Shown in pieces: positions 1 through 64,000 of a stretch of DNA of 64,000 nt. The stretch is taken from the NCBI GenBank assembly GCA_949128115.1, contig OX421963.1:41957979-42021978 (forward strand). The letters run 5' to 3'. Position 1 is the first letter of the stretch. Each line of letters opens with the position of its first letter. The position numbers and the translations under genes are program-made. The stretch is from Anaspis maculata. Its lineage: Eukaryota; Arthropoda; Insecta; Coleoptera; Scraptiidae. The notes beneath the pieces were generated by a model that worked only from the letters and a program-made list of their open reading frames with translations, searched no databases and was not told the DNA's origin.

Positions 1-42
1 CTTGTAACAGAGCTGGAAATGGTTTTTGTTTTGATTTATTCG

Positions 43-1152
43 CAGTGGTCGAAATGACAATTTTTCACGAACCGGAACGCTCGGACTCTCCATGCGAGCG
101 AAGCGAGCAAGAGCTGCAGGCGACAATACCCCCCCCCCCCTGCGCTTCCTTCCGAGAAGGGGAGAAGTTGCTGAGACACCCCCATTTCTGTTGCAAGTTG
201 CAAGTTTTCTGTTGAAAAGTTCAGGCAGTCTTTTTTCCTCGCTTTTTCCTTCAGATAATTCTAATGCGTGCTCAAAATAGGTGCTAATTAGCAGTGGCGT
301 ATCTAGGGTGAATTGCGCCTAGGGCAAAACATGAAAAGAGCGCCCTTGAATTAGAAACCTTGGTGAAATGCACCGCAAGCGTTTTTTTCCAGAATTCAGG
401 TGGGCCAACGACAAATTGGACCCCCGTATTAGGCTATATCTGTATCGGATGAAAATGTCGAAAGTTGATCGTCTGTTTGAATGTATTGTTTTGTTTTTTC
501 CCTCTTTCTCTGTTCCCATTTCGCTTAGTCAATTATAGCTCACATGAATTGCGCTCAACAGTTCAAGTGTCTACATTATTTCATTTTTTATTTTTCAGTT
601 TTTACATTTCTTTCTTTTCCTCTCATTTGCGCCCTGAGGATCAAAGTGCGCCCATGGCACGTGCCCCACTTGCCCCCCCGTAGATACGCCTCTGCTAATT
701 AGTGGACAATAATGATCCCATTTGCGATCTACATAAATTCAGTAATGTTAGGTAGGTACTCCTTGTCTTGATCGGCGAATATTGTAAGATGAAGTATTGG
801 ATTGAGCCTAGTTTCTTCAAACAAATATTTTGCTGGACTTCCAGTTCAAAAAACAGTTGCGGTCATTTCATCACTCTACGTTAAAGTTCACGAACAGCGC
901 AAAAAGTGACATTACTGAATTTTCTTCATGAATGCATAGAGATACCTACAATAATGTACGACGAGACAATGAAATCAAAATAATTCAACAAAAGACAAAA
1001 TCATATTGAAAGACAAGTCTAAACATCTTATCGGCACATTTTCCACGAAACGGAACGGCTTTCGACAAAATTTCACGAGACGGAACGGTTTTTGAAAATA
1101 TTTCACGAGCCGGAACGCCGTTCCGGTCTGTTCCGGTACATTTCGACCACTG
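43..1152. mobile_element. Non-autonomous hAT element with nested MITE
   Basis: The ends are inverted: CAGTGGTCGAAATG at the left and its complement (CATTTCGACCACTG, one base pair varying near the inner side) at the right. They are flanked by a perfect 8-bp target duplication TTTATTCG at 35-42 and 1153-1160. An 8-bp duplication with CAG..CTG ends is the signature of the hAT superfamily. Subterminal repeats of the motif CACGARNCGGAACG occur at both ends (about 65-85 and 1045-1120), as expected for transposase binding sites. No transposase is encoded. The interior is interrupted by another hAT MITE at 292-694. Confidence 0.85.
292..694 (+). mobile_element. hAT MITE, copy 1 of 3
   Basis: Ends CAGTGGCGTATCTAGGG and (complement) CAGAGGCGTATCTACGG are flanked by the 8-bp duplication CTAATTAG at 284-291 and 695-702. 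The same element occurs inverted at 13530-13919 and again at 58870-59856, each with its own 8-bp duplication. It is 403 bp long, has no coding capacity, and is a non-autonomous hAT element that has moved into another hAT element. Confidence 0.9.
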
Positions 1153-1160
1153 TTTATTCG

Positions 1161-2693
1161 ATAACGATAGAAATATTGGAAAAAATCGATTGCACCCTGT
1201 ACGTAGAATACCAGCGGCTATGGAGTGGTACATTTTTCACATGTTCAGCAGGAGACTATAAAGTTGCTTAATGATGAAAGACTGTTTTTCTCGAGGATTA
1301 TTTCAACGGAAAAAACATTTTTAAATATTCGTTTTTCAATGTTCACCCTGTATATTAATTACTACACGTCACAGGGATGTCTGCTTTTACCATGTTGAAG
1401 AGGTGGGGAAGAGCTAACTATATAGCAAAAAAATCGTTTGAGAACTACTTTCTCCAAGCGAAGGATGATTTTTTTACTATTTCAAGCAGGTACATTACAG
1501 GCTCAGATGACTAGGCAATTTTTTTTCCTCAGGTTGCATCCCTGTCTGCTGCCGGTACATTTTATGATCCATCCAATAATTGCGAGGCACTCTTGTTGGG
1601 AACAAAGTTTGGTTCAATTCCGTTCCGTACTTCAAGAGTTATGAAAAGTTAAAATTTAAAGTTTGACAGCTTGTGATTTTTTGACAGACGCAACATTGAA
1701 GGTTCTCACTGACCATTTTGTATGCTTCTTTTTGAGGGCTTTAAAATGGTGTGTCACAAGTTGCATTCGGTGAGATAGACCTTCTGTCATTCTTTTGTAG
1801 TGACACTTCCAAGTGACAGATCAAGATGACATTTGGTTTTTGTCGTTGAAACCTTGTCACTAACGAATCTACCAAATTTGGTCGGGATTGGTTCAACGGC
1901 TTGGGAATAAATCTGGGTACAAAATTCAACAGACCGACCACCAGACTGACCGTTAGACCTGTAGACCGACCGACATAGGAATATTTTTTGGAAGCTTATT
2001 TTATGTGTACTCGAATGCAAAGAAGGGCAGATCTGTTGAAAGCCCGATATTTTTTTTTCAATTGGTCAAATGAAATGATGAAAGTGAATAAAGTCGCTCA
2101 ACTCATTTGACATTTCTCAGAAACCATGGAATCTAAAAAAATATTTTTGGCAACATTGGTTGCAGAATCTCAAGCTCTAACCACTGCAAAAACTTTCATG
2201 CCAATAAGTTGAATATTTACAGGGTTATTCAAGAAAAACTGAAAAAATTGACAGATTTTTCAAAATGGCGGAAAACGCTCCGGGTCTCAGAAATTTTTTT
2301 CATCACTAATAGAAAGAGGGCTGTTTTCTGGACATGTATGCAAAAATCCAGCTTTATGGGAGAGATTCCGACCTCAAGCCCTGAAATGAGCTAGGATGAC
2401 TGGGCTACTAGTCATAAACAGCCCTTCGGACACATGACGAGGTCAGGATTAGTACATAGATTGACTTTTCCGGACCGATGAATTTAATAATCAAATACTT
2501 GATCAAACAGAAAGAAAATTTCATTATTGATCACATAACTACTACAGGGATAAGTTGCTAGCAACAGAACCTAAAAAATTCTTAACGCTCCCAAATCTGT
2601 ACTCAGCCACCAGAACTTGCAGTCTTTTCTTAATCTGGAAATATTTGCAGTTTGATTTTTCTTTGGCCCTGAATCCTAAACGGTATTTTGCTA
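1161..2693. other. Intergenic, repeat fragments, no gene seen
   Basis: Two same-orientation mariner-like ends (CACCCTGTA at about 1194 and CACCCTGTATA at about 1345) mark remnants of TA-targeted MITEs. From about 1655 to 1965 lies a degenerate repeat related to the family at 11155-12010 and 53930-54960: it has TTTGACAG, GTGAGATA and ACCAAATTTGGTCGG motifs followed by a run of GACCGACC-type words. Short ORFs here show no recognisable domain. Confidence 0.5.
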
Positions 2694-3965
2694 CGAAAAT
2701 TTCGACTTGGCTTTGTTCTTTCCAAGGATGTCTGTTCTTTCCTGAACCTCTCGAATAATTTGGCATGCGATGGATGGCAGCACTGAACAGTTTAAATGGA
2801 AGGAGTTATGCCATGCCTCGACCGAATTGTTGCTCCTCGGCAAGTCGGACATAATTCTGTCATGCAAGTGCCACATTACAATGGGAAACCTTGGAGAAGC
2901 GTTGCGGAGTCTACGGCCAACTTAGTTGTTCTCAAAGTACTCAGCAATTGGTTTCAAGTCAGCTGGAAAATCTTCACTGGCGACAATTACTTCAAATGCA
3001 AACTGTACATCCTCTACCGGAACATAGCTTAAAGCTAAGAACATTTTGCATTTTAACCGGAAATTCTCTTCTTCTTGATATTTCCGTGACAAATGTGCAC
3101 TTTGAATATGTCGCCATAAATTTTGTGCCAAGTGAAAACTGCAGCCTACAATTTGGGTGTCAGGAAACTGATGGGTCATTGCATTGATCATCGCATTCTC
3201 AAAATCACAGAGCACACTCGCGGGTTTCAACGTAGGGTCGAATTCCAATAGTTTAGCGAAAACTGTCTTGTAGCTCAATTCCTGCTTGTTGGGCAGCAAA
3301 GCATAAACTAGAGGAATAGCTTTACCATCTATTAAAGAGTGAATGGTGAACATTTGGCAAAATACTTTGGGGCGACACTGAATGTACCATCCAGGCACCA
3401 ATTGGGAAATTCACCTAAAAGTGATGCACTTCGGTACGTCGAAAAAAGAAGAATCCTGCTTTCATCTTCCGCTCCTGAGTCCCATAACAAAAATGGTTCG
3501 CCTTTCTCCGTTTGCATACTTTTCTTCAATTTTAATCTCGTTAATGCTATTGCAGACACCACTGACTTTCAGCTCCTTGTTTCTCAGTCGTTGTACCGTT
3601 TTCCTTGCAGCATCATAGCTTGGAAGTAACACTGCCGCTTCCACCGACACTCGAGAAGTGCTCGCTTGCAGAATTCGTCTTGGCCCGTCTTCGGTTGTTC
3701 TGGCCATATCTTTCATCGCTTCCACTGCAGCTAAAACTTCTATCCTGGCTTTATTCGGGCCGTGGCTATATGGAGTTTTTTCTCTTTTCGTTTCGCCGCA
3801 AACGATCATCCTTCCTCTACAGTTTTTTTTCTGTGCATCTCCACGACCGACGTGGAAGACAGATGTACTTTATCCTTTATCCTTCCTGTATCTGTAGTCG
3901 TTGAAAATGAGAACTGCCGCACCTTTATTGGAACTTGAGAGACTCATCTTCATGCGAATGACATC
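2694..3965 (-). pseudogene. MULE transposase pseudogene with FLYWCH-like N-terminus
   Basis: This is a degenerate Mutator-like transposase read from right to left. The N-terminal part (about 3965-3780) carries a FLYWCH-like stretch (a GYRY-type motif, here DYRYRKDK, and a W-R-C segment). The middle holds FLLWDSGAEDESRILLF and WCLDGTFSVAPKYF. The MULE core follows (about 3400-2925), with DGTF as the first catalytic aspartate region, ALLPNK, LCDFENAMINA for the second aspartate and CSFHLAQNLWR for the conserved C-x2-H. The C-terminal piece (2876-2694) has HDRIMSDLPRSNNSVEAWH. Frame changes near 3500 and near 3350, plus a TAA at 2922-2924 where the family usually has tyrosine (E-N-N-stop-V-G-R), show that it is dead. 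The order and motifs match insect MULEs with FLYWCH fingers. The frame assignments are mine by eye. The terminal inverted repeats of the parent element were not found. Confidence 0.8.
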
Positions 3966-4457
3966 AATAATTCTCTGACGTAAGCTGTTTTCATGACAAA
4001 GACTGGTGCCTACAATGTTCCTCGGGCACCTGACCAGGTCTGTATGATGCATGCATCTATTATTGTGTTCATGTCCAAGCTATTATGTCTGTCGCTATTT
4101 AATCACAAATCCTTTTAGCTTAAGTTAAGTACCTTCTGTTTTAGACCTACTAGGATATATTTACATCTAAGGGATTGTGGCACAAAATTTCAACGACAAG
4201 ATGGAAAATAGCCTTCTATGTCAGACAAAAAAGCTGCTATGAAGCTTCTATTCTGCAAAAATTATCAATATATTGCTAACAAAACTGTCTTGTCACGTTT
4301 TATAGCCAAATCTAGTGGATAATATCAAATTTCATATCCCATTATGTCACTTTAATTTATAGTGAATATTATTTCAACCTAAAATGAAAGAAAATACAGT
4401 ACATTTCATTTGAAGTACAATTTTGTTCCTCCTGAAAAATACCCTTTTTTCGACATA
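3966..4457. other. AT-rich stretch, nothing recognised
   Basis: There is no ORF with domain similarity, no terminal repeat and no clear tandem structure between the MULE remnant and the pogo-type terminus. It may contain the eroded 5' flank of the MULE element. Confidence 0.4.
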
Positions 4458-4595
4458 CAGTAGAACCTCGATTATCCGTGCGCGGCTTATCCGTGCGGCG
4501 GATTATCCGTGCGTCGATTATTAGCCTTGGTTACCCGTGCGCTTATTATCCGTGCGTTCCTGTTGCTCATCCGTGCGCGGATTATCCGTGATGAA
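4458..4595 (+). repeat. pogo/Tigger-type terminal repeat with ATTATCCGTGCG array
   Basis: The sequence TA then CAGTAGAACCTCGATTATCC begins here. TA-CAGTAGAACCTCG is a typical pogo/Tigger-like (Tc1/mariner) end. It runs into about eight degenerate copies of the word TTATCCGTGCG, the form that CENP-B-like transposases bind in subterminal arrays. I found no matching right end in the window, so this is a solo terminus or a broken element. Confidence 0.6.
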
Positions 4596-4599
4596 AGCT

Positions 4600-5090
4600 G
4601 GAAATGACGTATCTCCGAAATACGAATATTGAAAATCAGAATGATCGTACTAGACAAGGGTAAGTTCCAAGTTTCATGGAAATCGTTCCACGTATAAGAG
4701 ATTTCAATATGGCGGCAGAATTAAGAAACTCAGCTTGAAAATAGGAATGATCATACGAGACAAAGGTAACTTTCAAGTTTCATGAAAATCCTTCTAATTG
4801 TAAGAGATTTCAATATGGCGGCCAAGATGGTGGCGGAATCATGAAATTTGGCTTGAAAATGAAAATGATCATAGGAGACAAAGGTGAGTTCAAAGGTTCA
4901 TGAACATTGTTACACTAATAAGAAATTTCGATATGGCAGCCAAAATGGCGGCAGAATCATGAAATTCGCTTGAAAATGAGAATGATCGTACTAGACAAGG
5001 GTAAGTTTCAAGTTTCATGACAAGTTCCACTAATAAGAAATTCCAATATGGCAGCCAAGATGAGGGCGGAATTATGAAAGCCAATCTGCC
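4600..5090 (+). repeat. Tandem array of ~115-bp units (orientation 1)
   Basis: Four to five diverged units, each reading GATCGTACTAGACAAGGGTAAG, then AAGTTTCATG, then TAAGAGATTTCAATATGGCGG, then GAATCATGAAA..GCTTGAAAATGA. The right flank contains GCCTATTTGGTCCTTGA. The same units and the same flank occur in inverted orientation at 33925-34545. Confidence 0.8.
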
Positions 5091-5510
5091 TATTTGGTCC
5101 TTGAAGACCTAAGCTATCCATCGTATTGAGTTCAATTTTTAAGAGCTATAGCTTTATTTCCCGAAGAGAAGTTCAATTCTCGAGAAGTACAGCGTCTTAG
5201 TTTCTACACGGTCAGACAGACAGACAAACCGGCCACATAAACGTCATTCTGTTTCTTATAAAAAAATGTTTTCCAACTGATTTCGACCTTCTGAACACGA
5301 GTATCGGGTTCATTTTTGAATTGGAACATTTCTTTTTTATCGAAAAACCGAAAGAATGGTAGTCTGTCACATGATTCTCACTGATACCTACCTACTTTTT
5401 TTTTGTTATTGAGCGAACATGTTTTGTAGTTTGAGTGCCATTATCCTTCAGGTACCTAGTATTGGCTATTTTAAAATGTTAAAATACTATTTCGGCACGT
5501 CTGATTTTAA
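5091..5510. other. Repeat-flank sequence, no gene
   Basis: It continues the tandem-array flank and includes GACAGACAGACAAACC-type words near 5214 and a CTGAACACGAGTATCG motif near 5290, which recurs inside the palindrome at 15739-18056. No coding sequence is supported. Confidence 0.4.
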
Positions 5511-5514
5511 ATTT

Positions 5515-6215
5515 GTAGGGTCGCGTTTTCAAAAATTCATAACAATTGACCCGACGCGACGGTCGAATCGAAGTGGAGTTTTTGTCAAAAGAAAGTTCAA
5601 ATTTTTCTCTAAATATAATCCCGTACATGTAGTGATGTATTTCCATAAGAAATTGTAGTTGCCTGCATATCGCAACTTTCTACATCTTACCGCGAATGCC
5701 AGCCTTGATCGGCGAAGCCACCTTGCACCAAAATGTTATTTCTCTAATTGTTCATGATTATTCCGGCAAAATTTTTCTTGATTCGCGTACCAAGGTCATG
5801 AGCTACCCATTCGAGTTGAAATATATTCTGTATTGAATTTCGTTTTGTTCGGAGGAAAGGGTATCAAGCGCCAGCAAGCAACGAATAATCATTTGCGGCC
5901 GAACCGTAGCTTCGGAGTCATTTTCAAAAATTAATAACTATTGACCTGTACCTCGCACTGATGTGAGATTTTAATAAAAATGAAGTTCAAATCATCCTCT
6001 AAATATAACTCCCCATATGTATTATTGTAAAATGATAAGATCGGGTACTTCCTCGCATGTAATAACTTTCGAGATCAGGCCGGCTTCTAAAATGCAGCAT
6101 TCAACGGCGATGCCGCGCCACACTGAATTGTTATTATTGTCATTGTTCATCATTATTTCGTCGAGATTTTTCTTGGTTCGGGATCCAAGGTTATAAGCTA
6201 CCCAATGGAGTAAAA
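5515..6215 (+). repeat. Two-copy direct duplication of ~310 bp, ~390 bp apart
   Basis: Copy a (about 5515-5830) and copy b (about 5905-6215) share TTTTCAAAAATT..ATAAC..ATTGACC, AAGTTCAAAT..TCTAAATATAA, GTTCATSATTATT and AAGGT.AT.AGCTACCCA in the same order. They are diverged by substitutions and short gaps. The short ORFs inside are not conserved between copies. Confidence 0.65.
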
Positions 6216-6255
6216 TTTTTTCGCAAAAACCTTCTCGTCTAGGACTAGATGCTGT

Positions 6256-6290
6256 GACGGACGGACGGACGGACGGACGGACGGACGGAC
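6256..6290. repeat. (GGAC)n microsatellite
   Basis: About eight tandem GGAC units. The unit is followed by AAAGCGAGGACAAAAGCGCC and GTGCGCTAAAAA. The complementary arrangement (TTTTTAGCGCA, then TCCG repeats) is seen at 9273-9349, suggesting that the two tracts belong to one repeat family. Confidence 0.9.
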
Positions 6291-8085
6291 AAAGCGAGGA
6301 CAAAAGCGCCTTCCCGTTTGGAGAAGTGCGCTAAAAACTTACAAAAATGGAACGTTACACACGCCCAGAAGTTAATGTACCAAAAAATTAACCACTACAC
6401 TATACGCGTCGCCTCACAAGAACGTATTAACATTTTCAAATATCCCTACTTGAACTGCTGAGTGCTGTGGCATTGTGCAAAGATCCTGGGGCTGGCTGGG
6501 ACTGTATACTACACAGAGATATTTTTGCGCCGCAACCCCATCACAAAACCACAAAGGCAATTAGCAGACCAGTTATAAATTCCCTTTGGTTTAGCTTGTC
6601 CCTTTGAATATGTGAGGATAGCGTAAAATTCATCCCGCAGTGATTATGACTGCAAAATTACCGGAAAAAACAATAACCATTACGATTTATTAACAATGCA
6701 AAACCGGCGTACAAAGCAACAACAACGCCAAAAATTCTGGTTTTCATAGGTAGATACACGTACAGGTAGGTAGGTACCTGTCCTATTCCCAAAGAAACAA
6801 TGTTAATAAATTATTTAGGTGGATTTAACCACAAAATGGTTGTAGATTAAACTAACTTACTTGCGACAAGGAAAATCGCAATATAAAAATTTATTGCCAC
6901 CCCAACATTACCTACATGGCGTCGGAAATATATACCTAAATTCAAATGCACTGCAGATGCAACACCGACGTAGAATATCGATGAGGACGCGCCACTTAAA
7001 TGCAGAACTTCCTTCAAAAATAAGATACATCCCTTGAGTGGTTAATTTGATTTGCTTAATTTTTTCGTTTTACTTCTACATTGCAAAGAAGTATTTCAAT
7101 TGGTACGGTTTAAATACGACATTCGAATCTAGATGAGCTTACGGTAATTGCCTATTTTGCAAAGAAATGATACAGGCACAGTCAAAATCAACTCGAAACA
7201 GAATAGTGTAGATAGTGAGCTCAATAATTATTGACATTGTCCTCTGGGAACATTTGTTACGAGGAATGAATCATGTGTTTATTGTTACGTATTTCGCGTT
7301 TGGGTTGTTTTATATGGAGACGATCGTTTTGAAAACACACACTGTTCATTGCTGGGTACTACAATCAATACACGTCAACAATTATTTGCGCTTAGTGATA
7401 TCGCTTTAACTTCGTCTTTCTATCCGCTCGTTATCGCTTTGGATTTAATACTAGTCTATTGGCCGATCCATGGTGCTTATATCCCTCCGACTGCCATTCT
7501 TGAAGTTCTTACCGGTTCCCCAGCAAATTTCACATAACCCGCGGCATGTGGCTTAGGACGTGTCTCGAACAATCCAGCACTTTTGCGTGTATTGACCAGC
7601 GTGTTATGGAGCGGTGCCTCCGTCAACTGGGCAGATGTTTCTTACCTGGCTATTAATATCTTCATGTAAATTAATGGTCTGAACCATCGCGTATGTTCTC
7701 GAATGCACAGAACTTCGCAACACGCCGATTGAACGGTCTAGAAGGATAAGCTGTGCCCTCGAATGCACGCGAGATCAATGATGATTATTGGGAAAGGGTG
7801 AAAAACGGTTTGACAGGTAATGATAGAAAAGGACACTTTACAAAAAAAAGTTTCCATGGCCCTCCCTGGTTTCAAAAAATTCATTCATTCATTGCCATTT
7901 TTCTCAATTGACCTTTCCAATTTTAGGAGATAGAAAATAGATAGTTTTTCGAGGTTACCTTTGACGTTTTGACGTTTATGACGTTTGGACGTTTCGTTTC
8001 TGACTTTTGCGAAAATTTTTAATCGGTTAGCTATACTGTTCCCATTATCATGTGGGGAAAGTCACTAGAGCCCATAAGGGAGTTT
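6291..8085. other. Low-copy-looking intergenic DNA, no gene identified
   Basis: No domain-bearing ORF. Short frames at 7215-7537 give hydrophobic translations without identifiable motifs. At about 7690-7790 lies a repeat that recurs inverted at 22195-22312. At 7966-7998 there is a short run of GACGTTT words. This stretch is less obviously repetitive than its surroundings and could be intron or upstream DNA of the THAP-encoding exon on the minus strand. Confidence 0.4.
7690..7790 (+). repeat. ~110-bp dispersed repeat, copy 1
   Basis: The order AACCATCGCGTATGTTC, GAATGCAC, GAACTTCGCAAC, GGTCTAGAAGGA, CTCGAATGCACG is repeated in inverse orientation at 22195-22312. No termini were recognised. 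Confidence 0.6.
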
Positions 8086-8274
8086 TTAATGGACGAAGTA
8101 ATAGAGTTTTTTCGTAGTAAGATGCACGTGTCTGGTGCAGCGTGATCCCTGCTGGTGATGGTGCAGCCACACTTCCATCAAGTTTGGGTCTTTCGTGAAC
8201 CGGTGCATGGTTATGCCGGGTGTATTCGTCTTATTCTCGCACTCGCATAGAGCGACACAACACCCTTGAACCAT
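8086..8274 (-). CDS. THAP-type zinc finger, N-terminal exon or fragment
   Basis: The minus-strand frame starts with an ATG at 8274 and gives MVQGCCVALCECEN, then GITMHRFTKDPNLMEVWL. THAP domains begin with a short Met-Val/Pro segment, C-x2-4-C, then an H-x-FP-like motif and a W a few residues later, followed by C-x2-H farther on. The first half is clearly present; the second C-x2-H pair is not found in this frame. The residues after the tryptophan (HHHQQGSRCTRHVH) are not typical, so a splice donor near 8160 or truncation is likely. THAP domains bind DNA and occur both in host transcription factors and in P-element-type transposases. Nothing nearby decides which this is. The start is supported by the domain beginning right at the Met. 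Confidence 0.5.
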   Translation of the reverse strand: MVQGCCVALCECENKTNTPGITMHRFTKDPNLMEVWLHHHQQGSRCTRHVHLTTKKLYYFVH

Positions 8275-8710
8275 TTCTGTAAGTATCTTCTCAGTTTTCC
8301 ACTACATATAACACACTTATTGGTAAGAACGAGGGTAAGAACAAGTGGAATCATGAAATCCATGCTGAAATCAAATAAATACACGACAGAGCGCTTGTCA
8401 GATTCGAAAAATTTCCCATTGTCAGAAACGAAATGTCATATCTCAAGAAACATAGGGCGCTTTCCAATAACTGCGACAAGACGGATACACAATGTCAAAG
8501 TGCACTTGCCAGCTCAATTCTAAACTCAGCCTCGCCAATGTTTCGATTGTGTCGACATGTGGTGCTATTACTGCTATTGGAACGCTAGCTGTGTCAAATT
8601 GTGTCCATATGTGTCGAATTGTCTCAATATGTGTCGAATGTCCATATGTGAAGTGTCCTTATACGCCTTATTGGGAAGCGCCCAATGACCTCGATTAACC
8701 ATCTCTTATA
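8275..8710. other. Intergenic; short GTGTCGAAT-type repeats
   Basis: No gene seen. At about 8565-8655 the words TGTGTCGAATTGTC and CATATGTG recur in a degenerate tandem pattern. This stretch would be the upstream flank of the minus-strand THAP exon. Confidence 0.35.
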
Positions 8711-9320
8711 CAGGGTGTCCCGTTTTTCAACGCTCACTATGGGTATCTCGGAAACGGTAAGAGATACAAAGTCGGTTGAATCACAAAAAAGTTGCGCAAT
8801 TTTATGACTATCTCAAATATGTCAAGATATCCAAGATATCTCTGGTCATTTCTGAAATATCCCAAAAAAACTGAAAAATGCCGAATTCGAAAATTTCAAA
8901 TCACTTCTTTATTATGACAGCTATCAATTTGAAAATTGGTATTCTGACATTTTTGAAGGTCCTTGATCGACTGACGGTCATAATTTTTTTCCACGCCTAC
9001 TAGTTTTTGAGATATGACAGTCAACTTCATTTTTTCTTATGGACACCATATTATTTCTCCACCCCATAAAACTCACCTTTTCTTTCTCTTTACAAAGATA
9101 TAAAACACTTGTAGCATTTTTGTCAAAATAACCTATGAAAATTGGAAAAACCATTTCTGGGGCGAAAAAATCTAGTTACCGCTTCGGTTGCCATGCTCTT
9201 GTGGCATATAAACAATGGCATTTGATTGCTATGGTCTGTTGATTTTGGGAAAAGTTAAGTTACATTCCGTTTTTTAGCGCATTTTCCATCTTGATGAAAA
9301 TCGCTATTGCAACCGCTTTG

Positions 9321-9349
9321 TCCGTCCGTCCGTCCGTCCGTCCGTCCGT
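9321..9349. repeat. (TCCG)n microsatellite
   Basis: About seven TCCG units next to TTTTTAGCGCATTTTCC. It is the complement of the (GGAC)n tract at 6256-6290. Confidence 0.9.
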
Positions 9350-9489
9350 TCCTTGAACTCCTCCCAAACTAGACGACCTAGCTTTCTAATTTTTTCGCTG
9401 TTACATAGCTGCCACTCCCAAAGGAGGGCTAGGCTATATTGGATGTCTATATTGCGCCGCCAACATAGAGAAAACCGCCCCCGATAAAC

Positions 9490-10577
9490 TTGAAATAACA
9501 TAATATTGCACTTTCTACCAGACCTGATGCTCTGGTGTTCTCATTTTTTGAATAATACATAGTTGCCACTTATAAACGTAAGCCAAGAAACATTCCGTCT
9601 TCAATATGCGCCGCCGACATGAAAAAACTGCTAAAAACCGCCCCCAATCACTTTAAAATGACAAACATGATCCCGAAGACATAGCGATCTGATTCTTTCG
9701 GTATATAAATAGCTGACTAAAAATGGGAAAGGATAGGCTACTTTTAGTTAGTCGCCGCCCCCAGATACCGCCCCTAAACGATAAAAAGTGCAACTTTCAC
9801 AAATGTTACTGATTGAGATGTTCCCTTGAACATTTAGGAACTGCCAACTCAAATTGTGCAACATTTGCTCAGCCGACCGCTGCCGCTCCCACACGCCGCC
9901 CCCAAAGTAAGAGATTAATGAGAAACATGAACCCGAAGACATAACGATCTAATTCTTTTGCTATATGGATGGCTAACTAAAAATGGAAAAAGATAGGCTA
10001 CTTTTGATATGGCGCCGCCTCCAGCTTCCGCCCCCAAAAGAAAAAATGTGCAACTTTCAACAATTTTCACTGATTTAGCTGATAATGTTGCCTCGAACAT
10101 TTAAAAATCTTGACTCAAACTGTGCCAGAATTTCTTTGCCAAACTCTGCCGCTCCCACACGCCGCCCCCAAAGTGAGAGATGAATGTGAAACATGAACCT
10201 GAAGTCATAGCGATCTAATTCTTTTACTATATTGATAGCTGACTGAAATTAGAAAAATATATAGGCCACTTTTAATTAGCCGCCGCCTTCAGCTGCCGCC
10301 TCCAAACAAAAAAAAATGCAACTTTCACAATTTTCACTGATTGTCATATTTCCCTTACATTTAGAAACTCCCAACTCAAACTGTGGAACAGTTACTTTGC
10401 CGAATGCTGTCGCCCCCACACGCTGTCCTCAAAGTGAGAGATGAATAAAAAACATAAACCCTAAGACATAACGATCTAATTCTTTCGCTATATGGATAGC
10501 TTACTAAAAATGGGAAAGAATAGGCTACCTTTGACATGGCGCCGCCTCCAACTTCCACCCCCAAAAGAAAAAAAATC
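9490..10577 (+). repeat. ~258-bp satellite, first block
   Basis: Unit landmarks are CGATCTAATTCTTT (at about 9686, 9942, 10211, 10469), GCTATATGGATAGCTGACTA, AGGCTACTTTTGATTAG, CGCCGCCCCCAGCT, TGCAACTTTCAC and CCCACACGCCGCCCCCAAAG. Landmark spacing is 256-269 bp. The first unit is the most diverged. The array breaks at about 10577 and resumes at 12307. Confidence 0.8.
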
Positions 10578-11154
10578 TGTTGTGGGGCGACACAAAACTT
10601 TCCCGGCGGTATCCAGAGACGTCAGTAATGATTTTGATCGAAGTGTCCCTTCGGGAGTGGGCGATTCGATTTGGAAATTGATGAAAAAATTCTATTTAGT
10701 CGAGCGTTTAGCGAGCATCCTGCATCCATTGTTGAGCGGACAGAAAAAATGACAGGTTAGGTCAGTTTTCCAAGGTGATGAAATGATCCAAAAGGTAGAA
10801 CTAGGTAGCTAACTGTTGTGATATCTCAAAAATGCAATGCTGGTTCCTTATTGAAATTTTTGTTCCTACTTTAGATATGATGATGAAATTGGAAAAACTT
10901 GATTGAAAACTTTTACTGCATCTGTGTGTCAAATTTCGACTCTATATTTTCAATATAGAGCTTGGGCAGACAAACCCAGACCCAATGTGCCACCTGAGGG
11001 CTTCCGATCAAAATCATCCACCCAAAGTCTAATCAGATCATTCCAGGCTGAACTTAGGCCTCCGTACCTGATTTCGATTCGATCGGATCAATAATTCGGT
11101 AATTATCGTGACAGAACCGGTTAATTTGTACGATCGCATGAGTGGTTTTATATT

Positions 11155-11965
11155 TTCAGGAGGAAAATTTCCGGGAAATTGGAGAGAAATCATTGGAAAA
11201 TGTTCAAGAACCAGTTATCTATTCTCTAAAAAAAACAATTCCAAGAAATCTGTTCACGGAATAAAAAGTTGGAAAATTTGCAGTTTTTCCAGAGAGGAAA
11301 ACTCGGCAACTGTTTATCCGATTTCAAAAATTTTTCCTCCAAAAATTAGCTCAATCTTTTCTCTAACTTTTATTCACAGCATGTCTGCACCTAAAATCAA
11401 TATTTCGTGGGGCTTACCGCATGTAGAAGTTTGCATTGCGTTTTTCTCAAATTCACGGAATGTGCAAATTTCATTTTGAAAAAATTACAGTCGGAAAACC
11501 GAAACCGTGTCAACTCTGAAAATAGACCTGCACGACGCTCAATACAATCTACTTTTGATATCAGTTGAAATTTCCAAAAAAAAGTCGATCCCCGAGCAGG
11601 AATAAATTTTTGAGTGGAGTCCTGCTACAAAAGCGAGTCGTGCTGGTCGAAACACCGGCGAGAGCCCCTCCTGAGTGGCAACGGCCAGGAGAAATTTCGA
11701 AAATTCATTACGCTCAACTGGAGGATTGTGGAAAACTGCAACTGCGGCCTCAATTTGACTCTTTTGTTGTGTTGCTTCCTGCCAAATCTGGTTCCAATCC
11801 GTCGGATAGATTTTGAATAATTAATTGGTAAAGTTTTGTACTTTAACATTTTTTATTATTTGACAGATGACAGATAGGGCAATGTTTCCAACTGTTTTGA
11901 ATACAGTTTTTCAAGGGGTTTCGAGTGACATATTGCAAGTTGAGTTCCGTGAGATATAGCTTCTG
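11155..11965 (+). repeat. Dispersed repeat family B, copy 1
   Basis: About 800 bp that align in inverse orientation with 50668-51475. Shared landmarks in order: GGAGAGAAATC/AAATGTTCAAGAACCAGTTATCT, GTTTTTCCAGAGAGGAAAAC, CATGTCTGCACCTAAAAT, ATTCACGGAATGTGCAAATTTC, CGACGC.CAAT..AATCTACTTT, TTTTTCAAGGG. ORFs in the two copies are not conserved, so this is a non-coding repeat. The downstream part resembles pieces at 1740-1820 and 49330-49400. Confidence 0.75.
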
Positions 11966-12109
11966 ACATTTGATGATAGTGACAGTTGGGTTTGACAGAT
12001 GACAGCCAAAAACTAATGGGCTCTTTTCAGGAAACAACCATGTTTGTATACCAAATATCAAGTCGATCCAGTCAACGTTACGGCAGTTATCGTGGAAGAT
12101 CACAGACAG

Positions 12110-12124
12110 ACACACACACATACA

Positions 12125-12173
<49 letters not shown>
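12110..12173. repeat. (CA)n microsatellite
   Basis: About thirty CA dinucleotides with a few T interruptions, followed by AGACAGACA. The long cysteine/valine or threonine/histidine frames across it are repeat artefacts. Confidence 0.95.
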
Positions 12174-12176
<3 letters not shown>

Positions 12177-12306
12177 GACATCATTCTGAAAATGGTCTTA
12201 ATCGTCTTGGAGGACCTCAAAACGGATATATCCGGTGAAATCTCGAAACTTTTTTTCTGCACGATTACAATACTTTCCCTCCGTGTTCGTGGGTGGGCCG
12301 GGAAAG

Positions 12307-12832
12307 TAAAAGTGCAACTTGCAATAATTTCCACTGAAATACATTATAATGTTACCTCAAACATTCAGAAACTCCCAACTCAAACTTTGGAAGAATTTCT
12401 TTGCCAAACTCTGCCGCTCCCACACGCCGCCCCCAAAGTAAGAGATAAATGTAAAACATAACCCTGAAGACATAGCGATCCAATTGTTCCGCTATATAGA
12501 TAGCTGACTAAAAATGAGAAGAGATAGGCCACTTTTGATTAGTCGCCGCCCCCAGCTCCCGCCCCTAAACAAAAAATGCAACTTTCTCAATTTTCACTCA
12601 ATGTCATATTCCCTTGAAAATTAAGAAACTCTCAACTCAAACTGTGCAACAGTTACTTGCCGAATGCTGCCACCCCCACACGCTGCCCTCAAAGTAAGAG
12701 ATAAATGGAAAACATAAACCCGAAGACATAGCGATCTAATTATTTCGCTATATGGATAGCCGACTAAAAATGGAAGAGAATAGACTACTGTTGATTAGTC
12801 GCCGCTCCCAGCTCCCGTCCTCAAACAAAAAA
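12307..12832 (+). repeat. ~258-bp satellite, second block
   Basis: Two further units with the CGATC.AATT landmark at about 12475 and 12730, the GCCGCCCCCAGCTCCCG landmark and the CCCACACGC landmark. They are in phase with the first block once 10578-12306 is removed. Confidence 0.75.
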
Positions 12833-13043
12833 ATATATTGATAAGTGAAAGAATTTTCAATCAAATCTATTTCATTGGCAAGTACCCCATTCTGATAACA
12901 CAATATCACAATGAGTTTCGAAAGAAGAAAGTGGGCAAGGAATGGTGTTTCTCTTTCAACCAAATTTCTTTACGTTCACAATATGCCTCTTTGAGAAAAT
13001 GCGCTACTGAGACTCACGCACGTGAAGGCATACTCACTTGTTT

Positions 13044-13447
13044 GTATTTGATAATGATAATAAATAACAATAAAACAAATACAAAACCAAGTATAACACA
13101 AAATAACATAGCAGTAGCAATAAACATTTATAATTTACAATTGCTCGAATTGGAGTTCATTTTGCTCTGTGCAGAGTTGTGTGCCTTTTAGCCATATTTT
13201 CAATGGCTGCGCTGATATCGTGCGGGTTAATTGACTGGAACGCATCAGCAACTCCTTGCTTCCAGCTCTTGGTTGCTTTGGGATGTTCTGTCATGAACCA
13301 TAAATGCGATCTTGGAGCGTTCTTCGCAAAATAGACACCATTTCGAGTAATTGTAAATTATAAATGTTTATTGCTATTGCTATGTTATTTTGTGTTATAC
13401 TTGGTTTTGTATTTGTTTTATTTTTATTTATTATCATTATCAAATAC
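13044..13447. mobile_element. 404-bp palindromic MITE
   Basis: The arms at about 13044-13156 and 13335-13447 are near-perfect inverted copies (GTATTTGATAATGATAATAAA outward, AATTTACAATT inward) around a ~180-bp spacer. No coding capacity. The target duplication is not clear. Confidence 0.75.
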
Positions 13448-13529
13448 ATAAAAACGGAATGTAACCCAACTTTTTTCAAAATCAACCGACCATGGCAACC
13501 GAATGCCATTTTATTATGTCACGAGAGCA

Positions 13530-13919
13530 CAGAGGCGTATCTACGGGGGGGCAAGTGGGGCACGTGCCATGGGCGCACTTTGATCCTCAGGGCGCAGATG
13601 AGAGGAAAAGATGAAGATATGAAAAATGAAAAATGAGAAAATGAAATAATGTAGATATTTGAACTGTTGGGCACGAGGCTGGGCATAATTCGTGTGAGCA
13701 ATAATTGACAAGCGAAATGGGAGAGAGAAAGAGGGAACAAACCAAAACCAACACATCCAAACAGAGGATCAACTTTCGACTTTTTCATCTGATCCAGATA
13801 AAGCCTAATAGGAGGGCCGAATTTGTCGTTGGCCCGCCTGGATTCTGAAAAAAAGCCTAATTCAGGGGCGCAATTTTCATGTTTTGCCCTGGGCGCAATT
13901 TACCCCAGATACGCCACTG
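13530..13919 (-). mobile_element. hAT MITE, copy 2 of 3
   Basis: An inverted copy of the element at 292-694, with the 8-bp duplication CGAGAGCA at 13522-13529 and 13920-13927. It sits inside the right arm of the foldback 8711-14411. Removing it restores the arm's symmetry with the left arm (GCATGGCAACCG). Confidence 0.9.
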
Positions 13920-14411
13920 CGAGAGCATGGCAACCGAACCAGTAACTAGATTTTTTCGCCCCAGAAATAGTTTTTCCAATTTTTTAAGGTTATTTTGACA
14001 AAAATGCTACAAGTGTTTCATATCTTTGTAAAGAGAAAAAAAAAGGTGAGTTTTATGAGGTGGAGAAATAATATGGTGTCCATAAGAAAAAATGAAGTTA
14101 ACTATCATATCTCAAAAACTAGTAAGCGTAGAAAAAAAATATGACCGCCAGTCGATCAAGGACCTTAAAAAATGTCAGATTACCAATTTTCAAATTGATA
14201 GCTGTCATAATAAAGAAGTGATTTGGATTTTTCGAATTCGACATTTTTCAGGTTTTTTGGGATATTTCAGAAATGACCAAAGATATCTGGGATATCTTGA
14301 CATATTTGAAATAGTCATAAAATTGCGCAACTTTTTTGTAATTTAACCGACTTTGTATCTCTTACCGTTTCCGAGATACCCATAGTGAGCGTTGAAAAAC
14401 GCGACACCCTG

Positions 14412-14555
14412 TATACGCATGACGTCACAGTAAAGAGAGACAACGGAGAATTGGAGACCTCAATTACAACGCCCTATTTTGTTGGAAGATTTAGTATTTA
14501 CATAGAATGTCAAATTGTGATCTAGGAAATGAACACGTAATAACTGTATAATATA
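14412..14555. other. Short spacer between two elements
   Basis: Nothing recognised. It includes the TA target copies of both neighbours. Confidence 0.4.
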
Positions 14556-15363
14556 CCGGGTGATCATTCGAAAACTATCCACTTGCAATAATTCCCGATT
14601 CCTAGTCAATATTTCTTCGAACAAAAATAGGTCGTTCAAATCTAAAACATGCATTGACAAATTTCTATATCTTCAGTCCTCTCGCCTCCACTCACCCCAA
14701 GTTTGAAATTTCAAATGACACCACCTCCTTGCTATACATCAAATTGAAGAGACTTGTATTCTCTTTCTGAATATAATATTTTCACAATTTTTAACCCTAC
14801 CCCCTTTTCCCTAAAAATCAATCAAAATGGACATTTGAAGTATTATTTGAGGAAAACGGGAGTTTTTAAAAATTTCAGAAAAATTTTATTCGGGAAAAGA
14901 ATTTAATTTCCTTTTAATTTGATGTATCACAAAGTCAGTACTGTCATTTCAGATTTTCAAGGTGAGGTGGGGGGAGCGAAGAAATCAATTTGGGTGGCAT
15001 TTTTTCCATAGAAATTTTTCTTTCTCGATGCTGTGCAGGATGACGTTGACTGCATTGAAGAAAAAAAGAGAGGTCAAGAATATTAAATTAGACATTCAGA
15101 GAATTTCAGGGGATGGGGTCAAAAATTTAAAAAAAATTTTTAGAAAGAGAATTTAATTTTGTTTGATTTGATGCATCGCAAAAAAAAGTAGTGTCATTTG
15201 AAATTTCAGAGTGGCTGGGGGCGAGGGAGCTCAAGATAGAAGTTCGCCAATGTATGTTTCAGATGTCCCCCTCGATATAAAAATCGACCTGTTTCTGCTC
15301 GAAGGCATCTTAATCAGAAATCGGGAGTTATTGCAGGTGAATAGTTCTAAAATGGTCACCCGG
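14556..15363. mobile_element. Palindromic MITE, CCGGGTGATCA type, copy 1
   Basis: Termini TA-CCGGGTGATCATTCGAAAAC and (complement) CCGGGTGACCATTTTAGAAC. Both arms carry TTGCAATAACTCCCGATT, an AAACAGGTCG..TCGA segment and GCCCCC-rich blocks. Copies with the same core lie at 40007-41087 and 42104-43171. Non-coding; its short ORFs arise from the arms. Confidence 0.8.
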
Positions 15364-15738
15364 TATAAAGGACTGATAATTCCTAAGAGGCATTAGTATG
15401 TTTTCAATTCCTAGACTAACATTTGATTCAAAAATTCAATTTTTCAATTGAAAAACTTTACTGACTTTGTTTTTCTCCAATATTGATTCTCAGAATAAAA
15501 TTTTCGTATAATATTTGCGAGTACTCAAGATATTTGTTGATTTTTTTTTTAAATTTCGAATTTTCCACAAGAAGTATTTTTGTGTTTCAGAATTAATTGA
15601 GAATCGACTTATGATGGTATCGGAGAAGTAAACTGTCAGATTGAAGCCAACAATTTGAGACGGTAATATCGAATAAGGTTGTTGCTCGCTCTGATGAGGC
15701 TAAGGGCCAAATTCAGAGTCATTACTCAACCTACACTC
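15364..15738. other. Spacer, no gene
   Basis: AT-rich; no domain or terminal repeat. It contains a CTGATGAGG word at about 15694 that superficially resembles a ribozyme core but lacks the partner GAAA. Confidence 0.4.
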
Positions 15739-18056
15739 TAGTCGGGGTGCTACGATTTTGAATACCGCAAATGAATTAGACGGGATGCCCTTTGGCATGA
15801 AAACTACTCATACCAAGGTGATTGATTTTCTCCAAGGATGCGTCAACATTTCCCACTCAGAAAAAAAGATGGCGACGATTTTTGACAGGACCTGAATTTT
15901 TGTAAAACATAGGCATGTGGGATATGTTTTCTTACTAATTTTGACCTCCTGAACACGAATATCGAGTTTATTTTTACATCAGAAATCAAATCGACCTCAT
16001 ATTTCACATCTAAAAACCGCAAAAATAGCAGACTCTCGCTTATTTTCGAATTGAAAATTTTGTATGCCATTTACATCGATTTCCAGCCTTGAGCTCGTTA
16101 AATAGATCCCACGGAACAAGCTAACAGTGTAAGTTCTGCAAAATAACTCTACAAACATCGCCAGGGTGCGCCCCAAAACATACAAAATATGGGCTTTGGG
16201 AGCACATTTCTCTGCGGCTGATATAAGGGATGTAAGTGTGAGATAAAAAATGTTTTGCAATACATTCCACTGTTTTATATAGTAAGCTTACATATACTGA
16301 GGATTTATCAACATACAATGACAATTTCAGATAAAAAACCAAAAAAATATATTTTCATGATTTGTTGATAACTTTTTCTTCAATAATACTAAAAAACGTA
16401 GCTTTGATTTTAATGATGTTTTCCATCAAGGTCAATACATCAAGAAACCTTTTTCACCTGAAACAACTACCTTAGCTCAATGTTTTGGTATAGCGACTCA
16501 TAATTAAATCATTTTTCGTTAGACTTGCGTTTGCCAAACATCAGAAAAGCGTCTTTTGATTTTAAAGTTTTGTCCTTACACTTGTTCTAGAATGCAACAT
16601 ACGGCTGAGGGTGAATCTTTGGTTCAAAGTTTTCTACGAGTATTTCTATCTCGCCCATGAACTCATTCAGGTGTCTAGAAATTTTCGGACTGGATATGCA
16701 CCAACGGCGAAGGGCAGTAGGATCTTCAGTGTTATTACCAATTGAAAATTTGTTGTCTTGTGTGTGTTGGAATTGGCGAGAATGGAACTATAGTATTATC
16801 AGCCAAGGCGCAAAAACACCTAGGACGTGAACAGGCATAGAAAACGGACATGGAAAACATATGGAAAAGTGATCAGGTAGGCACCAAGACCTTTTCAACA
16901 TTACGACTCTTATTTTGCAACTATAGTACCTATGATACATGGTGTATGTTTCATGCTCTTTGGCTTGTTCACGTCCTAGACGCTTTTGAGCCTCCATTAA
17001 TAGCTCATTACTTTTATTCTCGCATTATTCTGACACACACAAGACAACAAATTTGAAGTTGGTGCCATAGAAATACGAATAACACTGAAGGTCCTACTGA
17101 ACCTTTGCCGTTGGTCCATATCCAGTCCAGTAGACACCTGAATAAGTTCACGGGCGAGACAGAAAACTCAAGCCAAAGCTTAACCATCAGCCGTATGTTG
17201 CATTCCAGAACAAGTTCAAAGAAGGACTTTGAAATTATTAATAGACGCTTTTCTGATGTTTGGCAATCGCGGATCTGACGAAAATGCTTTATGTTATATG
17301 AAACTTCGAGCTAGGGTGGTTATTCCAGGTGAGAAAGGTCTCTTGATGTATTTACCTTGATGAAGAACATCATCAAAATCAGAGCTACGTTTTTTAGTAT
17401 CAATTGTACCTGTCATAAAAAAAATTATTAACAAATCATGAAAATTTGTTTGTACGATATTTTGTTTCAAATCCCTATGGTATGTTGATGAATGCTTGGT
17501 ATGTCATATTAAACAGTGGAACATATTGCACAACATTCTTCCTTCCACACTTACATTCCCCATCCAGCCGCAGCAAAGTGTGCTCCCAGCGCCCATTTTT
17601 GGTATGATTTGAGGCGCACCCTGGCGATGTTTGAAGAGTTATTTTGCAGAACTTAGACTGTTAACATGTTCTATGGGATCTATACAGCCAGCTCAAGGCT
17701 GGAAATCGCCGTTGATGGTACATAAAATTTTCAGTTCAAAAATTAGCGAGAGTCTGCTATTTTTGCGGTTTTCAGATGTGAAATATGAGGTCAAGTTGAT
17801 TTCCAATGTAAAAATTAACTCCATATTCGTATTCAGGAGGTCAAAATTAGTGAGAAAACATGTGTCACACGCATATGCTTTATAAAAAATCCGCTCCTGT
17901 CAAAAATCGTCGCCATCTTTTTTTCTGAGTGGGGAATGTTGACGCATCCTTGGCGCAAATTACTCACCTTGGTATAAGTAGTCATCATGCCAAAGGGCAT
18001 CCCGTCTAATTCATTTGCGGTATTTTGCTATTTTATGTCGCGTACCACCCCGACTA
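15739..18056. mobile_element. Giant palindrome (TAGTC family), 2.3 kb
   Basis: The ends TAGTCGGGGTG and CACCCCGACTA are inverted and flanked by the 3-bp duplication CTC (15736-15738 and 18057-18059). Almost the whole element folds on itself: the left arm runs to about 16830 and the right arm from about 16967. Paired landmarks are ACCGCAAATGAATTAGACGGGATG, ATGGCGACGATTTTTGACAGG, GAGACTCTCGCT-type words and CACCTAGGACGTGAAC with their complements. The central loop is about 130 bp. No coding capacity is recognisable; ORFs are arm artefacts. See also 22996-24601 and 31462-33093. Confidence 0.85.
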
Positions 18057-18382
18057 CTCACACTTGATTCTCACTCAATTTGACTCAACACAATGGTTTC
18101 AGGTAAAAATCTCATTGTGTAAGGGTAGGGTGAGTTGTAACTTGAGCCCTGAACATATCCATGTATTTTTATTTTCTACTTTTAAATAGAAGTACTTTTA
18201 CTTTGCCCTCGATTTGGTGAAAGTAGTCGGACTTATGTTAATTTCAATTTCTAGCGACAACCAATCTTCATCTCACATAAAACAGCGCATCAGCTTGGAG
18301 AGGCAATGCAGCTTCCATAATGGGAACGTTCAGCATCGATAGAAGGATTTTTTTGTTCCAAATACTTCAAAAGATATACACA
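18057..18382. other. Spacer, no gene
   Basis: AT-rich, nothing recognised apart from the CTC target copy. Confidence 0.4.
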
Positions 18383-20256
18383 CAGGGTGTTTGTAAACTT
18401 GGGGTAGAAAATTGAACCGCAATTAGTTAAAATACTTCAAAAGTATCAGAAAAATGTTTAAACAAAATTAGGGTTCTCATTTATTGAGAACATGGAGGGA
18501 CGAAAAGTGGTCCTTCGACTCCCTCTATTTTCGTTATTTTGAAAGATTTTAACAAACTTTTTTCAGACCAAAAGCGATGTTTTTGAACCTTTGAATGTGT
18601 TTTGTAATTTTATTTGCTATACAGGGTGATTCACCACCAAATGGACATAGCTTAAGGATAGGTCCAGTTTTTCCAGGCGAACCTGGATCTGGTTTTGAAA
18701 TTTTTCTAACGCTGTTCGTTTCGAAGCTACAGGGTGATTCATGTATTTCGTAGAATTTTTTGACAAGCCATAACTTTAGAACAACCCAACAGATTGGTTT
18801 GAAATTTCATGGGTTTATTCTTCTATTGATATCTGACACATCACTTTATCAAAGAGTTAAAAATTTCCAGGGCCGGCCTTGAAAAAAAAAATTCCAAAGC
18901 TTTTTTGAAAAAAGACACTCTGTATGCATATTATTCAAAATTCATTTTCATATTCAAAAACTACATGAAAAATGCTATCAATATCGCAAAAAAAATTGCT
19001 TGGCACCATCAAGTTGTCAAAAGAAAATTGATGATCCTGATGATTTTTGAGGTTAGGATTTTTTGTAAATCATTATTTTCAAATATTCACAAATGATTTA
19101 TTATGGCCCCAAATTTCAGCCGTTTTGTCATTGAAGTAAAAATGACATTTTTCTCGTTTTCTCAGTAGTAACAAAAAGTTTCAGCTGAATTTTCAAAAAA
19201 TTATTGTCACGTACTTCAGCTTCACTTCTATCCCAATTTGAGCTGAAATTAAGGAACGTATCAAAATTTTTTTGAAAATTCTGATGAAATTTTTTGCCAT
19301 TTCTGAGAAAACGAGAAAAATGTCATTTTCATTTTTTTGACGAAACGGCTGAAATTCAGGGCCATAATAGATCATTTGCAAATATTTGAAAATATCAATT
19401 TAGAAAAAATCCTAACCTCAAAAACTAATGCGATTGTCAAAATTTTCTTGACAGCTCAATGGTGCCAAGCAATTTTTTTTGCGTTATTATTAGCATGTTT
19501 GATGTAGCCTCCGAATTTGAAAATGAAATTCGGAAAATGTGCATACAGAATGTATTTTTTTGAAAAAAGCTTCGAAGTTTTTTTTTACAAGGCCGGCCCT
19601 GGAAACTTCGAACTGTTTGATAAGGCGATGTGTCAGATATTAATAGAAGAATCAACCCACAAAGTTTCAATCCAATCTATTCGGTCGTTCGGAAGATACG
19701 GCTTGTCAAAAAATTCGACAAAATACATGAATCACCCTGTAACTTCGAAACAAACAGTGTTAGAAAAATTTCAAAGCCAGATCCTGGTTCGCCTGGTAAA
19801 ACTGGACCTACCCTTAGGCTATGTCTATTTGGTGGTGAATCACCCTGTATATCGTGAATCCGGACGATAAATACAGGGCGATTTTAAATCGTAAAATATG
19901 GAAACTATTTGTGTTATTTGTTGCTCCACGTCAGTCTTATAAACCTCTTGAACTTTTCATGGTCATTTTCGAAGAAATATAGATTTTTAGGATTTATGAC
20001 TCCTTCTGTAACTACACTAAATAAAATAACAAAAGACATTTAAAGGTTGAAAAAATTTGCTTTTTTGGTCTGATGGAAAGAGTTCACTTGAATCTTCCAA
20101 AATAACGAAAATAGAATGTGTCGAAGGACCATCTCTTGACCCTCCATATTTCCAAAAATAAAAATCATAATTTTTGTCAACATTTTTCTGTTTTTTTTTT
20201 GTAAGACTTCTCTAACTGCTGTTCAGTTTTCTACCCCAAGTGTGCAAAACATCTTG
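18383..20256. mobile_element. Palindromic element, CAGGGTGTTTG type (outer)
   Basis: Left CAGGGTGTTTGTAAACTTGGGG and right (complement) CAAGATGTTTTGCACACTTGGGG are inverted. The arms share GGGTAGAAAA.TGAAC, ATGGAGGGWCRA, GGTCCTTCGAC and TATTTTCGTTATTTT. The element is split by a second palindrome at 18622-19847. A related GGTCCTTC..CTC.ATTTTCG segment lies in the arms of 46756-48519. Confidence 0.7.
18622..19847. mobile_element. Palindromic element, CAGGGTGATTCACC type (nested)
   Basis: Perfect outer ends TA-CAGGGTGATTCACCACCAAATG and the complement followed by TA. A second internal pair, ACAGGGTGATTCATGTATTTCG (about 18730) and its complement (about 19722), lies in register. The arms pair almost to the centre near 19230. 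No coding sequence. Confidence 0.85.
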
Positions 20257-20258
20257 TA

Positions 20259-22194
20259 TACAGTACTTTTGCCATATAAACATAATACCTACATATCACT
20301 ATTTTACGTACAACAACAACAACAACACAGGAAAATGAAGGTAACTAAGGTACATTTTTTCAGTAGTAATATAACAAGTGCAATGAAAATTATCGATAAT
20401 TTTTGGAAAATGTGCACGAATGCTAGTTTAGTTTTCCAGTTTAACTTGCATGAGTGAAGATTTGTAAAAATTATAGATGAATTTTCATTGCATGAGTTAT
20501 CAGAAAATTTCTTGAATCAAAAAATCTTTCACGCCTATGACATGTCAACTAGTCACTCTAGTCATTGTCGTCAGGGAATGACTACCTATGACCAAAGATT
20601 TAACACGGGATCGCAAGGTTCCTTGGGTGATGCACCTACTATACAGACAAATTTGTGGAAAAATTGGCCTACATTGCCAAGCCTTTGCAGCACAGGACTC
20701 CTTTTTTGTGGCCCAAGGAATTATATCGACGACATAATATGCGCAACTAGTGCTTTCCAGGAAGAGTGAAGGAGGTCCTGGGGTGCACGATGGCACTACT
20801 GTACGACATATTTGATTTTATGTCTGCTGTTGGTCTTATAGGCCAGGCGGTAGGTCATTCTGGATAGAAAAAGTTCCGACCAAAGCTTTTATGGTGTTAA
20901 ACTCTTCGTTAGGTCAGTAGGTATCTACCCTTGAGTTTCCGCCCAAAAACGAGTTGTGCTGATTTCTCCACATCTGCGCAAAGGTAAAGGATGCCTTGAA
21001 GATCATACTATTAGTATAGAAACACAAAATAAAATATCGATTCATGCACTAGTGCAAATTATCTAAAATTATCGTAAAATGCACTTGTGCAAATTATCGC
21101 CTAATTCGAATCTGATTGGTTCAAACAACAATAGAAAACTGTCACTTCCATTGCTAAAATGTCAGATTTGACAGATGAATAAAATTTTCACCAGTATTAT
21201 TTTTTCTGTAATATTATCCTGTTTTGAATACTGACTTGAACTCGCAAGTCACACTTTAACATTTTAGTAGCGAATATGTCGCGCCCCCTACCTGCTGCTG
21301 TGCTAAATCTAATTTAAAAGAAAATCCCTCGCGTACGCGTCGCTCCGACCTTAACTCTGGAATTCTGCGTTCTAAGTATAATCAAATCAGAAAATACTTT
21401 GAGCTGCTTTACAATATAAATGTGGGGTGGGGGGAAGCTGGAGGAATGATTACGGTTGGTGGGGTGGATATCGTTTCAGAATCTCAACCGGCATGAGCGT
21501 TATCCCGCGGTGAGTGTGTGTTGATTTGCATATCCTTTGTTTCAGAGTGTTAGAATAAGCGCACTTGCAAACGTGTGTTGGATGTTGGATCTAATGAGCG
21601 TTTTATTCAGGAAACGGTAACATTTCAATATTGCACATTAAACGCCTATTAATTTGCGGAGCACGGAGACAACAACAATGTGTCGTGTGGAACTTTACAA
21701 AAATTCTATAGTATCGCTTGCTTTGATGTCGAATTCTTTTATGGAAGCGAACGTTGCCGCTGAAACTGCCATCATAATGTTTTCCATAGTAGGTGCCTGC
21801 AATATTTTCACTTAGGTTGTAGTGGGTAATATAAAATATATTAGTTTTTTTAAAATTTAATCTTATAGCTCGAACACTGAATGGGGGCTCAGCCAATATT
21901 TGCTCTTTTATTAGAATTATATTACTTACCTCTTACCTTACAACCCATACCGACCGTAACCTATGCAATATGTTATTTAGCATACAAAGAACGCACCCCA
22001 TTTTGCAACAACTGCTTTGCCGTGTAACAAAGTTCGTCATAAATACCTAGATCTAAGATTCATATGTCTCAGTGCCCCTTCAATTTGTGAGAAAAATTCT
22101 AAAATTCTCATCCGAGAAAAGAAAACTAGACACCAAGGTCTTGCGGCTACCGTAATGAAGATAAACCTCGAAAAGAGCCATTATAGTATTGGTT
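20259..22194. other. Intergenic, no gene identified
   Basis: It contains a short (CAA)n tract at about 20310, a duplicated word GTGCAAATTATC near 21052 and 21085, and several short ORFs (for example 20488-20769 and 21603-21896 minus) with no recognised domain. A slightly GC-richer patch (21270-21500) carries no start or splice pattern that I can support. Confidence 0.35.
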
Positions 22195-22312
22195 CGAGTT
22201 GCGAGGTTTTCGTGCATTCGAGAGCACACGCGGTCCTTCTAGACCCTTCGAACAGTGTTACGAGTTGCGAAGCTCTAGTGCATTCAGGAACATACGCGAT
22301 GGTTTTGACCAT
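22195..22312 (-). repeat. ~110-bp dispersed repeat, copy 2
   Basis: Inverse-complement relative of 7690-7790, sharing AAAACCATCGCGTATGTTC, AGCTTCGCAACTCG, GGGTCTAGAAGGA and CTCTCGAATGCACG. The GGTTCGAGTT word here is not a tRNA B box in context. Confidence 0.6.
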
Positions 22313-22995
22313 TTGATTGAACTGGAGATCTCGCTAACCGAGTGAAATACTTCTGGCCAATTGGCGAAGGCGTCGCTCCAGAACATGCTTCTAATGCATG
22401 AAAAGTGATGGACTGTTTGAGAATCACCGCGAATGTTGTAGCAGCGGTCAATGTAGAATTTGCCAGAGAACCGATGGAAAGTTCCAGAATTACAGTCGGA
22501 ATATACAGGGTGTTTCAGAGATGGTAGCAAAAAATTCAACTGCAGGTAGGTCTTGGCAAAACAAGCATAAAATCCATGTGCCGTTTTGCTAAATTTCGAC
22601 TTCCAATTTTTGGAGAAAAAAAAAACATGCAAAATGAAGCCATTTGTTTGAGAGCCACTCATGCACCTAATGCTGTAATCACTGGTAACAAGACCGTCGC
22701 ATGCACCGGCCTCCCAGGCATTGTTTTTACATGTCTGATAAGGCCAGTTTTTTTAGTTATACACACAATTATTGCGGTAGGTTAGTTGCAGTTGTCGTTT
22801 TAATTTCCGTGTGAGAGCTCTTCAAATGGCTGACGAACAAAACTCAAATCGTGAATACACGGACATAGTGCTGTGCTACGGAGAAGCGCTCCAAAATTGT
22901 TTAGAGGCACAAAGAATTCATCAAAATCGGTTTCCTCAAAGGCGCGTACCGGGACCTAGAGTGTTTGTTAGGGCTGTTCAGCGTTTATACGACTC

Positions 22996-24601
22996 TAGTC
23001 CGGATGTTAAGAGCCATAAAACCACCACCACCTTGCATTTAATGATTAAGCAGTGCCGTTTGGTACGAATGTTGTACATACCCGTGCCTTTATTTTAAGA
23101 GGTGTTGCCAAGATGGCGGTCCATGCAGACGCCGTATACAGGGTGATCAAATATATAAAAATTCCAATTTATGAATCAAGAAAGTTGGAGTCATGAAAAT
23201 TAGCATGTGGATTCACAATTTAATGCTCATTAAGCTGAAACAAACCGCGTCTAAATATTTTCAGCTGTTCCCGAAATATTTTTAGTTTAGTGGTCGATTT
23301 CATGGAAATGGACATTTTACAAAAAATCTGTGATTTTCCAAGATATTTGGATAAAACTTTGCATTCGACAAAGAATGACCTCAATCATAAAATGTGATGT
23401 GCTGCCACCGCGTCCGCCTACTATTTTCGAAAATATGACAGTCGACTCCTTTTTCTCTTATGGCTGCCATCATGAATTCGCTCATTATGGAATAAGTGGA
23501 AAATCAACTGGTACTAGCAGTAATGGTCATACTCAATAATATAAATGCAAAAGTAACCGTTCTTGGTGAGTAACTTTTTTTAATTGGCCACTTGGAAATG
23601 CTGAACCCATTTTTACGAGTTTTATAGCACTTCGGCGCTTAACACGACCAAAACGGCCATTGTAAAGATGAGAATGGAGTTTGGAATCAATCCATCATCT
23701 TGTTTGGTCTCTTTAGCAACTGTGCATTTCCGAAAAAAAATTGTTATACAAAAAATGACCCACCGACCAAAAAAACAACGAGTCAAAAACGAGAAATTTA
23801 TCAGATAAACGTATTTCCAAAACTTGTTCCATTTTTTCAAGATATTTTCAGTATATTTTGGGAATGAATAATGAAGAATCAAAATGGTTCCGTAATTCAT
23901 CTTAACCAAGATATTGGATTGATTTAATATCCCATAGTCATCTTCACAGTTGTCAATAAGGTCGTGGTAAGCGCTGAAGTGCTGTAAAACTCGTAAAAAT
24001 GGCTTAACATTTCCTTATGGCCAATTACAAATAGTTACTCACTGAGAACGGTTATTTTTCCATTCAGATTATTGCCTATGACCATTACTACTAGTTTCAA
24101 TTGATTTCTCACTTATTCCATAATGGGCGAATTCAAAATGGCGGCCATAAAAAAAAGCAGTCGACTGTCATATTTTCAAAAATAGTAGTCGGGGACGATG
24201 GCAACACATCACATTTCAATCATGAGGTCATTCTTTGTGGAAGTACAAAGATTTATCCAAATATCTTGGAAAATCACTGGATTATTGCAAAATGTCCCTT
24301 ACCATGAAACCGACCACTGAATTCTAAATATTTCAAAAACGGCTGGAAATATTTAATTCGGGCTTGTTTTAACTTGATGAGCATTGAATTATGGATCTAC
24401 AGGGTGATTTTCATTACTCCAATTTTTTTTGTTCATGAGTTGGAATTTTTGCATTTCTGATCAGCCTGTATACGGCGTCTGCACGGACCGACATCCTGGC
24501 AACACCTCTTGAAATTAAGGCATGGGTATGTAGAACATTCGTACCAAACGACACTGCTCAATCATTAAATGCAAGTTGGTTGGCGCCTAACATCCGGACT
24601 A
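22996..24601. mobile_element. Giant palindrome (TAGTC family), 1.6 kb
   Basis: Ends TAGTCCGGATGTTA and its complement are flanked by the 3-bp duplication CTC (22993-22995, 24602-24604). The arms run from the ends to about 23650 and from about 23945, with landmarks TTGCATTTAATGATT, CGTTTGGTACGAATGTT, AGAGGTGTTGCCA, GCAGACGCCGTATACAGG, TCAATCAT, GACAGTCGACT and TAAAACTCGTAAAAATGG present on both sides. The ~300-bp loop has no recognised gene. Exact excision, leaving one CTC, rejoins the transposase frame as LYDSGHFKRDVHDVG. Confidence 0.92.
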
Positions 24602-24939
24602 CTCGGGACATTTTAAACGGGACGTTCATGACGTGGGGGGTGTCCGACACCAGCGAATTGCCCAAGCGGAAGAAGGGGTTTTGGAAGCCATCGAAAATAC
24701 TCTAGGAACCAACACCGGACGACTAGGTTTCCGCTTTGGATTGTCACATCCCACGGTATGGAGAATTATCCACCAACAAGGGCTCTACCCATACCATATT
24801 CAAAAAGTACAAGCGTAGCAACCAGGGGATGCACCGCAACGGATTACTTTTTGTCGATGGCTCCTTCAACAGATGAATGCGGATCCGGTGTTTTCCAATC
24901 TCATTTTATTCACGGATGAAGCTGGATTCACTCGAGAAG

Positions 24940-25049
24940 GTGCTGTTTACTGTGTTATTATTATTTATTCAGTGATACACATGTCTAAATGTTTTGAATC
25001 GTACTAGAAGCCAAAGAATGTGAAAAAATACAAATTCCCGAATTTGTAG
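24940..25049 (+). other. 110-bp intron-like interruption in the transposase
   Basis: The transposase reads ..TREG up to 24939 and resumes at 25050 with GVFNIHNSHVWADENP. The intervening 110 bp (not a multiple of three) begins GTGCTG and ends TTTGTAG, so GT..AG borders fit removal that exactly restores the frame. The flanks share GGTG, so a small insertion with a short duplication remains possible. The content is AT-rich. Confidence 0.65.
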
Positions 25050-25345
25050 GTGTATTCAACATCCATAACAGTCACGTTTGGGCGGATGAAAACCCCCACG
25101 CGATACGCGAGAACAATTTTCAACAAAAATTCTCAGTGAACGTGTGGGCCGGGATTGTTGACGATAATTTGGTAGAACCTCATTTCCTACCAACTCGGTT
25201 AAATGGCCAACAGTATTTGGATTTTCTACGTGAAACTCTGCAGGTCTTAGAAGATGTGCCTCTGAACATTCGTTACCGTATGTGGCTGTTACAGGATGGT
25301 GCGCCACCTCACCACGCTTTGATCGTCAGAGATTTTTTGAATACT

Positions 25346-26747
25346 GAAACGGTTTAAAAATTCACGGAATGGAGTAGGCGGAGAAAAAGGAGCGTTGCGA
25401 GGGGTGAAATTTGTTATTTTTGGGGAGTGACGTTTTCTGAGTTCGAACGAGAATCATCATCGAAAAATGCTCGAGTAGAAGCGCTCAGAGGCGTGTTGTG
25501 ATGCCGCTCCGGCCAGTCCTCGTCGTCTCCGTCTAAGATGTCTACCATCGTCGAGACCATCGTCACCTCCGGCGTCGAGTCAACAGTCCGTTTCCGGCCC
25601 GTTCGACTGCTCCGCCGTCGAGTCCATCATCGTCTCCGATAGCCAGCTCATCCTCCGTTCCTGTTATCGTTGTCGCTCCTTCACCACGTTTCCTGAGACC
25701 CGTCTTCGTCAGTGGTATCCGTTCGATAGCAGTTTTGCCGTCATCTGACGTCTGCTGTCAGTCTGTCACCACTGGCTGTCACTGCTGCCGCTTCGCTTCT
25801 GGAGTAGTGTTCCAGCGACTCTGCAGTCTGCACTGCGTACCTGTCTCGCTCCGTCATCTGTAAGCCCTACGCCTAGGCCGTACGACATCGCCCCTGTGCC
25901 CGACAAGAAATGCGTCGTGATTTCGTACGCCCTCAGACCGCAGACGTACGCCGCGTCACTGTGCCGGCCTGGAGTCAATCGGCCTTTGTTTGGCCTCGTC
26001 TTCCACGGCACGACGACCTAAGCTAAGTGACATTTTATAATATGTACGGTACATGCATGCTACCATCGGTCTGGTTAAATTGGTTATTGGGGTTTTATGG
26101 TTATTATTTGTTGTTATTTGGCAATTCACTTTTCGGCAATATATTCTAAATTTAGGTGGGGTATAAAATTTGGGGAAATGTGTTTTTGTTTCTGATCCCT
26201 GTACCGTGTTCTAGGTGAAGCTGATTTGCTGGAGGATTGCCCGGCTGTGGATCCAGTGTGCCGTTAGGGCTCTCGCATGGCTCTGTCCTTCCAGCTTCTT
26301 CTACACTGGTGGCGTCCAAACTTCCATCCTTTTGCTGGCTGAAGGCTGAGCCGAGACCCCTAGCCGTGGCAGTCTTCCAGTAAGATCAATGTCTTCGCCG
26401 ACGAACACGGAGGGATCAAGAAATGCGAGCTTCACTCGAGTGGATGAGTATTTATTGTTATTTCTTTTATTTATTGTATTGGCTTTTATTTCTGCTAGAA
26501 ACGGTTACAGTTTGCGGTGTATAATTAATTTTGTTGTAACCTTTTTGTTGTTAATATACATTGTAAACTGCATGTTTCCTGATTTTCCTTCCTCTGACCC
26601 TGTGCGCAAGCATTAAATTCCGTAACCCGAACCCATGAGCTAGCCTTCGGAAATTACCATCTTGAAAGGGGTATATGCCCTAGGAGCTAGCCTCCTAGCC
26701 CCGGAGTCATGAGCGGCTCAAACTGGTCACCCAGACCAGACGGTATT
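25346..26747. mobile_element. 1.4-kb unclassified insertion with 6-bp target duplication
   Basis: It inserts between AATACT (25340-25345) and AATACT (26748-26753). Exact removal restores DFLNT-HFQNRWIGRG in the transposase. The first ~650 bp are GC-rich with many TCGTC/CCGTC words, unlike the surroundings. The middle has a TATA-like GGGTATAAAATTTGG at about 26160. There are no convincing inverted termini (starts GAAACGG, ends ACGGTATT). A solo LTR or an unusual non-autonomous element are possibilities; 6 bp is within the range of LTR integrases. Confidence 0.75.
26389..26616 (+). CDS. Small putative membrane protein within the insertion
   Basis: An ATG-initiated 75-codon frame with two hydrophobic segments (about residues 20-37, LLLFLLFIVLAFI, and 44-62, IINFVVTFLLLIYIV) separated by a short basic loop. 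It lies inside the unclassified 1.4-kb insertion, so it could be a passenger gene or chance. AT-rich DNA easily produces hydrophobic frames, so I keep the confidence low. No family is recognised. Confidence 0.2.
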   Translation: MSSPTNTEGSRNASFTRVDEYLLLFLLFIVLAFISARNGYSLRCIINFVVTFLLLIYIVNCMFPDFPSSDPVRKH

Positions 26748-27394
26748 AATACTCATTTTCAAAACCGATGGATTGGGAGGGGTGAACCGGTGGCCTGGCC
26801 ACCTCGTTCACCTGATCTAAATCCCTGTGATTTCTACTTATGGGGTCACATGAAACTGCTGGTTTATGCGACACCGGTAAACACTATCGAGGAATTACGC
26901 AAACGTGTGGAAGCTGCCGCAGCGAGTGTGCGGGACAACCCCGCGGTGTTTGTGAGGGTCAGAGAGTCGCTTCGTCGCCGTGCCCAAGCTTAATAATAAT
27001 GGTTTGCATTTCGAACATTTGCTGCAATGAGCACCAAAGACTGACAATTGAACCATAAATTAGATATCAAAAAACCTATTTTCTTTGTAACCTCTTTTTC
27101 AAAAATTAAAAGGCTCTTCGAATTCACGGGAAGAATATCTTTTTGATTACGCTTTCTTTTCTTCACTTTTTATAAGTGTGCCTTGCCGCGGCTCGTTACG
27201 CCACTGTTATTTAATCGCGCTGAACTGTGTTGAGCGCAACAAACCAGTGACTCTCAAAAGTTGATGCCTTATTTTGGAAGGTTTTTTCTGGAAGCGCTAA
27301 GGGTATTTCGAGAAATGATATATAGGTTTTTTGTTTCTTTAGTCGAATCTACCTACAGCTTAATTTTTTGCTACCATCGCTGAAACACCCTGTA

Positions 27395-30300
27395 TATGTA
27401 TAAGCACCGATGGATCGACCGACAGACCAGTTTTAAATTCAGAGCGAAAAAGCTAGTAGAAATCAGCGATATACCCAGGCGCTAATAATATTCGGCGTGT
27501 ATTTGTAGTAGAACGCAGTGGTTCGCAGTAATAAACAGTGTGATATGTCGTGCGTTGATAATAAATAGATTGCGAAAAGTTCTGCGGAAAATTGCAGAGG
27601 TGACGTCGGATTCAAGTAGCACATTTCCGTTCCGTGTTTTTGTCAATATTTGCGCAGACAGCAATTTTCCCAAAATCAATGCTATCATTCGCCTGCAGTT
27701 CCGACACGAAAGACCAGATTAATTTTCATGTATAATCGTTCCATTTTAAGTCTTTGGAGCCAATTTAAAGTTCACACCGAAATTGCGCTACTTCCTTTGT
27801 TTGAGAGTAGTAAACTTTTTCCTGAAGTCGCTGGTGTGCTGATGTAATGCAATGGATATTTCGGGGCAACCAGGCCCCACCAATAAAACTGTACAAAATC
27901 AACTGAACTCTAAAAATCTAGATTTTCAAGTTTCTTCACCCGAAACTGACAGCTGAAGTATTTATTACAGACGTGATTGACGCACGAAAGTGAGACTTTT
28001 CTGCCTAGGACAGTGGACGGTGAAGTAGCTTACTTTATTTATTGGGCCTTCACCTTGGAGATACTTAGTTATGTCAACATGACTTTTGTAATGACGAGTA
28101 CGGTTTCGACTCTAGGCCGCTACTGGGACAACGTTATATTATTACTCGTATGTATTAGTACATTACGTCACAAGAGTAGTAAGTAGCATATTACGCACGC
28201 AGGGAAAAGTTACGCACGAGCGAGCGTAGCGAGCGAGTGCAGTACTCCCTGAGTGCGTAATTGCTTTACTACTCGTGTCATGTACAGTACTTTACCTACG
28301 ACCCCAATCCAAAGCGGTATTGTAACTTTGTGAGGGGCCCAGAATAATTTTCAGAAATCCAAGGTAATAAAACAGTCCTACATCAACAATAACAGTAGAT
28401 ATTGACTTAAAAGCTATAATTATCGTGAAATGTAGCCAGTGGTATTGTAAACGGCATAAATTATAGGTAAAAAAGCCACGTATTTCATGAAATACCTACG
28501 ATTCAAGTTCTCCCCTGATTCAAAATTTAATTAAAATCCCGCCGTATGCAGATTGTGTTGATTGGTCAATGCGAAGTGTGCCTTGACACTCTTGACAGGA
28601 GGAGCACGCACCGCATAGCAGTGTCAGCGGCCGTCATCCGTGTTCATAATATTAATATCCGTGTTCATAGGATATTAGGTTTTGCTAAATTTAGAGCAAG
28701 TAGAGCAAGTTAGAGCGAGTTGATTACTTTTATTGTATTTAAATAAGAATAATAGTATTAAATATCGCATATTATACACTTTTGAAAACTAAAACTACAG
28801 TAAATCGGAGAAGGGGGTACTTTGAGTGGTGTTTACGGCCATCAGATTAATCCAATGTCAAAGACGGATAGCATTCTCAAACTCTGGTGTCTGCTGGCTC
28901 GGTGGTTGTCTGTTGTACAACGCTTTTCGTCGAGACCTGAAAGAAAAGCACCCACAAATCGATTCTTAAAAATTGAGTGTTCACTTACTGTGCCTAAAGC
29001 GAGGCCTGAGGTGTATTTATTATTAGAAGCGTACCTACCTATAGCCATTCAATTATTCGTTCGGTGTGGTGATATACTTGGATTACAACACTGGGACATG
29101 AATACTGGACAGCAATAAATAATATTATTTGAAAATTATCGAACTTAGGTAGGCAGGCAGCAGAGTACCTGTCATCAGACATTTGATGCTTGTTGTAACT
29201 GTCTAATTTTTGCACCTACTTGATCCCAAGTTGTTGGTGACTGCGGGCACTCCTTGCATTGATATTTTGTATTTTTTAAAATAAATCTCGCAAAATTATT
29301 GTGATCAAGTAAAAACTAAGCCCTACAAATGCAAGCTAAAATTTAATCAAGAAATTCTCAAATCCCTCACTTGGAAAAAAATCTGGACGATTTTGTTGTT
29401 GATACATCTCACTTCTATGGCCATGCCTTTGCTACGAATATAAACAGCTAGTCTTGCCTATGCTTTCGGTGTGAAAGGTGCTACCGAGGCACGCGTCAGG
29501 TTCCCGTAAAATGCTCCCATTTTTTAATGTGAATTATTTGAAAATGTCTTTCGATCAAAATTCCCCCAACATCAGAAACATAAATTCCCCAACTGTGCGA
29601 TTTACTTTACCATTACCGCACGCTGTGCGATTTACTTTACAGAATACGTCACGATGTGCGTAAGGGCTCACTTACTTAGGTTCTGAGTTGTGGGGTATAC
29701 GGCACTTACGGTAGTGGTCGTAGGTAATAGTAGTTTACAATACGAGTTGGCTGTTACATAAGTGGTTTTCAGACACGAAGCCGAAATTTAAAGAACGAGG
29801 GCGCAGCCCGAGTTCTGTGAGAGGCTGAGTGTCGGAAAGCATCTTGTGTAACAAGCCATGAGTGTTGTACAACATTTTACGTGTTTGTTCTATTGAAAAT
29901 TGTGAAATTTTTGTAGTTTTTGAGGTTATTTTGACAAGTGTCAGCTTAAATACATAAACTGTAATATCCATATACAACTTATATAAAAGTCATTACATCT
30001 CATGTATTAACACAACAAACACGTAAACCTAATTATGCAGTTTCGTTGAGAATCGGACTTACTGCGTTCGTGCGATCTACCCTCCTCACAGCGTCCGTCG
30101 TGCCCCAGAAACAGTCGTGTGACAAACTTCTCTTATTAAACTCATGTAATAATACACTATAATATATTGTTATTAATAATGTTCTATCAGAACGGAAGCT
30201 CTAATCTTCCGCTTTGTGGGCCGAGTCGCCGAGTCTCTCATTGGGATATAGGATTTAGAGCCACACTATTGGTATTATTATATTATTATTATAATATAAT

Positions 30301-30933
30301 ATTATGGTCTCTTTCATGTCTTACTGAGAATGTTGAGAATGTTCAGCCATTCTTGTTATTGTCTGCGTTCAGCTCTGGCACTGTGGAAACACATTTCAGG
30401 TAGAAATCATAAAATGTGTATTCCTCGGTCTATTCTATGTAGTAGTTACATCGTTGGTTTGGTACGTTCTAGACTGATTTGTATTCTTAATTTGTTAATA
30501 AAACCAGACTTTTGTCATTTTTATTCAAATAGACTCAAGATGCATGATTCTCACTCTCTTTCTCTATATTTACTTGCTGTTTATTTGTCGCGCCTGCTAA
30601 AAATACAGAATAAAAACGCTCAAGGAAAAGGCTCATATAAATAATGTCGTTTATTGCTAATTAATTGCAAAATAAAATAATTAAACGACTGGTTTGTTTG
30701 AACACATTTTGGCTCTGAATTGCGCGACTTGTTTTTCAACTTCACTTGAATTACCTATACAAGTCTGTGCCTATACATTATAATCATCATCATCATCATC
30801 ATCATCATACAACCAAAATAACCCAAGCATGAGCAAAGAGGCAAAATGCCCCTACTTTTGAGCTTCTTGCGCAACTCTGAACAAAAGATTCTCTAGCTTT
30901 TGCGGATACGAAGTCATTTATGACGTTCTCTAA
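27395..30933. other. Intergenic, few repeats, no gene identified
   Basis: Two patches (about 28130-28310 and 29590-29860) have ACGAGCGAGCG/GCGAGCGAGTGC or GAACGAGGGCGCAGCCCGAGTTC palindromic words typical of dispersed repeats. 30260-30305 is an AT palindrome. A 98-codon frame at 28822-29118 begins with a non-ATG codon and shows no recognised domain. TATA- and AATAAA-like words are too frequent here to be informative. Confidence 0.35.
30783..30808. repeat. (ATC)n microsatellite
   Basis: About nine ATC units in a row. Confidence 0.9.
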
Positions 30934-31110
30934 AGGTGCGTTCAGTCAGCTTATTTAGTCGCAATTTTAATTTTAGCCGTAAGCCGTAAGCCGTAAGCTG
31001 CATCGCTTATTGGCTGTTCCGAGGAGGCTGGTTCATAAGAGCCCATGGGCGTCGCTGCGCTTGCGACTAAAATTAAAACTTGCGGCTAAATAAGCTGACT
31101 GAACGCACCT
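30934..31110. mobile_element. PIF/Harbinger-like MITE, copy 1
   Basis: Ends AGGTGCGTTCAGTCAGCTTA and its complement, flanked by TAA (30931-30933) and TTA (31111-31113). It is 177 bp, with arms covering most of the length, and contains a triplicated GCCGTAA word. Termini starting with GG/AGG plus a TWA target fit PIF/Harbinger, though this is inferred from ends only. A sister copy lies at 34849-35016. Confidence 0.75.
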
Positions 31111-31113
31111 TTA

Positions 31114-31461
31114 GTCTGCTTAATAGTGTGAGTTCAGCCTCCACAGTGTGGACACCCAAGCTCGCCAGTCAATCTTGGCCTCGATCTTGGCACATTGTGG
31201 GTCGTATAAAATACTTTTTGTACGTTTAAGAGCAGAAAACGACTTCTTCGACTGGCCACTGTCGATGTCGTGGGAATCATCATAGAAATGCGGAGCGCAA
31301 TACACAGATGCGGAAGCGGAATAGATACATCAAATTCATCTTATGGGTCTAGAGGTTGTAAAGTCTTCTCGCCGAAATTGGCATTATTTCTTTATTGTTA
31401 ATATTTGGTACACAGTGCCCAAGTAACAACTGAGTGAAAGACGTGATGATAATACAAACAG
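31114..31461. other. Spacer, short unassigned minus-strand ORF
   Basis: The minus-strand frame 31120-31305 encodes 61 residues (SGQSKKSFSALKRTKS..KIDWRAWVSTLW) with no family I can name. Otherwise featureless. Confidence 0.3.
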
Positions 31462-33093
31462 TAGTCCAGTCAAATTAAGCAAAAATCTAGCCAAACCGGA
31501 AATAAATTCGGAAGTTGACGAAATTTGGTGGATCGATGCAGAATTCAACGTGGAATAACATACTGAAATTCCCGAAAATTCCAACGCTTGGCTTTTTTTC
31601 TGGGACCAATAAAAGAGCGCCATCCTTGTAAATTTTCGATTTTTTCTGAATAACTTGTAAACTATCACATTAAGAACCCAAAACCAGCGAAGCAAATGTA
31701 GCCCGTTAAATTCTCAAGAGATCAGTAATAAATTCATCACTTTGTGGTTAATAGTCTCTAAGATACAGCGCCTGCTAGAACGCAGTGAAAATGACTAAAA
31801 ATTTATTTCCGGATTTTACGTAACAATTTGCATAGTGTCAGTCCAGGGGCTGTAACGTGGACAGAAAATGTGCGGATTTCAACGTGTTTCACATTTTTGG
31901 AAAGCCAATTCAACATTCGGTATCACACTTTTGTCCAGAAGTCGCCAACTTCAAAATGATACTTTTCCTCAACCTTTGAAATCGATACTTGAAGTCCCGA
32001 AGAATCCCCAAAGATCGATTATTTTGATACCATGTCATTCGCCTACTTTTTCAAGTAGAGCAAAACCATCCAGGAAATATGTGAAGAATTGGGTACCAAA
32101 ACCATAGGATGTTTCAGAATGTTTTTCCCAGTGATGGTTCCTGAGTTGTATGGGTTGAAAGACTAAAACGACCTATTTGGAGAAAAAGATAGGTAGTCCG
32201 GACACCAACTGCTGAATACTGTACGGACCTTACATTTGATGATACAAAATGCCACTCAGCAGACGTAGTGAATAAACTTATGTACTTTCCACGTCTGCCA
32301 AGTGGCATCTTACACCTAAAATGCAAGGTTCGTACAGTATTCAGCAGTTAGTGTCCGAACTACCAAATTTTTTTCCAAGTAGGTCGGTTTAGTCTTTTAA
32401 CCCATATACCTCAGGAACAATCACTAGGAAAAAGATTCTGAAACATGTTATTTTTTTGGTATTTAATCCTTCACATATTCTCCAGATGGTTTCTCCATAC
32501 TTGAAAACCATGGAAAATGAAGCAAATGGTATGGTATGAAAATAATCGATTTTTGGGGATTCTTCGGAACTTCAAGTATAAATTTGAAAGGTCGAGGAAA
32601 AGTACCATTTTGAAGTTGGCGACTTCTAGACAAAAGTGTGATACTAAATGTTGAATTGGCTTTCCAGGATTGTAAAACACACTGAAATCCGCACATTTGC
32701 TGTCCACGTTACAGCCCTTGAACTGACACTATGCAAATTGTTACGTAAAATCCGGAAATAAATTTTGAGTCATTTTCACTGCGTTCTAGCAGACGCTGTA
32801 TCTCGTAGACTATCAACCACAGAGTGATGAATTTGATACTGATCTCTTGATAATTTAACGCACTACATTTGCTTCGCTGGTTTTTGTGTTCTAAAGGTGA
32901 TAGTTTACAAGTTATTCAGAAAAAATCGAAAATTTACAAGGATGGCGCTCTTTTATTGGTCCTAGAAAAAAAGCCAATCATTGGAATTTTCGGGAATTTC
33001 AATATGTTATTCCACGTTAAATTCTGCATCGATCCACCAAATTTCGTCAACTTCCGAATTTCTTTCCGGTCAAAACCTATTTTGACTGGACTA
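31462..33093. mobile_element. Giant palindrome (TAGTC family), 1.6 kb
   Basis: Ends TAGTCCAGTCAAA and TTTGACTGGACTA are flanked by the 3-bp duplication CAG (31459-31461, 33094-33096). The arms pair from the ends to about 32240 and from about 32290. Landmarks on both sides are ATCGATGCAGAATT, TTTATTGGTCC, CTCTTGA.AATTTA, TTTCCGGATTTTACG, AACTTCAAAATG and CAGTATTCAGCAG. ORFs within are arm artefacts. Same architecture and terminal pentamer as 15739-18056 and 22996-24601, but different internal sequence. Confidence 0.88.
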
Positions 33094-33316
33094 CAGGCGA
33101 TGTTTAAACAACTGACAATTATTTTGAAAAATGTGAGGGACATGCTTATTCTAGGCAACAAAAGAGAAAGAAAAAGATCAAAAGCAAGCTAAGAATAGGT
33201 AAGTAGGTAAATACAGATAGTCATGTGCATCGATCGGCATCAAGATGGTACGTTTGGTAACCAAGTTCGTGAGCCTCATTTGTTCCTAAAGTCGTAAAAG
33301 TAATATGCAATCATTT

Positions 33317-33823
33317 TCATGTACGAATGAAAGTGTGCGTGCAAAGGTATCGCGGCGATTCTGACAGCTGCACGGTGGTTCCGTCATGGGTGCACCTCTT
33401 ATATCGTAAAGGACAGTCGCAGACTCCTCGATTTTTGCCGGTCATGCTTTTTAAGCTCAATCCCAAAGCTGAATGCTTTGCGGGAATGATCTTGCCATTT
33501 AAAACTGAGAATAATAAGTCTGCACCCACAGATTTCATCCGTTTAGTGAGTTTTTTTCGTGAAGATTTAAACTTGAGACCACGAAATAAGGCTTCAAGAA
33601 AACATTCCAGTAGATCTGGTAAATCATCGCTATCCGACAAAAGTTTCTTAACAGACAATGTCTCGTCAAAACGTTTCCCCTCTTTGGCCAAAATGACTTT
33701 CCTGAGAATAAATGCTGCTTTTTTAATCACTATTCCAGGATTTTTCGCCTCATTGGTTGTGTGAAACTGCGCTTTTATTGCAGTTTTTTGGGACTTTTTT
33801 CGATGGGTAGCTGATGTGCTCAA
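33317..33823 (-). pseudogene. Transposon-type hypothetical ORF fragment (KH..LGL.LKS.TG family)
   Basis: A 168-residue minus-strand frame. The segment DLPDLLECFLEALFRGLKF, then SVGADLLFSV.NGKIIPAKH, then SALGLSLKSMTGKNR resembles a protein family repeatedly found as multi-copy ORFs in insects and other invertebrates, where a loop GK..P.KH is followed by LGL.LK.LTG and an NR.GH motif. Here the frame leaves the family right after the TG motif (the expected N-R-x-G-H is missing), so this is a fragment. The function of the family is unknown to me. The likely origin is a mobile element, since the family is typically high-copy. Confidence 0.5.
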
Positions 33824-33924
33824 GGGTAGCCAATGGGCACTGTTTTTTTTTATCCATGCATAGTTTAACTTCTTCTAGAACTTCTCTTCGGCAATGAAGC
33901 TATACTGCAGCCCTTGAACTTTAT

Positions 33925-34545
33925 CCGATGGATAGCTTAGATCCTCAAGGACCAAATAGGCAGATTGGCTTTATAATTCCGCCGCCATCTTGAAATCTCT
34001 TATTAGTTGAACGATTGTCATGAATCTTGGAACTTTTTCTTTTCAAGCCGAATTTCATGATTCTGCCGCCACCTTAGCAGCGATATTGAAATTTCCTATT
34101 AGTGTAACGATTTCTATGAAACTTGAAATTCAATTTTGTCTCGTATATGGACATTCTTATTTTCTAGCCAAATTTCATGATTCCACCGCCATCTCGGCCG
34201 CCATATTGAAATCTCTTATTAGTGGAACACTTGTCATGAAACTTAGAACCTATAATCTTGTCTCGTATGAACCTTTTCATTTTCAAGCTGAGTTTCATGA
34301 TTCCGGCGCCATCTTGGCTGCCATATTGAAATTTCTTATCAGTGGAACGATTTTCATAGAACTTACCTTTGTTTCTTCGATCATTCTCATTTTCTAGGCA
34401 AACCTCAACATTCTGCCGCCATATTGAATTCTCTTATTACTGGAACGATTTTCATGAAACTTCGAACTTATTACCCTTGTTTAGAACGATCATTCTGATT
34501 TTCAAGCTGAGTTTCATGGTTCTGCCGCTAGTTTGGTCGCAATTA
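33925..34545 (-). repeat. Tandem array of ~115-bp units (orientation 2)
   Basis: About five or six diverged units, the complement of those at 4600-5090 (TTTCATGATTCTGCCGCCATC, ATATTGAAATCTCTTATTAG, GTGGAACGATTTTCATGAAACTT, CATTCTCATTTTCAAGC). The flank AAGGACCAAATAGGCAGATT is also shared with the other array. The long plus-strand frame 34020-34397 across it is a product of the repeat. Confidence 0.85.
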
Positions 34546-34848
34546 TTGGTTTTTATTTCCAAACAACGATAGAACCCTAATCAACATTTTGCGTACAATA
34601 ATCCTTCAAAAAGAAAGTGCGCTACTGAGCCTCATGCCCATGAAGCATATTCGCTTGTTTATTCATGTTACAGATGGAACAAATTTCTTCTTCAAGGATC
34701 TGATAGCAGATACCACGGTGCACAAGCTTGATGTAGCCCCTACCAAACATTCTCAACTGGGCGAGTACTCTGACCACAGCCATTGGAAACCCCAAATGCA
34801 GGTACTCGGGGTGAACCCCTCGCGAGCGAAAAATCCCTGTACATGTAA
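34546..34848. other. Repeat flank
   Basis: It includes GTGCGCTACTGAGCCTCATGCCC at about 34616, related to GCGCTACTGAGACTCACGCA at about 13000 in the foldback interior. No gene. Confidence 0.4.
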
Positions 34849-35016
34849 AGGTGCGTTCAGTCAGCTTATTAGCCGTAAGTTATTTTAATTTTAGCCGTAA
34901 GCGCTGCATCGCTTATTGGCTGTTCCGAAGAGGCTGGTTCGTAAGAGCCAATGGGCGTCACTGCGCTTACGACTAAAATTAAAACTTGCGGCTAAATAAG
35001 CTGACTGAACGCACCT
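34849..35016. mobile_element. PIF/Harbinger-like MITE, copy 2
   Basis: 168 bp, same ends and core as 30934-31110, flanked by TAA on both sides (34846-34848, 35017-35019). The perfect TAA duplication supports the terminus assignment. Confidence 0.85.
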
Positions 35017-36619
35017 TAAGAAAATGTGGAATTTCTTACGAAATTGATGTCTCACTCTCAATGGGGTACTTGCCAATGGAATAGATTTAGCTGGAAATAC
35101 TTTTTATTGCTAGCATAAGTGGTAAGGCGACTCTACTGAGAATTTTACAAAAATACCGTCATTTTCTACAGAGAGAAACGAGTTTGAAAAATTCCTTCCA
35201 AAAGCTTCGCGCCAGGACAGGGATTTTGAGTACGGTTGGTCCGACTGTGTGATAATGGAATAATCAAGAATGTCAGGAATGTCACTGTGACAGTGTCATT
35301 TTGAACATGCCCGCAAAATTGGTTTCCTATCGAATAGGGTAGTGACCACCATCCAAAAATATAGAAAAAAATCATACTGATCGAATGTAGAGCCTTAATA
35401 ACAAGACTACGTTTCGTGAAAATTCGAAAAAAAAAGTTCCAAGTGTCTCAAAATCTGCCTTGAAAGTGGCTACTTTTGCGAACGATTTCAAATCTACCGA
35501 GCTGTAAGGCGGGCTGTGACGTTTCAATCTTTTGACAGTAGTGGGGATGACCACACCTCCGTTGCCTGTGTGTCAGTATTGACGTTGACGTTTGCCAGCA
35601 TAACATAACCATTGAAGTCTGATGTAGTCTTGAAATATTCATAAATCATGAAAGATTTTACCAACTTTCCATATTTTCAAGCAAAACAACTAAACAACAC
35701 GAATCACCGCACAGATACACAAAGCGTTAACAATATAACAATCAGCTGTTATGAGCGTTGACGGGTTGACGCTAGTGCTTTTTGTAGTAAGTTCTGTATA
35801 ATGTTGTCAAGCCTGCTTCTCCGCCTATGAAAGATTGCGACGTCATCGCGCCAAATTTGAAATGATCGAAAACTTTCATGAATTTTTTTTACCAAGAAAA
35901 CTTACGAAAAAAAATCTGTTAACTATATAGCGTCACTTATCAAGAAGTGAACTTTAAAAAATAATAATAAAAAAAAAATCGGTCACTACCCTATTCTCTT
36001 ACCATGGGCATTTGGGCAATAAAGTCCAACAAGGTTTTGAGGAAACTGACTCCAGAAGCCTCTTATAATTATGTCTCAGTCGGGATGATTTATTTTCCAG
36101 GGGAAAATCTGGAAGTTCAGCAATAGCACAGGAATAAGAGGTTTGAAATGAACAGTGAGCTTTAATAGGTACGCATCATTAGCATACTATCCAGGATAGG
36201 TAATACTCTAGAACTACAAGAGATCCATGTGGGGAGGACGCGATGGATCTCCAAATAAAATGTGGGGAGCAGGAACACTGTTGTGCGAAATAGAACCAAA
36301 GGTCACGCCAGGTCAGAGCACGGGTGACGAACATGCAGAAAGCTTTTTGGTAGACAGCACTAGAGACTAAAGAAAGAGACTAGTTAGGTTGACCAAGGAA
36401 TAAAGGAAACGGGTAGGTACTTACCGCATAGATCAAAGCCTCGATCAAAGCAGTCAAAGGCAAAAAAAGGGCACAGGAAGAAATAAAACTACGGTCGGCG
36501 GTTTGACGTTGTCAGTCAGACTCAGATTTGAGATGATACGATTTCAAAGTTTGAAGCGGCACGTTATACCCTTGCCAACCCAACGAGGAAAAGAAGCCCT
36601 TTTATGTTCTATATCTAAT
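35017..36619. other. Intergenic, no gene identified
   Basis: Short ORFs only, with no recognised domain and no clear repeat. Its right border is the 5' truncation point of the LINE. Confidence 0.35.
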
Positions 36620-36632
36620 ATATAGAGGGAGG

Positions 36633-38768
36633 CGCGTCACTTTTCGTGATTTCTCGGCTGTTAACCCCGAGCAGTTCCACCGGGACCTGCAGAGCTTGCC
36701 AATTTTTCATGTCTTTGAAGTTGATGATATCAATCGCCAGGTTGAGTTTCTGAACGCATGCCTTCTTGATCTTTTGGACTGTCATTGTCCTTTGAGAACC
36801 GTTAAATGCAAGTCCAATTACAGGCCTTGGCTCACCGATAATTTGAAGTTACTCATGTCATTGCGGGATAAAGCACTGAAGAAGTTCAAAAAAGATGGAA
36901 GGCAAGAGAGTTGGGACTACTATAAGCAACTGCGCAATACCACAAATGCTGCTGTTAAGGCTGAAAAAAAGGGATACATGCAGTATAGACTGAGGTTGGG
37001 TAATTTGAATTCCTCATGGCGAGAGCTTAAAAAACTTGATGTTGCGACGAAACCAAAAGTTTCACTGCCTGACAATTTGAAAGATGTAAATGTTTTAAAT
37101 GATTTTTTTCATCGCTCAGCAGATGCACTGGGTGAAATTAACGATCATGATTCTAATGAGCTGATAGATTTTTATACAAACAATGCTAAGCCTGGAGTAG
37201 TGAGTTCATTTGCATTCTCGGAAGTCGACGAAGACACGGTTTATAGGAAAATCAATTCTATTGGGTCAAATTCGATTGGTATGGATGATATACCTATCCG
37301 TTTAGTGAAGCTGTGCTGTCCTTATATACTGCCTGTAATTACTCATATAGTTAATCGCTGTTTAAAATCTGGAATATTCCCGGACTGTTGGAAGAAAGCT
37401 ATTTTAATTCCCCTACCTAAGAACGGTGCTCCTTCCCAGCTTGATCACTTGAGGCCAATCAGCATTCTTCCGGCAATGTCTAAGATATTGGAAAAAATTA
37501 TGGCTGACCAGCTCAAGGAGTATTTGAATATCCGTAATTTGCTGCCAGCATTTCAATCGGGCTTCAGATCTTCACATAGCTGTACGACTGCCTTGTTGAA
37601 AATAAGTGACGATATTTTTCGGGCAACGGATCGGGGCCGGTTAACGGCGTTGGTGTTGTTGGATTACAGTAAGGCGTTCGATACCATTAGTCATGACATC
37701 TTGCTGGCCATACTGCATTTTTTGGGTTTAGGATCAACGGCTCGACAATTGCTGAAAAGTTATTTGTCTGACAGGTCACAAAGGGTTCGTCTTGATGGTG
37801 TGTTTTCGGGTACAATTTTCGTCTCTCGAGGAGTTCCCCAGGGCTCAATTCTGGGTCCTCTTTTATATTGTATTTATACTTGTTACTTTGAATCCAAGAT
37901 TTCACACTGTAACTATCATTTTTACGCTGATGACACTCAATTGTACCTCTCATTCAAAAAAGATGACTTATGCGATGCGGTCCGGAAGATCAATGCTGAC
38001 GTTGCTGATTTGGCACTTTTCTCCAGGAAGCATGGTTTGACCTTGAATTCGGATAAGACAGTTGTAATGTTGTTTGGCAGCAAGGCTACGCGGATGGCGG
38101 CTGGGGATGGATTGGAAGTGTATCTCGATGGCAGGAAGCTTGATGTTGTCTCGAAGGCGAGAAATTTGGGCGTGCTCTTTGATTCCGACTTAAGATTTTC
38201 AGCACACGTGACCGGTTGCATTCGTTCGGCCTATTGCAATTTAAAACTGTTGTACAATAGTAAAGACTTTCTCAACCGCCGTCTAAGGATTTTGCTGTGT
38301 GACGCTCTGGTACTGTCTAGATTCAGCTTCAGTGACGCGGTTTTCGGCCCTTGTCTGACCGTCGAGGACACTCGGAGGATCCAGGTGGTTCAGAATTCCT
38401 GTTTGCGGTTTATTTTTGGAATTTCTAGGCGTCAGCACATTTCACATAAGCTGGGGGAGATCGGGTGGCTCAACATGGGGAACAGGCGACGTCTCCATGC
38501 GGCGTGTCTTTTTCACAAGACTGTTCTGACACAGCAGCCCGGCTACTTGGCACAGAGATTTGGATTCAGAACGGACGTGCACAATATCGGCGTGAGACGT
38601 AAGGATCTCCTCACAGTGCCATTTCATTCCACGGAGCAATTTAAGCGATGTTTTTCTTATAATATTGTGCACGTTCTTAATTCTACCAAGCTTGGTTACA
38701 GAGCTATGTCAATGCCTGTTTTTAAACGAGAGGTCAAGTCTCAACTATTATCATCTCAGGGAGCGTGA
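36633..38768 (+). CDS. LINE reverse transcriptase, open but N-terminally truncated
   Basis: An open frame of about 712 codons without stops or frameshifts. The N-terminal part, VTFRDFSAVNPEQFHRDL, is the linker after the apurinic endonuclease domain, which is missing. RT motifs follow in order: AILIPLPKNGAP with LRPISILP (about residues 245-275), FQSGFR.SHSC, LVLLDYSKAFDT (the first catalytic Asp region), VPQGSILGPLL, and the FYADD catalytic box (codons at about 37921-37935), then a thumb with SRFSFSDAVFGP. The RT primes first-strand synthesis at a nicked chromosomal target. Because the copy is open it is probably young, but without its endonuclease it cannot act alone. No genuine start codon exists, since the true one lay upstream of the truncation. 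Confidence 0.92.
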   Translation, partial: RVTFRDFSAVNPEQFHRDLQSLPIFHVFEVDDINRQVEFLNACLLDLLDCHCPLRTVKCKSNYRPWLTDNLKLLMSLRDKALKKFKKDGRQESWDYYKQLRNTTNAAVKAEKKGYMQYRLRLGNLNSSWRELKKLDVATKPKVSLPDNLKDVNVLNDFFHRSADALGEINDHDSNELIDFYTNNAKPGVVSSFAFSEVDEDTVYRKINSIGSNSIGMDDIPIRLVKLCCPYILPVITHIVNRCLKSGIFPDCWKKAILIPLPKNGAPSQLDHLRPISILPAMSKILEKIMADQLKEYLNIRNLLPAFQSGFRSSHSCTTALLKISDDIFRATDRGRLTALVLLDYSKAFDTISHDILLAILHFLGLGSTARQLLKSYLSDRSQRVRLDGVFSGTIFVSRGVPQGSILGPLLYCIYTCYFESKISHCNYHFYADDTQLYLSFKKDDLCDAVRKINADVADLALFSRKHGLTLNSDKTVVMLFGSKATRMAAGDGLEVYLDGRKLDVVSKARNLGVLFDSDLRFSAHVTGCIRSAYCNLKLLYNSKDFLNRRLRILLCDALVLSRFSFSDAVFGPCLTVEDTRRIQVVQNSCLRFIFGISRRQHISHKLGEIGWLNMGNRRRLHAACLFHKTVLTQQPGYLAQRFGFRTDVHNIGVRRKDLLTVPFHSTEQFKRCFSYNIVHVLNSTKLGYRAMSMPVFKREVKSQLLSSQGA

Positions 38769-39002
38769 GAGGTTCTGCAGTTATTGTATTTCATTATGAG
38801 TTTTATTACTTTGCCAGTGAATATCTTTCCGTTGCCAGTAAACATGTAACTTGCCAGTAGAGGTGTATCGTACCTACTGTATAAAGTGTGAATCGATGAT
38901 GTAAATTATTTCAAAGTGTCGTTAATAGTAGAATTGGGAAAAATTGGGGTTGTGTCAAGAAATTGTTGTACTTTTTTTTTTTTTTGGCAAAAAATGAACC
39001 AA

Positions 39003-39056
39003 GGGCTGTCGTGGAAGATCAACTTCCTGGTGTACAGGAAAGTTGAACGACAGCCC
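39003..39056 (+). other. 3'UTR hairpin of the LINE
   Basis: GGGCTGTCGT (39003-39012) pairs perfectly with ACGACAGCCC (39047-39056). Inside it TCAACTTCCTG (39019-39029) pairs with CAGGAAAGTTGA (39035-39046) with one bulged A, leaving a 5-nt loop. In several LINE groups the RT recognises a 3' stem-loop in the RNA; this is the obvious candidate here, about 75 nt before the (TTA)n tail. Confidence 0.7.
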
Positions 39057-39155
39057 ATTTGCTTGCTGCATATTTTTTTGTAAGGATATATTTCCATTGT
39101 ATGTATTTATTTTGGTAAGCAAATAAACAGTATTATTATTATTATTATTATTATT

Positions 39156-39177
39156 ATATTTGTGACGTCACAAATAT
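39156..39177. other. 22-bp perfect palindrome with CRE-like centre
   Basis: A perfect inverted repeat centred on TGACGTCA, extending outward through TTTG/CAAA and ATA/TAT. It abuts the end of the (TTA)n tail. It could be a bZIP/CREB-type site or simply target DNA. Confidence 0.5.
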
Positions 39178-39402
39178 ATTTTTTAAACACGCATTGCGGC
39201 CACAATTTTGGGAATTTGAGAAAAAGAAAAAATACGGGTGCATTATTTTTCACCACACTATCGATTAAGCCAATAAAAAAAAAATTAGGCAAGTACCCCA
39301 TTTGAACACGTAATGCGGCATCAATTTTCATTGACTTGCTGCTCCTGCGCAGCATTGCAACTTCGCATTTTCTATGTTCTTCCGAATTTTCATGCTCTTT
39401 GC

Positions 39403-39723
39403 CTATGTTTTTCCAGTCTTGATAGACAGTCTACAAGAAGCACAAAATACTGACGCTTTACTGACAAAATAATTCAGATAATAACGGTTGGTTTTCTCCC
39501 CATTAGGTAAAACACGTTGAAAAACAGTCTTTGATATTGTACGTGCTTTGTCAGGATACTGTCTAGTGGAATTCGTGAAATCGGCATCAAGATTTTGCTT
39601 TATACCACGTTCTAACAGAACACCAATAGTGGTATCAGAGAAAAGCTCCAGGATCACTAATAACGTGGGCCACTTCAGGGGAAATTGAATCGCCATGTTG
39701 ATTATGATTACCAGAACTAACAC
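39403..39723 (-). pseudogene. hAT transposase N-terminal zinc-finger fragment
   Basis: The minus-strand frame contains RQYPDKARTISKTVFQRVL, then NGEKTNRYYLNYFVSKASVFCASC. This matches the pattern of the TTF-type finger at the N-terminus of many hAT/ZMYM-like transposases (YP..R.F...W/F....NGE...R..L.YS.....FC..C). The frame stops soon after the second cysteine region and no dimerisation domain follows, so it is a relic. Confidence 0.5.
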
Positions 39724-40006
39724 TACTTGAGCTAGCAGCTTCTTCAGTAGTCTTCATCTCATTAGATGGATCGTGCATTAGATTCATGAACTTCTTGAGC
39801 CTCTACAAAAGTTACACTTCTATAGGACAGATCCAAATCTACTGCTATAATTTAGCTTTGTATACTTACCATGATCTGCATGATCCCCATTATCGCTAGC
39901 TTGAGTTGTGGTTGCAGGTTTCTTGAGAAATAAGTTTGTCAAGTTTAGCCGTTTTTTCAAGTACGGCATTTTGTTTATCTTTTTTGATCTTTGCCAGGCG
40001 CCTATA
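39724..40006. other. Spacer, no gene
   Basis: Nothing recognised; possibly the eroded 5' flank of the hAT relic. Confidence 0.35.
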
Positions 40007-41087
40007 CCGGGTGATCATTTGAAAACTATCCACCTGCAATATCTCCCGATTCCTAGTGCAAATGTCTTTGAGCAAAAACAGGTCGATTTTTATATCGAGG
40101 GGGACATCTAAAACATACATTGGAGAATTTATATCTCAAGCCCCCTCGCCCCCACTCACCCCAACTTTAAAATTTCAAATAACACCACCTACCTTGCGAT
40201 ACATCAAATTAAAGAGAATTTAATTCTCTTTCTAAAATAAATATTTTTAAATTTTTCAACCCCACCCCCTGTTCTTCCTAAAATTCTCTGAGTGTCCAAG
40301 TTAATATTCTTGACCTCCATTTCCCTTCAATACAGTAAACGTCATCCTGCACAGCATCGAAAGAGAAAATTTTCTATAAAAAAAGTGCCACCCAAATTTA
40401 CCCCTTCGCTCCCCCCACCTGACCTCAAAAATTTAAAATGTCAATACCTACTTTGTAATACATCAAATTAAAGGAAATTGAATTCTCTCCCTGAAGAAGA
40501 TTTTTTCACAATTTTTCAAGCCCCCCATTGCCCCTCTAGAATACTCTAAATAGCCAATTTATTGGGGGAGGAGTAGAAAATTTCAAAAAAATTCTTTTCG
40601 GAAAAAGAATCCAATTCCCTTCAATTTGATGTGCCACAAAGTAGGTGGTGTTTTGTTAAATTCGGGAGTTGAGGTGGGGGAGAGCAAAGGGGTGAATTTA
40701 GGTAGCACTTTTTCCACCTAAATTTTTTTTCTTCGATGCTATCTAAAATGACGCCAACTAAATTGAAAAAAAAATGAGGGGTCCAGAATATAAAATGGGA
40801 CAGTCAGAGATATTTTAGAGAAAAGGGGGTGGAGTTGAAAATTTTGAAAATATTTTTTTCAGAAAGAAAATTTAATTTCCTTCAATTTGATGTATCGCAA
40901 GGTAGGTAGTGTCATTTGAAATATCAAAGTTGGGGTGAGTGGGGGCGAGGGGGATGAATATAGAAATTTGCCAATGTATGTTTTGGATGTCCCTCTCGAT
41001 ATAAAAATTGACCTGTTTTTGCTCGAAAAAATATTCACTAGGAATCGGGAGTTATTGCAGGTGGATAGTTTTCAAATGATCACCCGG
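40007..41087. mobile_element. Palindromic MITE, CCGGGTGATCA type, copy 2
   Basis: Near-perfect ends TA-CCGGGTGATCATTTGAAAAC and complement-TA. The arms hold CTATCCACCTGCAATA, CTCCCGATTCCTAG, TTTTTATATCGAGGG, GACATCYAAAACATACATTG and CCCC-rich blocks, with repeated ATTTGATGTATCGCAAAGTAG and CATCAAATTAAA words. The best-preserved copy of the family. Confidence 0.88.
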
Positions 41088-42103
41088 TATATTCAGCGCC
41101 ACTTGATCGCTTTCGGCCGCCGCTTATGTTCAAGCATTCAAAATTCAAATTGGATAATTTGATGTAGGTTACTTGCAAGCAAAATGTCAATATTACCGCT
41201 GATTATTGTTGCTGTTGCTGAACACTACGCCGCGCCGCGCCGCTTCCTCCGTCGGTAAGCTAGCGACATGAGCGAATATAAAATTTTGCCGCCCTAGACC
41301 TGGGCCTCGTTGGCCTAGGCGTTAATCCGGCACTGGTCCAGGGAGGCTCAACTTCACTCGGAAACTGGAGTTTTACATCGTTACCATGTTCAGGGGCTTA
41401 AACTTTCAAATAAAATATGTTTCACATCTAAAATTCTGATGAAATTCTGACGAAATTCAACGTACGAAAAACAGGCAGTGACAACCACTCAAAAAAGTGC
41501 AGCCTTGTTGGCCCCACACCTAATATTCGGGTTGTGTTAAGAGTAAAATTGTCCTGGACTGTTGTACAAACAATCTTGTTCAGTGTCAACATCCGTTCAT
41601 CAAAAGCTACTTGATCTCGCGGGGCCAACAACGCAAATCTGTAACATTCAACATAAAAATTTATATCTCCAATGTTAGGTAATTCCAAAACCGTTTTAAG
41701 ATAATACACCACACTTCATGATTTTTGTATTAGAATACATAAAAAAATATTTTTTAGCAAATGGGGGTACGATGAAGTCGGTGCAATTTTGCACCAAGTT
41801 ACGTATCACCCTGTAGAAATGTTACATGAAATTTTTTAACATTAACCTCCAGGATAGGTTACGGAAACATTAGGCTTATCAACACAAGAAACAAAATGAA
41901 AATCGGATTAGGCAATCGGAAGTTATTGGTCTTTGAAGTCGAACCATTTTTCCGATACCGACAACTTCGTTGTCCAGCAGTTTATTCAATGCACGATCAT
42001 GATTGGCCGCCATTTTGGGCTAATTTGACTGAACTAAATGGCAAATTCTCAACTACAATTGGCGATTTCTCATTTACAATTCAAGTCTTCGAAAAATTAT
42101 ATA
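41088..42103. other. Intergenic with a lone hAT-type terminus
   Basis: At about 41296-41335 the complement reads CAGTGCCGGATTAACGCC, a typical hAT MITE end, without a partner in the window. A mariner-like end, ATCACCCTGTA, lies at about 41806. The minus-strand frame 41428-41712 (94 residues) has no recognised domain. Confidence 0.4.
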
Positions 42104-43171
42104 CAGGGTGGCCCAACGAAAACAGAACAGAGGGGTTTTCGGACATTTCACCTCATTTTTTTGAAAAAAGCTCAGACAGGTCGATTTTTATATCGAGGGG
42201 GACATCTGAAACATACATTGACAAATTTCTATCTTCAGTCCCCTCACCCTTCAGAATTTCGAATTGCACCATCTACTTTGCGATACATCAAATCAAAGAG
42301 AATAAAATTACCTTTCTGAAAAAAATATTTTCAAAATTTTTAACCCCACCCCCCCCTCATCTTCCTAAATTTCTCTGACTGTCCCATTTTCTTCTCTAGA
42401 TCCTTCAATTCTCTTCAATTTAACTAGCGTCATCTTAAATAGCATCTAAGGAGAAAATTTTCAGTGGAAAAAAGTACTACCCAAATTCACCCCTTTCCTC
42501 TTCCCCACCCCAACTTGAAAATTTAACAGACACCACCTACTTTGTAATACATCGAATTAAAGGGAATTGATTTCTTTTTCTGGAAACAATTTTTTTCAAA
42601 TTTTCAACCCCTCCCCTAATAAATTGAACATTCGGAGTATTTTAGGGGGAAAATGGCTTTTTGAAAATTCTGAAAATATTTTATTCAGGAAGAGAATTCA
42701 ATTCCCTTTAATTTGATGTATCACAAAGTAGGAAGTGTCATTTTAGATTTTGAAGTTGGGGTGGGGGAGTGAGAGGTGAATTTGGGTGGCACTTTTTACA
42801 CAGAATTTTTTTTTCCTTGATGCTGTGCAGGATGACGTTGACTGTACTGAGGAGAGTTAAGACGTCAAGAATATTACATTGGAAACTCAGACAATTTTAG
42901 GAAGAAGGGGGGTGGAGTTGGAAATTATAGAAATATTTTATTCAGAAAGAGAATTTAATTCTCTTCAATTTGATGTATCGCAAGGTTGGTGGTGTCATTT
43001 TAAACTTAAAAATTGGGGTGGGTGGGGTTGAGGGGGCTAAAGATAGAAATTCGCCAATGTTTGTTTCAGATGTCCCCCTTGGTATAAAAATCGACCTGTC
43101 CGAGCTTTTTCAAAAAAATAAGGTAAAATGCCCCAAAAACCCCTCTGTTCTGTTTTCGTTGGGCCACCCTG
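42104..43171. mobile_element. Palindromic MITE, CAGGGTGGCCCAACG ends, core shared with copies 1-2
   Basis: Ends TA-CAGGGTGGCCCAACGAAAAC and complement-TA. Inward of about 75 bp on each side the sequence changes to the same core as 14556-15363 and 40007-41087 (GACAGGTCGATTTTTATATCG and GGGGACATCTGAAACATACATTG). It therefore has the family core with different termini. Confidence 0.85.
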
Positions 43172-43173
43172 TA

Positions 43174-43609
43174 TCTTTATCCTGAAATTCACTTTGTATT
43201 CTAGTGAACTACACTTGAACTACATTTCTCAAATTTGAAATACAATTGCGGTGTTTTCTCATATACAGTTGAAAATGGTGTAGTTTTGCTTTGGGCATGA
43301 CACAGAACTGAAGCGAAAGAGCTTCTTGACTTTTTGACAATGATTTTGGCTGGAATTGCCACTATAGAATTAAAGATCGATCGCAAGATTCGCAAGTTCT
43401 TTATTTCCTCCTCAAGCGAGGCTCGTAAATGTAAATCTGTAAAGTACCTGTTCACAGAAGCAGTAACTTGTTTCTGAATTGCTTTCCTTTAAATTTTTTG
43501 ACATTTTTGGATATGAATTATTGTTTCAGGTAAGCAGTGAACAAATTCATTTTTTTTTTGTTTTTCCAACTTTTTTGTTAGTCGAACTAGAATAAAAATT
43601 ACCTGGCGC
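43174..43609. other. Spacer, no gene
   Basis: AT-rich sequence with short ORFs of no recognised type. Confidence 0.35.
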
Positions 43610-43984
43610 TCAAGGGCCTCCAACGGGGCTCCTGGCCTCGATCACCTTCTGAACCACCCTCTCGGCGGCATTGCGAACCTCAAAATCTAAATTGACTGGA
43701 CCAAGAAAAAGCGACAACTTTGGTATGAAGTGATCCCTATCATCTACCCCATCATAATAGTCCTTATCGAGTGACCTTGTAAAAATTTTTAGTTCAGCAC
43801 CGTAGGCCCGCTTTTTCATCTGATGTGAAACTGCCATGTCTAAAAGTTGAGTTATGTTGCCTGTCAAGTTGACATCAAAACGTTGAAGTCTTTGAAAAAT
43901 CGAACGTGTCACGTACGGTAATGCGACTCGAGGCCGCAGAAACATGTTACCGTTGTTCAGAGCGTTTAGACACCAAAACCGCAC
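43610..43984 (-). CDS. Unidentified 124-residue ORF, possible exon
   Basis: A minus-strand frame with balanced, non-repetitive amino-acid composition (for example RLQRFDVNLTGNITQLLDM, AYGAELKIFTRSLDKDYYDG, KLSLFLGPVNLDFEVRNAA). Unlike most ORFs here it does not sit in a detectable repeat, and its base composition is more GC-rich than its flanks. A GT-containing CAG/GTAATT donor-like site lies just past the stop on the same strand (about 43603), so the true exon could use another frame. The opposite-strand frame 43906-44187 overlaps its 5' end. No family recognised; it may be a host exon or a transposon fragment. Confidence 0.3.
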   Translation of the reverse strand: MRFWCLNALNNGNMFLRPRVALPYVTRSIFQRLQRFDVNLTGNITQLLDMAVSHQMKKRAYGAELKIFTRSLDKDYYDGVDDRDHFIPKLSLFLGPVNLDFEVRNAAERVVQKVIEARSPVGGP

Positions 43985-44299
43985 GGGCCTTCTTCGCGAA
44001 TTTCACAGCATTCGGGGTTCGTAAATTCTGCTGCAAGTGCCGACCTGCCGCGATATTCCTTGCGGCATATAAAAAAAAATTGTACAACTACCTCCATTCT
44101 TTAGGGGTTGACGCTCCTTTTTGGCTGAGGCAGGCCAAAGGGTCAGTGCTTTCATTGCGATACTTTTTCCGAGGGAAAATCATTTAAGAAATACTTATTA
44201 TTGTCAAAAATCGCAGTGACAGTGACACCACTGACACCTGCCCGAATAGGAATCCTCAGGTTCGTCGAAGGGATCATCAGCCCCGTAAATTTTGTGAGC

Positions 44300-45111
44300 A
44301 ATGTCGGCTAATAAGGGAAACACATATAGGTAACATTCTTACCTCTTTCATTTTTACGACCTAGTCCAGCAGTCCAGTTCGCCAGCTCGATAGGTGCGTT
44401 TCTGTGGGCGCGTTCGGCCTGAAAATGTGTTAGTGATGTTTCTCATCCCCGTTGTTTTTCCAGGGTGCTGGGGGCTAATGCTTCCTCGAAGCGAACCCAT
44501 CTATCACTGGTCGTTAATATGCAAAGTACACACACACGTCCGTGTCGATCTGATAGAGCCGACAGAGACAGATAAAAGGGCCCGTCATCCCCCGCGGCCC
44601 TTCTTTCACTAACCACAATCAAATCATGGCCAAAATGCGCCCATAATAGGCAATTCGGGAATGCGGGCAATATCGAAATTGAAGAATAACGAGCTTCTAA
44701 AAATAACGACCATTAGGAACGCCTGATGCACTGCAACCCATTCATCATTTCAATTCAGATATAGTTTGTGGCCTCGTCGGCTCGCTGGTATGCTGCTTGC
44801 TTGTTGTGTGTTGCCCCGCCGCTTCACAGAGCTCGCCTCGTACAAAAGTTAGTGTTAATCAGTCGTCCGTCGTTCGGTACTGAGTACGCCAGGCTCACCT
44901 TCTCTCGGCCAATCCGCCAAGTGTTTTTCTAACCTCAAAAAGTTACGCTCCTCGCTCTTGAAACTTTCGGGCCGCGATTTTCTCCGGGATCATCGGGACC
45001 GTCTTCCAGGATGCGACCTGATGTTCATACCGCTGACGTTTACGTTTGAAGTAGCCAGTGCTGTTGTTGTTGTTGTTGTTGTGGTTTTGTAACTGTTTTC
45101 TTGCCATCACC
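44300..45111 (+). promoter_or_regulatory. GC-richer candidate promoter and 5'UTR
   Basis: CpG-containing words are much denser here than in the rest of the window (CCGCGGCCC, CTCGTCGGCTCGC, CAGTCGTCCGTCGTTCGG). An arthropod-type initiator, TTAATCAGTCG, occurs at about 44855-44865, roughly 250 bp upstream of the strong-Kozak ATG at 45112. Two short upstream ORFs begin at ATGs 45011 and 45021 and end before the main ATG; a (TTG)n run lies at 45060-45080. Promoter assignment is inference. Confidence 0.35.
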
Positions 45112-45199
45112 ATGGCAATACTACCTGTTGTAGCCAACGTGATGCAAATTCGCACGGTCGTGTTGGTGTTGGTTTTCTTCGCACTGCAAAAAATCATAT
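45112..45199 (+). CDS. Candidate first exon encoding a signal peptide
   Basis: The ATG sits in a strong context (CATCACCATGG). It encodes 29 residues with a basic turn (MQIR) followed by a hydrophobic core, TVVLVLVFFALQKII, ending at a consensus splice donor, T|GTGAGT, at 45200. Without splicing the frame continues through a less plausible hydrophobic and cysteine-rich run. The combination of Kozak ATG, signal peptide, phase-1 donor and GC-rich upstream region is typical of a secreted or membrane protein's first exon. No partner exon is recognisable in the window, so it may lie far downstream. The alternative is chance. Confidence 0.45.
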
Positions 45200-45851
45200 G
45201 TGAGTCGGTTTTTTTAGTATTTCTCTTATTAATTCCGATAGTTGGTCAAACATTCCGCAATCTGTCGAGGCTGTCAGCGAGATGTTTGGCTGCTGTCACC
45301 GTGTGCGAGTGTTGTTGTATACCTACCTTTCGTCAAATTACAAAAACAAACAAGCCGCCCGTGTGATGTGACATTTGCGCTGCAATGGTTGACCTCTACA
45401 TGTTTGCCGTGGTCAGAGTGTTTCGAGACCGGCCCGGACTCCCGGAGCGGGATTTCGGAATTTAGCCTTTTCGATTTGAACTTGACAGATTACCCAATAG
45501 AGTATTTTCCAGGAAATGAACGCTTTGAATAAATTTAAATGTAACAATATATTGTCGAGCTCGAGCTCTATCTCATTTTTATTTTAAATAGACAATACTT
45601 AAGTTGTATAGGTAGGTACCTATTTGATGACTTGGTTCTACAGCAACCTTTTCTACCTAATTATTGTAAGTTATGTATGGTCCTTCGAACTTGAAATTCT
45701 GATCTCCAGATTTTATTCACTGCTGTACTCTTTTACCTCGTCTTTACGTTAAAATCCAAGAGTATGGGTCAAAAATGGTACTAACGTTACTTTTTATTTT
45801 AAACTTGAAATATTAAATAACATGAAAGAATAATTGAAAAAAAATTGAGCA
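45200..45851. other. Putative first intron start, no exon seen
   Basis: Follows the donor at 45200. GC content stays raised to about 45480, then drops. No second exon was recognised. Confidence 0.3.
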
Positions 45852-46694
45852 CCAGCATTCTCCCTTGATATAGTAGTAGTAGGTCTAATGTGCGTTGATA
45901 AGGTTGTTTAAAATTGCTTTGTCTTACTTGTCGAACCGGGGGCTTTAGGCTGGTATGAGCCTGTCAATTTTCGAAAAAATGGCCAAAAATTTACGTCATA
46001 AGGTACATGAATGAAACCAACTGGATTTTGTGTGGGAACATCCCCTTGATCGAAAATCTGGTCGTAGGACAAAAATTTTGGGGGCTTTCGGTCTATAAGA
46101 CAAGTTTGAAATTTTCAAAAAAGGACAAGAATTTATCAATTTTTCCATAGGCGTTTTGTTGACTAACCCACCAAGTGTGATTTATATTTGTAATCAGGAT
46201 GAAAAACGGAATCGATTTCCATGTCAAAATACAGGGTGTATGATTTGAAAAAAAAATTTCGATGTTGCACCCTGAAGCGAGGTACCATTAAAAAATTTTG
46301 TGGACAGATTCGAAACCTGCGTAAAGATCACGTGAGAATCGTTTTCTATTCCTAAAATTATGCCAAGAGAGAAGTCTCCAGGAGGAGGTAAATTTTGACC
46401 TTTTTTGAAAATTTCAAACTTGTCTCATGGACCGAGAGCCCCCAACAATTTTGTCTTATGACCCGATTTTTGATTAAGGGGATGTTCCCACACAAAAGCC
46501 CGTTGGTTTCATTCATGTACCTTATGACATAAATTTTTGACATTTTTCGAAAATTGACAACCCCATACCAGCCTCGAGACCAGCCTAAAGCCCCCGGTCT
46601 GACATGTAAGACAAAGAAATTTTTAACAACCTTATCAACGCACATTAGACCTACAGGGGTAAAATCATGTACCTTGCTCCAATTCTGAATCACC
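45852..46694. mobile_element. Palindromic element with CAGGGTGATTCAG right end
   Basis: The arms, about 45890-46160 and 46385-46655, are inverted copies (GTAGGTCTAATGTGCGTTGATAAG, CCGGGGGCTTTAGGCTGGT, GGTACATGAATGAAACCAAC, GGGGGCTTTCGGTC). The right terminus, CACCCTG at about 46691, is clear; the left terminus is eroded. The interior holds ACAGGGTGTATGA and TGCACCCTG, possibly a small nested element. Confidence 0.7.
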
Positions 46695-46755
46695 CTGCCA
46701 GGTATATAGGTACATAATAATTATATACCTACTCACCTATAAGTAGGTATACATA

Positions 46756-48519
46756 CAGGGTGATTAAAAATGTCGGACCACCTTGAAGATGCATGATATG
46801 GAGGGGTAGTAGGGTACTGGAAAGTTGTTTGAAATATTCTATCTATAGGTTTGTTTTGGCAGCGAGTTGCGGACGGTTTGCTAACTGTGATTCAGCGCGC
46901 ATACTCGACTCCAACCAGTTTTCAAGTGGTTGGAAAGTTTTTGCTGCAAGAACGCGTAGCGAGCGGTTCCAGTTGAAACTAGGGACACAACAACTTGTCA
47001 AGTTTTCCCCGCCAAGCTGAGGTCTTATTTAAGGGGTTTCTGATGCGACTAAAAAAGTTGTCGACGGAAATCGGTTTTATTTTATTTTTTTCGTCAAGTA
47101 CAAACTCATCCAAAAAGAAAATGTACAGACATTGCTATCAAATTTTGAAAATTTCCAAAATATTTTGAAAATATTTGAATTTGATTTTTGAAAATTCAAG
47201 AACTAGATAGCATCGACAATGTATCTTTCCTCAAGAAAGTCGCATGCAATTTAAACTTTCTATTTTCAAAAAAAAGGTACCAAAAATGACTTCTACTAAT
47301 TCACTTTTTCATGTCTACGAGAAATCATTTTTGGTGCCTTTTTTTGAAAATAAAAAGTTCATATTTGGCATGCGACTTTCTTGAGGAAAGACACATTGTC
47401 GATGCTATCTAGTTTTTGAATTTTCAAAAATCAAAATCAAAAATTTTCAAAAATTAGCAATATCCGTACATTTTCTTTTTGGAGGAGTTTCTACTTGACG
47501 AAAAAAAAAAAACCGATTCCCTTCAACAACTTTGTTAGTCGCATCAGAAACCCCTTAATAAATTTACCGAATTAATGTAAATATGTAACTTTCAGCGGGT
47601 AAAACTATTTTAAATTAACCTCGAAAATGCGTCTTTATTTACCTTTCTGTCACACTGTCACATTACGCGCCACGCCATCAATCAAAGATCGCCCGATTGC
47701 GAAGAAAGGCGTACGCATGCGTCTGATCACCAGTTTCTTTTTAATTCTCAAACTCCTCTGACCGTCCACAAACTGTTTTCGAACCGTTGGAGGCACCTGC
47801 CCAAACAGCTTACCAACAGTTGGCAACTCGAAGTTTACACTGCCCGAACGGCTTAACGGAAGCGCGCAGAATCCAAACGGTTGGAAACGGTTGTGTATCG
47901 CTGCCAAAACAAACCTTATGTCTTTTATTTTGAAGTTATGGAGGGACCGAAAGAGGGACAAACGTTGGTCCTTCAATTCCTCAATTTTCAATTTCCGTTG
48001 TTTCAAAGGATTTTAGCTAACTGTTTTTGGAAAAATAAGGAGTACAAAAAATTAACCCCTAAATCGGTATGGATCTGTTTTGTAAGAGAGGATCATAATC
48101 TACAAAAATTGAGTTTTCCTAAAAAATCAGAATCAAAAGAATTCTATTGAAATGAATTGTGTTCTAATGTCCTCTACATTATGTAAGTTATAAGACCACT
48201 ATGTGACTGTTCGCGGGCACTTTTAGAAAAAAATTATTTTCAGGATTCATTCATGACTCACCTGTATACAAAACAGAAGTCCATTACAGATTCAAAGGTT
48301 GATTTTTTGTACTCTTGTTTTTCCATAAACAGTTCACCAAAATCTTTTGAAACAACGAAAATAGAAGCGATCGAAGGACCAACTTTTCTTCCTCCATTAC
48401 TTCCAAATTGAAAGACATTTTGAAGACAAAAGAATTTTTTCAACATTTTTCCATCACTCTACTACTACACCTCCATATTACGCACCTTCAAAATGGTCCG
48501 ACACTTTTGAATAAGCCTG
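46756..48519. mobile_element. Palindromic element, CAGGGTGATTAAAAATGTCGG type
   Basis: Left TA-CAGGGTGATTAAAAATGTCGGACCA and right (complement) CAGGCTTATTCAAAAGTGTCGGACCA, both with TA. Arms include CCTTGAAGATGC/GGTGCG, TGGAGGG..GGACC and GTTTGTTTTGGCAGCGA. It is interrupted by a separate TTAA-flanked palindrome at 47033-47554. Confidence 0.8.
47033..47554. mobile_element. 522-bp palindrome with TTAA target
   Basis: Ends GGGGTTTCTGATGCGACTAA and its complement, flanked by TTAA at 47029-47032 and 47555-47558. The arms pair nearly to the centre (about 47310). TTAA targeting is known from piggyBac and Kolobok; the GGGG start is not the canonical piggyBac CCC, so the superfamily is open. Confidence 0.8.
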
Positions 48520-49601
48520 TAGGATGTAGGTACCTATTTCAGAAAAGGAGATTCATAACTGTCATTATTTTGAATATCTATGAGTTGGGCATGTCCTCCG
48601 TCCTCGGTACGTCAGCCTAGCATTGATCCAATACTAAATTATCCATGTCCATACTGGGGAAAAAATTGCACCAACTTACTAATGTGTACCACCCACAGTA
48701 GTATAAGACATGTTCTTTCGGAATCTGTACTGGCCAATTTGTGCAGGTTTATGGTAGGTTTGTTCCATCAAGAGGTTTCAAACAACTAGTCAGAGCCAGT
48801 AGAAATCGAGAAAATCAGTTTGCAAACTGATTTTGGCGCATGGAACCGATGCTGCACATTCAACTCCTGCGACGCACTGCTACCGCAGTGCTCCACAGTC
48901 GTTGATTCTGCAGGTACGATTCCATTCGAAATTATCATCGGTGATAATCATACCACTTGTTATATTATTACTGAGGGTACCATTACACTGAGGTGTGATT
49001 GATTTTTTTTTCATTATTATTATTAGTAGACCATGCAACAGACCGAAGTCTTACAACATGGCAGAGATCCGCATTATTTGTTACCTTAGACCATAATTCG
49101 CCGTATATCAGCCGCGGTGCAGTTGAAAATGTCAAATCTTTCCTGTACGTCATTGAGAATTTGGCAGAAGTCTCCGTCGTTTTTACTTCCCCGACCTTTT
49201 CTCTCACTTGGAAGGGAGAGTTATGTGATGATGCAGGAATACCGTTCTGACATGATAGCTGCCAAACCGTTAACCCCCGATCGACTTGAAATTTGGCAGA
49301 AAAATTGCTGACAAATAAGCTGATAAGTTTTTGGCTATCATCTGTCAAACCGAAGTGTCACTATCAAAAAATGCCAGAAGCTTTATATGGTGTCCCTTGC
49401 CAGGACCTTCAGGATTACTTGGTTCAGGAAACATTCATTTACTTCAACTCAAGTTTTATTGCACGTCTTCTATAGTACAAAAGCTGAACGAAAGTAAAGT
49501 GTTTTTCTAAGACGATAATGTTATCAACCTTTTTATTGCTACCGCCTTTTTCTCGACGGCACTTTTTAATACTATTTACATCTAAATTATTATTATACAT
49601 A
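48520..49601. other. Repeat-derived spacer, no gene
   Basis: About 49130-49400 resembles parts of repeat family B and its relatives (complement of AGCTTCTGACATTT, TGATAGTGACACTTCGG, TTTGACAGATGATAGCCAAAAAC). The 121-residue minus-strand frame 48983-49348 lies in this repeat and shows no domain. Confidence 0.4.
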
Positions 49602-50665
49602 CAGAGGGGTGCATAAAAAACGGCCACCGCTGTAGCATCGTTATTCCTTATCCGATCTTCAAAATTCGAAAACCAGTTTAAATGATATCATGTCTTCTAT
49701 GATTCGACAGTGAAAAATATTTATTTTTTATTATGATGCTTCTGAGCACTGACCGTCAAGTTTTGTTTTTCAAATGGCAACTATATTTTTTAAATTTCTT
49801 TTCTGATTCCTTACGCTTATCTGAATATAATGATGCATCAATATCACACTTTTTGTTATAAACACGAAGAAAAAAAATTAAACTGCGAAATTTTCACACA
49901 AAACAGTAGCGTCAGAACACCCACGATATGCACGCAATCCGCTAGGCTGGGTGCAAAATGATGTTCAAAAGCACATAGTAGGTCAGGCGTTTGGTTTTTC
50001 AAAATGTAAATGTCAGAATGTTTTCAAAGTCCGAAAGAAGCTGCCCGTCTCTAAGACTTGTTTATGCTCTATTTTTAGGTAAGGTACTATTTCATATTCT
50101 GTCAAGTGTGTATTGTGAAAATAAAAAATCAATAAGACCTTTCTTCCTGACAGGTCACAGTACATACTTGAAAAGATATAAAATAATAAGCTGAAAATAG
50201 AGAATAAAGACGTCTTACAGACAGACAGCTTTTTTTGGATTTTGAAAACATTTTGACATTTACATTCTGAAAAACCAAACGCCTGACCTACTATGTGCTT
50301 TTAAACATCATTTCGCACCCAACCTACCAGATTGCGTGCATATCGTGGGTGTAGTGATGCTACTATGATGTGTAAAAATTTCGCAGTTTCAATTTTTTTC
50401 TTCGTGTCTGATGATAAAATGTGTGATATTGATGCATCAATATATTCAGATAAGCATAAGGAATCCAAAAAGAAATTAAAAAAATGTTGTTGCCATTTGA
50501 AAAACACAGTTGACTATCAGTGCTCAGAAGCATCATGATCAAAAAAATATTTTCTACTGTCAAATCATGGAAGACATCGCACCATTTGAACTAGTTTTTG
50601 AATTTTGAAGATCGGATGAGGAATAACGATGCTACATTGGTGGCCGTTTTTGATGCACTCCTCTG
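49602..50665. mobile_element. Palindromic element, CAGAGGGGTGCAT type, 1.06 kb
   Basis: Ends TA-CAGAGGGGTGCATAAAAAACGG and (complement) CAGAGGAGTGCATCAAAAACGG-TA. The arms pair (GCATCGTTATTCC, CGATCTTCAAAATTC, CTGAGCACTG, TGATGCATCAATATCACA, GTGGGTG, TAGGTCAGGCGTTTGG) to a loop of about 150 bp near 50130. No coding capacity. Confidence 0.88.
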
Positions 50666-50667
50666 TA

Positions 50668-51475
50668 TATACAATACATTACACTTTATCTCACGAAACT
50701 TGACTTGCACTAGGTCATTTGAAAGCCCTTGAAAAACTGTATTCAGTACAGTTGAAAGTATTGCCCTATCTGTCATCTGTCAAGTAAGAAAAAATGTCAA
50801 AACTTTACCATTTGATCATTCAAAATCTACCCAATGGATTAAAACCAAATTTGGCAGGAAACAACACAACATAAGAGTCAAATTAAGTCTGCAGTTGCAG
50901 TTTTCCACCATTTTCTTCCACTCGGGCGTTATGAATTTAAAAATTTTTCCGTGTTTTGACCAGAACGACTCGCTTTTGGTGTAGGACTCGACTCATGAAC
51001 TCATTCTTGCACGGAGACTCACTTTTTTTTAAATCCAACTGATATCGAAAGTAGATTGGACTGGGCGTCGTGTAGACCCATTTTCAAAATCGACACGGTT
51101 CCTGTTTTCCAACGGTAATTTTTTCAAAACGAAATTTGCACATTCCGTGAATTGAAAAAAAACCTGCAGTGCAAACTTCGATATGCGGTGTGAGCCTCAA
51201 AAAATATTCATTTTAGGTGCAGACATGCTGGGAATGAAAGTTGGAGAAAAGATTGAATTGATTTTCTGAGGAAAAACTTTTGAAAATTTTGAAAACGGTT
51301 TTCGAGTTTTCCTCTCTGGAAAAACTGCAAATTTTGCACCTTTTTATCCCGTCAACAGATTTCAACTCTTTTTTTTTAAACAAGAGATAACTGGTTTTTG
51401 AACATTTTTCGACATTTTTTTCCAATTTTTCGGGAGTTTTCTGGTTGAAAATGTAAAATCGGCTGGGGTTTTGGC
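50668..51475 (-). repeat. Dispersed repeat family B, copy 2
   Basis: Inverse complement of 11155-11965 over about 800 bp. Its outer border is cut by the palindromic element at 49602-50665. Confidence 0.75.
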
Positions 51476-53445
51476 GACCGAACTTGAATGATGGAGCTTA
51501 AAGTGAAGCCTTAATTGACGATTTTCACAATAAGATGATGTGGAATAAGATTTGAGGTTTTCACGGAAAATTCCAATTTTCCTGACAAAATTTTTAATTT
51601 TCTGCAAAATGTCAATCTTTCTCTCTAATTTCAACGTCCCACCCGAAGAGACGTTTCCAACAAAAATTCCCATAATGTTCTGGATACAAGTCGGGAAAGT
51701 TTTGGGGTGGCATACATATAGGGTGACACAACCGATTTTTTGTTTCTTGAATTCTTCGATTTTACAAGAAGGATCTACAAATCTTTTACTGCAACAAAAA
51801 TTGTTTATTAACAGAATCAAAACTGCCTCCAGTTCTTCTTGCCGACCAGTCAACCTCTCATTTTTGAACAGACGAACGAAATTTGCCACTAATTGCAAGC
51901 TGACGACGAGAAAGCACTCAACTGTTTATTGTTTTGACACGTTAAAAATAAGCCTTTCTCTGGAAACCATCCGGTAAAAATACAGCGGCGATTCCAGATT
52001 TTTACAAAAATATTGATCCAGAAGCTCTCCGTCTCACACACACACCGCAAAAAGACGCACACGGACGCGGAATGTGCATGACCGCAGCGTTTGTTTGCTT
52101 TCGCCATTATTTTTGTTATTTCAATTAAGAAATTCCAGCGAACACAAACTAAATATAAATCTCAATTCAATCCGCATGAATGTGTTTGTGGTGGTGGTTT
52201 ATATTTTTAGCCTTGAGCAATTTCTGCCTGGAAAACTGATAACTGATTCCCAACCTGGAAAACAACTAGACGCGGTTTTTTTTTTCAGAAGTTTATCATC
52301 CACTGCACATACCTGCGGGAGAAGTATCCTGTTGAAATATTAAATTCACAAAAAATAATAAGCGGCGTACCTAGCGCAAAATATGCTAAGAATGTCACAT
52401 GTTCGCATTGTCTAACAAAAATATTTCGTTTATACAAGATAAGGAGCATTCAAAACAAACCTTCAGACATTTTCGGGTGCTGATGGTTTAGTTTTACAAT
52501 CAGCTTGAATTAATTATCGCGGTAGACTCGCTTATTATTTGATATTTTTTGAATGTGTCACTTTCCTATAATGCAAATGCGGCTATAGAATGTCATACTT
52601 CAGTCTGTTATCAAACATTAAAAATAATTCAAACGTCATCTTTTTTTTAATTATCACAAACTCGGTGAGATTATTTTTGCTGCGAAATCAATGACCTCTT
52701 TTATTGAACTGTTCGATTTAGTGCCTTACTACCATATTTTTGGTGATTTATTCATCATTTAAATCTAGAATAAGCTTTATACTATCTACAACTCAAAGTG
52801 CATACAAGTTTGCACCATACACTTTCACTGTCACACAAATTCTTGCTAAATCTGCACTTATAGTCCCAGGCTACGTGATATCACACCACCTTTGGATAGT
52901 CTACGTAGGAATATCATGCAGTTGGGAGTCATTTTCAACAGGTGTCATTTTGCTTTAAGCAACAAAACTCATTTCGCATTTTTGCATAATAAATAACGTT
53001 GAAGGATAATGCCGCTTTTAGAGAACAGTAGATGTGTTGCTTGTTACAGGCAAATGTATTTCAATAAGTTTGACTAAGCGTTGATGTTAGAGTTTCGAAA
53101 TTTCGAGTAAATCATTGCCACTTAAAGGTAAACTCTATTTTTGAACTCGTAATATTGGAGACGAAAACAATTAAAGTAAAAATAAGTTTATTATCTACTG
53201 TTTTATTGACATTCCGCCCAAATTTTGAAATGTGCTACCTACTCCCATTGCCCCTCGCATTGCCCTAAAACTTCGGTGAAACTTCTCGAAGAGATACGTA
53301 AATCTCAAGTTAATGCGATGCCATAAGAAGGTAGAGTTAAAGTTGAAACAGAAAATCTGCAGTTCATGTTTAACTGCAGCCAATGCTCGTTTTCTACCAA
53401 ATATCAAATGAAATAAAAAGAACAATTTTAGCCAAACAACTAAAA
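51476..53445. other. Intergenic; no gene established
   Basis: Two long overlapping opposite frames (51362-51898 minus, 51552-51977 plus) come from AT-rich repeat DNA and include a mariner-like end, ATAGGGTGACAC, near 51719. The minus-strand frame 53195-53425 ends in SFRAMRGAMGVGSTFQNL and is followed by an AATAAA on that strand (about 53185), so a terminal exon is conceivable but no family is recognised. 52000-53150 shows no repeat that I can trace elsewhere in the window. Confidence 0.35.
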
Positions 53446-53616
53446 ATGTCCAAATTGAAAATTGCTCAGTTTTTTGTTTACATCGTACAAATTTCCAAAC
53501 TTATCCATGGAGAATCAGTTCCAATGTCACACTCGAAAGCTGTGATTTGGAAAAAAAACTTTGAAATGCAGTCAAGGGCCCAGATCAGGCAAAAACTTCT
53601 TTCTAATTTTTCATGA
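53446..53616 (+). CDS. Small putative secreted peptide
   Basis: An ATG-initiated 56-residue frame. MSKLKIAQFFVYIVQISKLI is a good signal peptide (basic start, hydrophobic core) with a plausible cleavage after HG. The mature part would be about 33 residues, basic, without cysteines (ESVPMSHSKAVIWKKN.. to ..KLLSNFS-stop). No family recognised. AT-rich DNA makes chance hydrophobic starts common, so confidence is low. Confidence 0.25.
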   Translation: MSKLKIAQFFVYIVQISKLIHGESVPMSHSKAVIWKKNFEMQSRAQIRQKLLSNFS

Positions 53617-53929
53617 AAAATCATAATCTTTGTTCAACTGTTCTTTTTTTTTTAATTTTGTACTTTTTCCAAAATAGTTGTCCCAGTGTCACAAAAAAAA
53701 ACGTCGTCATGTCTGCCGCGGGATCTCTCATCGTAGCCATCTTTCCTGCAATCTCTTTGAAGATAATTAAAATAATCTGTAAAATCACCTTGATAATGCA
53801 ATATTATTTTTGTACACACACACTATTTGTTTCAATTACACGATTCAAGTAATAACAAAATTTATTAATTTGAAAGTACTTGATAAGCAATAACTGACTC
53901 AATGAAATCTGTTCAGTAAGTACTGCTTA

Positions 53930-54960
53930 AGTTATTGAACGTCAAACTTTTGGCTTTGACAGCTTATAGCTTTTGACAGGTGACAGATATGTCATAACTT
54001 CTACATGTCTTGAATAGAGTTCTCTAAGGGCTTTAAAATGAGCTATCAAAAATCAAAATCATTTGGTCAAAATTTCCTGTCATTTCATAGAAATGTGGGT
54101 ATTATCGACAATTATTTTTCCCAGTTTTGGCAGCCGTGATTGCCTGATGTCAACAAAATTTCAACCAAACGTTCCACCCGTCAGATACTATTTACGTACC
54201 AAGTTCCATCAAAATCAGTGGAATTTTTCCAATATCGCGAAAAAAACGGACGTTCCTATTTATTTATGTGCAAAGGTTTCACGCTTTCTATAAAGGGAAG
54301 TTTCGTGATCGAATGAAAAATGACATATGGATTGACATATTGGATTCCGAGACGCCAGACCATCGAGCATCCGCCTCGTATGCCCCAACACTGATGAGAC
54401 CCAAATAGGTCGAAACACGTGTCTGTTGGGTTTCGATGGTGGTGCTCGGTCGGTCTGGCGTGTAGGATTCCTCATCTTCAATATTTAATTATGTTTTGTG
54501 GTACACCTGACAGACGTTTCAGAGCCGAAAGCTCATTTTCTCATACCTTTCCCACTACCAAACGCATGTTCACACAGTTGTATTGCAATCGATCCAGAAA
54601 CCTCGGAAAAACGTGGGACAAGCCCATTTTTACTTGTTTTCCGAAGAAAATTGATTTGTGTATATTCAATTTGCACGCCTGATTTCAATTGGAGCTGCAC
54701 ATATTCCTCGACATATTCCATCAAGTCCCTGGCGGGTAGGTCTTCTTGCTGCAAACTAAATTTGGTTGAAATCCGTTCGCTACTTCTCGAGTTATTTGAC
54801 CTTGAAGTTTTTCTTTGATAGCTTATAACCTTTGACAGATGTCATCACTTTTACATGTTTTGAATAGAGTTTTCCAAGGGCTTCAAATCGAGCTATCAAA
54901 AGTCAAAATCGTTACGTCAAAATTTCCTATCACTCTTATGACATTAACATTTGCCGTTGT
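53930..54960 (+). repeat. Diverged direct repeats flanking the ribozyme
   Basis: Copy a (about 53960-54110) and copy b (about 54815-54950) share GACAGCTTATAGCTTTTGACAG/GATAGCTTATAACCTTTGACAG, CATGT.TTGAATAGAGTT, AAGGGCTT.AAA, GAGCTATCAAAA.TCAAAATC and GTCAAAATTTCCT, about 850 bp apart. Related pieces occur at 1655-1965 and 11850-12000. Confidence 0.65.
54384..54430 (+). ncRNA. Type I hammerhead ribozyme
   Basis: All core elements are present in order. Stem I 5' strand CCCAACA (54384-54390); conserved CTGATGA (54391-54397); stem II GACC (54398-54401), loop CAAATA, GGTC (54408-54411); conserved GAAA (54412-54415); short stem III (A54415-T422 and C416-G421) with tetraloop ACGT; cleavage triplet GTC (54421-54423); stem I 3' strand TGTTGGG (54424-54430), pairing perfectly with CCCAACA. 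Predicted self-cleavage is after C54423. Very short stem III with a palindromic loop is known from hammerheads in Penelope-like elements and retrozymes, which act as dimers. The ribozyme sits within a longer foldback, about 54343-54475 (GGATTCC..ACGCCAGACC and its complement), that extends stem I. Confidence 0.88.
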
Positions 54961-57344
54961 GAATCACGTTGTAAATCGCATTTTCTCTTATTTACCATGA
55001 ACCATACGTGCATACCAAATTTGGTCGCAATCGGTCAAACGGTTTAGAAATAAATTGGGGGGTCAAAAAAAAAACACCAACACACAGACCGACCGACACG
55101 GTATTTTTTTTAATTTCCGACAGATCTCGACGTTTTAGCTTACCTAAGGGGAGTCCAGAGAACGAATATATTTTTTTTTTCGCGATCAGCTTGTCATTTT
55201 TTGAAGAATTCGATGAGAAGTAAAAAATTTAATTCTTCCTGGCTGTTATTGAACTACTGCCACAGTGTAGCTATTCCACTTACCATTTTAAACCATTATT
55301 GTTTAACAATAATTATCACATGGTGGATGATCTCACGTCAACCATCCAGTAGACGATAGGATCAAAAATTGGGTCCTACGGTTCGCACAGAATTGACACC
55401 TTGTATGTACGAGTATGACCGTGAATACATATTTATTTTCTTTTCTTTTCCAAAAGCCGCTTATGCCGTTGAAGAACCCAGAAGTCTTGAATGCGATGCT
55501 CCGTTGAGAAAAATGATGATCTCGGTACTTTTTTTCTGTTGCAAATCTCAGAATTGTCCCCATCTTTCCTTTAGGTAGACTTCCTTTTCGCTTTCTCCTG
55601 CATATTCTCGTTAAGAGTCAAATAATTTTTCCAGTAACTGTAAAGCAGAGAGCCACCCTTGACATTTTGAAGTATTCAGAGCTGAGCAAGTTTCTGGAGA
55701 TTTTGACAACTACTATCGTTTCGGACAATTTTTTTGAATTTTTTGTCGATCTGACACTTCACTTTTGGCATGATCTTTCGATTTTGTGAACTAAATTCCT
55801 TTTGATCAGTCTTTTTGGCAAAAACAAAAAGTTAAGTAGCGAATAGCAGCACTTTCCTTCATGAGGGACATTTGGGTTTTTGATTTAATGATTCGTAAAA
55901 ATTATCATCGACGATCGAAATTACATCCACATAGATAAATACAGGGTGATTCAGGAGCACCTTGCCAAATAAAAACCCCAGATTCCTTGACTGAAATGAT
56001 GACGATTGACGCTGATTTCCCCCGATCTGCATGGAAGAGTGGAAAAGGTTATTCGGAATCAAGGAGTTGAAGCCTATATACTCAAGTGAAAGTTCTACAA
56101 AATAGTCTCATTCATCAGATTGTTTGTCAAGCCGCAATAGTTGAGATGAATTTTTGACATGAAGTCACTGACAGGACATCGTGACCTACCATGAAAAAAT
56201 TCCCTCAGATCTGGATATAACCATTAAAATTCCATCCGAGCTATTATATTTCGAATTCATAATCGATGCAGCATACTACACAGTTCAAAGTTGTAAACTG
56301 TTAAAGTTAATGTCCAATACTCCTCCGTGCAATAAAATTAATTCACTTGTATAGTTGCCTTCGGTATACGTGTTCTCAATGCGTAATTATGATAAAGGAA
56401 ATAGTAAATTATGACAGCGACAGTTTAAATCACAGCCAACTGTATTAATATGATGCAATGAAAACGATCCCGTTTAATTGAGCCAAAACTAGCGCAAGAG
56501 AACACTGTCCCCGAAAGGTTACAACAAATGACAAATAAATAAGTCCGACTCCAGAGTGAGCGTTGTTGGTATGACAGCATTGACAGTGGCCGACTACAAT
56601 AGAGTATCGAGCCGTCTTGATATATTATTTGAAACTTCCGGTTGTTACCTAATTGTTGTTTGTTGGTATTATTAAACGTGCGGTATGTGCGCGACCTGTG
56701 GTTTGTGGTCTGTGTGGCACCTTGCATCATTTAGATGCATGATGCATACGGACGAATTTAAATCTGACAGAACATTGACATTCAACAAAATGTACTTAAT
56801 GTACAAATCACGCAAGTGGGAGAGAAAGGTGTGTTTAATGACCAAATATAGATAATATGTCGTGTATGTATCGGACTTGATATGGAGATTGCGTGGCGCA
56901 ATTAAGAGTTCACGGCGTCGCGAAAACATTACGACTTGGTCGTTTTCTGTTTTTTCTACTCGGATTACAACTAAACTTACTAGAAATTTTAAAGATTTAC
57001 GATAGCTTTATGACTGCTCTCGCAAAATCACGCAAATCACCATAAGGAAGTCTGACGGCTCGTCTGACGGTGTACTTCAATTGCCGTGTCGGCGTCAGCC
57101 ACAATATATCATAATTTCTAGGGTGCCTCAGGTTGTGTTATACTTGAATGTCTACTTATTCAAAACATATAATGTGCGTGGATAGATAATACGTAGTAGG
57201 GCAAGAGCAGTCAGTTTTGCTACAGGGCAATTTAAATTGGCGTAACGTTGATTGAAGTGTTTCAAACTACTTATCATGGAAGTGTATCATTTTCCTAGTT
57301 AGGTAAGAAAGAGTTGAAATTATAAACCCGTGATACCAGATACC
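54961..57344. other. Intergenic, repeat tails, no gene
   Basis: 54990-55100 carries the ACCAAATTTGGTCGCAATCGG and GACCGACCGACA words typical of a dispersed repeat tail. At about 55939 a solitary mariner-like end, TACAGGGTGATTCAGGAGCAC, begins without a recognisable partner. The minus frames at 56425-56929 lack domains. Confidence 0.35.
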
Positions 57345-57475
57345 ACCCGGGGAGCGCATAGCATGTGGTACACTGCTCTAGTTGGATGATATCTCGACTG
57401 CAGCAACGCTGAGCGGGTCCGGATCTTGGATGGGAGATCGTCTGCGCCGGTAGATAGTGCCGGTAGACGAACCAC
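57345..57475 (+). pseudogene. 5S rRNA-derived relic
   Basis: TATCTCGACTGCAGCAACGCTGAGC, GGGTCCGG and CTTGGATGGGAGATCGTCTG (about 57390-57447) follow the order of the 5S internal promoter: box A (AAGCTAAGCAGGGTC), intermediate element and box C (TTGGATGGGAGACCGCCTGG). The upstream GATACCACCCGG could be the degraded 5' part. Spacing is shorter than in true 5S genes and there is no T-run terminator directly after, so a pseudogene or a 5S-headed SINE is more likely than a functional gene. Confidence 0.5.
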
Positions 57476-58869
57476 TGGGCGGGTCTTATCTAGTATTTCG
57501 AGACATAAGCGTATGCGTCTTGCGTATTCAGGAATGATCTTTCTGAGATATCCAGTCGAACCAAAGAACTGTTGAAATTGGTTTCATGGGTATTCTCCGG
57601 ATTAGGAAGACTACACGACGTCCCGCAATTGGCCACTATGTGACGTAAAGCTGCGAGGCTTGCTTGCCCGTCTGCATGAAGCTGTCTTTTGTGCTCTTGT
57701 TTTATATGAGCCCAGTGATGTGATGATTTTTGGGTAGTACGATAGGCAGTTTCCGATCGAATGCAATGGAAGCGTATTTCAACGGTCCACCAACTCGAAT
57801 CAGATGATTTTGGTCCAAAAAAAGGATTCAGAGATAGAAGTTCACTGTTAGTATTCAACTTTTGACCTTTATCGAGATGAACATATTCGCTGGAAAATTT
57901 ACTTTTCTGTACAAATTTTATCATGTTGATGGTAGCTTTTTCCAATTCATTAGGTGTCAGGGAACCTTCATTTTTGGAATGATTACAATTCCATATGAAC
58001 CTATATACAAATACTATTACACATTGAATTTTACAGAATAATGAATATTTATGCAACAAATTATTAACTAATTCATTCTAAGCAATCGTATGTCAACACC
58101 TTGCACAGGTTCTCCGTATTTCCGGCAGTAATTCATCAGAGATTGTACAAATTTGATTAGGCCATAAATGTTCAGGCAGTGCAAGAAACTTGGGTCCCTC
58201 TCACCAAATGGTTGCGTTTTGAATATCATCTGGAAACAGTCCTCGCGATACAATGTCAGCTGGATTATCAAGATCACTAACATTATGCAATTCTTCTCTT
58301 TCACTCAACGATTGATATAACATCACTCGATTTGCAATAAAGGTACTCCAGTTGTTTGAGTGGCTTGATGAACAAGCTAATATGATTATTGAGTCTGTCC
58401 ACATATACTGCCTCTTTATAGCTCTGTTTGAAGCTGCCTCAGTTTTCTGCGTTTGTTTTGCTAAAAGATGAGCTCCTAACAATTCACTATAAGGAATAGT
58501 TACCACTCGCAACGGATTAACTAAGCGCGCAAAGTTTTAGTAATGCGTCTTGATTCAGATTCAGAAATGGATCGGAGGATTTGCTTTCATCGTTTGTTGA
58601 AAGTTCTAGCGTATTTGATGCCCATTTTCGTAGGTCAAATCCCGCGCTCTTGCAAATTGTTGTTAGTTGACTTCGAAGGACCATTGGATTTTCGATAGTA
58701 TCTGCCCCACTCAAGAGGTCATCCAAGTAAAAATCTCGACTGAGAATTTCATTTGTGAGAAAGTTTCTTTTGGTTCTCCAGCCAATTGCCTTGAAGTTCG
58801 CATAGCTAGTTGGGTTTAACATTTTAACTCATGAGTGACAGTTACCAGCTGAAAAGTTTCGATTGGAGC

Positions 58870-59856
58870 CAGTGGCGTATCTAGGGTAAATTGCGCCTAG
58901 GGCAAAACATGAGAATTGCGCCCCTGAATTAGAAACCCTGGGAAATGCGCCGCAGGCAGTTTTTCAGAATTCAGGTGGGCCAACGACAAATAGGGCCCCC
59001 ACGTGTGATCCGTTCGCATGCAAAGTTGCTAGGCAACCAGGGCTGTCACTAGGCTATCACCTAGGCAACATCACTTGATGAACTGTTCCCTGGTTCCGAA
59101 AATAGGGTCCCTGTTATAGGTTATACCTAGATCAGATGAAAAAGTTGAAAGTTGATCGTCTGTTTGAATGCATTGGTTTTGGTTTTCCCTCTTTCTCTGT
59201 TCCCATTTCGCTTGTAAATTATTGCTCACACGAATTGCGCCCAATAGTTCAAATATCTATATTATCCAGGGTGTCTCAAAACTCGCGCTCCAGAGAACAC
59301 TGACATGGTGCCGACGACAATAATAGGTTCCCAGGAAACGGAAGAAGAAAATGTATTGCTGCTTGCATAAAGAAGTCATGAGTTTTTCGAATCCACCAAT
59401 CCCGGAGGGTCAATTCGAGGTAAATTTGCAAAATTCAACCCAGTTGCTAAGTTTTGAAAGTAATACCAACTGCATGTCATGTAATAAATGTTTTGCTCAC
59501 TGTAACTGTGACACTGCCAGATTTAGATACTTGAACCTGGCAACTTGAAATTGAGGTAACATACCTCAAATGTACAGGTACTTAACTTTTGTCTTTTCTC
59601 GAATACCATTTGAGGTAGATTTTTTTCCTCGGTATTACACATCTGACTGCTATCTAGTTTTGCTTCATTTTCTCTGGGGAGTGAGTTTTGAGACATCCTG
59701 TATATAATTATATGAAGTGAACTTGGTCTTTGATTCGTTTTTCCAATTTTGTTCTTCATTTTTTCACATTTCTATCTTTTCCTCTCATTTGCGCCCTGAG
59801 GATTAAAGTGCGCCCATGGCACGTGCCCCACTTGCCCCCCCGTAGATACGCCTCTG
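58870..59856 (+). mobile_element. hAT MITE, copy 3 of 3, with nested insertion
   Basis: Same ends and body as 292-694, with the 8-bp duplication ATTGGAGC at 58862-58869 and 59857-59864. It is longer than the other copies because of about 100 extra bases near 59000-59105 (with GCTAGGCAACC/ACCTAGGCAAC words) and a nested MITE at 59267-59700. Confidence 0.9.
59267..59700. mobile_element. Mariner-like MITE nested in the hAT MITE
   Basis: Left CAGGGTGTCTCAAAACTCGC and right (complement) CAGGATGTCTCAAAACTCAC, with TA after the right end. The hAT body resumes on both sides. Only the terminal ~25 bp are clearly inverted. The 65-codon ORF inside has no recognised domain. Confidence 0.75.
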
Positions 59857-59960
59857 ATTGGAGCCTTATTGTTCTCGCACCATAGAATCAACTGAAACAT
59901 GTTGTCTTCTTCAGCAACGCGAATTGGCCACTACATTTTAGCTGTATCAGCGTTTAAAAC

Positions 59961-62900
59961 ATGTTGAATATGTACGAAACATCATTCGTTAACACATCTT
60001 AAGTAGTGCCTATTATAAATTTCATTGACAATGTATTTCATAATTCTTCATCGAAAATAAATTATTATTATTATTATTATTATCGTCAACGCATATATCA
60101 TATATTCCATTAATTAAGTAAATTCAATACATTGTTGACTTCGGAGTCCACTGTATCATCAGTTAAATTCTTATTTAATATTGAGTACGCGCCTACTATC
60201 ATTGTCTTGGGAAAAAAACTCAGCTAGTTCCTACTTTCGAATACTGTACATTCATTCATCTCTGTAAAATTGTATCCAATCGAACAACTCACAGTCACTA
60301 GACATTTATCAATCATTTAATTTCGTCGTCAACATAGAAGTCGGTTTTTATGTTGGAAATCACCAAGAGTTGATAATAAAATGGGAGACATGAGCGGTAA
60401 CACCTCCAGGTTCAGTTTTGACGCAGCTGATTTGGTAATCAAAAACCACTGTCTACCAAAATTATGTTGCAACGCCTCAGTTTAGTCCCATCAATCATAA
60501 TACTCTCCAAATACTTATCATGATCTTTTATTTTCAATGACACTGACATGTTTATACTTGAGGACTAAGCCCCAATATTTTCCATATTCAATCTGTTTAT
60601 AATGTTATATAGCTAAATAATGATTGATAGGTAAATATGGCTATGATTTTCATCATTAATTATTACTATTTCCGAAATAATGTCGCTCGCAAACATGGAA
60701 CAAGTGACAGGTGACTCTTTAAAGGAAAAGTACCATGTATTGTATAGGGTGATAGTTTTTCTTCAGAAATGGAAGCTGTAGACACGTGTCTCGTTATATC
60801 ATTTTAGCTCTTCAGTACAGCTTACCAGACAAGAGAATTTCAGTTTCAATTTCTACTAGTTACCAAGACCAGGAGGGTTGTATAAAGATTTTCAACAACA
60901 TACCTCTGCAGCTGGGAGACGTCAATCGATCACAAAACTCTGAAGCTCTTGATGTTTTGAAGATTTGAAGGGCCCCCCACTAGCCTTCCTCAGGGTCCGA
61001 TCCGGGGTCTTCTCTTGACGGATGGAGAACAAGAAGTGTACCAAGCGGCATATTTCTGTCACAAAGTGTACGATTGAAACCGTCTTTGTCGCTTGCCGCC
61101 GAAACTGTATTGCTTATAAATAAATGTGACAAATTTCAAAAGCTTCAAAAACATAATTCCCAATTCGTAGTTACTGGTCAATTCAGACAAGTCGTTCTCT
61201 CCGTTTGAAAGCTCATCCAAAAAAAAATCTGCAGTTTCTGGGTCGGTTCTATGCGGGTTATTATTTTATTTATGTGCTGCGCTATAATTGAATTCGAGTG
61301 TTTTACATGTTATGCATATTTTGAATTTATTCCGCTTGATCAAGCATGATTGATTGTTATAATATTCATAGATCTGATCTAAGAACGCCGCCAACTGAAA
61401 AGCCATATAATGGGATTTAGTGTCTATTTTAATTTGAAACACTTGTGACCCGTTTTTCTATACATCAAAGATACCCCGTGACACGACAAAAACTTTAATT
61501 AGGACGCTGAGTAGCTGATGATAAATGTATAATTGTATCAAGTATCCAAGTACCTACTGCTGCAACCTGATGAGGCTGTTAAACTTTTGCCTGAGGCGTT
61601 TTACGCTGTCAGTATTATTGGATTTATTGGAGAAAAATCGTTGTTATTCTGAAGTTATTTAGTCTTTGCCTCTTCAAAAATAAATATTTTTGCTGGAGCG
61701 CTGAAAACATATTTTGTACTTACGAGAAGATTGTTTAGTCTTTAATATATTTATTGTAAGCTGCCTGTAAATTAGCATCTGAACATAAACAAGCGAAGCT
61801 GTTCAGTCCGTTGCGATCAGATATAGTATAATGACACCGCCTTGCACAATTAATCATCCACAGCTTCTAATCATTTGGCATATACATAATTAACGTTATA
61901 GTTATGTAACGGGGGCATTAGAGATATACTAATAAATGTTTACGACCCCTGAATTGTGATCCTGATTCCTGATCCTGTCGTTCCTCCGAGTCCAATCCTG
62001 CTAGTTCATGCAGCCGTTTTCTTCTGGTACGCGCTCTTTGGTTATCTTATGGCCGTGGTAATTAACTCCAGATTTATGTATCATTCGGCATATTACACAA
62101 TCAGCAAGTTATCGAACTCTACTTACCATGCACAATTCCAATGGCCCCATATAATCACACCTTTCAGGACCTATCTTTACCCTATGCCTATACCAAACTT
62201 GGTATTGTTTCTGGAACTGCGACCGAAGCCGTATATTTTTTCGAAGTGCTATAATTTTAAGTAGTCCCACCATAAAAAACACGATAAAAAATTCAGACAA
62301 GACACTTTTATTGCCTGTCCAGCTTGGTTGAATTTACATTTAAATGTGTGGAATCAGAACAGGTATGGCGCCTCCTATACAAGGCAAGTTCGCTATACGT
62401 GGTGTGCACGCCAGCGCTTTGCTCTTCCTTTCTTACATAGCTTCTCCATTACCGGGCTATTATTATATGATGGTAAAACAGATTGTGCAGGATCCAATTT
62501 GGGAATTTCGATGCCCCTTTCAAAACTGATGGGTTTCTGAATCTGGGCCTCAACTTCTAGTCCAACCCTGCGACCTGTGTTGATGTTGTATCGGATCATA
62601 AAACGCTATAAAGCGGCTGATCGACATGGTGTCTTTGAATATGTTTTGAAATATTTCTCAGTTTACAGCTGGCAAGGCTTACCTGGGTATATAAAACTGG
62701 AGCAACTTTATTGCCTCATGCGGATGACATTTCAAGTCACATACACCTACCTATGATCATTCACCTTAAATTTTTCATTACCATGAAAATTGCCCAAGCA
62801 TTCTCTTTCCGCTGTCGTCGTCTCGAGTTATCTAATCAATTGACCTTGAAGTCCTGCAGACAGCATCTCAAGTAATAGCAAATTTTAGTGAACTCTCCAC

Positions 62901-64000
62901 TTATTGTTTGAACACCGCTACGTAAGCAATTAAAGAATCGCACGTGTCGATTAGACTAGCCTAAGTAAATATAACGCTCAAATATGATTCTAATTTAGAA
63001 GCAATAAATTACCACCCAGGTGAGGTACCTTCCATTTAAAATGCAACATTATTTTTACAATGTACTACCTTAGAAAAATGCAAGGAATGTGCAAACACTA
63101 TAACAAACATCGGTATAGCCTGAACTGTAGAGCGCGCTGGTATATATCGCAGTTCAAATATTACGGCAAGCTCGGCTCATAAATAATAGATTATATTATG
63201 TCTTCCACTCTCGCGAACAATAATTGTATGAAGGCAACGTAATAATTAGAACAGGTGGGTAACGTGACATCGTTTAATTTAAAAACTAGATTTGTTCCGT
63301 TTTATTGAACGCTGCTGAAGCCTACGTGTAACCACAATATATGTATGTTGCGGAGAAAAAGCCTAACCGTACTGAAGAGATTGTAGTCGTACCTACAGAG
63401 CTATTTATTTTAAACTGTCGCTTTTATTATTCTGAGAAATACCTGCAAAAATCCACAAGTAGGTAGTGAAAATTTCGCCCACTTCAGCAGTAGATGGAAA
63501 CTGCAATGGTATTCTTGGCCGAGCACGTAGTGAGTTTTCTTATGTGTTGAGCGCAGCGTTTGTCAAACTGTCTTTGTTTTCTTGTATTACGGCGTCCCGG
63601 TACCTTGATCTCTTTAATTTACTGATTTTCCACTTCATTCCCGATTGAAAACCCATTTCACCTTGCTCTGTTTCTGTTTATAGGAGAATGAATCATTTGA
63701 AGAAATCGCCTGATGAAATGTGCAGAAAAAACTGCATCTGGTCTAAACCAAACGACGAGGAACTTAGTTTTTGCTGAATTCTCAACGTTATCTTCAGGTT
63801 GTTGACTTATCTAATAATAATTGCTTCTGGAATCTTATATCAATCCAGGATCTTTGTACATGGCATGAAATATAGAACCATTTTTGAACAGCGACTCCAG
63901 CCCAGCTATAGAATGGAATAATACTACTATATAGTACTTCACTTCTACTGTGATTCTAGTTATGGCTGAGCAAATTTTCTACTCAAGCATTGTAGGTTTG
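59961..64000. other. AT-rich intergenic DNA, no gene identified
   Basis: (TTA)n at about 60062-60082. Short ORFs (61956-62264, 62328-62540, 63466-63648) show no recognised domain, splice context or repeat. This 4-kb stretch has the lowest repeat density of the window and may be intron or ordinary intergenic sequence. Confidence 0.4.

Follow-up and report, generated by a model that had tools for sequence, protein, structure and literature searches.

The window analysed here, a 64-kb stretch of DNA from Anaspis maculata, contains a hammerhead motif inside a foldback, and the question is what kind of element carries this motif and how it came to be inserted. In a covariance search with cmscan, the full RF00163 (Hammerhead_1) model aligned on the plus strand at 54385-54429 with 50.7 bits (E 3.2e-10, threshold 34), and RF00163 was the sole Rfam family above its gathering score within the window. 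A strong match at 54384-54430 had been predicted from the letters alone (hereafter, the sequence-only reading), and the parts named there were all found, namely, CTGATGA, a 4-bp stem II, GAAA, the loop ACGT in stem III and a 7-bp stem I. The cleavage-site GTC occupies 54421-54423. At the level of sequence, there is no doubt about the ribozyme, which presumably cleaves itself. The short stem III had further been read as suggesting that the ribozyme acts as a dimer. With its two base pairs and a tetraloop, stem III likens the ribozyme to invertebrate hammerheads, which according to passages of PMC7229834 self-cleave as single motifs in coral and, more slowly, in mussel. Dimer-only activity therefore does not follow from stem III and was discarded as a conclusion.

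The foldback around the ribozyme was borne out. Inverted repeat I2 has 20-nt arms at 54342-54361 and 54452-54471 that are 85% complementary, and stem I is carried further outward by it. The segment 54335-54478 folded with -71.9 kcal/mol (z -7.28), and none of 200 shuffles was equally good. When the strand is folded in isolation, its MFE structure, a rod in which part of stem I is broken, is 4.2 kcal/mol more stable than the hammerhead-constrained fold. Thus, the ribozyme is in competition with a rod-like fold, and since the isolated strand prefers the rod, ribozyme activity would depend on co-transcriptional folding.

The motif is not solitary. A 33-nt core pattern with at most one mismatch was found at 237 places in the 758-Mb genome, while the reversed pattern used as control gave none, so that further copies with a conserved core, named beforehand as a check, do exist. 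RF00163 matched 73 of 74 scored genome candidates, a lower bound as these were drawn from 118,498 of a loose first pass. Two subfamilies were compared: the larger subfamily B with stem I TTCAGCA/TGCTGGA and subfamily A, the window's own, with CCCAACA/TGTTGGG. In an alignment of 64 copies, 97.2% of the cells pair, compared to 13-46% in slid controls, and there are 24 two-sided changes, almost all of them in stem I. These compensatory changes give modest support because the copies were found with the model and the changes mostly track the subfamily split; as the loci were chosen by ribozyme score, core conservation is biased as well. A chance or degenerate look-alike without ribozyme function would fit the old age of the window copy and the 4.2 kcal/mol by which the hammerhead fold falls short of the MFE structure of the isolated strand, yet it is hardly credible in view of the E value of the match, the number of near-identical cores and the compensatory changes in stem I.

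Tandem copies with a fixed period were also found. Each subfamily B unit in L043 holds one ribozyme, and the units follow one another head to tail as exact repeats at a period of 406 bp. Among the 100 exact matches listed (of 237), 17 neighbour pairs lie less than 1 kb apart, comprising 11 head-to-head pairs, no tail-to-tail pair and six same-sense pairs with a spacing of 406 (five) or 413 (one). Subfamily A was not seen in tandem. Neither the window insert of ~214 bp nor the 406-bp unit has room for a known enzyme. A retrozyme family is very likely, and the earlier proposal of a ribozyme-bearing non-autonomous retroelement with a canonical type I hammerhead is supported. The window element is one old copy of a presumably protein-less, ribozyme-bearing jumping element. 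What the sequence-only reading had lacked were the inverted-pair arm and the hundreds of relatives, some of them in 406-bp tandem. The locus counts given below exclude the duplicates L012, L015, L031, L041 and L042 as well as the distant hammerheads L009-L011.

When the subfamily B loci were mapped to the unit, 26 of 53 were found to consist of abutting head-to-head partial copies, a minus part followed by a plus part. The other 27 have no such abutting pair, which counts against the explanation preferred below. Abutting tail-to-tail pairs were absent from the 53 loci; L050, with a plus and a minus piece lying 410 nt apart and not abutting, was excluded from this count. The inner ends of the arms are scattered, while the outer ends gather in two ranges counted from the ribozyme start, +88 to +104 (near site) and +150 to +164 (tail site). 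The near and tail sites lie at about +95 and +157 in subfamily B, where the end motifs are GACATTAATCA (near) and GACACTAATCA (tail), and at about +92 and +138 in subfamily A. The tail length is ~62 nt in the 406-bp subfamily and ~46 nt in the window subfamily. Both outer ends fell into these bins in 21 of the 26 pairs, with 11 tail/near, 8 near/tail, 2 near/near and 0 tail/tail. One near and one tail end were thus combined in 19 of 21 pairs (1.1e-4 against a fair coin). The near/near pairs are L020 and L036, and L020 is probably a later inverted duplication because its palindrome continues past the element ends into the flanks.

Two arms were also present in the subfamily A loci L014, L016, L029, L034, L049 and L068 and in the window, and were not seen in the subfamily A loci L013, L027 and L030. 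As its arms are on opposite strands, the window copy is a head-to-head pair with the tail end on the left and the near end on the right (Table 1). The right arm is 94.8% identical to L049 over 54332-54485 and 96.5% identical to L016 over 54340-54480; its right end was fixed by the target duplication. The left arm matched the opposite strand of L016 with 80.3% identity over 61 columns (E 4.85e-6) and that of L013 with 84.6% over 52 columns (E 7.7e-10), and its first bases overlap the target duplication.

Table 1. Position and strand of the features assigned in the 64-kb window
Feature	Position	Strand	Basis or remark
Left target-site duplication TATTTATTTATGT	54257..54269		12/13 identical to 54482-54494
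Left arm, antisense, unit ~+140 to +84	54259..54319	-	Outer end at tail site
Inner junction between head-to-head arms	54320..54331		Interval left by the two arms
Right arm, sense, unit ~-59 to +91	54332..54481	+	Outer 3' end at near site
Foldback prolonging stem I into rod	54342..54471	+	Inverted repeat I2 and fold z-score
Type I hammerhead ribozyme	54385..54429	+	Rfam RF00163; predicted cleavage after C54423
Right target-site duplication TATTTAATTATGT	54482..54494		12/13 identical to 54257-54269
RVT_1 reverse transcriptase ORF, 737 aa	36555-38768	+	Pfam
MULE transposase fragment	2922-3410	-	Pfam

Target duplications were tested in 33 paired elements, 26 of subfamily B and 7 of subfamily A. 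The longest exact match between the flanks was at least 9 bp in 19 of the 33 and at least 10 bp in 16, compared to one and none, respectively, of 1056 mismatched flank pairs used as control. The exact duplications of these 19 elements range from 9 to 15 bp; L020, which is also one of the near/near pairs, is counted among them and is doubtful. The remaining 14, including the window, have no exact 9-bp duplication. In the window, only 6 bp are exact, and 13 bp are duplicated with one mismatch, which was equalled at one mismatch by 1 of 3879 random pairs of 30-mers from the window. No left-left or right-right flank matches between loci were found among the 33 paired elements; their flanks are unrelated, and hence they are separate insertions. 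Duplications of 12-13 bp were detected in 3 of 23 single-arm loci tested (L037, L040 and L056; L019, L050, L063 and L074 were left out of this test), so one-armed insertions occur as well.

Inverted arms together with target duplications are also what a palindromic DNA transposon (foldback- or MITE-like) would leave, with hammerheads in its inverted repeats by chance. Such an origin is very improbable, as the termini differ in 19 of 21 pairs, the inner arm ends are variable, the duplication lengths vary and 406-bp tandem units exist. We consider it probable instead that a non-LTR retrozyme was inserted by two-ended target-primed reverse transcription carried out by a Penelope-type enzyme. The hammerhead within a tandem transcript of the retrozyme would cut this transcript into RNA of unit length, which by analogy with other animals would be a circle. 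A Penelope-type endonuclease/reverse transcriptase would make staggered cuts in the two target strands, whose 3' ends would prime reverse transcription inside the RNA, one at the near site and one at the tail site. The two antisense cDNAs would extend toward each other and then be joined. Seen on the top strand, the left cDNA would be antisense and the right one sense, the outer ends would correspond to the start sites and the stagger to the duplication. The product would be a pair of head-to-head arms with fixed ends on the outside, a junction on the inside that varies between copies and a duplication of ~9-15 bp, which is the pattern observed. Concerning the separate parts of this reading, two-ended insertion is likely, and a Penelope enzyme is the best, albeit unproven, candidate for the agent that moves the retrozyme. 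A more specific version, for which the chances appear evenly balanced, is that the retrozyme RNA bears two Penelope-type reverse transcriptase starts, of which one near and one tail start are used per insertion, one per cut strand. The RNA would then be a minimal template that records the two-ended priming of the Penelope enzyme pair on a ribozyme-made circle, with strict near/tail asymmetry.

The inverted arm could also stem from one priming event, followed by self-priming of the cDNA (snap-back) or by a later inverted duplication. Passages of PMC3846280 read Penelope inversions as self-priming, the palindrome of L020 extends past the element ends, and the one-armed insertions L037, L040 and L056 with their 12-13 bp duplications would agree with single priming. 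However, 19 of 21 pairs have the near site on one side and the tail on the other, and a copy of the near-ended arm could not hold the tail; with the tail on one side, simple snap-back copying of the opposite arm is excluded. The target duplications, moreover, lie outside both arms. Altogether, a single priming event is unlikely. The arms of one element were 95.0% alike compared to 92.0% between elements (21 loci; 5 of the 26 pairs, L018, L035, L038, L059 and L069, were skipped due to short overlap), and the arm of the same element was never the best match overall. This comparison was meant to separate one template from two and is weak because age differences blur it.

Concerning the surroundings of the element, the window has 10 ORFs that reach 150 aa, and Pfam matches were obtained for two of them, a MULE transposase and an RVT_1 frame that is probably a LINE. 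A Penelope-type reverse transcriptase was not seen among these ORFs, as had been stated before, and none of them combines a reverse transcriptase with GIY-YIG. RVT_1 frames without GIY-YIG are common near the loci (L021, L035 and the window), which would suit a LINE-type enzyme that moved the retrozyme by ordinary target-primed reverse transcription, with the inversions arising by twin priming. Twin priming of LINEs is a source of 5' inversions; in this process, one cDNA starts from the 3' end of the RNA and the other internally. The retrozyme, in contrast, has both outer ends at two fixed sites, and no poly(A)-like tail was present in the ends inspected. A LINE-type mover is therefore improbable, even more so than a single priming event.

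The direct repeats that had been described as flanking the element are present, with 94 nt and 86% identity at 53989 and 54839, and they are outside of it. They were rejected as part of the element, being at least 186 nt away from it; the insertion has its own duplication (Table 1). As dispersed copies, the repeats extend over 53921-54082 and 54781-54932 (162 columns, 78% identical), and the retrozyme landed between these two copies of an old dispersed repeat.

Penelope-type elements are present in the host. Of 378 genomic candidates for GIY-YIG (PF01541), 150 were scored, which gave at least 29 matches, one of them in an 848-aa frame (L079), in which GIY-YIG is above the cut-off and RVT_1 is weak and sub-threshold. 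L079 has a direct repeat of 112 nt at both ends (876-987 and 3704-3815) and an inverted arm of 863 nt. Inverted arms in the same minus-then-plus order were also found in L080, L081 and L082. These four, picked for long frames out of the 29 listed GIY-YIG places, look like two families. Between the retrozyme and L079-L082, there was no convincing sequence similarity (best E 0.030), and no Rfam hammerhead match was obtained in L079-L082, which speaks against a direct link. The terminal repeats of L079 and L082 hold an altered hammerhead-like motif, CTTGAGAAAGA ... GAAACG, without the CTGANGA core, which we take to be possibly a decayed or minimal Penelope hammerhead.

The insertions resemble those of known Penelope-like elements in several respects. 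In rotifers, passages of PMC3846280 describe head-to-head inverted pLTRs, one of them with a 31-bp tail, and target duplications of 8-10 bp; the 9-15 bp measured here are slightly longer, partly because overlaps with the ends are counted in. Head-to-head arms and an optional tail at one end are thus common to both. The authors favour self-priming for these inversions in the parts consulted and not two-ended priming. For a lizard Penelope element, it was reported that both target strands are cut and extended and that two internal reverse transcriptase starts lie downstream of the hammerhead, the stretch between them being the known tail (PMC11167929); two starts in this position are presumed for the retrozyme as well. 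The retrozyme differs from Penelope-like elements in being presumably non-coding, in its canonical ribozyme, in its longer tail (~62 and ~46 nt in the two subfamilies compared to 30-40 there) and in having no convincing sequence in common with the four host copies.

Animal retrozymes are described in parts of PMC7229834 as type I hammerheads in short tandem repeats that give linear and circular RNA of ~170-400 nt. The elements studied here resemble these metazoan non-LTR retrozymes (Cervera and de la Pena 2020, PMC7229834), as far as those parts go, in the canonical hammerhead of type I, whose stem III has 2 bp and a tetraloop, in a presumably non-coding tandem unit (406 bp, compared to ~170-400 nt there), in self-paired RNA and in the presence of Penelope-like elements in the same genome. 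What is added here are the head-to-head arms, the near/tail rule and the pair of fixed ends, and the circle is presumed. Plant LTR retrozymes are likewise non-autonomous with ribozyme-cut RNA, a cut that is predicted here, and differ by type III hammerheads, LTRs, PBS, PPT and 4-bp duplications (PMC7229834, in part). The same source reports retrozyme-like repeats from insects and crustaceans, and the suggestion of a kind undescribed for this host is not supported. The novelty is the insertion signature and not the ribozyme. No report of this insertion signature for retrozymes was found in searches of an open-access library: the words inverted and head-to-head are absent from the main text of PMC7229834, and inverted occurs once in PMC7761336, within the references.

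As movers of animal retrozymes, Penelope-like elements are only proposed, as a strong candidate, in the passages of PMC7229834. The Penelope-like insertion scars of the sister copies are a hint as to which enzyme mobilises such elements. Being physical traces, the head-to-head arms, the fixed ends and the one-sided tail can be set against Penelope insertions base by base, and the mover of animal retrozymes thereby becomes testable from genomes alone plus one enzyme assay. Penelope integration itself is also touched by the near/tail rule, as for this process self-priming (passages of PMC3846280) stands against the cutting and extension of both strands (PMC11167929).

Some further loci deserve mention. 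At L048:1919-2179, each strand carries a ribozyme, with only a few bases between the two (cores C5:61989479-61989511 on the minus and 61989520-61989552 on the plus strand), and a transcript of either strand would therefore hold one in sense; a GABA-B receptor frame is present in this locus. At L009:4008-4373, a distant hammerhead with 29.6 bits (below gathering) lies ~180 nt upstream of a match resembling U4 snRNA (50.2 bits, above its gathering score); by eye, the intervening sequence includes a tRNA-like stretch. Helenus/Ajax-type snRNA elements were rejected as an explanation of the U4-like match; in parts of PMC10886601, retrozymes are named only in passing. The hammerhead of L010 had no Rfam match at E 1, though its core looks canonical. 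These hammerheads of a third type, L009:4008-4055 and L010 (G000:C1:2837126-2837159), share a 3' flank ending in GGTCGGAGAGCTTTG.
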